From positions 1-38,619 of the forward strand of contig JAKBUS010000023.1 in assembly GCA_021841585.1 (NCBI GenBank): DNA of 38,619 nt, given 5' to 3'. A model generated the notes under the pieces. The model was given only the letters and a program-made list of their open reading frames with translations. It did no database searches and was not told the origin of the DNA. The translations under genes and the position numbers were made by a program. Source of the stretch: Pseudomonadota bacterium (GTDB lineage Bacteria > Pseudomonadota > Gammaproteobacteria > Acidiferrobacterales > Acidiferrobacteraceae). Shown piece after piece: positions 1-38,619 of this stretch (positions are counted from its first letter, which is position 1; each line of letters starts with the position of its first letter).

Positions 1-569
1 GATAGCGAGGCGCTCACCGGTCCCATCGAGTAGTTGACCTGCGCCCCGCGGCTCACCGCGTTCTCGCTGTTCCACAGCAGGCCGCGCTCGATGTTCTGGT
101 CCATCCAACTCCAGGTGACCTCGCCACCCATCAGGGTCGGGAGCTTGCCGACCTCCACCGAGAAGTGGCTGGTCGGGGCGAGCGTGATATAGGCCTCGGG
201 CACCGCCCCGTAGTAGTAGTAGGGCACAGAAGGGGTTGGCAGTATGGGTTCGCCGAGGGTCGGGAAGTTGTAGGACCCGCCCATGACGAAGAACTGTACA
301 AGCCCGGTGGTCTTCTGCAAGATCAACTCGGCGTTGGTGATATCGAGCCGCGTGTGGCGATCGGTGCCGAAGGCCGCCGGGCCGCTGAGCCCCACGGGAT
401 TGCTCTGCCAGGTGCCGGCCGCGCTCAACACGCCCTGCGCCGAAAGGGTGCCAAGGGGCCCGGCGGAAAAGTTAATGGCCTTGGGCGGGTTCAGGGTGGC
501 GTGGGCATGGGGGGCGGCAAGGCCGAGCCCACACAGTGCAACCGGTACCGCCAATAGTGTTTTGCGCAT
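1..569 (-). CDS. porin-like outer-membrane beta-barrel protein, 5' part only
   Basis: The minus-strand frame opens at ATG 569 and runs off the left edge, giving 189 codons. The first 25 residues form a clear signal peptide (MRKTLLAVPVALCGLGLAAPHAHA). The rest has alternating polar and aromatic strands typical of a beta-barrel, with a segment near residues 140-175 (VEVGKLPTLMGGEVTWSW, then NIERGLLWNSENAVSRG) that resembles OmpL-like BBP2 porins. A purine-rich GAGGAAGGA stands just before the start. Its likely role is diffusion of small solutes across the outer membrane; the substrate is unknown. It is divergent from the urease operon, and a second porin of similar type lies on the operon's other side. 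The family call is from recall of sequence style, without a search. Confidence 0.75.
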   Translation of the reverse strand, partial: MRKTLLAVPVALCGLGLAAPHAHATLNPPKAINFSAGPLGTLSAQGVLSAAGTWQSNPVGLSGPAAFGTDRHTRLDITNAELILQKTTGLVQFFVMGGSYNFPTLGEPILPTPSVPYYYYGAVPEAYITLAPTSHFSVEVGKLPTLMGGEVTWSWMDQNIERGLLWNSENAVSRGAQVNYSMGPVSASL

Positions 570-1317
570 TATGTCCTTCCTCATTGTCGAACTTTGTCAT
601 TGCCAAGGCGCTTTCGGTGGCGAGTGCCTCATCCGATTATCACCGGTTTCCCGAGCAGCCTTTTATGGCGTCTCCCTCCTGGGGCGGTCTCGCCAAGGCG
701 CAAACCGCCGGGGATCTTTGGGTTTCCTCCCCAAACGGCAGCGCCTCGCGGCGGAATGCAAAAGATGCGGTCCGCCCCGGTCTTAGCGAGCACCTCGCGG
801 CGAGTACGGATCTTGCTTGCTAATGCACGCTGCCGTGTGCGCCTCTTGCAATAATCGTTCCGGGAACACGTTGCCGAGCGCGGGGAGGGGCTTGAGTCGC
901 CACGACGAGACTATCTTGATGGCCACCTTCCTGGTGATGGATCAAGCATCGCTCCACGAATGGGCGCGCTGGCGCGTGAGAGGCCCTAAGGCGCATCGGC
1001 CCGCAGCCGTGAATCGGGGGCCGAGGGCGCCGCATGGACATTTCTGGGGCACCGCCGGATGACGGTGCCCCACAATAGGGCGCTGGCCTGAGGGCTCAAG
1101 CATGGGCCCGCCGCTCGGAAACGGCCCCCCGGGTCACCCGCGAGCGGGCCATCGCCTCAAGCGGATAAGGGCATAAGCCCGACTTTAGGCCCGGGGGGGC
1201 GCGAGGCGCCGTCGTCGGGCACGGCACCCCGCCGATTGCGGACCGGTTTCATTTTCTAGGGTGGGCGCCCGGTGGCGCGAAGCCGTCGTCCTTTGTGCTG
1301 CGCAAGGAAAGACTGAC
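570..1317. other. divergent intergenic region between porin gene and ureD
   Basis: About 750 bases with no convincing gene: short frames on both strands have no recognisable family or ribosome site. It should hold the promoters of the leftward porin gene and the rightward urease operon, but I see no strong sigma-70 or sigma-54 promoter. A perfect hairpin lies at 1046-1071 (GGGGCACCG, 8-base loop, CGGTGCCCC) without a clear T run. A second imperfect inverted repeat at about 1105-1150 pairs GGCCCGCCGCTCG with CGAGCGGGCC. Either could end stray transcripts or form part of the urease leader. Confidence 0.5.
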
Positions 1318-2145
1318 ATGCGAAACCCCGATGGCGGATGGGATGCGTCCTTGGCCTTGCGCTTTGCCCGGCAAGGCCCGCGCACCGCGCTTGTCGCCAA
1401 TCGCCACCATGGGCCGGCACGCGTGCAGCGCCCCTTTTATCCGGAAGGCCCGGAATGCGTGCATGCCTACCTCTTGCACCCGCCCGGTGGTTATGTCGGC
1501 GGCGACAGCCAGATCCTCGACGTGCATTGTGGGCGTGACGCCGCGGTATTGCTCACGACACCCGCCGCCACAAAATTTTACAAATCGTTGGGGCCCTTCG
1601 TGCGCCAACGGCTGGCCTTTACGCTTGCGGCGGGCGCGCGTCTCGAGTGGTTGCCGATGGAAGCGATCGTATTTCATGAGGCGCGCGTGCAGAGCACCGT
1701 GCGCATAGACCTCGCTGCCGGCGCGTCTTTCGCCGGCTGGGATATCGTGTGCCTCGGGCGTCCGGCAAGCCATGAGCCGTTCGCGTCCGGGGTCTTCGAT
1801 CAGCGTTTCAGTGTCTGGCGCGAGGGTCTCCCGTTGTGGATGGAGCACGCCGTTTACGAGGGCGGCAACGCGGTCCTCCAGCAAAAATACGGTCTGGGCG
1901 GGGCCCGCGTATACGCCACTTTTGTTTGCACTAAAATGGGCGAGTTCGATGCCACCGCCCTGCGTGTTTTGTGTCGCGATAACCCCGAGCCCTTGTCGTT
2001 CAGTGAGAATGGCGACATACTCGTCGTCCGCTACCTTGGCGACAGTTCGCAGCGCGCCCGCAATGCGCTGACACGCGCGTGGCACATCGTTCGGCACGCG
2101 CACTTCGGTGTGGGCGCCTGCGAGCCAAGAATCTGGCAAACCTAA
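1318..2145 (+). CDS. ureD: urease accessory protein UreD (UreH)
   Basis: UreD is the scaffold that, with UreF and UreG, docks on apo-urease and lets nickel reach the active site. The 275-residue product has family hallmarks: [10 protein letters not shown] near the N-terminus, [30 protein letters not shown] at about residues 37-66 and [11 protein letters not shown] at about residues 80-90. I chose ATG 1318 over the in-frame GTG at 1261 because AAGGAAAG lies about 7 bases upstream and the length fits the family. It is the first gene of ureDABCEFG; its TAA is 14 bases before ureA. No oddity seen. Confidence 0.93.
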
Positions 2146-2159
2146 ACGGGATCGACGCG

Positions 2160-2462
2160 ATGGATTTGCTGCCTCAGGAACGCGATAAGCTTCTCATCTT
2201 CACCGCCGCGCTGGTCGCGGAACGGCGACGCGCGCGCGGCCTGAAGCTCAATTACCCCGAGGCCGTGGCCTTCATCAGCGCGGCGCTGCTCGAGGGCGCG
2301 CGCGATGGGCGCAGCGTGGCGGATCTCATGAGCTATGGGACCACGGTACTGACCCGCGCAGACGTCATGCCGGGCGTGGCCGACATGGTGGGCGAGGTGC
2401 AGGTAGAGGCGACCTTTCCGGACGGTACCAAGCTCGTGACCGTGCATAACCCCATTTTGTGA
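2160..2462 (+). CDS. ureA: urease gamma subunit UreA
   Basis: Small structural subunit of urease, which hydrolyses urea to ammonia and carbamate in the cytoplasm. The 100-residue length is exactly usual for a separate gamma subunit. It begins [39 protein letters not shown] and ends [16 protein letters not shown], both diagnostic. The frame is open further upstream, but the family start is the internal ATG at 2160. It is followed after 7 bases by ureB, so gamma and beta are separate genes as in Klebsiella and not fused as in Helicobacter. Confidence 0.97.
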
Positions 2463-2469
2463 GCGCGCG

Positions 2470-2777
2470 ATGACGGTAGGCGAGATCGATACCGCGGGGC
2501 ATGATGTGCGTTTGAATGGCGGGTGCGTGTCGACGCGCGTACTGGTGGCCAATTGCGGGGACCGCCCGATCCAGGTCGGGTCCCACTACCATTTCTACGA
2601 GACGAATAAGGCGCTGGTGTTCGACCGCGACCTAAGCCGCGGCTGCCGCCTCAACATCCCCGCGGGGACTGCCGTGCGTTTCGAGCCGGGACAGAGCCGC
2701 GAGGTGGAGCTCATTCCCTACGAGGGCTTGAGGCGCGTGTTCGGATTTCGGGGCCTGGTGATGGGGGAGCTCGACGC

Positions 2778-2781
<4 letters not shown>
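2470..2781 (+). CDS. ureB: urease beta subunit UreB
   Basis: Second structural subunit, 103 residues, of the (UreABC)3 urease. It contains the family's [24 protein letters not shown] stretch (about residues 27-50) and the closing [14 protein letters not shown]. Its TGA overlaps the ATG of ureC (ureC begins at 2778), which suggests translational coupling to keep subunits equimolar. Start ATG 2470 lies 7 bases after the ureA stop. Nothing unusual. Confidence 0.97.
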
Positions 2782-4481
<1,700 letters not shown>

Positions 4482-4483
4482 GC

Positions 4484-4927
4484 ATGAATGCCGTGCGCCG
4501 GGTGACGAGCTATGCCGATGCCAATGCGCCCTGGCACGCGGTGCTGACCCTGCCCTTCGAGCGGCGCGTGAAGAGCCGCCAGCGCGCCGTGCTCGATGAC
4601 GGCGGCGAGGTGCATTTGGATCTGCCGCGCGGCGGGGTCCTTCGCGATGGCGACCGGTTGCGCGCTGAGGACGGGCTTGTGATCGTGGTGCGTGCCGCCG
4701 CCGAGCAGTTGAGCCGGGCGACGAGCGATGAACCGCTCGCGCTTGCGCGGGCCTCCTACCACCTTGGCAATCGCCACGTCCCGGTGCAGATCGAGGCGGG
4801 CGCGGTCGCTTATCCCGCCGACCACGTGCTCGATGCCATGATCCGGCAACTGGGGCTTTCGGTGAGCGCCTGCACCGGCCCGTTCGAGCCAGAGGGCGGG
4901 GCCTATGGGCATCACCACCATGAATGA
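4484..4927 (+). CDS. ureE: urease nickel metallochaperone UreE
   Basis: UreE delivers nickel to the UreDFG-apoenzyme complex. The 147-residue protein has an N-terminal domain with LPFERRVKSRQRAVLDDGGEVHLDLPRGGVLRDGD and a C-terminal metal-binding domain with YHLGNRHVPVQIE and DHVLDAMIRQLGL. It ends GHHHHE, a short histidine tail compared with the long His-rich tail of Klebsiella UreE, so it probably binds fewer nickel ions. The last 23 bases overlap ureF in another frame. Confidence 0.94.
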   Translation: MNAVRRVTSYADANAPWHAVLTLPFERRVKSRQRAVLDDGGEVHLDLPRGGVLRDGDRLRAEDGLVIVVRAAAEQLSRATSDEPLALARASYHLGNRHVPVQIEAGAVAYPADHVLDAMIRQLGLSVSACTGPFEPEGGAYGHHHHE

Positions 4928-5591
4928 CGCGGTGGTGCTCTGCCAGACCCTGCGGCTTGCGAGCCCGGCCTTGCCCATCGGTGCCTATAGTTATTCGCAA
5001 GGACTCGAAAGCGCGGTCGCCAAGGGCTGGATAGCGGATGAATCCACGGCCCGTGACTGGATAGAGGGCCTCCTGACCCTCGCGGTCGCGCGCCTCGACC
5101 TGCCGCTCCTGTGCCGGTTGCGCGGCGCACTCGCGACCCATGATCACGCGCGGCTCGTGTTCTGGAGCCACTATTTGCGCGCGAGCCGCGAGGCCCGCGA
5201 GCTTGCCGATGAAGACCGGGCGCTGGGCACGGGCCTGCTGCGGCTTTTGGGCGACGAGCCGTGGGCGCGGCGCGCGGGCGTGGCCGATGTCCCGCCAAGC
5301 CTCCCCTTGGGGTTTGCGGCGGCCTCTCTCGCCTGGGGCCTCTCTGAACAGGCGGGGCTGACCGCCTACGCCTGGTCTTGGCTTGAGAATCAGGTCGCGG
5401 CGGCCATGAAGACCGTACCGCTTGGGCAAAGCGCCGGGCAGCGCCTCTTGAGCGCGATGCTAGCCCCGCTCGCGCGCGCGGTGGCATGCGCCCCGGAGAT
5501 CGCCGACGATGACCTGGGCGCGCTGGCCCCGGGCTTTGCCATCGCTTGCGCCCACCACGAGACCCAATACACGCGGCTCTTTCGGTCATGA
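4905..5591 (+). CDS. ureF: urease accessory protein UreF
   Basis: UreF bridges UreD and UreG in the urease activation complex and gates UreG GTPase activity. The 228-residue product starts [38 protein letters not shown], the classic UreF N-terminus, and carries AASLAWGLS and [12 protein letters not shown] further on. ATG 4905 is preferred to ATG 4920 because AGAGGG lies 8 bases ahead of the first; both starts lie inside ureE. Its TGA overlaps the ureG ATG (ATGA at 5588-5591). Confidence 0.93.
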
Positions 5592-6223
5592 GTGAACACC
5601 ATCACCGTGGGCCCCTGCGGGTCGGTGTCGGCGGACCGGTCGGTTCCGGCAAGACCGCGCTCGTCGATGCCTTGTGTAAGCGCATGCGCGCGCACCATGA
5701 CATCGCGGTGGTCACCAACGACATCTATACGCGGGAGGACGCCGAGTTCCTGATGCGCAGCGGGGCGCTGCCCGTCGAGCGCATCATGGGCGTCGAGACC
5801 GGCGGCTGTCCCCATACCGCGATCCGTGAGGATGCCTCCATGAACCTCGCCGCCATCGACGACCTCACGCACCGCTTCCCGGCGCTCGATATCCTGTTCA
5901 TCGAAAGCGGTGGCGACAACCTGAGCGCCACCTTCAGTCCCGAGCTCTCGGATCTCACTCTCTATGTCATCGACGTCGCCGCCGGCGACAAGATCCCGCG
6001 CAAGGGCGGACCAGGCATCACCCGCTCGGACCTGCTCGTCATCAACAAAATCGACCTCGCGCCTCACGTCGGGGCCTCCCTCGATGTCATGCGCCGCGAT
6101 GCCGCGCGGATGCGGGGCGAGCGGCCCTTCCTCCTCACCAATTTGAAGACCGGGGAGGGCGTGTCCGAGGTCGTGGCCTTCATTGAACGCGAGGGCGGCC
6201 TCCAGCCGGCCTTGCCCCGTTGA
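5588..6223 (+). CDS. ureG: urease accessory GTPase UreG
   Basis: UreG is the SIMIBI GTPase that powers nickel insertion. The 211-residue product has the P-loop [12 protein letters not shown] (residues 15-26), [12 protein letters not shown], the CPH metal motif in [30 protein letters not shown] and the guanine-specifying NKID. The frame is open upstream to 5546, but ATG 5588 gives the family N-terminus and a 4-base ATGA overlap with ureF. The N-terminus SEHHHRG has a short histidine patch. It is the last gene of the urease operon; no urea transporter gene follows. Confidence 0.96.
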
Positions 6224-6400
6224 AGGGCGCGGGCGCTTTGCTGTCGCCCTGAAACGGGGCAGCCCACCCCAAGGTCCCGCGGCCTTTTTCCGCAAAAAGC
6301 CTTGCAGTCCGCATATCAAGGCTATTTATCTCCCATTCCATCACAGCGGCACCGTTCTTGCTAATGAGCCTCCTCGAACAATCAAACGGGGAGGAACCCA
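6224..6400. other. spacer between ureG and the interrupted porin gene
   Basis: Two inverted repeats are visible. At 6224-6250 AGGGCG pairs with CGCCCT right after the ureG stop; at 6298-6323 AGCCTTG pairs with CAAGGCT, with A residues on its left side. Neither has a good T run, so they are weak terminator candidates for the urease operon. The porin promoter must lie downstream of them; GCTAAT at 6360-6365 is a possible -10 box but I find no convincing -35. Confidence 0.35.
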
Positions 6401-6796
6401 ATGCACGTCAAGAATCATCTGAAGACTGTCCGCCGCGCGCTGGTGTTGGCGATGATGGCGGTGGTCCCGGCCATGGCCGCGACCCATAACGCCACGACCG
6501 TAGACGGGATCACGATCTCCGGCTACATCGACCCGACGTATATCTATAACCAGGATGCTCACGTAAGCTCCTTTTTCTTTGCCGACCGCAACACGCCGTA
6601 CTATTACTACCACAGCACCTTCGGCGATCTCTATCTCGACTTCAACAAGAAGTTCGGCGACGGCGGATCGATCGATATCCAGATCATGCCGACGCGCGGC
6701 TACGGCAGCGCCTTCGGTAGCCCCAACACCCCTCACGCCGCCAACAGCATCATAAACGCCGCGGTCCTGACCCTGCCGGTAAGTAAGGAAGTCGAC
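6401..6796 (+). pseudogene. OmpL-like porin, 5' part, interrupted by IS21 element
   Basis: Codons 1-132 of an outer-membrane porin gene. GGGAGGAA precedes ATG 6401. The product has a signal peptide ending near AMAATHN (about residues 26-30), then GITISGYIDPTYIYNQ and FGDLYLDFNKKFGDGGSIDIQIMPTRGYG, which look like BBP2/OmpL-like porin strands. The insertion sits after Val-Asp at codons 131-132. The element's own end supplies TGT TAA, so the truncated product gains one Cys and stops. The other part is at 10304-11083, and joining 6796 to 10304 restores the frame. It follows the urease operon; a role in urea or other solute entry is only a guess. Confidence 0.9.
6792..6796. repeat. target-site duplication, left copy (TCGAC)
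   Basis: The five bases TCGAC abut the left end of the inserted element and are repeated directly at 10299-10303 abutting its right end. Five bases falls in the 4-8 bp range known for IS21-family insertions. Matching copies indicate the insertion has not since been rearranged. Confidence 0.9.
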
Positions 6797-6811
6797 TGTT
6801 AAATCGCACCC
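6797..6811. repeat. left terminal inverted repeat of the IS21 element
   Basis: TGTTAAATCGCACCC starts the element and pairs with 10284-10298 (13 of 15). Just inside, at about 6809-6860, two degenerate copies of the GGCGCCA/TTCGCGG subterminal unit follow. A further TTTCCCGGTTTCGGATGGG-like stretch at about 6862-6883 is mirrored near 10138-10161, so the end symmetry extends beyond the tips. Confidence 0.85.
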
Positions 6812-6989
6812 TAAAGGCGCCACCGATTCGCGGCTTAATGGAGCCACGACAAAGTGGCCTTTTCCCGGTTTCGGATGGGTTCCTTTTACAGGGTTTTCGG
6901 CAAGCTGCCAAGAGCGTCGAAATACCATCTCGTGAGGACGGGGCGGCAGACGGAGAGCGCCGCCCCGCCGAGGTGAGGAGAGGCGCGGT

Positions 6990-7616
6990 TTAGGAGGTAG
7001 GCGCGGGATGGGGCGAGGATGGCGCGGGGCCTGGGGGCTGCGCCGCCAGCACACCCAGGAGACGCCCGCATTCGGCGCTCTTTTGCGCATGCCGCTCGTG
7101 CGCGTCGACAAGATCGGTTTTGAGCTCCGCGATCCGGGCGTCCCGTTCGGTGATGGTCGCGTGACACGCCGCCTGCGCGGCCTCGCAGGCGGCCCCTTGG
7201 GTACGCCACTGCTCGATCGCGGAGGCTTGGTCGCGCAGGGTGGCCTCGGCCTCGCGGACGCAGGCCTCGAGACGCGCGACCTCCTGCAGGGCCTCCTGGA
7301 TCGCGGCCTGGGCGGCCTGCGCCTGCGCCGCGGCCTGGGCCCGGACGGCGTCGATCTCCTGGCGCGCGAGCGTGCATGCGGCCGTCCACATGGCGGTCAG
7401 GGCCTGGGTGGCCGCGGCCGCGATCACAGGCGGCAGCGCGATCGGGGGTGGCGCCTCGGTGTGCGCCCGCCAGGCGCGCAGATGCTGGGCTACGGTGGTG
7501 AAGCTGCCGGCGCCGAGCGCCTGGCGCACGGCTTGGACGGTGACGGTCTGACCGCGATCACGCAAGTCGGACGCGACGGCAAAGACCTGTTCGGGTGTGA
7601 TGCCTGAGCGGGACAT
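6990..7616 (-). CDS. KfrA-like DNA-binding coiled-coil protein, IS passenger
   Basis: The 208-residue product starts MSRSGITPEQVFAVASDLRDRGQTVTVQAVRQALGAGSFTTVAQHLRAWR, which matches the KfrA N-terminal DNA-binding domain style (helix-turn-helix, residues about 5-50). A long Ala/Gln/Glu-rich coiled coil follows (about 75-185), then a Pro-rich tail. AAGGAGAT stands 3 bases before ATG 7616. In plasmids such as RK2, KfrA is an autoregulatory DNA-binding protein. Here it is the third gene of an IS21-type element; it could regulate transposition, act on target or donor DNA, or simply be cargo. An 8-bp repeat array lies about 80 bases upstream of its start. No catalytic motif is seen. Confidence 0.8.
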   Translation of the reverse strand: MSRSGITPEQVFAVASDLRDRGQTVTVQAVRQALGAGSFTTVAQHLRAWRAHTEAPPPIALPPVIAAAATQALTAMWTAACTLARQEIDAVRAQAAAQAQAAQAAIQEALQEVARLEACVREAEATLRDQASAIEQWRTQGAACEAAQAACHATITERDARIAELKTDLVDAHERHAQKSAECGRLLGVLAAQPPGPAPSSPHPAPTS

Positions 7617-7697
7617 ACGATCTCCTTGATAGGGCTATCCCCGCACGTCCGGGCCGCCGATAGGGCGTGCGGTCGTGCGGGAATCGCCTCATGCTGT

Positions 7698-7729
7698 AAC
7701 GTAATAACGTAATAACGTAATGGCGTAAT
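7698..7729. repeat. four tandem 8-bp repeats upstream of the KfrA-like gene
   Basis: Three perfect head-to-tail AACGTAAT units (7698-7705, 7706-7713, 7714-7721) and one variant GGCGTAAT (7722-7729) fill the istB to passenger-gene gap. A GCAACGT remnant follows at about 7733-7739. Exact octamer spacing is less than one helical turn. Between this array and the gene, CCCGCAC (about 7638) and GTGCGGG (about 7675) form an inverted pair and GATAGGGC occurs twice. Together these look like an operator region, by analogy with KfrA operators upstream of kfrA; that function is inferred. Confidence 0.7.
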
Positions 7730-7743
7730 GCCGCAACGTCCCA

Positions 7744-8538
7744 TCAGGCCGTGTCGGTGCGGTCCCGACGCTTATCCCCGGGGGGATGCGCGGCGGGATC
7801 GGAAGACGCAGGGCGCGGTTTGCGGTGGCTTGCGCCGTCGAGGACCACCCGATAGGCCCCGTCTTGCAGGCGGTCGAGGGTCGCGGCGGCCAGCATCTTG
7901 TTGGGAAAGGCGCTCGGCCATTCGCTCCAATCCAGGTTGCTTGTGATAAGGCAGCTGCCGCGCTCATAGCGTTCGGCGATGAGGTCGCAGAAGTCCTCGT
8001 CCTCGGGGGATCGCAGTGGACGCAGACCGAAATCGTCGACGATGATGAGGTCGACCCGGGCAAGCTGCTTGAGCTTGCGGTCGTAGGCCTGCGTGGCGCG
8101 CGCCGCGCGCATCTGCGCGAGCAACCGCGCCTGCGTGGCGAACACGACATCGAAGCCTTGGCGCAGCGCGCAATGCCCCAGGGCCTGGGCCAGATGGCTC
8201 TTGCCGGTGCCGGTCGGCCCCACGATCAAGACCGGGGCCTTCTCGGTCACGAACCGGCCGGTGGCGAGATCCGCGATGAGCGCGTGCGGGGCCGAGGGCC
8301 GTTCGGCGAAGTCGAAGCGCTCCAGGGTCTTGTCGGCGAGCACCTGGGACCTGCGCAGGCGCTGGGCGAACTTATGCTGCTCGCGGCGCGCCACCTCGTC
8401 TTGGATCAAGAGCGCCAGGAAGTCGGTGTAGGCGAGCTGTCCGGCGATGGCCTGCCGGTTGCGGGCCTCCAACGAGTCGAGGATGCCCGACAGGCGCAGC
8501 TGCTTTAGGTAGGGCACAAGGGATGGCATGGGATTCAT
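7744..8538 (-). CDS. istB: IS21-family helper ATPase IstB
   Basis: IstB is the AAA+ ATPase that remodels target DNA and assists the IstA transposase. The 264-residue product has the Walker A motif GPTGTGKS (residues 107-114), Walker B VDLIIVDDFG (about 162-171), and ITSNLDWSEW as sensor region. ATG 8538 is chosen because TTTTAGGAG lies about 8 bases upstream; longer in-frame extension would overlap istA without adding family sequence. It starts 26 bases after the istA stop. The C-terminus (RKPRPASSDPAAHPPGDKRRDRTDTA) is a basic, disordered tail. It appears intact. Confidence 0.95.
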   Translation of the reverse strand: MNPMPSLVPYLKQLRLSGILDSLEARNRQAIAGQLAYTDFLALLIQDEVARREQHKFAQRLRRSQVLADKTLERFDFAERPSAPHALIADLATGRFVTEKAPVLIVGPTGTGKSHLAQALGHCALRQGFDVVFATQARLLAQMRAARATQAYDRKLKQLARVDLIIVDDFGLRPLRSPEDEDFCDLIAERYERGSCLITSNLDWSEWPSAFPNKMLAAATLDRLQDGAYRVVLDGASHRKPRPASSDPAAHPPGDKRRDRTDTA

Positions 8539-8564
8539 GGGATGAGCTCCTAAAAGGTTCGGTG

Positions 8565-10097
8565 TCAGTGCACGGATTCGGAGGAGGAGCGACTGAAGCG
8601 TCCCCCCCGTACATAGGGTTCCTCGAGGGCCGCGGTCTCGGCCTGCGCGCTTGCGTGATCGAGCCCCTGGATGAGGATGCTCTTGACGGTGCGGTAGCGC
8701 GGCGTCCCGAAATGCACGGCGCGCGCGCACGCCGCCTCGAGACGTGTCGCCCCGTACTGGTCGGCCAGCCGCAAGAGTCCTTGCGCCGCGCGCAGGTGCT
8801 CCAGCACGCGATCGGCAAAGAGCGCCTCGACCACGGCCCGGCAGGCGGGTCCAATGGCCTGGGCGGACTTCAGGCACCACTGCGGGTCGCGCAAAGCATA
8901 GGCCTGGGCGTCCGGTGGCATGTGGTCGGGTACGGTGGCGTGGCTCCCGGGCTTTGTGAGGCGCGCATGGGTGGCGACCAGCCCATGGTCCTCATAGACC
9001 CGCACCACGCTGGCGGTGGCCGCAAGCCACAGGCTATGCCGGATCAGGCGAAACGGGACCGAGTAGTGGCAGTACTCGTACTGGACATGGGCGTTGCCAT
9101 GGACCCGCACCTGGGCCCACACCGGACACTCCGGGGCGATCGCGGGCAACGGCTTCAAGAGCGCCTGTTCGGTCTCGGTAAAGAGCGTAAGCGGCCGCGC
9201 GCGCGTGGTGCCGTGGATGCGGTTGCCGGCCTCGCCCAAGACCCAGGCCCGCAACTCGGCGTTGGCGTGGGCGAGGCTATGAAACTCACGCAACGCGAGG
9301 AAGCCTGTCTTGATATATTTGACGCCCGCCTCGACGCGCCCCTTCTTCTGGGGATCCCGCGGTGGACAGGCATCGATCCGAAAGCCATAGCCCAGGGCCA
9401 GATCCCCATAGGCGCGCTGCACCGTGGGTTCGTAGTAACAGGCGCGGGTGATGGCGCACTTGGCGTTATCGATGATCAAGCGCCCCGGGACGCCATTGAA
9501 CCACTCGAAGGCGTGGCGATGGCAGGCGAGCCATGTCTCCACCTTCTGGTTGCGCACGAGCTCGGCGTATTGGTGGCGGCTCCAGGCGAGCGTCATCACG
9601 AAAAACCAGGTCTTCATGACCTCGCCGGTCGCGCGGTCGACGATCTGTGGCCCTTGCCCGAAGTCGACCTGGGCGGCGTCTGCGACCGCGAAATCCAGGA
9701 TCACCGTGGCCGGGGGACTTGAGTCGACGACCCGATCGAGCAGACGGTAGATGGTGTGCACGCTGCCGGTGAAGCGGTACTTGCGCACCAGGGCCTGGTG
9801 GATGGCCGTCGCGGTGATCCCCTGACCGTGCCAAGCGAGGATCTGCTCGCGAAAGGGCGCGGCGCTCGACACCGACCGGTTCGTCGGGGCCGGGGTAAAC
9901 ACCTCCGCCAGCGCCCGATCCTCGGGCAGAGGGGTCTTGGGGTCAAGCCAGCCCCGCTCTAAGGCCTGTCGGCGCACTCGGGCTACGGTCTTGCGACCCA
10001 CCCGCTGGGCGCGGGCCACATCACGATCGGACTCGCCCAATCGCAGGCGTTGAATCACTTGCCGGATCTCGTACATCTCGAACCTCCTGTTGCTCAT
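8565..10097 (-). CDS. istA: IS21-family DDE transposase IstA
   Basis: IstA cuts and joins the element ends. The 510-residue product has an N-terminal helix-turn-helix (EIRQVIQRLRLGESDRDVARAQRVGRKTVARV, about 9-41), then an RNase H-like catalytic core with D145 in AQVDFGQGPQ, D210 in LIIDNAKC and E256 in KKGRVEAGVKYIK, the expected DDE triad. The C-terminal part holds the MuA-like barrel region (VWAQVRVHGNAHVQYEYCHYSVPFRLI). AGAGGAG precedes ATG 10097. Length and motifs indicate a complete enzyme. The gene is read from the right end of the element toward istB. Confidence 0.95.
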   Translation of the reverse strand: MSNRRFEMYEIRQVIQRLRLGESDRDVARAQRVGRKTVARVRRQALERGWLDPKTPLPEDRALAEVFTPAPTNRSVSSAAPFREQILAWHGQGITATAIHQALVRKYRFTGSVHTIYRLLDRVVDSSPPATVILDFAVADAAQVDFGQGPQIVDRATGEVMKTWFFVMTLAWSRHQYAELVRNQKVETWLACHRHAFEWFNGVPGRLIIDNAKCAITRACYYEPTVQRAYGDLALGYGFRIDACPPRDPQKKGRVEAGVKYIKTGFLALREFHSLAHANAELRAWVLGEAGNRIHGTTRARPLTLFTETEQALLKPLPAIAPECPVWAQVRVHGNAHVQYEYCHYSVPFRLIRHSLWLAATASVVRVYEDHGLVATHARLTKPGSHATVPDHMPPDAQAYALRDPQWCLKSAQAIGPACRAVVEALFADRVLEHLRAAQGLLRLADQYGATRLEAACARAVHFGTPRYRTVKSILIQGLDHASAQAETAALEEPYVRGGRFSRSSSESVH

Positions 10098-10161
10098 GGC
10101 GTCTCCTCTCGTTAAAAAACCGCGAGAGAGTAACGCACCAAGGGGTCCGAAACGGGAACCG

Positions 10162-10283
10162 GCGACCGAGCGTGGCCTCTTTAGACCGCGAATCGACTGG
10201 CGCCATTACCCCGCGAACGGTGTGGCGCCATTAGACCGCGAATTGACTGGCGCCTTTAGGCCGCGAACGAAATGGCTCCATGG
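10162..10283. repeat. 25-bp tandem repeats in the right end of the IS21 element
   Basis: Units of 25 bases start at 10184, 10209, 10234 and 10259, each containing CCGCGAA followed by TGGCGCCWTTA or a close variant; a degenerate unit precedes at 10162-10183. The left end has about two related units. IS21-type elements are known to carry several transposase-binding repeats near their ends, usually more on the istA side, and this asymmetry fits. The istA promoter should lie here as well. Confidence 0.8.
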
Positions 10284-10298
10284 GGGCGCGAGTTAACA
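10284..10298. repeat. right terminal inverted repeat of the IS21 element
   Basis: GGGCGCGAGTTAACA, which read inward is TGTTAACTCGCGCCC, pairs with the left tip 6797-6811 at 13 of 15 positions. The element ends with CA, and the target duplication follows directly. Confidence 0.85.
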
Positions 10299-10303
10299 TC
10301 GAC
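10299..10303. repeat. target-site duplication, right copy (TCGAC)
   Basis: Direct copy of 6792-6796. When one copy and the element are removed, the porin reads through in frame (Val-Asp-Phe-Ile-Ala-Gly-Gln), which independently confirms the element's borders. Confidence 0.9.
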
Positions 10304-11083
10304 TTCATCGCAGGCCAAGTCCCGGCGTGGGACGGATACGAGTCCGAGACTTCCCCGCAGATGCTCACCATCACCCACAACCTGCTCTATGATTTCAGTG
10401 AGCCAGGTTACTTCACGGGTGCGGGCGCGAGCTACACGTCGGGGATACTGACCGTCCAGACCCTGGTTGGCAATTCCTGGAACACCGCCTATACCGGCAG
10501 CGCCACGCCTACCAAGGCCCCGACCTTCGAGTACCGCGTGTCGGCCGCGCCTACCAGTGATTTAAGCTTTGGGCTCTACGGGACGATCGGTAAAAACCCG
10601 ATGCTTACCAATCCCGCGGTCGAGACCACACGCATCTATAATGACTTCGATGGGACCTATACCCTGGGCGCCGCCACCTTCAATTGGCAGTTCGACCTCG
10701 GTCATCAGACCGCAGGAGCCGCCAACGGCGGCAACGCCATGTGGTATGGCACCTCGCTGCTCGCCAATTACCGCTTCACGCCGCTCGTGGGCGCCACGCT
10801 GCGCTACGACTATCTGAACGACAAGAAGAACGGTGGCCATATCGCTACGGCGGATTACTATGACGGCTTTGCGCCGACGTCAACCTTGGCGCCTGGTGTC
10901 AATAATGGCCCGGTGCGGCAGGCGGTGACCGCCGATCTGCTGCTCTATCCCGTCAAGAACACCATCGTGAAATTCGAGTACCGCTACGATCGCGCCAATG
11001 GCGCGCTGTTCCTGGATACGTCCACGGGGGCTTACAAGAAGAGTAATAACGTCCTGGCCGCGCAGATCGTGTATTCGTTCTAG
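10304..11083 (+). pseudogene. OmpL-like porin, 3' part, interrupted by IS21 element
   Basis: The remaining 259 codons of the porin begun at 6401. An accidental ATG inside the element end (10280) is in frame, but any product made from it would lack a signal peptide. The sequence shows FIAGQVPAWDGYESETSPQMLTITHNLLYDFSEPGY, then regularly spaced amphipathic strands (LSFGLYGTIG, TFNWQFDLGHQT, ATLRYDYLNDKK, IVKFEYRYDRANG) and ends AQIVYSF, whose C-terminal Phe is the usual signal for outer-membrane barrel insertion. The reconstructed protein is 391 residues. There are no other stops or frameshifts, so the gene was intact until the insertion. Confidence 0.9.
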
Positions 11084-11141
11084 GAGGCGAGAAGCAAAGG
11101 GGATGCGCGCGGCGCACGGTGTTTTGTAGCGCGTCCCCTTC

Positions 11142-11179
11142 AGGGCAAGCCGCCCCGCGCAAGACGGCCTGCCCTTTTT
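11142..11179 (+). terminator. rho-independent terminator after the porin gene
   Basis: AGGGCAAGCCG and CGGCCTGCCCT form an 11-bp stem with one mismatch around a 12-base loop, followed directly by a TTTT run. It lies about 60 bases past the porin stop and is the best-formed terminator in this part of the window. Confidence 0.75.
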
Positions 11180-11295
11180 CATGGTCGGTGTGGCGTCTTC
11201 AGCGTCCGACTGGTCAAGCTCGCCGGACCGCCGTGCTCGCGCCTCTGGCATCAAGGCATGGTGGCGTGTGGCGCCCTGCCGGCCGTAAGCCGTTT

Positions 11296-11481
11296 TCATG
11301 CGGCCCGCGGCGGGCCTTCCGGCCTGCGCGCGCCGAACCGCAGTTCGCAGGCTACGATAAGGGACGTGCATAAGGCCGGCTTGCCCACCGACGCGATCTT
11401 TCCCGCCACCACGCCTTGCGGGCGGCGTATCAGCTCGGAAAGAATGTTGATATCCAGAAGATAACGTGGACCCATGCTCAC
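11296..11481 (-). pseudogene. truncated VapC-like PIN toxin remnant
   Basis: The 61-codon frame begins (GTG 11481, or ATG 11475) MGPRYLLDINILSELIRRPQGVVAGKIASVGKPALCTSLIVACELRFGARR, a clear PIN-domain N-terminus with the first acidic residues (Asp in LLDIN, Glu in ACELRFG). PIN toxins are about 130-140 residues; here the frame stops after GARRPEGPPRAA, and no downstream frame restores the later conserved aspartates. It directly follows a broken antitoxin gene, whose TGA overlaps this start. The RNase is almost certainly inactive. Confidence 0.75.
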
Positions 11482-11708
11482 AAGCGGATATTATCCAATC
11501 GCGGAAGGTCTGAAGCGATGTCGGGAAACTCCGCCTCGCGGGGCGGGAGCGTGCTGAGTCTCGCGAGTAGGCCCGGGCGCTTCACGGGCTCGATGAGCAG
11601 GCGGTCATCCTCGCGATACAAGATGGCCTCGTCGGCGTTTATCTCAAACCCTCGCGGAAAGCGGATGGCCTAATTCCGGCCATTACGACAATGCGGATGT
11701 GGCGGCAT
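11478..11708 (-). pseudogene. VapB-like AbrB-fold antitoxin with premature stop
   Basis: Read on the minus strand from ATG 11708, the frame gives a short lead, NGRN, a TAG stop at 11670-11672, then AIRFPRGFEINADEAILYREDDRLLIEPVKRPGLLARLSTLPPREAEFPDIASDLPRLDNIRL. This matches the VapB pattern NGRSQAVRLPKEF followed by the vapC overlap. A single C-to-T change (CAG to TAG at the conserved Gln) would explain the stop. There is a purine-rich GAGGAGG upstream, near 11723. With the truncated vapC beside it, this is a dead toxin-antitoxin pair. Confidence 0.75.
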
Positions 11709-11864
11709 GATCGCATAATGGGCCTCCTCAAGCGTACATAGGCATGCGCATATGCCGACCCCATATCCTGTGAACTTACTGTTCGCCGTAGGGCAGGCTC
11801 GATGCCCGCACGCCTTCATGGCCAATGCCCCAGGAACGAGCGGTATGAGGGACTATCGCCATGC

Positions 11865-11892
11865 AAAAGCGCCGCGGATAACGCCGCCGCTT
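11865..11892 (-). terminator. possible terminator after the RND gene
   Basis: On the minus strand an imperfect GC stem (AGCGGCGGCG against CGCGGCGCT) is followed by TTTTGC, about 50 bases past the RND stop. The stem contains a mismatch or bulge, so this is only a candidate. The rest of 11709-11939 shows no gene. Confidence 0.3.
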
Positions 11893-11939
11893 ATGCCGAT
11901 GCCCCGCCTTGCAAGCCATCTCGCGGGCCGCGCCTCTCG

Positions 11940-14900
11940 TCAACGGATCCGTGGGGGCCGCCCGCCGCGCTCGGAAAAAGTCGCATAGGCGAAGTAGCCG
12001 AGCGGTATCACAAAGAGCGTGAGCACGGTCGACGCCAGCGTTCCGAAGATGAGCGAGATGGCGAGTCCTCCGAACACCGGGTCCATCACCATGATGGCGG
12101 TACCGAGCACGATGGCGAGCGCGGTCAGCATGATGGGCCGCAGGCGTACCGTCCCGGCCTGCACGACGGCCTCGGCGAGCGGGTGCCCGGCGCGCCGGTA
12201 ATCGAGGATGAAGTCGATCAAAAGCAGTGAGTTGCGCACCACGATGCCGGCGAGTGCGATGACCCCGATCATGGATGTGGCGGTGAAGTACTGACCCATG
12301 GCCGCGTGCCCCGGGAATACGCCGATGATGGTGAGCGGGATCGATCCCATGACGATGATCGGGATCGCGAACGAGCGGTAGTAGCCCACCAGTATGACGT
12401 AGATAAGCAGGATCGCCACGCCGAACGCCGATCCCAGATCCCGAAACACGTTCAAGGTAAGGCGCATCTCGCCACTCCAGCGCAACCCGTAATGGAGGCT
12501 ACTCGGGTCTTTCATGAAATCCTGGGTCAGATGTACCCCGTCTACGGTGTGGTGTTTCAGGTATTGCCACATATGCAGCACCGGATACACGGGGCTGCCC
12601 ATGCTCATTCCCGCGGTCACGTATTCGACGTCACGGCCGTCCTTCTGGTATATGGGCTCGGGCGCCGGGCGCTTGATGACGCGCACGAGGGCCGATAACG
12701 GAATCTCGCGGCCCTCGGGGCTGGACACGAACAGTTTGCCGAGGTCGCTTGGGCCCACGTGATCGGCGATCGGCACCCGAAACCGGATGGGGACGGGTTC
12801 CTTGGCGTGCGCGATATGCGCGGTCCCGTCGCTGATGCCGGACAGGAAACCCTTCAGGGTCTGCGCCACCTGGGCGGCGCTCACCCCATGCAGGGCTGCC
12901 TCCCTGCGATTGACCTTGATGATGTATTGCATCGAGGGATGCGGGACGGTGCTGTCGATCCCCGCGAGGTGGGGGGTGTGGGCAAAGAGACCGTAACGCA
13001 GGTCATTGGCGATCACCCGCACCTTGTGATAGCTCGGGCCGAAGACCTCGGCCATGATGGTTGCCCGCACCGGGGGGCCGGGCGGGTGTTGCACGATCTT
13101 GATCATGGCCCCGGTGCGCGCGATCAGCCGGTCGACGGCGGGCCTCAGGGATCGCACGATGGCGATCGACGACACCGGCCGCTCGCTCTTACGCACGAGG
13201 TGCACCTGAACCTCGCCCACGGTCGCGCCCTTTTTCAGGGTCTCGCCGCGCAAAAGGCCGCTGAAGTTGATGGCCCCCATGGCGCCTGACGATAGGTCAT
13301 AGGTCGTGACGTAGGGGTTTGCGCGGACGATGTTTCCGAGCGCCGTGATCACGCGGTTGGTGTCTTCGAGGGTGCTCCCCGCGCGCGTGCGTACCGTGAT
13401 GTCGAAGCTGTTATTGTTGTTGCGCGGCAACATCTTGAAGTTAACCAGCCGCAAGACCGGCATGGCCAGCACGCCCGCGAACAGCAGGATGATGGCAAAC
13501 AGAAACCCACGCCGCGCCCACGGCCGCGACAACAAGATGCGCATGGCGCGCGCGTAGCCCCTCTGTAAAAGGCCGGGGCGATCGTGCTTGGCCTCGCCGC
13601 CGTCGCCCTTCAGCCACATGCGCGCCGCCCACGGCGCCACGGTGTAGGCAATGAACAACGAGGTGATCATGGCGATCGGCACATTCTTTGGGATCGGCGC
13701 CATGTACGGCCCCATCATGCCGGTGACAAAGAGCATGGGCAGAAACGCGACGATGACCGAGAGCGTCGCTAAGTTAGTCGGGCGGCCGATCTCGTTGACC
13801 GCAAGCACCGCCTCGCGCACACGGTCGGCACCGGCGCGCGCGTAGTGACGGAATATATTTTCGATGACGACTATGGAGTCATCCACGAGCAGGCCCAGCG
13901 ACAGAATGAGGGCAAACAAGGTGATGCGATTGATCGTCTGGCCGCCCATGTCGTCCACTGCCAGCGTCACGAACAAAATCAATGGAATCGTAACCGTGAC
14001 GATCGCGGCCGCGCGCCAGCCTAGGAACACGACAAGCAAGAGCACGACCGTCGCCACCGCGATAAACAGGTGCTCGATAAGGGTATTGACGGCGCTGTTG
14101 GCGCGCTCGCCGTCGTCGCGCGTGATGTTGACGTGCACGCCGGCGGGGATCACCGGGCCTTGCAGCGCGCGGAGTTTACGCAGCACGGCGTCGGCGACCG
14201 CCACGGCGTTGGTGCCGGCGCGTTTGGCGATCGCGATCGTCACCTCCGGCAACTCGATGTTGCGCGGGCGCGGGTGGGAGTAGGCCGGCCCGAAGCCGAT
14301 TTCGTGCACGGTCTTGATGCGCCCGGCGCCGTCGGTCACGGTCGCCACGTCGTGCAAGTAGACCGGGCGGTGGTTGTAGAGGCTCACCACGACCCGCCCG
14401 ACATCGCGCGCCGAGCGCAGCATGGTGCCCGCGTGAATGGTGGCCCGCCGGTTGTGATTGGTGAAGTGTCCGGAGGGTATCTCGACGTTGGTCGCCTGCA
14501 CCACCCTGCGGACATCATCGAGCGTCACGTCGTAGTGGCGCATGAGGCGCGGGTGCAGGACCACATTGATCTTGCGCCGCTGGCCGCCGATCAGATAGGC
14601 GCGCGAGGTGCCGGGCACGCGCCGCAGATGATGCAGGACGTTGGTCGCGATCGCCCGCAGCCGCACGCCGCTCATGGCGGCGCTCGACAGCGATATGGTC
14701 ACGATCGGGACTTGGTTTACATCGAGCGGCTGGATCACGGGCTGCTCGGTCCCTGGCGGCATGCGGCTCATGTTGCTCATGATTTTGTTGTAGAGTCGCA
14801 CGAGCGAGGCGACGCGGTTTTCCCCCACCTGGAACTTCACCGTGACCACGCCCATGGAGTTCAACGCGAGGCCGTAGGTGTGGTGAATGCCGCGCATGCC

Positions 14901-15158
14901 GCGCAGTATCGCCTGCAAGGGGTCGACGACGAGATTCTTGATTTCGCGAGGGCTGGCGCCGGGCTTTGTGACAATGATATTGGCGGCCGGCACCACGATC
15001 TGCGGATTCTCCGTCCGCGGCGTGGTGCGTAGCGCGATAAGCCCGGCCAGGATTGCCACGACCACTATCAATATGGTGATCTTGCTATTGATGAAATAGC
15101 GCGTAAGCCGTCCGGCGATGTTCAGCGGCTCGTCTGGCTGCGGGTCAACGGCTGCCAT
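11940..15158 (-). CDS. RND efflux pump, inner-membrane permease
   Basis: Proton-driven transporter of the AcrB/HAE1-like RND superfamily; 1072 residues is the usual size. One N-terminal transmembrane helix (KITILIVVVAILAGLIAL, about 26-43) precedes a large periplasmic loop. TM4 carries the paired aspartates of the proton relay in LGLLVDDSIVVIENIFRHY; a second loop and six C-terminal helices follow. TM10 reads GIVVRNSLLLIDF, with Arg-Asn where AcrB has Lys940-Asn, common in less-studied clades. ATG 15158 has AGAGGA just upstream and overlaps the end of the adaptor-like gene by 14 bases. It is the last gene of a tolC-like/adaptor-like/RND operon. The substrate cannot be read from sequence. Confidence 0.9.
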   Translation of the reverse strand: MAAVDPQPDEPLNIAGRLTRYFINSKITILIVVVAILAGLIALRTTPRTENPQIVVPAANIIVTKPGASPREIKNLVVDPLQAILRGMRGIHHTYGLALNSMGVVTVKFQVGENRVASLVRLYNKIMSNMSRMPPGTEQPVIQPLDVNQVPIVTISLSSAAMSGVRLRAIATNVLHHLRRVPGTSRAYLIGGQRRKINVVLHPRLMRHYDVTLDDVRRVVQATNVEIPSGHFTNHNRRATIHAGTMLRSARDVGRVVVSLYNHRPVYLHDVATVTDGAGRIKTVHEIGFGPAYSHPRPRNIELPEVTIAIAKRAGTNAVAVADAVLRKLRALQGPVIPAGVHVNITRDDGERANSAVNTLIEHLFIAVATVVLLLVVFLGWRAAAIVTVTIPLILFVTLAVDDMGGQTINRITLFALILSLGLLVDDSIVVIENIFRHYARAGADRVREAVLAVNEIGRPTNLATLSVIVAFLPMLFVTGMMGPYMAPIPKNVPIAMITSLFIAYTVAPWAARMWLKGDGGEAKHDRPGLLQRGYARAMRILLSRPWARRGFLFAIILLFAGVLAMPVLRLVNFKMLPRNNNNSFDITVRTRAGSTLEDTNRVITALGNIVRANPYVTTYDLSSGAMGAINFSGLLRGETLKKGATVGEVQVHLVRKSERPVSSIAIVRSLRPAVDRLIARTGAMIKIVQHPPGPPVRATIMAEVFGPSYHKVRVIANDLRYGLFAHTPHLAGIDSTVPHPSMQYIIKVNRREAALHGVSAAQVAQTLKGFLSGISDGTAHIAHAKEPVPIRFRVPIADHVGPSDLGKLFVSSPEGREIPLSALVRVIKRPAPEPIYQKDGRDVEYVTAGMSMGSPVYPVLHMWQYLKHHTVDGVHLTQDFMKDPSSLHYGLRWSGEMRLTLNVFRDLGSAFGVAILLIYVILVGYYRSFAIPIIVMGSIPLTIIGVFPGHAAMGQYFTATSMIGVIALAGIVVRNSLLLIDFILDYRRAGHPLAEAVVQAGTVRLRPIMLTALAIVLGTAIMVMDPVFGGLAISLIFGTLASTVLTLFVIPLGYFAYATFSERGGRPPRIR

Positions 15159-15546
15159 GTTGTCCTCTTCTCGTGGTGATCGGCGGATGAATCGGGCTTC
15201 CGTCATAGACGCCGCGGAATGGGGGCAGGACCAGGGTCTCATTGCCACGAAGGCCGCTTAATATCTGCGCCACGCGCGGGCCGATCGCGCCGATCTTTAT
15301 CAGGCGAAACCGCGCGCGTCCGCGAGGGCTCAATACGAAGACCCCGGGCAGGCCCCCCTGGTGAATGATGGCGTCCTTGGGGATCACGACATCGCCATGG
15401 GCATCGAGGTCCGCGGGGGCATGCAGGCGCAGGGTGGCGCGCGTTACCGGCGGACGCGCGGCCGGCGGCGCGGGCGGCGGCGGCTTATGCGCGCAGGCGC
15501 TAAGGAGCAGCATCGCGGCAAACGGCCAGGATCGCGCAGCCCTCAT
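15145..15546 (-). CDS. short lipoprotein resembling C-terminal domain of an RND adaptor
   Basis: The 133-residue product has a lipoprotein signal with lipobox LLSAC (residues about 15-19), a Pro-rich linker, then VVIPKDAIIHQGGLPGVFVLSPRGRARFRLIKIGAIGPRVAQILSGLRGNETLVLPPFRGVYDGSPI. That last stretch resembles the membrane-proximal domain of HlyD/AcrA-type adaptors. The lipoyl, helical hairpin and beta-barrel domains are missing; a full adaptor is about 350-400 residues. ATG 15546 is fixed by an ATGA overlap with the tolC-like stop, and the 3' end overlaps the RND start, so the gene is a planned member of the operon. It may be a compact accessory, or a deletion relic that kept a start. Confidence 0.7.
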   Translation of the reverse strand: MRAARSWPFAAMLLLSACAHKPPPPAPPAARPPVTRATLRLHAPADLDAHGDVVIPKDAIIHQGGLPGVFVLSPRGRARFRLIKIGAIGPRVAQILSGLRGNETLVLPPFRGVYDGSPIHPPITTRRGQHGSR

Positions 15547-16901
15547 GATGCAATCCCGAGCGATGCCAGCGTCTGGCGTGACAGGCTGCCGCATGCCGCC
15601 GCCAGCGCCGCGCGATTGGCGGCCAGGGCATAGAGGGACGCCAGACGCGCCTCACGGGCTTGCACAAGACCGTGTTCGGCGTTCAGGAGGGAGAGGAGGA
15701 TGGTGCGTCCCTCGCCGTAGCGGACCTGGGTCACGGCCACTGCCTGCCGGGCCCGGATGACATTGGCGCTTGCTATCCGATACTGGGTCATGGCGGTGCG
15801 CATGTCATCGAAGGCGCGCGTCACATGGTTGCGGATACGCGCGCGCAGCCCGGCGAGCCTGGCCTCAAGCTCGGCGGCCCGTTGCCGGAGGACGTCCGCC
15901 CGGTCACGGTTGCGGTCTCCGTCGTAGAGCGATTTGCTGATCACGGCCCCAACGGTCCAGGCGTTGTGACGTAGATTCGGAATCTCGCTGAACCATTGCG
16001 ACTGGGCGGTGAGCCGCACCTGAAACGACGATCGATCGCGCGCGGCCTGGGCCCTGGCGCGCAGGGCGTCGATCTCGGCGCGCAAAGACTTGATGTCGGG
16101 CCGGTCGCTCAGGGCCTCGCGGTAAAAGGCCGCCAGGCTGTGATGGGGCATGGGCACTACCCGCAGCGGCGTGTGGGGTACGGTGATGGCAAGCCCCGCC
16201 GGTGCGCCCATCGCCGTCGCCAGGTTGTTCATGGCGATGCGCACGTTGCCGCGGGCCTCGGCCAGCATCCCTTCGTTGGCGCCGAGATTGACGTCGGCAC
16301 TCAAGGCATCGGAGCGCACAATACGCCCATGCGCGTATAGGTAATGGGCGGTGCGCGCGTGGCGGCGCGCCGCGGCCACCGCCTTGCGCGCGACCACGAG
16401 GGCCTCGCGCGCCACCAGCACCCCCTCGTAGGACTGTATCACCTGGGCCATGATGGACTGGCGGATGCGCTGCGCGGCGCCTTGCGCCGCCTCGCGCCCA
16501 TAGCGTCCAGCGCGTAACGCCTCGTGAATCGCGCCACCTGTGTAAAGCGGCCAGGATAGCGACAGGGTTGCGGTGCCGAGTTTTGTGATACCGGGGTGGT
16601 TTAGGGTGCTGGGCGTGAATGCCGCGGCGCTCACCTGGCGGCGCTCCAGTTCCGCCGACAAGGCCTCCAGCGGATTGTCACTGAAGAGATAACCGTAGCT
16701 GACGCTGGCCTCGGGCAGGCCCTGATCCTCGGCCAGCCTGAGCTCGGCCTGGGCGGCCGCGCCCCGCGCCTTGGCAAGACGCGCCATGCTGTTGTGCGTA
16801 AGCGCGAAATCGACGGCTTGAGCGAGCGTGAACGGGCGCGCAATGGCGTGCGAGGCCATAAAGAGGGCTGCAATTCCCAACGCGACCGTCAACCGCTTCA
16901 T
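15543..16901 (-). CDS. TolC-family outer-membrane efflux channel
   Basis: Outer-membrane factor that forms the exit duct for the RND pump. The 452-residue product has a signal peptide (MKRLTVALGIAALFMASHAIA), then ARPFTLAQAVDFALTHNSMARLAKARGAAAQAELRLAEDQGLPEASVSYGY, the standard OEP start, and two long helical repeat halves (a Gln/Ala/Arg-rich helix at about 130-210 and again at about 285-400). YGEGRTILLSLLNAEHGLVQAREARLASLY is the usual second-repeat signature. AAGGAG lies ahead of ATG 16901. First gene of the operon; its TGA overlaps the adaptor-like gene. Confidence 0.92.
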   Translation of the reverse strand: MKRLTVALGIAALFMASHAIARPFTLAQAVDFALTHNSMARLAKARGAAAQAELRLAEDQGLPEASVSYGYLFSDNPLEALSAELERRQVSAAAFTPSTLNHPGITKLGTATLSLSWPLYTGGAIHEALRAGRYGREAAQGAAQRIRQSIMAQVIQSYEGVLVAREALVVARKAVAAARRHARTAHYLYAHGRIVRSDALSADVNLGANEGMLAEARGNVRIAMNNLATAMGAPAGLAITVPHTPLRVVPMPHHSLAAFYREALSDRPDIKSLRAEIDALRARAQAARDRSSFQVRLTAQSQWFSEIPNLRHNAWTVGAVISKSLYDGDRNRDRADVLRQRAAELEARLAGLRARIRNHVTRAFDDMRTAMTQYRIASANVIRARQAVAVTQVRYGEGRTILLSLLNAEHGLVQAREARLASLYALAANRAALAAACGSLSRQTLASLGIAS

Positions 16902-17161
16902 GTCCCCTGGCTCCTTTACCGGACCTCGTCCTTTGCTGTATATTAGCAATCAATTATCTTCTAATGAAAGCCTTGACACGCGTAATTTGCCTTTTCTCAG
17001 TGTAACTGATTGCGCCAGCCTTGCGCGTCGTTCCATGGCCCCACGCACCGAGGCATCACGCCGGGCTGTGAGAGGATCTGGGCTTGCGTTACGCTATTGT
17101 TTCGGGGTATCGGCAGCGGCAGGAGATTGATGCTCGCGTGGCTTCGAGGGGGTGATCGCGG
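16902..17161. other. divergent promoter region, efflux operon and HD-GYP gene
   Basis: About 260 bases, with a notably AT-rich block at 16940-16998 compared with its surroundings. The minus strand holds TAATAT (about 16941-16946) as a likely -10 box for the tolC-like gene, with a weak -35 around TTTCAT. The plus strand has TTGACA at 16973-16978, but no good -10 box at the right distance. ATTAG and CTAAT within the block form a loose inverted pair that could bind a regulator. No regulator gene is adjacent to the efflux operon. Confidence 0.4.
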
Positions 17162-18430
17162 GTGGCTAAGCAAATCGACGTCCAAGACCTCAAGAAGGGC
17201 ATGTACGTTATTGATCTCGACCGCCCCTGGACCGAAAGCCCGTTTATGTTTCAGGGTTTCGAGATCCGCACCGATGCCCAGCTGCGCGAGCTTCAGCGCC
17301 TGTGCCAACATGTCTATGTCCATGACCGTGAGCATGTGACTGGCGGTCCCGGCGAGGACCGGCGCAAGGGCGGCGTGGGGGCCGGTTCCGGGACCGCTGT
17401 TGGTGGCGAGGCCCGCCAGGCGCAGGTGTTGGCGGCATCGCTGGCGGTGCGGCGCGACCCCTCGATTCACGGTGAGCCGGTCCCCCTGCAGGCCGAGATG
17501 GTGCAGGCGCGCAGACTGGAGGCCGATGCCCGCGAACTTATCTATGCCATGCAGGACGACGTGCGGCTCGGCCGCAATATCGATGAGTCGCGTGTGCAGG
17601 CAATCATCACCGGCATGGTCGATAGTGTCGTACGCAATCCCGATGCCTTGATCTGGTTTACGCAGCTGCGAAACAAGGATGAGTACACGGCCTTGCACAG
17701 CATCCGCGTGGCCATACTCGCCCTAGCCTTTGGCCGCCATCTCGAATTGACCGTACCGGAGCTCAATATCCTCGGTGTCGGCGCGCTCCTTCATGACATC
17801 GGCAAGCTCAAGGTGCCCGGCGACATCTTGAACAAGCCCGGCCGCCTGACCGACAGCGAGTTTGCCATCGTCAAGAGTCATGTCCCCGAGGGCGTGAAGA
17901 TCCTCGAATCGCTGCGCCGCACCCCATTATCGGCGGTGGAAGTGGCGGGCTGTCATCACGAACGTTACCAGGGGGGCGGCTACAACCGCGGCCTGAGCGG
18001 GGATCGTATCGGCCTCTTCGGGCTCATGGCGGCGATCGTCGACACCTATGACGCCATCACCAGTGATCGCGCGTATCACGCCGGCATATCGGCCTATGAG
18101 GCCCTGGGGAGGCTCTATGCCATGCGCAACAAGGAGTTCCACGGCGGCCTCGTCGACCGCTTCATCCAGTGTCTGGGGACCTACCCCGTGGGCAGTGTCG
18201 TGGAGTTGACCACGGGTGACGTGGGGGTGGTGATCGCCGTCAACCGCCAGCGCTATCTGCGGCCGACGGTAACCCTGGTACGGCGCGCAAATGGCGCGGC
18301 CTTTCCGCCCGAGGCGGTGCTGAATCTGGCCGCGAACCCGGCGGCCGCGCCCGGCGTGGAGATTCGACGTGTCCTGCCACCCGGCGCCCATGGCATCCAG
18401 CCAGCCGATTACATGCCGCGCGTCACCTAA
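17162..18430 (+). CDS. HD-GYP domain protein, probable c-di-GMP phosphodiesterase
   Basis: The 422-residue cytoplasmic protein has an N-terminal DUF3391-like segment (KQIDVQDLKKGMYVIDLDRPWTESPF, 3-28), a low-complexity Gly-rich stretch (about 60-80), then an HD-GYP domain. Visible motifs: HDIGKLKVPGDILNKPG (His211-Asp212), HVPEG, HHERYQGGGYNRGL (from residue 265) and DTYDAITSDRAYH. The eponymous GYP reads GYN here. HD-GYP enzymes cleave cyclic di-GMP using a di- or tri-metal centre, and all metal-binding His/Asp residues I can place are present. GTG 17162 is preceded by GGGGGTGAT. No sensor or membrane segment, so input is through DUF3391 or partner proteins. Confidence 0.88.
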   Translation: MAKQIDVQDLKKGMYVIDLDRPWTESPFMFQGFEIRTDAQLRELQRLCQHVYVHDREHVTGGPGEDRRKGGVGAGSGTAVGGEARQAQVLAASLAVRRDPSIHGEPVPLQAEMVQARRLEADARELIYAMQDDVRLGRNIDESRVQAIITGMVDSVVRNPDALIWFTQLRNKDEYTALHSIRVAILALAFGRHLELTVPELNILGVGALLHDIGKLKVPGDILNKPGRLTDSEFAIVKSHVPEGVKILESLRRTPLSAVEVAGCHHERYQGGGYNRGLSGDRIGLFGLMAAIVDTYDAITSDRAYHAGISAYEALGRLYAMRNKEFHGGLVDRFIQCLGTYPVGSVVELTTGDVGVVIAVNRQRYLRPTVTLVRRANGAAFPPEAVLNLAANPAAAPGVEIRRVLPPGAHGIQPADYMPRVT

Positions 18431-18451
18431 GCGGAAAGCCCTCCGATGGCC

Positions 18452-18480
18452 TTGATGAGAACGAATGCTCGTTCTAGTAT
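18452..18480 (+). promoter_or_regulatory. tetR promoter with palindromic operator in the spacer
   Basis: -35 TTGATG (18452-18457), a 17-base spacer and -10 TAGTAT (18475-18480). The spacer is almost filled by the perfect palindrome AGAACGA-ATGC-TCGTTCT (18458-18475), so a bound repressor would exclude RNA polymerase. Only six bases separate the -10 box from the tetR ATG at 18487, so transcription probably starts at or next to the start codon. Confidence 0.8.
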
Positions 18481-18486
18481 ATCGCT

Positions 18487-19083
18487 ATGAGCCGAAACGT
18501 ATCAGTTGTCTCGAGAACCCGTACCGATACGCGCGAACGGGTGTTGACGGCCGGCCTCCGCTTGTTCACCCGGCATGGCTACTTCAACACCACCACTCAC
18601 GACATCGCACGCGAGTCGCGCGTCAGTATCGGCGCTATTTATCATCACTTTCGGGACAAGGAGGGGATCGCTCGCGGTGTCTACACCATGTTGCTGGAGC
18701 GTATGGTGGACATCATCCAGGATATCCATCGACTCCACTCCTCCACGCATGACCGATGTCGCGCCCTCATGGCGGTGCTATTTAAGTTGGCCGAGGAGGA
18801 GCCGGAGGCAATGGAATTTATGCTACATGCCAAGCATCGGGAGTTTCTCCCCACCGAGACGCCGGTCTGTTCCTCCAAGCCTTTTGCCATGATGCGCGAC
18901 TTTGTGCGAGAGGGTGCGCAGCGGGGCGAAATCCGTGCCATCGATCCTATGGTGGCGTCTGTCAGCCTGTTCGGGGGTGCGATACGCATGATCATTGCGC
19001 GGTTGGATGGTGTTGTGGAACGGGCTCTCCCGGAGTATCTCGACGAGGTGTGGGCGTGTGGCTGGAGGGCGGTTGCCCCCTGA
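18487..19083 (+). CDS. TetR-family transcriptional regulator
   Basis: The 198-residue protein begins with an N-terminal TetR helix-turn-helix: RERVLTAGLRLFTRHGYFNTTTHDIARESRVSIGAIYHHFRDKEGIARGVY (about 16-66). The ligand-binding half contains VDIIQDIHRLHSS, an acidic stretch EEEPEAMEFMLHAKHREFLP and a C-terminal dimer helix. Its own promoter carries a perfect operator, and the same palindrome lies right after its stop in front of dsrE, so it likely represses both itself and dsrE-tusA. There is no Shine-Dalgarno and the start sits next to the -10 box, consistent with leaderless translation. Ligand unknown; a sulfur compound is plausible from context. Confidence 0.88.
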   Translation: MSRNVSVVSRTRTDTRERVLTAGLRLFTRHGYFNTTTHDIARESRVSIGAIYHHFRDKEGIARGVYTMLLERMVDIIQDIHRLHSSTHDRCRALMAVLFKLAEEEPEAMEFMLHAKHREFLPTETPVCSSKPFAMMRDFVREGAQRGEIRAIDPMVASVSLFGGAIRMIIARLDGVVERALPEYLDEVWACGWRAVAP

Positions 19084-19110
19084 TCGCCAGAGTCGTTGCT
19101 GGCCTGTGAC

Positions 19111-19130
19111 TAGAACGAGTGTTCGTTCTA
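19111..19130. promoter_or_regulatory. second TetR-type operator, upstream of dsrE
   Basis: Perfect palindrome TAGAACGA-GTGT-TCGTTCTA. Its seven-base arms are identical to the operator in the tetR promoter, with the same four-base centre length. It lies 12 bases before the dsrE ATG. A weak promoter overlapping it would be -35 GTGACT (19106-19111) and -10 TACTGG (19129-19134), 17 bases apart. Confidence 0.8.
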
Positions 19131-19142
19131 CTGGGAGGTGAT

Positions 19143-19559
19143 ATGAAAAGCATGACGATCGTGATCCGCGACGATGCCTACGACAAAATCCTGACGCCGC
19201 TGGCTTTCACTTATCTCGCGGCCGCAGAAGGCACGCACGTGGACATCCTGTTTGTGAATTGGGCCGTGCGCGCGCTGACCGAGGATGGGGCGCGGGCCTT
19301 GAAGGTCGAGGGGAGGCATGCCGATCAAGACGCCTGGGTACGCGAGCGCGTCGCGGCCGCCGGCCTACCCAACGATATCAACGCCTTGCTCAAGGCCCTG
19401 AAGGAGACGGGCAATGTCAATTTCTATGCATGCAGCCTAGCGGCTGCCATCTTCAATGTGAGTGAGCACAACTTGATCCCCGAGGCCTCAGGGATCGTAG
19501 GCGCGGCGTGGTTCCTGAATGAAAAAGCGGCCAAGGCCGATCATTGCCAATACTTCTAA
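19143..19559 (+). CDS. DsrE-family sulfur-transfer protein
   Basis: The 138-residue cytoplasmic protein resembles the DsrE/DsrF-like family that hands sulfane sulfur between carriers. It shows MTIVIRDDAYDKILTPLAFTYLAAAEGTHVDILFVNWAVRAL, the Rossmann-like first half, and FYACSLAAAIFNV with Cys97 where the family's persulfide cysteine lies; Cys135 near the C-terminus is a second candidate. GGAGGTGAT gives a strong ribosome site 2-3 bases before ATG 19143. It is followed after 17 bases by tusA. In sulfur oxidisers dsrE and tusA commonly sit together and shuttle sulfur toward Hdr-like or Dsr pathways; neither pathway is encoded in this window. Confidence 0.82.
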   Translation: MKSMTIVIRDDAYDKILTPLAFTYLAAAEGTHVDILFVNWAVRALTEDGARALKVEGRHADQDAWVRERVAAAGLPNDINALLKALKETGNVNFYACSLAAAIFNVSEHNLIPEASGIVGAAWFLNEKAAKADHCQYF

Positions 19560-19576
19560 CAAATGAGGCGGATGCC

Positions 19577-19813
19577 ATGACGGATTCGACGATCACGAGC
19601 ACGCTCGACACAACCGGCAAATGTTGTCCCATGCCCATGGTGGAAACCAATCGCGCGATCCGCGCGCTTCGCTCCGGGGAAGTCCTGGAGATCGTGGCTA
19701 CAGACCCGGGTACTCGAACAGACATCCCGTCCTGGTGCGCACGTACCGGCCATCGGCTATTGTCGATGGCCGAAAGCGACGGCACCTTGCGATATTATGT
19801 GCAAAAGGCCTGA
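19577..19813 (+). CDS. tusA: TusA-family sulfur carrier protein
   Basis: The 78-residue protein has the TusA/SirA fold signature: DTTGKCCPMPMVETNRAIRALRSGEVLEIVATDPGTRTDIPSWCARTGHRLL. Cys17 in the CPMP motif is the persulfide carrier; Cys16 is directly beside it, and WC at about residue 53-54 is common in the sulfur-oxidiser subgroup. ATG 19577 is preferred to ATG 19544 because the latter overlaps dsrE and adds residues unlike the family. A GAGGCGG site stands upstream. It is probably cotranscribed with dsrE under TetR control. Role in dissimilatory sulfur transfer rather than tRNA thiolation is inferred from its DsrE partner. Confidence 0.85.
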   Translation: MTDSTITSTLDTTGKCCPMPMVETNRAIRALRSGEVLEIVATDPGTRTDIPSWCARTGHRLLSMAESDGTLRYYVQKA

Positions 19814-19832
19814 TGGGTCGCGCAATCTTCGC

Positions 19833-19871
19833 AAAAAAAGGCGCTTATGTCCTAGTCGGGGCGCGTGCGCC
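19833..19871 (-). terminator. candidate terminator for the rph-hemJ operon
   Basis: On the minus strand GGCGC and GCGCC flank a 22-base loop and are followed by seven T residues, shortly after the hemJ stop. The stem is short, so strength is uncertain, but the T run is the best in this convergent gap. Confidence 0.45.
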
Positions 19872-19880
19872 ATCCTGCCG

Positions 19881-20291
19881 TCAGAAGTGAGGTTTGACCA
19901 CCACCAGAATGACGATCGCGATCAGGATCAATACCGGGACCTCGTTGATCACGCGATAGAAGGTGGTGCTGCGCTTGCGTCCCGCGGCGAGCTCCCGACA
20001 GAGGTGTCCCAGGTAGACGTAATAGGCGACGAGCAGCGCCACCAGTGCCACCTTGATGTCGATCCATAGGCCACGAAAGCCAAAACCCAACCATAACCAC
20101 AGGCCGAGGCTCACCGCCAGGACCGCGCTCGGCGTGGTGAACCGGTAAAGCCTGCGTTCCATGACCACAAAGCGCGCCTGCCCGGCCTCATCGTCCGTAA
20201 GGCTGTGGTACACGAAGAGGCGCGGGAGATAAAAAAGGCCCGCGAACCAGGTGATGACGAACACGATATGAAAGGCCTTGATCCAAAGCAT
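19881..20291 (-). CDS. hemJ: protoporphyrinogen oxidase HemJ
   Basis: HemJ is a small inner-membrane haem protein that oxidises protoporphyrinogen IX to protoporphyrin IX, the next-to-last step of haem synthesis. The 136-residue product has four hydrophobic helices and the family start MLWIKAFHIVFVITWFAGLFYLPRLFVYH with the conserved His and Arg, plus RLYRFTTPSAVLAVSLGLWLW and the C-terminal INEVPVLILIAIVILVVVKPHF. ATG 20291 shares a TAATG overlap with the hemW stop, so translation is probably coupled; the frame's upstream extension is hemW sequence. Confidence 0.93.
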   Translation of the reverse strand: MLWIKAFHIVFVITWFAGLFYLPRLFVYHSLTDDEAGQARFVVMERRLYRFTTPSAVLAVSLGLWLWLGFGFRGLWIDIKVALVALLVAYYVYLGHLCRELAAGRKRSTTFYRVINEVPVLILIAIVILVVVKPHF

Positions 20292-21460
20292 TATGAGGCC
20301 TCGGCTGGCATGGTTTCGGTGGCGGCGAGGAACTCCGCGAGCAGCGCGTCGAGAAACCGCCGACCCAAGGGTGTGGTGTGCATCCGGTCGCCCTCGCGCC
20401 CCAAGAGATCCCGAGCGAAGGCGGGCGCCCATAACGACTCCAGGTCCGTGAAGTCATAACCCGTGCGGTCCCGAAGCAGGTCTTGCGAAAATCCCTCGGT
20501 AAGGCGCAGGGCATTCAGGAGGAACTCGAAGATGAGCTCGCGGCGCGCGAGCCGGCGACGGCTGGCGATGCGGCCGCGGTCTGCCATGTAAGCGGCCGGA
20601 TCGGCGTTCCGTGCCATGCGCGTCACCCCTTGCGCATCGGTGAGCTTGCTGTGCGCGCCCGCCCCGAGTCCCAAATAGTCGCCAAAGCGCCAATAATTGA
20701 GATTATGCGCGCAGCGGTAGCCGGCGCGCGCGTAGGCCGATACCTCGTAACGGTCGTATCCGGCGTCGCCCGCGGCCTGTGTCACCGTCTCCTCGATGGC
20801 CATGCGCTCGTCTTCCGAAGGCAGCGTGGGCGGGTCGTGGGCAAACGCGGTGTGGGCCTCGATCGTGAGCTCGTAGAGCGACAGATGAGGGGGGTCCACC
20901 GCCAGTGCCGCGCGTACGTCGGCCTCGGCCTCAGCCGTGGTCTGATCCGGCAGCCCGTACATAAGATCGATGTTGAAGGACCGGAAGCCCGCGCCGGCGG
21001 CGGCCTCCATGGCCTCATGCGCGGTGCGCGCATCGTGGATGCGTCCAAGCCGGCGCAAGGCGGGGTCGTGGAGACTTTGGACGCCGAGCGACAGCCGCGT
21101 CACCCCGGCCTCACAAAAGGCCTGAAAGCGGCTGCTGTCGATGGTGCCCGGGTTGGCCTCAAGGGTGATCTCGCAGTCGTTTCCGAGTGCCGCGCGCCGC
21201 CCCACACCCTCCAAGATATCGGCGATGGCTGCCCCCGAGAACAGGCTGGGCGTCCCCCCGCCGAAGAATATTGTATCGATCGCGCGCCCCTGCAAGCCCT
21301 CTTGGCTGTGCTCGAGATCGTCGAGCAGGGCACGCACATAGGACCCCTCGGGGAGCGGTGCGCGCTGCGCCAATGAGTGGAAATCGCAATAGGGGCATTT
21401 GGCCACGCACCACGGGATGTGGATGTAGAGGCTAAGTGGCGGCAGTGGCGCTTTGCTCAT
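20291..21460 (-). CDS. hemW: radical SAM haem chaperone HemW
   Basis: HemW, often mislabelled coproporphyrinogen oxidase, binds haem and passes it to respiratory enzymes. The 389-residue product starts LSLYIHIPWCVAKCPYCDFHS with the CxxxCxxC cluster ligands (Cys18, 22, 25) followed by DF; HemN itself has a further Cys there, which separates the two. Other motifs: IFFGGGTPSLF, EITLEANPGT, RLSLGVQSLHDPALRRLGR and NLNYWRFGDYLGLGAGAHS. It sits between rdgB and hemJ, with ATGA overlap at the rdgB stop. Confidence 0.95.
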   Translation of the reverse strand: MSKAPLPPLSLYIHIPWCVAKCPYCDFHSLAQRAPLPEGSYVRALLDDLEHSQEGLQGRAIDTIFFGGGTPSLFSGAAIADILEGVGRRAALGNDCEITLEANPGTIDSSRFQAFCEAGVTRLSLGVQSLHDPALRRLGRIHDARTAHEAMEAAAGAGFRSFNIDLMYGLPDQTTAEAEADVRAALAVDPPHLSLYELTIEAHTAFAHDPPTLPSEDERMAIEETVTQAAGDAGYDRYEVSAYARAGYRCAHNLNYWRFGDYLGLGAGAHSKLTDAQGVTRMARNADPAAYMADRGRIASRRRLARRELIFEFLLNALRLTEGFSQDLLRDRTGYDFTDLESLWAPAFARDLLGREGDRMHTTPLGRRFLDALLAEFLAATETMPAEAS

Positions 21461-22050
21461 GGGCGGGTGCCGAGGAGTCGCGACATCGCCCGCAAGGCCT
21501 GCCCGCGATGACTCAATGCCCGTTTCTGCTCGGGATCAAGCTCGGCGGCAGCGCAATTATGGGTCGGCACATAGAACACGGGGTCGTAGCCAAAGCCGCC
21601 GGTACCGCGTTCGGCGGTCAGGATGCGGCCCTCCCACAGGCCGTCGGCGATGAGCGGGCGTGGGTCGCGGGCGTGGCGTATATAGACCAGCACGCAATAA
21701 AAGCGCGCGCCACGCTCGGACTCCGGTACGCCCGCGAGCGCCGCCAGCAGCGCCGCGCGGTTTTGCGGGTCGTCGGCATGGTCTCCGGCGAAGCGTGCCG
21801 AATGCAGACCGGGGCGCCCGCCGAGGGCATCGACCTCCAGTCCGGAATCATCGGCGAGCGCCGGAAGCCCGCTCGCGGCCGCGGCATGCCGGGCCTTGAT
21901 GAGGGCGTTTTCCACGAAGGTGAGGCCATCCTCGACGGCCGGCGCCACACCGAAGGCATCTTGCGCGATCAGGGTGACACCGTGCTCCGCCAAGGCCCCC
22001 GAGAGCTCGCGAATCTTGCCGGCGTTGTGGGTGGCGCAGCAGATCTTCAC
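21457..22050 (-). CDS. rdgB: non-canonical purine NTP pyrophosphatase RdgB
   Basis: House-cleaning enzyme that hydrolyses dITP and XTP to monophosphates, preventing their use in DNA. The 197-residue product shows [16 protein letters not shown] at the start, [19 protein letters not shown] (catalytic Glu/Lys region), [25 protein letters not shown] and [12 protein letters not shown], then [16 protein letters not shown], all standard for the Ham1/RdgB family. It overlaps rph by 4 bases and hemW by 4 bases. Confidence 0.96.
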
Positions 22051-22769
22051 GGCTCGCCGGCCAATGCCTGGCGTTGGGCCTCGAGCAACTCCTTGATGCC
22101 GTTGCGGGCAAGCTCGGTCATGGCCAGCATCTCCTCGAAACGGAAGCTGCCGCGCTCGGCGGTCCCCTGAAGCTCGATAAAGCCGCCGGCGTCGTCCATG
22201 ACCACGTTCATGTCGGTCGCGGCGTTCGAATCCTCGGCGTAATCGAGGTCAACGACGGGCGTGCCGTTATGCACCCCGACCGACACCGAGGCCACTTGCC
22301 GGCGCAGCGGGTCTTCTTTCAGGAGCTTATGGGACTTCAGGAAGCGAATGGCATCGGCGAGCGCGACGTAACCGCCGGTGATCGAGGCCGTGCGCGTGCC
22401 CCCGTCGGCCTGCAAGACGTCACAGTCGATCATGATCGTGCGTTCGCCTAAGGCCTTCAGGTCGAGCGCCGCGCGCAGCGAGCGGCCGATGAGGCGCTGG
22501 ATCTCCACGGTGCGCCCATCCTGCTTGCCGCGCGCCGCCTCGCGCTGGGTGCGCTGGCCGGTGGCGCGCGGAAGCATGCCGTATTCCGCCGTGAGCCAGC
22601 CCTGTCCGCGGCCCTTCAGGAACGGCGGCACCTTCTCGTCGATGCTTGCCGTACACAAAACGCGCGTGTTGCCGAACTCGATGAGCACCGATCCTTCCGC
22701 GTAGCGCGTGAATTGACGGGTGATCTTGATGGTGCGTAGCGCGTCCGCGGCGCGTCCGCTTGGTCTCAT
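22047..22769 (-). CDS. rph: ribonuclease PH
   Basis: 3' to 5' phosphorolytic exoribonuclease that trims tRNA precursors. At 240 residues it has full family length: [115 protein letters not shown] and [18 protein letters not shown]. The C-terminal part is complete, unlike the truncated rph of E. coli K-12. AAAGGA lies upstream of ATG 22769. First gene of the rph-rdgB-hemW-hemJ string. Confidence 0.97.
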
Positions 22770-22859
22770 GAGGATATCCTTTAAGCTTGGGGTGTCGGCC
22801 GCCAGTTTAACAAAAAGCCCGCACCGGCATCAGCGCGCCGCCGATTGATGTGGCCGGCG

Positions 22860-23738
22860 CTATTCTTTCGGGGACGCCTTCTTGGCCGCGTCCCTCATTT
22901 CCTCCAGTTTGCGACCGACGATGAGGCGGCGCCCCTGTTCCCAGAAGGTGCGCGCCGTAAGCCGGCGGGCCTGGGGGCTAAGTCCCGTGAGGCGTCCCGG
23001 CCGGTCCTGCCAGCGCAGCGCCGCGGCGCTGATGTTATCGGCGGCCTTCTCGCGGCGGTTTTCGGCGGCCAGCAGGAGGTCGGCGAGGCCGCTTTCGAGG
23101 ACCGGGTGGTCAAGCGTGCGGACAATCTCGCGGTCTGACATCGCCTCCCACACGCCGTCGCTGCACAGCAGAAGCATGTCGCCGGGGTGGAGCGCGGTCT
23201 CGGCGCCCAGGTGGATGGTTGGATCCTCGCGGCCTCCCAGGCAGGCGAGCAGGTGGCTCTTTTCGGGGTGCGCGCGCGACTCCTCGTCGTCGAGGATGCC
23301 GCGTTCGCGGAAGGTCTCGATCGTGGTGTCGTCGTGGGTGCGGTTGATCGTGGCATTGTTGTGGAGGTGGTAGAGGCGACTGTCCCCGACGTGCGCCCAG
23401 TAGGCGCAGCCATCTTGCACTAGGGCCAGGACCGCGGTCGTGCGCGGTGCTATGGGTGGGTCGAGGCGCGGACCGAGCCCCTTCAGGGCCTGATGGGCCT
23501 GGAACAGGATGAAGGCGAGAAAGTTGGACGGATCTTGGATGCGTGCCGAGCGTACCGTGCGGAAGGCGCGCACCGCGACCTGGCACAAGGTCGCCGAGGC
23601 TAAGCCGCCCCCCTTGTGTCCCCCCAGGCCATCTCCCAGAACCATGAGTACCGCGGTATCGCGTTCGGCGATCGCCACGCGGTCCTCGTTATAGGCGCGG
23701 CCACCTTGTCGTGAGCCTTGCGTACAGACATATTTCAT
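22860..23738 (-). CDS. PP2C-type serine/threonine protein phosphatase
   Basis: Metal-dependent phosphatase of 292 residues that most likely reverses phosphorylation by the kinase encoded just upstream. Motifs: GRAYNEDRVAI (Asp19), LGDGLGGHKGG (Asp36), AYWAHVGDSRLYHL, MLLLCSDGVWEAMSDREIV and AADNISAAALRW, covering the expected metal-binding aspartates. AGAGGAC stands before ATG 23738. The C-terminal tail (about 255-292) is basic and has no membrane segment. The kinase stop is 39 bases away, implying one operon. Kinase-phosphatase pairs of this type control type VI secretion in some bacteria, but no such genes are present here, so the target is unknown. Confidence 0.9.
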   Translation of the reverse strand: MKYVCTQGSRQGGRAYNEDRVAIAERDTAVLMVLGDGLGGHKGGGLASATLCQVAVRAFRTVRSARIQDPSNFLAFILFQAHQALKGLGPRLDPPIAPRTTAVLALVQDGCAYWAHVGDSRLYHLHNNATINRTHDDTTIETFRERGILDDEESRAHPEKSHLLACLGGREDPTIHLGAETALHPGDMLLLCSDGVWEAMSDREIVRTLDHPVLESGLADLLLAAENRREKAADNISAAALRWQDRPGRLTGLSPQARRLTARTFWEQGRRLIVGRKLEEMRDAAKKASPKE

Positions 23739-23777
23739 ACTCGTCCTCTCCCCATGCCCCCGGGCCTTTGCCTGCTG

Positions 23778-24719
23778 TTATGACCGCTTCAGCCGCGGCC
23801 ACGGCCAGCGGTCGAACCACCGGCCGATATCGCCCCTATTGTCCGATTCCTGGCGAGGTGTCTCGCTCAGAAAGGCCAATAGTTGCCCGACGTTCTGCGG
23901 TCGTTGCAACTGGTCCATCTGCATGCACCAGTCTATGGCCTCCAGGATTTGCGCGGAGTACCGGCGGCCATAGCGGCCTTTCGCCCCCTTGAAGGTGTCC
24001 TTGGTGGCGCGCGCCGTGGCTGGCGGCGGCGCGCGCCCGCTGAGGCACGCCCACATCGATGCGCCGATCGCATATAGGTCGGTCCAGGGACCGATATGCC
24101 CCTTGGTGTGCTGTTCGAGGGGCGCGAATCCGGCGGTCAGGGTGCGCAGGCCCGCGGGCCGCTCGAGAGTCCTTTGGGCGGCCCCGAAGTCCAATAGCAG
24201 CGGGTTGCCGCCCGGGCGCAGCAAGATGTTGGCGGGTTTGATGTCGAGGTGCAGGAGGCCGTGGGTGTGAAGCTCGTCTAGGCCCATGAGCAGCGGCGGG
24301 AGCATGGTGCGCAGGAACTTCTCGCTAAGCCCCCCCGGATGGCGTTTGATGTACCAGCGCAGGTCCCGGCCGACTTCGTAATGCATGACCATGTAGGCGG
24401 TATTGTGGGCGCGAAAGAAGTTGCTGACCTGGACGATGTTGGGGTGGTGGAGCTTGGCGAGTGCCGCGGCCTCGTCGAAAAATCGCTTAAGTCCCGAGGC
24501 AAAAAGCCCCGCGGTCTCCTCGGAGAGCGGCTCGACCCGGCCGTCCGGGGTCCTCCATGCCTGGGTCACCGGAAGAAACTCCTTGATGACCACCTCGGAT
24601 CCGGATGCCAGATCGGACGCGAGATAAACCGAGCTGAAACCCCCTGCGCCGAGGGTCTTTTCGATTCGGTAGCCCTTCAGGACATAGCCTTGGGCCAAAG
24701 GACTCGGTTGTTTGCGCAT
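23778..24719 (-). CDS. soluble Hanks-type serine/threonine protein kinase
   Basis: The 313-residue protein is a single kinase domain: glycine loop LGAGGFSSVY (about 23-32), Lys46 in VVIKEF, HLDIKPANILL with catalytic Asp159 and Asn164, and DFG at 177-179, then GFAPLEQHTKGHIGPWTDLYAIGASMWACLSGRAPP. The residue before the catalytic Asp is Leu instead of Arg, so it is a non-RD kinase and may not need activation-loop phosphorylation. There is no membrane helix or sensor domain. I chose ATG 24719 over GTG 24731; neither has a clear ribosome site. It pairs with the PP2C gene downstream. Confidence 0.88.
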   Translation of the reverse strand: MRKQPSPLAQGYVLKGYRIEKTLGAGGFSSVYLASDLASGSEVVIKEFLPVTQAWRTPDGRVEPLSEETAGLFASGLKRFFDEAAALAKLHHPNIVQVSNFFRAHNTAYMVMHYEVGRDLRWYIKRHPGGLSEKFLRTMLPPLLMGLDELHTHGLLHLDIKPANILLRPGGNPLLLDFGAAQRTLERPAGLRTLTAGFAPLEQHTKGHIGPWTDLYAIGASMWACLSGRAPPPATARATKDTFKGAKGRYGRRYSAQILEAIDWCMQMDQLQRPQNVGQLLAFLSETPRQESDNRGDIGRWFDRWPWPRLKRS

Positions 24720-24732
24720 GTGTCTAGACACA
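24719..24732. promoter_or_regulatory. 14-bp perfect palindrome over the kinase start codon
   Basis: TGTGTCTAGACACA is a perfect palindrome that begins at the first base of the kinase start codon. It lies in the 122-base gap shared with divergent yicC, so a bound protein could block the kinase gene. No regulator is identified; chance cannot be excluded at this length. Confidence 0.4.
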
Positions 24733-24841
24733 ATAACCGAAAACGCGCCAAAAAGCTGTCATGGCCCGATGCCCTCACATGCCCGCCGCCCGCCGTGGCA
24801 CGGTGTACCGGCACCCCTGGGTTTCGGTTAGTATGGCGGCC

Positions 24842-25708
24842 ATGACGGTTTCCGTGAAAAGCATGACCGCGTTCGCGCGCGCCCAGACCCATACCGAACA
24901 GGGCGATCTCGCATGCGAGCTGCGCTCGGTCAATCATCGCTATCTGGAGGTGTCGGTGCGCCTGCCGGATGGCCTGAGTACCCTTGAGGGCGTGGTCCGC
25001 GAGCGTCTCTCGCAAGCGCTCGCGCGCGGCAAGGTCGACTGCCAGGTCGTGTGGCGCCGGGCCCCGACCGAGGCGGGGCTCGCGGTCGATCGGCATCTGG
25101 CCGCGGAGGTCGTGGGTGCCGCCGAGTTGCTGCGCGCCGACCATGCCACGCTCGCGCCGCTGACCGTCGCGGACGTGTTGCGTTGGCCCGGGGTAGTGGC
25201 CGCGCGCCCGGGGCCGGCCCTGGACGGGCCGGTCACCGAGGTCTGCGAGCGTGCGCTCACCGCCCTCATCGAGCATCGGCGGCGCGAAGGCGAACGGTTG
25301 GCGCAAGGGCTGCGCGAGCGGCTTGACCTTATGGAGGCCGAGGTCGGCGCCTTGCGTGGGCTGGTGGCCCAGGGCCTGGTGTCGTTGCGCGAGCGGCTAC
25401 GCGCGCGCGTGGGGGCCCTCGCGCCGCCGCTCGATGGTGAGCGGTTGGAGCAGGAGGTGGTGCTTTTGGCGCAACGCGGGGATGTCGAGGAGGAACTGGA
25501 GCGCCTCGCCGTCCACATTGGCGAGGCGCGCGCGGCGCTCGCCGAGGGCGGACCCATCGGCCGGCGTCTCGATTTCTTGATGCAGGAGCTCAACCGCGAG
25601 GCCAATACCGTGGCCTCCAAGTCGTCATCGGCGCGCATTTCGAGCGTCGCCGTCGGCCTCAAGGTCTTGATAGAACAGATGCGCGAACAGGTGCAGAACA
25701 TTGAATAA
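24842..25708 (+). CDS. yicC: YicC-family endoribonuclease
   Basis: YicC/YloC proteins are endoribonucleases involved in small RNA and mRNA turnover. The 288-residue product has [11 protein letters not shown] at the start, [23 protein letters not shown] (about 20-42), [20 protein letters not shown] and the diagnostic C-terminus [52 protein letters not shown] 24842 is chosen to match the family; the open frame continues upstream without family sequence. It has no clear ribosome site. It overlaps the gmk start, as yicC and gmk are often adjacent. Confidence 0.92.
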
Positions 25709-26309
25709 TGATCCCCGCTTGGTCATCCTGTCGGCCCCGAGCGGTGCCGGCAAGAGCAGTCTCGCCAAGGCTTTGGCCGCCGATCCGCGTTTCGGGGTGT
25801 CGGTCTCGCATACCACGAGGCCGGCCCGTCCGGGCGAGCAAGACGGCGTGCATTACCACTTCGTGGATCATGCGGCGTTCGAGCGTCTGGTCGCCGAGGG
25901 GGCCTTTCTGGAGCATGCGCAGGTCTTCGGCAACCGCTATGGGACGACGCGCGCGGCCGTCGAATCCCTGTTGCGTGAAGGTCGGCATGTGATCCTCGAC
26001 ATCGACTGGCAGGGCGCCCGGCGCATCAAGGCATTGTGGCCCGAGGCGCTCACGATTTTCATCCTGCCACCCTCGCTGGAGGCCCTCGAGGCGCGGTTGC
26101 GCGGCCGTGGCCAGGATGGCGAGGCAGTGATCGCCCAGCGCATGGCCCAGGCGCGCGACGAGATGGCCCATGCCGGGGAGTTCGACCACATCATCGTGAA
26201 CGACGCGTTCGAAGAGGCGCAAGCCGACCTGAAGACTCTGATCGCCGAAGGCCGCCTGCGCCGGCCCCTGCGGTACGACCCCGGGCTCTTCGCGCCTACC
26301 GACGCATAA
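25701..26309 (+). CDS. gmk: guanylate kinase
   Basis: Converts GMP to GDP with ATP. The 202-residue product begins [24 protein letters not shown] (P-loop about 11-18), then [22 protein letters not shown] (GMP-binding), [31 protein letters not shown] and [22 protein letters not shown]. The start appears to be TTG 25701, with AGGTG seven bases upstream, overlapping the yicC stop by 8 bases; no ATG in this frame fits. A TTG start may limit expression. Followed by rpoZ and spoT as in E. coli. Confidence 0.95.
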
Positions 26310-26353
26310 GGGGATTTGCTAGACTTCCGGTCTTGGATTATGAGGAGTGTGTT

Positions 26354-26635
26354 ATGGCCCGCATCACCGTTGAGGATTGTCTGGAGCACGTCGAGAACCG
26401 CTTTCAGCTGGTGCTGGTGGCGGCGCGCCGGGCCCGTCAGCTGGCCTTGGGCGCCGAGCCGTGCGTGGCGCGCGAGAACGACAAGCCGACGGTTCTGGCC
26501 CTGCGCGAGATCGCCGAAGGTTACGTGACCAGCGCCATTTTGGACGATAATCCGGAGGCGGGCCTGGAGTCCGATGATGATGCCGTCTTATCCCTCGGAA
26601 CAGGCGGTGACGCCACCGCAAATCCCGCCCCCTGA
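26354..26635 (+). CDS. rpoZ: RNA polymerase omega subunit
   Basis: Small subunit that assists RNA polymerase assembly and forms part of a ppGpp site. The 93-residue product starts [36 protein letters not shown] and has [18 protein letters not shown], both diagnostic. GAGGAG lies just upstream of ATG 26354. Its 3' end overlaps the spoT 5' end by about 60 bases in another frame, an unusually long overlap for this pair. The last 20 residues ([19 protein letters not shown]) are divergent and probably disordered. Confidence 0.95.
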
Positions 26636-28763
26636 GGGCACGGGGGGTCCGGGCGCCGTCTCGTTTCATGTAAGCGACCTGCTCGCCTTGCTCGATGGCT
26701 ACCTCGGGCGCGAGGAGGTGGCCATGGTCTACCGCGCCTATCTATTTGGCGCGGAGGCCCACGAGGGCCAGAAGCGCCGTAGCGGCGAACCCTACATCTA
26801 CCATCCCCTGGAGGTCGCCCGGCTGCTTGCCGGATTGCGCCTTGACGCCACGTGCCTGGCCGCCGCGATCCTTCATGACGTCATCGAGGATACGGGCCGG
26901 CGCAAGGACGAGATCATCATCCAGTTCGGCCAGGAGGCCGCCGATCTCGTCGATGGCGTGAGCAAGATCGGCCAGATAGAGTTCGAGAACAAGGAAGAGG
27001 AGCAGGCCGAGAATTTCCGCAAGATGTTGCTGGCCATGGCCCGCGATATCCGCGTCGTGCTCATAAAACTCGCCGATCGCCTCCACAACATGCGCACGAT
27101 CCGGGTCCTGTCGCCGGTCCGGCAGAAGGCCATTGCCCGCGAGACGCTCGACATCTATGCGCCGATCGCCAACCGCCTGGGCCTCCATAATTGGTCGGTG
27201 GAGCTCGAGGACCTGGCCTTCGCCATCCTCTATCCCCTGCGTTACCGGATCCTGCAGGAGGCGGTGCGCAAGCGCCACGGGAACCGCAAGGCCCTGGTCG
27301 ACAAGGTGTGCGTGGCGATCGTCGAGCAGTTGCGGCGCGAGGGCCTATCGGGCGAGGTATCGGGGCGCGAGAAGAATCTCTACGGCATCTACAGCAAGAT
27401 GCGCCAAAAGGGCCTGTCCTTCGAGCAGGTCTATGACCTGCTGGCGTTTCGTATCGTCGTCGACAAGGCGGATACCTGTTACCGCGCGCTGGGCGTGATT
27501 CACAACCTCTACAAGCCTATCCCCGGCCGTTTCAAGGACTACATCGCGATCCCAAAGACCAACGGCTATCAATCGCTCCATACCGTGGTGTTCGGGCCGT
27601 TCGGCGTGCTGATCGAGGTGCAGATTCGCACCGAGGACATGCATAGGGTCGCCGAGAACGGGGTCGCCGCGCACTGGCTCTACAAGACCGGCGATGTCGG
27701 CATGCAAAAGCGCGCCCTGCAATGGTTGCAGGGCCTGATGGAGACCCAGCAGCAGGCCGGCAACCCGCAAGAGTTCCTCGAGCACCTGAAGATCGATCTG
27801 TTTCCCGACGAGGTGTACGTCTTCACCCCCAACGGCGACATCAAGAAGCTGCCGCGTGGCGCCACGGTCATCGACTTCGCCTACGAGGTCCATACCGATA
27901 TCGGCAAGCGCTGTGCCGGCGCGCGCATCAACCACCAGCTGGTGCCGATGCGCACGGTCCTGCGCAACGGCGACCATGTCGAGGTCATCACCTCGGCCTA
28001 TAGCGCCCCGCACCCCTCGTGGCTCAATTCGGTCGTGACCGGCAAGGCCCGCGCCCACATCCGCAATTATTTGAAGAACCTGCGTCGCGACGAGGCGATC
28101 AGCCTGGGGGAACGTTTTCTAGCGAAGGCCCTGCAATCGCTCGGCTTCGCGGGCGAGGTGAGCGAGGAGGCCAAGGGCGCGTTGCTGTCCACCTTGCACA
28201 TGAAGAGTTGGCCGGACGTGCTTGCCGATATCGGTCTCGGGACGCGGATCGCGGCGGTGGTGGCGCGCCAGCTGCTGCCCGACGTGCCGGCACCGTCGCT
28301 GGTGCCGTCGCGCGCGCCCGGCACGATCGCGATCCGCGGGACCGAGGGCGCGGTGGTGAATTACGCCAAGTGCTGCAGACCCATTCCTGGCGATCCGGTG
28401 CTCGGCTTCCTCACCGCTGGCCGCGGCATCACCGTGCACACCGAGGACTGTCCCAATGTCGCCGAGTATCGCAAGCATCCGGAGAAGTGGATCGACATCC
28501 AATGGGAGAGCGGCATAGACGGGTTCTGGCCGGTGGCCATCCGCGTGGAGGTCAAAAACCGCCGAGGGGTGCTGGCGACCGTGGCCGCCGCCATGTCCGA
28601 GATGGACGCCAATATCGATACGGTCTCGATCGACGAGCGTGACGGCCAGGATACCGCCATGGACTTCGTGATCGAGGTCCGCAACCGCGTGCACCTGGCA
28701 CGCATCATCCGCCGGATCCGCTCCCAGGAGGCGGTGGTCCGGATCAACCGCAAACGAGGATAA
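26574..28763 (+). CDS. spoT: bifunctional (p)ppGpp synthetase/hydrolase SpoT
   Basis: Controls the stringent response by making and degrading ppGpp. The protein of up to 729 residues contains in order an HD hydrolase domain (HDVIEDT near 100, intact), a synthetase domain with the RFKD motif of bifunctional enzymes in [20 protein letters not shown], a TGS domain ([33 protein letters not shown]), a zinc-finger/helical part with [13 protein letters not shown], and a C-terminal ACT domain ([31 protein letters not shown]). Three consecutive ATG codons start at 26574; the second and third suit GGAG at 26566 best. This is the only RelA/SpoT gene in the window. Confidence 0.96.
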
Positions 28764-28765
28764 GC

Positions 28766-29149
28766 ATGGCCTTTCGTGTCATCGAGACCCCCGCCGCGCC
28801 GCGCGCGATCGGCACCTATTCACAGGCCCTGAGATGTGGGTCGCTCGTATTTCTCTCGGGGCAGATACCGCTCGATCCCGAGACCATGGCAATCGCGTCG
28901 CAGGATCCGCGCGCCCAGATCGTGCAGGTGTTCGAGAACCTGGCGGCAGTGATCGCGGCGGCCGGCGGCGAATTGCGCCATATCGTCAAGCTCTCGGTAT
29001 TTCTTACGGATCTCGCGCATTTCCCGCTGGTGAACGAGGTCATGAGCGAGCGCTTCAAGCCTCCTTATCCGGCGCGCTCGGCGATCGGGGTCGCGGCGCT
29101 GCCGCGCGGCGCCCTAGTCGAGATGGATGCCATCCTCGACCTCGGTTAG
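28766..29149 (+). CDS. ridA: RidA-family enamine/imine deaminase
   Basis: RidA removes reactive enamines made by PLP enzymes such as threonine dehydratase. The 127-residue product has [57 protein letters not shown] and [23 protein letters not shown], with the substrate-binding Arg in PARSA. GAGGATAA precedes ATG 28766, two bases after the spoT stop. The 3' end overlaps recG by 23 bases. In E. coli trmH occupies a comparable place between spoT and recG. Confidence 0.95.
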
Positions 29150-31190
29150 CACGGCCACTGCGGGTCCGTGCGAGCGGCCGGTCACAGCGCTTGCGGGCAT
29201 AGGGCCGGCGCTGGCCGAGCGGCTCGCGCGCCTCGAGATCCGTACCGTGGGCGATCTCTTGTTCCATCTCCCCATACGCTACGAGGATCGTACCCAGGTC
29301 CTGCCCATACGGCGGGTGGCGATCGGGCAGTCGGCGCTGATCGAGGGCGAGATCGTGGCCCAGGCGGTCGTCGGCCGCGCGCGCCCCTCGCTCGTTTGCG
29401 ATCTCGCCGATGACAGTGGGCGCATGGCTATGCGCTTCTTTCACTTCTCTCCCGTGCAGCGCCGCAGGCTTGTCGCCGGCACGCGCGTGAGCCTCTACGG
29501 CGAGCTGCGCCTAGGTCCTCAGGGCCCAGAGATGGTGCACCCGGAATACCGCTGTTTCGGCGAGGGGACCCTGCGGGAGGAGGTCCTGACGCCGGTCTAT
29601 CCGGCCACCGAGGGCCTTGGCACGAAGGCCTTGCGGCGCGCGGTGCGCGCGGCGCTCGCGCTCGCGCTGCCGACCTTGACGGAGTATCTCTCCAAGACCC
29701 AGTGCCCGCCCGGACCCACGCTCGGCGAGGCGCTGCGGCTGCTGCATGGGCCGCCCGCCGGCTGTGACCTAGGCCCAGCACGCGCCGTGCTCGCGTTCGA
29801 GGAGCTCGTGACCCATCACGCCCATCTCCTGACCCTGCGCCACAGCAAGGGGCGCGCCGCCGGCCCCCGGTGCCGCGTGCAAGGCGGGCTCCTGGCACGA
29901 TTCCTGGAGGCCCTGCCGTTTGCGCCGACCATGGCCCAGACGACCGTGATCGGCGAGATCCGCCGTGATCTCGAGAGCGGCCGGCCCATGCGCCGTATCC
30001 TGCAAGGCGACGTCGGTTCCGGCAAGACGCTGGTGGCGGCGGGCGCGGCGCTGATCGTCATCGAGGCCGGTTTCCAGGTCGCGATCATGGCCCCGACGGA
30101 GCTCCTCGCGCGCCAGCACATGGAGACCTTTGGTGCCTGGTTGCGGCCCTTGGGTATCGAGCCGCTTGGCCTCATGCGGCTAGGCACCGGGGCCGAGGCC
30201 CGCCGCGCCCAGGCGCGCGACCGCGAGACGCGGCTTGTCATCGGGACCCAGGCGATGTTTCAGGAGGGAGTGGATTTCGCGCGGCTCGGCCTTGTGATCA
30301 TCGATGAGCAGCACCGCTTCGGTGTCCACGAACGCCAGGCCCTGACCGCCAAGGGGCGGGCGGGGGCGCGCCGCGCGCACCTGCTTGCCATGAGCGCCAC
30401 GCCCATCCCGCGCACGCTCGCGCAAAGCGTCTACGCCGACCTCGATCTGTCAGTGCTCGATGAGCGCCCGCCGGGGCGGGTCCCGGTCACCACCGTGGCG
30501 CTGGCCGAGACCCGTCGCGACGACGTAGTGGCGCGCGTGCGCGCGGCGTGCCTCGGGGGCGCCAAGGCCTATTGGGTCTGTACGCTCATCGAGGAGGGCG
30601 AGCAGGACCTGAAGGCCGCCGCCGCCCTCCATGCCGAACTCGCGCGCGCGCTCCCCGGGATCAACGTGGGCCTCATCCATGGACGCATGAAGGCTGCCGA
30701 TAAGGACCACGCCATGGAGGCGTTCGCGCGCGGGCCGGTGCAGGTGTTGGTGGCCACCACCGTGATCGAGGTGGGTGTCGACGTCCCGACCGCAAGCCTG
30801 CTCGTCATTGAGAACGCTGAGCGCATGGGGCTTGCCCAGCTCCATCAGCTCCGGGGGCGCGTCGGCCGCGGTGGCCTGCCCGGTCACTGCGTGCTGCTCT
30901 ACAAGCCGCCATTGGGCGACATGGCGCGTGCGCGCATCGCCTGCCTGCGCGAGACCGACGACGGCTTTGTCATCGCCCGGCGGGACCTGGAGCTGCGTGG
31001 CGCGGGCGAGGTCTTCGGGGCCCGCCAGACCGGCCTCCCGGGCTTTCGGGTGGCCGACCTCATGCGCGACGAGGCCCTGCTGCCCATGGTCGCGAAGACC
31101 GCGGCGGCATTGGCGCAGGGCGATCCCGCCGCCCTCTTGGGCCTGCGCCGGCGGTGGCTGCGCGAGCGCCACGACCTCGGGTCGGCGTAG
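29127..31190 (+). CDS. recG: ATP-dependent DNA helicase RecG
   Basis: Branch-migration helicase that remodels stalled forks and R-loops. The 687-residue product has an N-terminal wedge/OB domain ([35 protein letters not shown] and [23 protein letters not shown]), the Walker [12 protein letters not shown] (about 295), the DEQH box [25 protein letters not shown], and motif VI region [13 protein letters not shown]. Near the C-terminus [27 protein letters not shown] is typical. The start at 29127 lies within ridA. Length agrees with the family. Confidence 0.96.
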
Positions 31191-31478
31191 GGTCTCCATC
31201 CGCGGGTGGCGCGTCATGCCTTCGGCCCGGGCCTTTTCCGGAATCCGGCGGCACGCCGTGTAAGCCGACGCCGGCCCGTTCGTAGCGTAAGCTTCCGGAT
31301 AGCGGACAAATCGGGCCCCGGAATATCGCTCGGCCCATGACCGTTGCAGGCCGCCATCGCCGCTGGCGCGTTTTATGCCCTGCGCCTGTTTGTGTAAGGG
31401 CCCACAGACCCATGCCTCGGCATACGCGCGAAGGCGGTTATTTCCCCCGGCGCGTCGCATGGGGTCCGGCGTATCGGG

Positions 31479-31913
31479 TCAGTCGCGCGCGACTTGCATC
31501 AAGGCAACGATGTGGCGATCAAGAGCGGCAGGACGCTTTTGGTGGATGACGCGCACGAAAGCCTCGTCCGCGGTGATGAATGGGCAACCCTCTCGCATTG
31601 CGAGGGCGAGATAGAGACAATCATATGCCGGGTGATTCATGTCGATGGCGAGACGCGTCGCGTCCTCCAGGAGGGCATGCGTGGGCAGAAATTCGATATC
31701 CGACGCCCGTAGGAGCCGGGCGGCAAATTGGGCCTCGTCCACCGAGAGTTCGCCGCGCCCAACCTTTTTCCAAAGGATGTTCGCGCATTCGGCCGCCAAA
31801 AGATCGGGCGCCAGAGGCCTCCAGTGTGCGCGTACCGCCAGCGCCTCGCGAGTGCCATTTTCCTCTACGACCCACTTAATGGCGACGCTCGCATCAATGA
31901 CGCAGTCCTTCAC
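31479..31913 (-). CDS. vapC: VapC-family PIN-domain toxin
   Basis: PIN-domain ribonuclease toxin of 144 residues. The acidic catalytic set is visible: Asp7 in CVIDASVAIKW, Glu42 in LAAECANILWKK, Asp98 in AYDCLYLALAM and Asp116 in FITADEAFV. It follows its antitoxin with a 4-base overlap (31910-31913). The pair stands alone between recG and ubiA and reads against both, a position that looks like an insertion into an otherwise co-directional block. Targets of VapC toxins are usually tRNA or rRNA; the specific one is unknown. Confidence 0.9.
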   Translation of the reverse strand: MKDCVIDASVAIKWVVEENGTREALAVRAHWRPLAPDLLAAECANILWKKVGRGELSVDEAQFAARLLRASDIEFLPTHALLEDATRLAIDMNHPAYDCLYLALAMREGCPFITADEAFVRVIHQKRPAALDRHIVALMQVARD

Positions 31914-32149
31914 CGCTCGTCGCGGCCTTCGCGCAGCAGCACCTCGGAGGGCGTGTGTGGCCGGTGCTTCGTGAGCCTTCGCAGTTCGTTGGCGAGTGTA
32001 TCGAAAGACGTCTCCGTTTCGTCGGCGAGGGCCTGGCGAAGGATTTCGCGGTGCTCGGCCTCGGCCGAGCGCCCATGACGGGCGGCCCGCCGTTTCAGGC
32101 GCGCGATCAACTCGTCGTCGAGATTGCGGACATGGAGGTTGCCGGCCAT
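31910..32149 (-). CDS. vapB: ribbon-helix-helix antitoxin (FitA/VapB type)
   Basis: The 79-residue antitoxin has an N-terminal ribbon-helix-helix, NLHVRNLDDELIARLKRRAARHGRSAEAEHREILRQAL, the typical Arc/FitA fold, and a C-terminal toxin-binding tail, PHTPSEVLLREGRDER. Its stop overlaps the vapC start. This differs from the AbrB-type remnant at 11478-11708, so the two loci are of distinct antitoxin class. An imperfect inverted repeat at about 32178-32192 (GCTATC, AAT, GGTAGC) upstream could be its operator. Confidence 0.88.
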   Translation of the reverse strand: MAGNLHVRNLDDELIARLKRRAARHGRSAEAEHREILRQALADETETSFDTLANELRRLTKHRPHTPSEVLLREGRDER

Positions 32150-32560
32150 GGTGTACGCCTCGTGTGAGATCGTTATGCTATCAATGGTAGCGTTTCGCGG
32201 CGTCCGGTCAAGAGGGCGGACGCCGCGCGCGAACCGGGAAACGCCCTTCCGTCACAAAAATGGCATGGACTCACATCGGGGCGCGAAGGCGCATGGCGCG
32301 TCTTTGCGCCGCGTGGGGTGTGCTATCGTCATGGACCGGTCCGGTGCCGGCAGGGCCCGCGCAGCAATTCTCAATGTGAAGCGATAGCGCCTGGGTCAGC
32401 CGGTGACGATGCAAGAATTCACCGGTCTGAACGCGCCTGTGCCAGATGTTTGGCGCCTTCCCGCCGTGCGGGACGCCGCTCGATGCCCATGGTTGGGGCC
32501 ACATCGGGAATTGCTGGGGTCCGCGGCCGCTCGGGGTTTCATGAGACGGAGTGCGCTACA
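32150..32560. other. intergenic region between vapB and ubiA with strong hairpin
   Basis: About 410 bases without a believable gene. It contains a perfect 11-bp hairpin at 32196-32227 (CGCGGCGTCCG paired with CGGACGCCGCG, 10-base loop) and the putative vapBC operator at 32178-32192. The hairpin lacks a T run on either strand, so it is either a structural element in a transcript or a protein-binding site. The ubiA promoter must also lie here, but I could not identify it. Two short frames (32403-32609 and 32271-32504) have no family resemblance. Confidence 0.5.
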
Positions 32561-33511
32561 ATGGCACGCTTTCGGGGCCCGCTCATGGCGCGGGCGTTGG
32601 GGCGGATGATGGCGGCAAGGGGCGAGGGGAGGGCGGTTCGGGCGAGCGGTTGGGCACGATGGGGGGCCTATATGCGGCTCATGCGGCTGCACCGCCCGAT
32701 CGGCAGCCTGCTCTTGCTGTGGCCGACACTCTGGGCGTTGTGGCTGGCCGGCCGGGGCCACCCGCGCCCGGTCCTGGTCGCCGTATTCGTGGCGGGCGTG
32801 CTCATCATGCGTTCAGCGGGCTGTGTCATCAACGACTATGCGGACCGCGATTTCGATGCCCATGTGTGGCGCACGCGCGAGCGGCCGATCGCCTCCGGGG
32901 AGGTGAGTCCGCGCGCCGCGCTCGTCTTGTTCGCGAGTCTCTGTCTGCTCGCCGCCATGCTCGCGTTGTGGCTCAATACCTTCACCATCGAGCTTGCGTT
33001 CGTGGCCGTCGCGCTCGCCGCCTCCTATCCGTTCTTCAAGCGTTTCACCCATCTTCCGCAGGTCTATCTGGGGCTCGCCTTCGGCTGGGGTATCCCCATG
33101 GCATTCGCCGCCGAGACCGGCCATATCCCGCCGGTGGCCTGGGTGCTGTTTATTGCCAATATCGCCTGGACCGTGGCCTACGACACCGCCTACGCCATGG
33201 CCGACCGCGACGACGATCTGAAGATCGGCATCAAATCGACGGCCATACTGTTTGGGCGCTGGGACCGGGCCATGGTGGCCTTGAGCCATGCGCTTACCCT
33301 TGGTCTTTTGTATATCGTCGGAGTAATGGCGCACTTAGGCCTTGTGTACGATGGCGGCCTGGGGCTTGCCCTGGGGTTCGCGCTCTACGAGCAGGGCCTG
33401 CTGCGCGAGCGCCGGCCCGCGGACTGCTTACGGGCCTTTCTCAACAACAACTGGTTCGGCGGCAGCGTCTTCGTGGGCCTGCTCGCCGCCTATCTCGGGA
33501 GGTCATTGTGA
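32561..33511 (+). CDS. ubiA: 4-hydroxybenzoate octaprenyltransferase UbiA
   Basis: Inner-membrane prenyltransferase that attaches the isoprenoid tail to 4-hydroxybenzoate in ubiquinone synthesis. The 316-residue product (E. coli UbiA is 290) has YMRLMRLHRPIGSLLLLWPTLWALWLA, the first Asp-rich motif NDYADRDFDAHVWRTRERPIASG, the second YDTAYAMADRDDDLKIGIKSTAILFG and about eight hydrophobic helices. ATG 32561 has GGAG about 10 bases upstream; later starts at 32585 or 32672 are possible, since the first 35 residues look non-family. The next gene overlaps its stop codon. No ubiC is next to it. Confidence 0.93.
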   Translation: MARFRGPLMARALGRMMAARGEGRAVRASGWARWGAYMRLMRLHRPIGSLLLLWPTLWALWLAGRGHPRPVLVAVFVAGVLIMRSAGCVINDYADRDFDAHVWRTRERPIASGEVSPRAALVLFASLCLLAAMLALWLNTFTIELAFVAVALAASYPFFKRFTHLPQVYLGLAFGWGIPMAFAAETGHIPPVAWVLFIANIAWTVAYDTAYAMADRDDDLKIGIKSTAILFGRWDRAMVALSHALTLGLLYIVGVMAHLGLVYDGGLGLALGFALYEQGLLRERRPADCLRAFLNNNWFGGSVFVGLLAAYLGRSL

Positions 33512-34137
33512 AGCTCTATGGTCATGCTACGTCGCCTTACGTGCGCAAGGTGCGCATCGCCCTGCGTGAAAAGAACATCCGTTTCGAATGGATCCAGGAG
33601 AGTCCGCATGATGCCGGCAATCGCATCGCGGCCTTGAATCCGCTCGGCAAGGTCCCGGTCCTGGAGACCGACGATGGCCGGGTCTTGTTCGACTCGGCGT
33701 TGCTCATCGAGTATATCGATACCCTCACGCCCGAGCGCCTGATCCCGGCCGCGGAGTCCGAGCGGCTGCGTGCCTCGCTCTGGAATACGCTTGGTATCGG
33801 CATGGTCGATGCCACGGTCGCCCGCCTCCTGGAGGATAGGCGCCCGGCCGCCGAGCGATCGCGCGACTTCATCGTTCGCCAAGAGGACAAGATCGCGCGT
33901 GCGCTTGCCTGGGCCGATAAGGCCGATCGCGGTGACGCCTATCTCGTGGCGGAGCACTTCAGCATTGCCGACCTCGGATTGGGCGTGGCCCTCGAATACA
34001 TCGACTTTCGTTATCCGCACGACTGGCGCGGTCAGCACCCGCGGCTTGCCCGCTGGCTTGCGGGTATCAGCACGCGCGGCTCGTTCGCCGAGACCGTGCC
34101 CCCGGGAATGGAGAAGGCCATCGACGCGCCGCATTGA
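33508..34137 (+). CDS. glutathione S-transferase-fold protein
   Basis: The 209-residue cytoplasmic protein has an N-terminal thioredoxin-like GST domain: KLYGHATSPYVRKVRIALREKNIRFEWI, LNPLGKVPVLETDDG (cis-Pro loop) and VLFDSALLIEYIDTL (Glu/Ser glutathione contact), followed by an all-helical C-terminal domain with AEHFSIADLGLGVALEYIDFRYP. It starts with GTG 33508, overlapping the ubiA TGA, with GGGAGG five bases upstream. It belongs to the same broad group as SspA and YibF; enzymatic activity and substrate cannot be told. Confidence 0.85.
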   Translation: MKLYGHATSPYVRKVRIALREKNIRFEWIQESPHDAGNRIAALNPLGKVPVLETDDGRVLFDSALLIEYIDTLTPERLIPAAESERLRASLWNTLGIGMVDATVARLLEDRRPAAERSRDFIVRQEDKIARALAWADKADRGDAYLVAEHFSIADLGLGVALEYIDFRYPHDWRGQHPRLARWLAGISTRGSFAETVPPGMEKAIDAPH

Positions 34138-34147
34138 CGGCAACCCC

Positions 34148-35140
34148 GTGATCGCGCTCGCCGTGCTGTTTGCGGCCTTGCCCGTCATTCTCGTTGGCGC
34201 CGAGCTTTTCACGAACGCGACCGAGCACGTGGGGGCGGCGTTCGGGGTGTCGCAGGGCGTGACTGGATCGCTGCTCGCGGCCGTCGGCACCGCCCTGCCG
34301 GAGACCGCCGTACCCCTGCTCGGTTCCCTGCACCCCGGGGCCGGTGAGCAATTGGCGGTGGGGGCGGTACTCGGCGCGCCACTCATGCTCTCGACGTTGA
34401 CGATGGGCGTCATGGGCGCCGCCGCTTGGCAAAGCCGCGGGCCGACGGCCGCGCTCGCCCCCGAACGTGCGGGCGTGAGGCGCGATCTCGACTGGTTCCT
34501 GGTGCTCTTCGCGTTGGCCCTGGGGGGGCTTTTTCTCCCCCGGGGCCTGTGGCGACAGGCGCTCGCCATGGTACTGGTGGCCGGTTATGCCGGCTATGTG
34601 ACGGCGACGCTGCGCGCCTCCCGCGCTCTTGTGGCCGCCGGCCACGAGACCGCCGCTGTCACCCGCCTGCATCTGGCGCGGCGGGTATTGAAGCGCCTGC
34701 CGGGCCTGCGCTACGCCCAGTTAATGCTGGGTCTGGCCGGCGTCGTCGCCGGCGCCCAGGGCTTCGTGGTGGGTATCGAGGGCTTGGGCCGGCTGCTCGA
34801 CGTCCCGGTGCTCGTATTGGCGCTCGTCATCGTGCCGATCGCCACCGAGCTACCCGAGAAGGTTAATAGCGTTTTGTGGGTCAGGCGTCGCCAGGATACT
34901 TTGGCGTTCGGCAACATCACCGGCGCGCTCGTGTTCCAGGGCAGTCTGCTGCCGGCCCTGGGGCTCACGCTTACGCCGTGGCGCCCAAGCCCGCTTTTGC
35001 TCGCAACCATGTTGATCACGATGGCGGGGGTTGGCATGCTGCGGGTGCGGCTGCAAGGCGCGGCCACGATCCGCCCCTATCACATGCTCGCGGGCGGCCT
35101 TCTCTACGCCGCCTTTCTCGGCTATCTTCTCGCGGCATGA
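34148..35140 (+). CDS. sodium/calcium exchanger-family membrane protein
   Basis: The 330-residue integral membrane protein has about ten hydrophobic segments and two inverted repeats typical of the CaCA superfamily. The first alpha-repeat holds GVTGSLLAAVGTALPETAVPLLGSL, and the second VIVPIATELPEKVNSVLWVRRRQDTLAFGNITGALVFQGSLLPALGL; the acidic residues of the ion site (Glu in ALPE and TELPE) are both present. It probably exchanges Ca2+ or another divalent cation for H+ or Na+. The start is taken as GTG 34148; no clear ribosome site is seen. Its TGA overlaps the aroE ATG. Confidence 0.82.
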   Translation: MIALAVLFAALPVILVGAELFTNATEHVGAAFGVSQGVTGSLLAAVGTALPETAVPLLGSLHPGAGEQLAVGAVLGAPLMLSTLTMGVMGAAAWQSRGPTAALAPERAGVRRDLDWFLVLFALALGGLFLPRGLWRQALAMVLVAGYAGYVTATLRASRALVAAGHETAAVTRLHLARRVLKRLPGLRYAQLMLGLAGVVAGAQGFVVGIEGLGRLLDVPVLVLALVIVPIATELPEKVNSVLWVRRRQDTLAFGNITGALVFQGSLLPALGLTLTPWRPSPLLLATMLITMAGVGMLRVRLQGAATIRPYHMLAGGLLYAAFLGYLLAA

Positions 35141-35949
35141 GCCTCTATGCCGTGCTCGGCCACCCCATTGATCACAGCCTGTCACCGCGCATTCATGAGG
35201 CCTTCGGCGTCCTCACCGGCCGCCCCGTGCGCTACGAACGCCGCGAGGTCCATGCCGGCGGCCTCGCGCGGGCGCTGGCGGCGTTCGCCGCCGAAGGCGG
35301 GCGCGGGGCGAATATCACCGTACCTTTGAAGAGCGAGGCCTTCGCCCTGGCCGCGCGCGCCACGGCGCGGGCGGCCAGGGCGCGCGCCGTCAATACGCTG
35401 TCATGGGAGAATGGGGCGTGGGTCGGGGACAATACCGACGGCATAGGCCTCGTGCGCGACTTGACCGCAAACCATGCCTGGTCGCTGCGCGATCGCCGGG
35501 TCTTTTTGATCGGCGCGGGCGGCGCCGCCCAGGGCATCGTGGGCCCCTTGCTCGATGCCGGGATCGCGGCCCTCGCCATCTTCAACCGCACGCCCGAGCG
35601 CGCCCATGAGCTGGTCTCGGTCTGCGCCGACGCGCGCGTGGCGGCCGCCTTGCCCGCCGCGCAGGCGTCTTATGATTTTGTGATCCATGCCACCGCCGCC
35701 GGTCTTTCCGGGGATCTGCCGGCGCTCCCCGATACCCTTTTCGAGGGCGCGATCGTCTACGACCTGATGTATGGCCCCAAGGCCCGAACATTCCTTACCC
35801 ACGCGCGTGTCTGCGGGGCGCGGGAGGTCGCCGACGGCCTGGGCATGCTCGTCGAGCAGGCGGCCGAGTCGTTTCTCCTGTGGCACGGCGTGCGCCCGCC
35901 CACGCTCCCCGTGTTGGAGCGGTTGCGCGCCGAGGCCGACGCCCGCTAG
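35137..35949 (+). CDS. aroE: shikimate dehydrogenase
   Basis: NADPH-dependent enzyme that reduces 3-dehydroshikimate to shikimate in aromatic amino-acid synthesis. The 270-residue product shows YAVLGHPIDHSLSPRIHEAFG, ANITVPLKSEA (catalytic Lys about residue 66), DNTDGIGLVRDL, the nucleotide loop LIGAGGAAQGIVGPL and NRTPERAHEL, then VYDLMYGPKARTFL. ATG 35137 overlaps the exchanger stop as ATGA. The C-terminus QAAESFLLWHGVRPP is also typical. Confidence 0.97.
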   Translation: MSLYAVLGHPIDHSLSPRIHEAFGVLTGRPVRYERREVHAGGLARALAAFAAEGGRGANITVPLKSEAFALAARATARAARARAVNTLSWENGAWVGDNTDGIGLVRDLTANHAWSLRDRRVFLIGAGGAAQGIVGPLLDAGIAALAIFNRTPERAHELVSVCADARVAAALPAAQASYDFVIHATAAGLSGDLPALPDTLFEGAIVYDLMYGPKARTFLTHARVCGAREVADGLGMLVEQAAESFLLWHGVRPPTLPVLERLRAEADAR

Positions 35950-36038
35950 CGCCCGCCTGGGGTCGTGCGTGAGATGGAAGGATTCGGGGGTGTCGCCGGC
36001 CGTGTTAAAGTAACCCCGTTATCATTCAGGGACCACCG

Positions 36039-38081
36039 ATGGCGAACGACAACCCTCTACTGGATCTCGACGGTCTCCCGAGATTCGCCCACATAGATCC
36101 AAGCCAGGTCACGCCGGCCCTCGACGTCATGCTCGACGAGACGCGCGCGGCGGTCGAGGCGCGCCTGTCGCGCAAGCCGGGATGCGAGTGGGATGACACG
36201 GTGGGCCCGCTCGAGGCGGCGGAGACGCGTCTCAAGCGCTTCTGGTCGCCGGTGGCGCACCTGAACGCCGTGGCCGACAGTGCACCGCTGCGCGAGGCCT
36301 ACAATGCCGGCCTGGGCCGTCTGACGAGCTACCAGACCGGCTATGCCCAGGACGAGCGCGTCTACCGGGCCTATCAGGCGGTCGCCGACGGGCCGGCCTT
36401 TGCGGGCCTGAGCGAGGCCCGCCGCAAGGTGGTGACGAACGCCTTGCGCGACATGCGGCTGTCGGGCGTGGCCCTGCCGGCCACCCCCAAGGCGCGATTC
36501 AAGGTCATTCAAGAGCGGCTCTCCGAGCTCGCGAGCCGCTTCGAGCAGAACGTGCTCGACGCCACCGACGCCTTCAGTCTCGTCATCGAGGATGAGGCGC
36601 GGCTCCAGGGCCTTCCGGCCTCGGTGCTCGCGCAGGCGCGCGCCGAGGCGCAGAGGCGGGGGCACGGCGGCTTTCTATTCACCCTGCAGGCCCCGAGCTA
36701 TGTGCCAGTCATGACCTATGCCCAGGACCGCGCGCTGCGCCGGCAGCTCTACGAGGCCTATGTCACGAGGGCCTCGCAGGCCGCGGGCGGGCATTACGAC
36801 AATACCGCCTTGGCCAACGAGATCCTGGTGCTGCGCCAAGAGGCGGCGGCACTCTTGGGCTACCCCCATTACGCCGCTTATTCACTGGCGACCAAGATGG
36901 CGCGGGATGAAGCCGAGGTCGAGACCTTTCTGATCGACCTTGCGCGCCGGGCGCGGCCGGCGGCCCTGAGGGAGCTTGCGGATCTGCAGGCCATGGCGCA
37001 GGCCGACGGGGTGACGCTGGAGGCCTGGGATACGGCCTATTATGGCGAGCGGCTGAAGGAGCGGCGCTACCAGTTCTCGGAGGAGGACCTGCGCCCGTAC
37101 TTCCCCCTGCCGCGCGTGCTCGAGGGGCTTTTCACCCTCACCGAGCGCCTCTATGACGTCCGCATCCGCCAGCGCCAAGACATCGAGGTCTGGCACCCGG
37201 ATGTACTCTTCTACGAAATCACGGATGCCAATGGCGCGCCGCGCGCGCAGTTCTACCTGGATCTCTACGCGCGCGAGCGTAAGCGCGGAGGGGCATGGAT
37301 GGACGAGTGCTGCGTGCGCCAGAGCCGCCCGACGCCGAGCCTGCCGGTCGCCTATCTCACATGCAACTTCTCGGCGCCGGGCGCTGATCACCCCTCCTTG
37401 TTGCGTCACGACGAGGTCGAGACCCTGTTCCACGAGTTCGGCCATGGCCTGCACCACATGCTCACCCAGGTCGACGAGCCGGCGGTGTCGGGCATCAACG
37501 GCGTGCCCTGGGATGCGGTCGAGCTCCCCAGCCAGTTCATGGAAAACTTCTGCTGGGAGCGCGAGGTCATCGATCTCATCGCCGGCCACTATCGAACCGG
37601 CGCGCCGGTCCCCGCCGACCTCTTTGCGCGGTTGCGCTCGGCGCGCACCTTCCAGGCCGCGCTACAGATGCTGCGCCAAGTGGAGTTCGCGCTGTTCGAT
37701 ATCCGTCTGCATGCCGGTTTCGACCCGGCCGCCGGGTCCATCCATGCGCTGCTCGAGGCGGTGCGCGACGAGGTGGCGGTCCTGAAGCCGCCGGCCTTCA
37801 ACCGCTTCGAGAACGGTTTCACCCATATCTTTGCCGGCGGCTACGCGGCGGGCTACTATAGTTACAAGTGGGCCGAGGTCTTGTCGGCCGACGCCTTCGG
37901 GCCCTTCGAGGAGCGCGGCGTGTTTGATCGCGCGACCGGCTTGGCGTTCCTCCATAACATCCTGGAGCGAGGAGGGGAGGCCGATCCGCGCGACCTGTTC
38001 GCGCGATTCCGGGGCCGCGCGCCGTGCATAGACGCGCTACTCAAACAGAGCGGACTTTACGAAACGGAGGAGAGCGCATGA
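36039..38081 (+). CDS. prlC: oligopeptidase A (M3 zinc metallopeptidase)
   Basis: Cytoplasmic peptidase that degrades short peptides, including cleaved signal peptides. The 680-residue length matches E. coli PrlC. The zinc site is HEFGHGLHHML at about residues 465-475, with the third ligand Glu in PSQFMENFCWE. N-terminal NPLLDLDGLPRFAHIDPSQVTPALDVML is the family start, and RFENGFTHIFAGGYAAGYYSYKWAEVLSADAF near the C-terminus is the substrate loop. It begins 89 bases after aroE and overlaps the glutaredoxin-like gene by 4 bases, an uncommon partner. Confidence 0.96.
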   Translation: MANDNPLLDLDGLPRFAHIDPSQVTPALDVMLDETRAAVEARLSRKPGCEWDDTVGPLEAAETRLKRFWSPVAHLNAVADSAPLREAYNAGLGRLTSYQTGYAQDERVYRAYQAVADGPAFAGLSEARRKVVTNALRDMRLSGVALPATPKARFKVIQERLSELASRFEQNVLDATDAFSLVIEDEARLQGLPASVLAQARAEAQRRGHGGFLFTLQAPSYVPVMTYAQDRALRRQLYEAYVTRASQAAGGHYDNTALANEILVLRQEAAALLGYPHYAAYSLATKMARDEAEVETFLIDLARRARPAALRELADLQAMAQADGVTLEAWDTAYYGERLKERRYQFSEEDLRPYFPLPRVLEGLFTLTERLYDVRIRQRQDIEVWHPDVLFYEITDANGAPRAQFYLDLYARERKRGGAWMDECCVRQSRPTPSLPVAYLTCNFSAPGADHPSLLRHDEVETLFHEFGHGLHHMLTQVDEPAVSGINGVPWDAVELPSQFMENFCWEREVIDLIAGHYRTGAPVPADLFARLRSARTFQAALQMLRQVEFALFDIRLHAGFDPAAGSIHALLEAVRDEVAVLKPPAFNRFENGFTHIFAGGYAAGYYSYKWAEVLSADAFGPFEERGVFDRATGLAFLHNILERGGEADPRDLFARFRGRAPCIDALLKQSGLYETEESA

Positions 38082-38536
38082 GGCCTTGGATGGTTGCCGT
38101 GGGTGCGGTAGTGCTTGTGGGCGCGGCGCATGCCGCCACCTTGTATCGCTGGGTAGGCCCGCACGGGGTCGTCACCTATCAAAACACCCCCCCTCCATCG
38201 TCCGCCGCCCATGTGCGGGTGATACACACGCATAGTAACGTCTCGCCTTCGGCGATGCGCAAGGCGGTGAGCGCCATGCACCCCGTCGTTTTGTATAGGG
38301 CGCCGCATTGCGCGCCCTGCCGACAGGTGAGTGCCTATCTGCATCGTCGCCGGGTACCGTTTCGGGCGGTGGACGTGTCGCGTGGGCAATCGGCCCTGCA
38401 AGACATGAAGAGAAAGACGGGGTCGACGACCGTGCCCACGATCATGGTCGGCAAGCAGGTCCTGGTCGGCTACATCCCTTCGGCCTTGAAAAACGAACTC
38501 AAGGCCGCCGGCTACCTCAAGGGCTCCGGGGGCTAG
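38078..38536 (+). CDS. secreted DUF4124-glutaredoxin fusion protein
   Basis: The 152-residue protein has a signal peptide (MRPWMVAVGAVVLVGAAHA), a DUF4124-like segment (TLYRWVGPHGVVTYQNTPPP, 20-39), a linker, and a glutaredoxin domain with PVVLYRAPHCAPCRQVSAYLHRRRVPFRAVDV. The active-site CAPC resembles a thioredoxin-type pair; STTVPTIMVGKQVLVGY contains the cis-Pro. It therefore acts in the envelope, perhaps in thiol reduction or cytochrome/cofactor maturation; function is inferred. ATG 38078 overlaps the prlC stop as ATGA, so it is translationally coupled to a cytosolic peptidase. Confidence 0.85.
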   Translation: MRPWMVAVGAVVLVGAAHAATLYRWVGPHGVVTYQNTPPPSSAAHVRVIHTHSNVSPSAMRKAVSAMHPVVLYRAPHCAPCRQVSAYLHRRRVPFRAVDVSRGQSALQDMKRKTGSTTVPTIMVGKQVLVGYIPSALKNELKAAGYLKGSGG

Positions 38537-38568
38537 CGGCACGCGGCCTGCTCGCCGCCCGCGTGCCG
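38537..38568 (+). terminator. hairpin after the glutaredoxin gene, weak terminator
   Basis: CGGCACGCG and CGCGTGCCG form a perfect 9-bp stem with a 14-base loop right at the gene's stop codon. There is no T run after it, so it may not terminate by itself and could instead protect the 3' end of the message. Confidence 0.4.
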
Positions 38569-38592
38569 TGACGGCCGAGGGCGTAGATATCC

Positions 38593-38619
38593 ATGAAGAT
38601 CGCGACCTGGAACGTAAAT
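38593..38619 (+). CDS. xthA: exodeoxyribonuclease III, first nine codons
   Basis: The last 27 bases read MKIATWNVN, the invariant N-terminus of the ExoIII/Xth AP-endonuclease family, in which this stretch contains the first metal-site Asn. The rest lies outside the window. The nine residues are a strong match, but a relative such as another EEP-family enzyme is possible. Confidence 0.7.

Follow-up and report, generated by a model that had tools for sequence, protein, structure and literature searches.

IS21 elements are usually described with two genes, istA and istB, those needed to move, and IS21 is a model for AAA+-assisted transposition. The ends of IS21 have been described as direct repeats, and a 5-bp target duplication was reported in an IS21 integration assay (PMC10122671). 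For the KfrA protein of plasmid RA3, the described operator comprises five direct repeats of 9 bp and overlaps the promoter of kfrA (PMC7783346). Here, we analysed a stretch of 38,619 nt (the window) and found that positions 6797-10298 are a complete, genuine IS21-family element carrying a third gene, kfrA, whose product belongs to a type of DNA-binding protein that serves the stable inheritance of plasmids. The features are as follows:

6401-6796, plus strand: porin-like gene, interrupted, 5´ part
6792-6796, no strand: TCGAC target-site duplication, left copy (flank comparison)
6797-10298, minus strand: IS21-family element, 3502 bp, minus-strand order istA-istB-kfrA (tips, duplication, second full copy, empty sites)
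6797-6848, plus strand: kfrA-side end, tip TGTTAAATCGCACCC with two repeats like those of the istA-side end
6990-7616, minus strand: kfrA-like gene, 208 aa, N-terminal KfrA_N domain and long helix (PF11740; AlphaFold; dN/dS)
7698-7729, minus strand: candidate KfrA operator, an array in which the 8-bp unit ATTACGNN is iterated four times (shuffle test)
7744-8538, minus strand: istB, 264 aa, AAA+ helper ATPase (above the cut-offs of NCBIfam IS21_help_AAA and Pfam IstB_IS21)
8565-10097, minus strand: istA, DDE transposase, 510 aa (NCBIfam transpos_IS21 above cut-off)
10172-10298, minus strand: istA-side end, tip TGTTAACTCGCGCCC with five repeats, presumably IstA sites, at ~25-bp spacing
10299-10303, no strand: TCGAC target-site duplication, right copy (flank comparison)
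10304-11083, plus strand: porin-like gene, interrupted, 3´ part

The clear IS21 ends claimed in an earlier note on this DNA were confirmed. The ends are inverted, begin 5´-TG and contain repeated sequences; the first 15 bases of the two tips agree at 13 positions, and TCGAC flanks the element on either side as a short, IS21-type target duplication. Joining the flanks with a single TCGAC gave an open porin-like frame across the 330 residues shown. The downstream flank was matched in seven of the 14 same-genus genomes (its own, five others along almost the entire flank and G012 across just 100 bases), and all five readable relatives had an empty site, where the flanks abut with an overlap of exactly the five duplicated bases. 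The ~25-bp tip repeats, of which the istA end has five and the kfrA end two, and the ATTACG array before kfrA had not been part of the earlier note. A promoter scan found no sigma-70-like promoter in the element.

Both transposition genes, previously called intact, scored above their NCBIfam cut-offs: istA reached 240 bits against transpos_IS21 (NF033546; cut-off 160) and istB, directly downstream, 245 bits against IS21_help_AAA (NF038214; cut-off 200). With Pfam, istA was just below the cut-off for rve (32.5, cut-off 32.6) and above it for Mu-transpos_C_2. The claim of a third, co-directional KfrA-type gene inside the borders also held, as the product of this gene, which is on the same strand as istA and istB, matched KfrA_N (PF11740; E 4e-22, 79 bits, cut-off 26). 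The element thus departs from the trait of having only istA and istB between the ends; we regard this trait as usual, not defining, and IS21 membership therefore stands. It is indeed the normal state, as had been stated, since most of the other IS21 elements examined were without kfrA.

The AlphaFold model of KfrA (mean pLDDT 89, pTM 0.41) has three short N-terminal helices followed by a single helix at residues 63-192, and the DNA-binding head and long alpha-helical tail typical of KfrA are thus predicted for this protein. A PDB fold search gave no match at E 0.001 or better (best E 0.32). The PDB sequence search returned coiled coils and, at residues 4-30, TALE-repeat chains with E as low as 7e-9 but without any single stretch that passed; we judged these matches uninformative. 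A dN/dS of 0.18-0.30 between copies showed that kfrA has been kept intact and, as read from substitution patterns, under selection.

We refer to the lineage of the window element as type I and to that of a divergent element in G008 as type II. Copies with the same ends and a different flank, named earlier as the test of the borders, were found for type I. A second full-length copy in G005:C94 (= L019) is 91% identical, kfrA included, and has the same tips and other flanks, without a target duplication. The G012:C81 copy, on a contig that begins inside istB, reaches the same tip with another flank; relics in G000:C70 and G008:C2:269978 reach the kfrA-side tip and one in G000:C2 a variant of the istA-side tip, again with other flanks. 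Because the full second copy and the partial ones terminate where the window element does, in different surroundings, the mobile unit includes kfrA. Bounded by the same IS21-type ends, the arrangement istA-istB-(ATTACG array)-kfrA thus recurs at separate sites. That kfrA came to lie between IS ends by chance was considered and is ruled out by the full second copy, the same-tip relics and the five empty sites.

Two outcomes had been named as contrary to a kfrA-carrying element: copies ending just after istB, and a chromosomal kfrA at the same place in relatives without the element. Other copies of the window element continue past istB, and the five readable relatives have no insertion at this point. 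A chromosomal KfrA_N gene is present in 10 of the 14 genus genomes; it lies elsewhere than the insertion site and forms a separate clade, which rules out that the element's kfrA is a native chromosomal gene trapped between the ends. A further check proposed earlier was whether istA/istB relatives are consistently followed by kfrA. Among 21 IstB matches in the 14 genomes, kfrA follows in six, namely all three whose IstB is at least 91% identical to that of the window, together with the three G008 copies.

These G008-type copies represent a second IS21 lineage of the same genus, with IstA and IstB ~31-32% identical to those of the window and a related kfrA. They are at least 99.5% identical across shared stretches, and the complete one (L041, 2616-6049) has CCTGG at both sides as a target duplication. 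The gene order and the position of kfrA after istB are the same as in the window element. In G009:C50, a fused relic joins the first 226 residues of a G008-type IstA (92%) to an IstB tail that is 55% identical, and no kfrA was found in the 1.5 kb downstream.

No kfrA followed istB in the IS21 relatives compared (tblastn with both KfrAs; annotation tables), and the draws searched yielded no kfrA-carrying IS21 element outside the genus. The tblastn search with the two element KfrAs at 1e-3 missed a Marinobacter KfrA_N gene, so these negatives exclude only fairly close KfrAs. On this Marinobacter plasmid, the KfrA_N gene is just outside the end of a second-lineage IS21 relative, on the opposite strand, an arrangement indicating that mere adjacency of a KfrA_N gene and an IS21 element can arise by insertion.

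Might KfrA and its array act as an accessory partition or stability locus, such that replicons bearing the element are lost less often? Family resemblance speaks for this, as do reports that RA3 KfrA must bind its operator for a test plasmid to be stably maintained (PMC7783346) and that KfrA genes mark plasmids in the Acidithiobacillia (PMC10561277). However, a family-library search recognised no partition genes (parA/parB type), kfrB or kfrC among the element's three main genes, and the copies sit either in draft contigs or, in two near-complete genomes, in contigs of megabase size. Query P0001 matched no plasmid record at 1e-8 (BLAST, low-complexity filter on), and query P0004 matched plasmids only once, weakly, at a Nitrosospira gene whose surroundings have no annotated IS21. 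We consider a retention role of this kind unlikely.

The istB-kfrA gap of the window element contains four ATTACG sites, compared with 0.25 expected. The corresponding gaps of the G005 and G008 elements contain three and four, and 0 of 2000 shuffles reached the observed count in each case. The other type I copies have clusters in this position too, as does the divergent G008 element, and in all three complete elements scanned the motif is confined to the gap, with none at the ends or upstream of istA. Thus, in another IS21 lineage of the genus, very distant from the first, a kfrA of the same clade and a cluster of the same motif occupy the same place. The arrays differ in pattern: the direct pattern ATTACGNNATTACG occurs 10 times in the 14 genomes, seven of them inside type I elements (reversed control, 0), and matches 0 times in G008 elements, whose four counted sites fall into two pairs that overlap on opposite strands. 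The other three matches (G001:C96, G009:C12 and G000:C23) are in DNA that is coding-like by eye, and no KfrA, IstA or IstB match was found near them. The array resembles the repetitive KfrA operator of RA3 and is a candidate site; the restriction of such candidate sites to the istB-kfrA gap points to control of kfrA itself.

These positions bear on the earlier suggestion that KfrA could alter regulation, target choice or retention of the element. KfrA could bind or bridge the IS ends, or IstA/IstB, and so change transposition frequency, target choice or immunity, and in favour of this, no other additional gene was recognised and kfrA is conserved among the elements of its lineage. With ATTACG absent from the ends and from the region before istA in the three elements scanned, however, direct control of transposition is not supported. 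In addition, sister elements exist without kfrA, and the end sequences differ between the two lineages despite their related KfrAs. We therefore regard a modulator of transposition as decidedly improbable.

In the IstA tree, which carries long-branch warnings, the two kfrA carriers are separate with kfrA-less relatives between them, and two label changes are imposed by its starred branches. Two changes are also required on the IstB tree, where the starred branches impose only one of them. Element KfrAs form one clade (support 96/91) in a KfrA tree built after 5 of 35 rows had been removed for their very long branches, and without the six further phylum-level matches L120, L124-L127 and L129. 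Since the carriers are separate on the IstA tree and their KfrAs are one clade, kfrA behaves, as far as these trees indicate, as a module shared between IS21 lineages. A single gain long ago, by an IS21 ancestor whose descendants then lost kfrA many times, with no exchange or second capture, would account for the gene position, order and motif cluster common to both lineages and is compatible with the starred branches of the IstB tree. It fits poorly with the IstA tree and with divergence: between types I and II, pN is lower for kfrA (0.33) than for istA and istB (0.52 and 0.51), yet within type I the dN of kfrA is 2-3 times theirs. A single gain is accordingly improbable in our estimation. 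Because synonymous sites are near saturation between types for all three genes (pS 0.51-0.58), any exchange would be old and not datable.

The explanation towards which we lean is that an IS21 transposon acquired a third gene together with a control site for it, making kfrA an autoregulated accessory gene in an exchangeable module. By analogy with RA3 KfrA on its repetitive operator, KfrA dimers would bind the istB-kfrA array and repress kfrA. The location of the array downstream of istA and istB and the absence of the motif from the ends suggest an accessory role outside the cut-and-paste machinery, with KfrA as an autonomously regulated product that may build a nucleoprotein patch inside the element. 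We infer that this DNA-binding gene is dispensable for movement. The kfrA-plus-operator block could have passed between IS21 elements or been captured twice from one source. The most likely benefit, and the least certain step, would be to stabilise or insulate the element or its carrier replicon. A bolder version, which we offer only tentatively, is that unrelated IS21 elements recruited the kfrA-plus-iteron block as an exchangeable cassette encoding a filament-forming, partition-type protein, with a self-regulated patch on each copy and all copies in the cell recognised by one protein. If true, this would add a new layer to IS biology (stability, insulation or copy sensing).

New here are the kfrA in a second divergent IS21 lineage, the ATTACG clusters in both lineages and the module-like phylogeny. 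A selected, apparently separately regulated third gene in two distant lineages of one genus shows that compact IS21 elements can pick up and share regulatory modules, and the small KfrA with its short candidate operator offers a route to KfrA roles away from partition genes.

Among known systems, the chromosomal KfrA_N gene of the genus (e.g. G000:C82) is 33-34% identical to the element KfrA over the alignment and has one to three upstream ATTACG/AACGTAAT sites where read; it differs in clade and in lying outside any IS, and in G008 it adjoins a Proton_antipo_M membrane-protein gene. A further transposon-borne case is TnpT of Tn4651-type Tn3 transposons, identified by position: in pWW0, the protein encoded divergently from the site-specific integrase matches PF11740 (E 2.6e-26), and TnpT thus appears to be a KfrA_N protein. 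By this likeness the element KfrA might be the helper of a site-specific recombinase, which we consider very improbable. TnpT acts with the recombinase TnpS at rst, whereas no recombinase, including a divergent tyrosine recombinase, was recognised among the element's three genes, and the TnpT sites are described as palindromes between divergent genes (PMC4619425), unlike the ATTACG array.

The closest IS21 kin of the window element are an Acidithiobacillus caldus/Burkholderiaceae group, and those of the G008 element are of the ISRme9 type. These relatives share the istA-istB order, 5-bp duplication, 5´-TG tips and repeated end sequences, with IstA 52-61% identical, but have no kfrA after istB, and several have end-like repeats ~200 bp or less from istB (by eye). 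Compared with plasmid KfrAs, the element KfrA is shorter (208-222 aa, versus 342 for R751), and its gene is IS-borne without an adjoining partition operon or KfrB/KfrC. With the KfrAs of RK2 and R751 (IncP) and RA3 (IncU) it shares the PF11740 domain (R751 tested) and a long helical tail and, with RA3 as described (PMC7783346), a repeat array in front of the gene.

The kfrA gene that the earlier note had placed within the borders of an IS21 element does lie there, is copied with istA and istB as a unit, is conserved, and together with an ATTACG array forms a module common to two IS21 lineages. The features of the window element are:

10298 to 6797, minus strand: IS21-family element, gene order istA, istB, kfrA
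10097-8565, minus strand: istA, passing the IS21 NCBIfam cut-off
8538-7744, minus strand: istB, passing the IS21 NCBIfam cut-off
7616-6990, minus strand: kfrA, with a Pfam KfrA_N match

The tips, TGTTAACTCGCGCCC and TGTTAAATCGCACCC, are identical at 13 of 15 positions, TCGAC flanks the element at both ends, and repeats spaced by ~25 bp lie inward of the tips, five on the istA side and two on the kfrA side. The gene split by the element is porin-like by its appearance, and joining the flanks gives an open frame (330 residues printed). The downstream flank was matched in seven of the 14 genomes of the genus (the window's own, five others that match nearly the whole flank, and G012, where the match spans just 100 bases), and in all five of those others the flanks abut, overlapping by exactly 5 bp. 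For the window KfrA, structure prediction gave three short helices followed by a helix of residues 63-192. TALE-repeat chains in the PDB match the KfrA profile over residues 4-30 with E down to 7e-9, though no single stretch passes, and this is probably a short likeness added up across the repeats.

A full-length copy with kfrA (91% identity) was found on contig G005:C94, which we took to be the same contig as JAKAXK010000078.1 (10,803 bp, MAG YS1.bin20) and counted once; its flanks are unlike those of the window element, and no target duplication was seen there. On contig G012:C81, which begins within istB, kfrA and the same tip are present. The kfrA-side tip is also where two relics stop (G000:C70, in the window's own genome, and G008:C2:269978), as the istA-side tip is for the relic G000:C2, while G000:C39 holds only a short kfrA fragment.

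Genome G008 carries three copies (at least 99.5% identity over common stretches) of a different IS21. Its IstA and IstB share ~31-32% identity with those of the window. Here, too, kfrA lies downstream, with 52% identity to the window protein over 201 aligned codons. One copy is complete (L041:2616-6049), with tips TGCGTATTCCGA and TGCATATTCCGA and CCTGG at both flanks; of the remaining two, one is rearranged and one truncated. In the copy L042 the istA end is inverted relative to the rest of the element, a sign of rearrangement inside it. Pieces of this second lineage occur elsewhere: a kfrA relic without istA or istB in G004 (82% identical protein), and, in the window's own genome (G000:C35), an istA-istB piece that leaves the contig end before any kfrA position (istA 89% and the istB start 96% identical to G008). 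A fused relic on G009:C50, which may have arisen by recombination between two IS21 elements, joins the first 226 residues of a G008-type IstA (92%) to the tail of a more distant IstB (55%) and gave no kfrA by local tblastn.

In the window element, ATTACG occurs four times at 8-bp steps in the gap between istB and kfrA; the corresponding gaps of the G005 and G012 copies contain it three times each. The gap of the G008 element has four occurrences, arranged as two overlapping pairs on opposite strands. None of 2000 dinucleotide shuffles reached the observed count for the window, G005 or G008 gaps, and a scan of three complete elements showed the motif nowhere outside this gap. Across the 14 genomes the direct pattern ATTACGNNATTACG has 10 occurrences, seven of them in elements of the window's lineage and none in G008; its reversed control did not occur in these genomes. 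An inverted repeat, CCCGCACG...CGTGCGGG, lies at 7636-7680, between the array and kfrA, and by eye the G005 and G012 copies have stems that resemble it and are not identical. We infer that KfrA binds to the array and acts as a repressor of kfrA; PMC7783346 describes RA3 KfrA as repressing the promoter of its gene at an operator of five direct repeats, each of 9 bp. ATTACG is missing from the ends and from the istA side, which speaks against KfrA controlling transposition directly, and the lack of recognised partition genes in the element speaks against a full partition system.

Among the 14 genomes, 21 IstB matches were found at E 1e-20 or better, and kfrA lies downstream in 6 of these. Genus-wide KfrA searches gave no match at the coordinates of the other 15, and local tblastn, which covered all of these loci except G008:C1:416167, found none at the 14. 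A second-lineage query added three partial IstB matches (the contig-end piece of the window's own genome, G012:C169 and G009:C50). Beyond the genus, tblastn with both element KfrAs gave no match in the relatives from A. caldus, Caballeronia, Paraburkholderia, ISRme9, Marinobacter and a Rhodobacteraceae MAG, and several of these six have, by eye and without formal end mapping, end-like repeats shortly past istB. CRISPR-like repeat arrays, also seen by eye, start just past the IS21 end, within ~500 bp after istB, on G011:C61 and in the Rhodobacteraceae MAG. At a threshold of E 1e-12, the KfrA profile matched 14 of 57 genomes of the order (11 from this genus, three from a sister genus), 12 of 369 in a class draw and 15 of 398 in a phylum draw; misses are possible in the latter two because no more than 7 or 8 initial candidates were scored per genome. 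The out-of-genus KfrA loci (10 class-level and 11 further phylum-level) had no IstA or IstB match in flanks of up to ~1.5 kb.

How kfrA came to be in both lineages was approached with trees and substitution rates. The IstA tree (17 rows) puts the kfrA carriers at two separate positions; two changes are forced by its starred branches, and the tree carries long-branch warnings. The IstB tree (18 rows) also needs two changes, only one of them forced by starred branches. The KfrA tree has 30 rows, five of an initial 35 having been removed beforehand for their long branches. It places the element KfrAs in a single clade (96/91), from which the chromosomal KfrAs are separate (98/98, one other row included). 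Between the window and G005 copies, dN was 0.070 for kfrA, 0.023 for istA and 0.030 for istB, and within this lineage dN/dS was 0.18-0.30 for kfrA (three pairs) versus 0.08 for istA and 0.13 for istB. Between lineages, however, pN was 0.33 for kfrA versus 0.52 for istA and 0.51 for istB. That kfrA is faster within the lineage yet more alike between lineages argues for exchange or for two captures from one source. The event is old, as synonymous sites between the lineages are near saturation in all three genes.

A conceivable first step of capture is suggested by Marinobacter plasmid NZ_CP152381.1, where a KfrA_N gene (L066:4820-5239, 139 codons, E 5e-11) adjoins istB on the opposite strand and a G008-like tip, CCGGAATACGCA, ends at L066:4908. 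Judged by this tip, the gene would lie outside the IS, with its last ~29 codons extending into the IS end, an overlap that points to insertion of an IS21 akin to the second lineage into a KfrA_N gene. A Tn3-family transposase gene also lies beside this KfrA_N gene. The locus qualifies the negative tblastn result for Marinobacter, and it sets a limit to the overall reading, as do the G009:C50 relic and the lack of ATTACGNNATTACG in G008, without altering its estimated likelihood.

The genus has its own single-copy chromosomal KfrA_N gene (L064:1501-2025, G000:C82), with orthologues in 10 of the 14 genomes; in G008 it adjoins a Proton_antipo_M gene. A start-codon pattern found four of nine of these genes, and in the five genomes read, 1 to 3 ATTACG/AACGTAAT sites lie upstream. 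In shuffles of two such upstream regions, one site was reached by 345 of 2000 (not exceptional) and two sites by 12 of 2000 (exceptional). With these sites present, element and host KfrA might cross-bind.

In the parts seen of the literature on IS21, KfrA/TnpT and Acidiferrobacter insertion sequences, we found no account of an IS21 element combined with kfrA. KfrA has been linked to plasmids in Acidithiobacillia (PMC10561277), in a paper whose main text does not contain the term IS21. On pWW0, the protein at the TnpT position (L139:67-1062) matches PF11740 (KfrA_N) at E 2.6e-26. From its position and the literature, we take this protein to be TnpT. TnpT is described in PMC7157771 as without apparent homology to other proteins, and the profile match makes a link to the KfrA family possible. 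This pWW0 protein provides a precedent for transposon-borne KfrA_N proteins.
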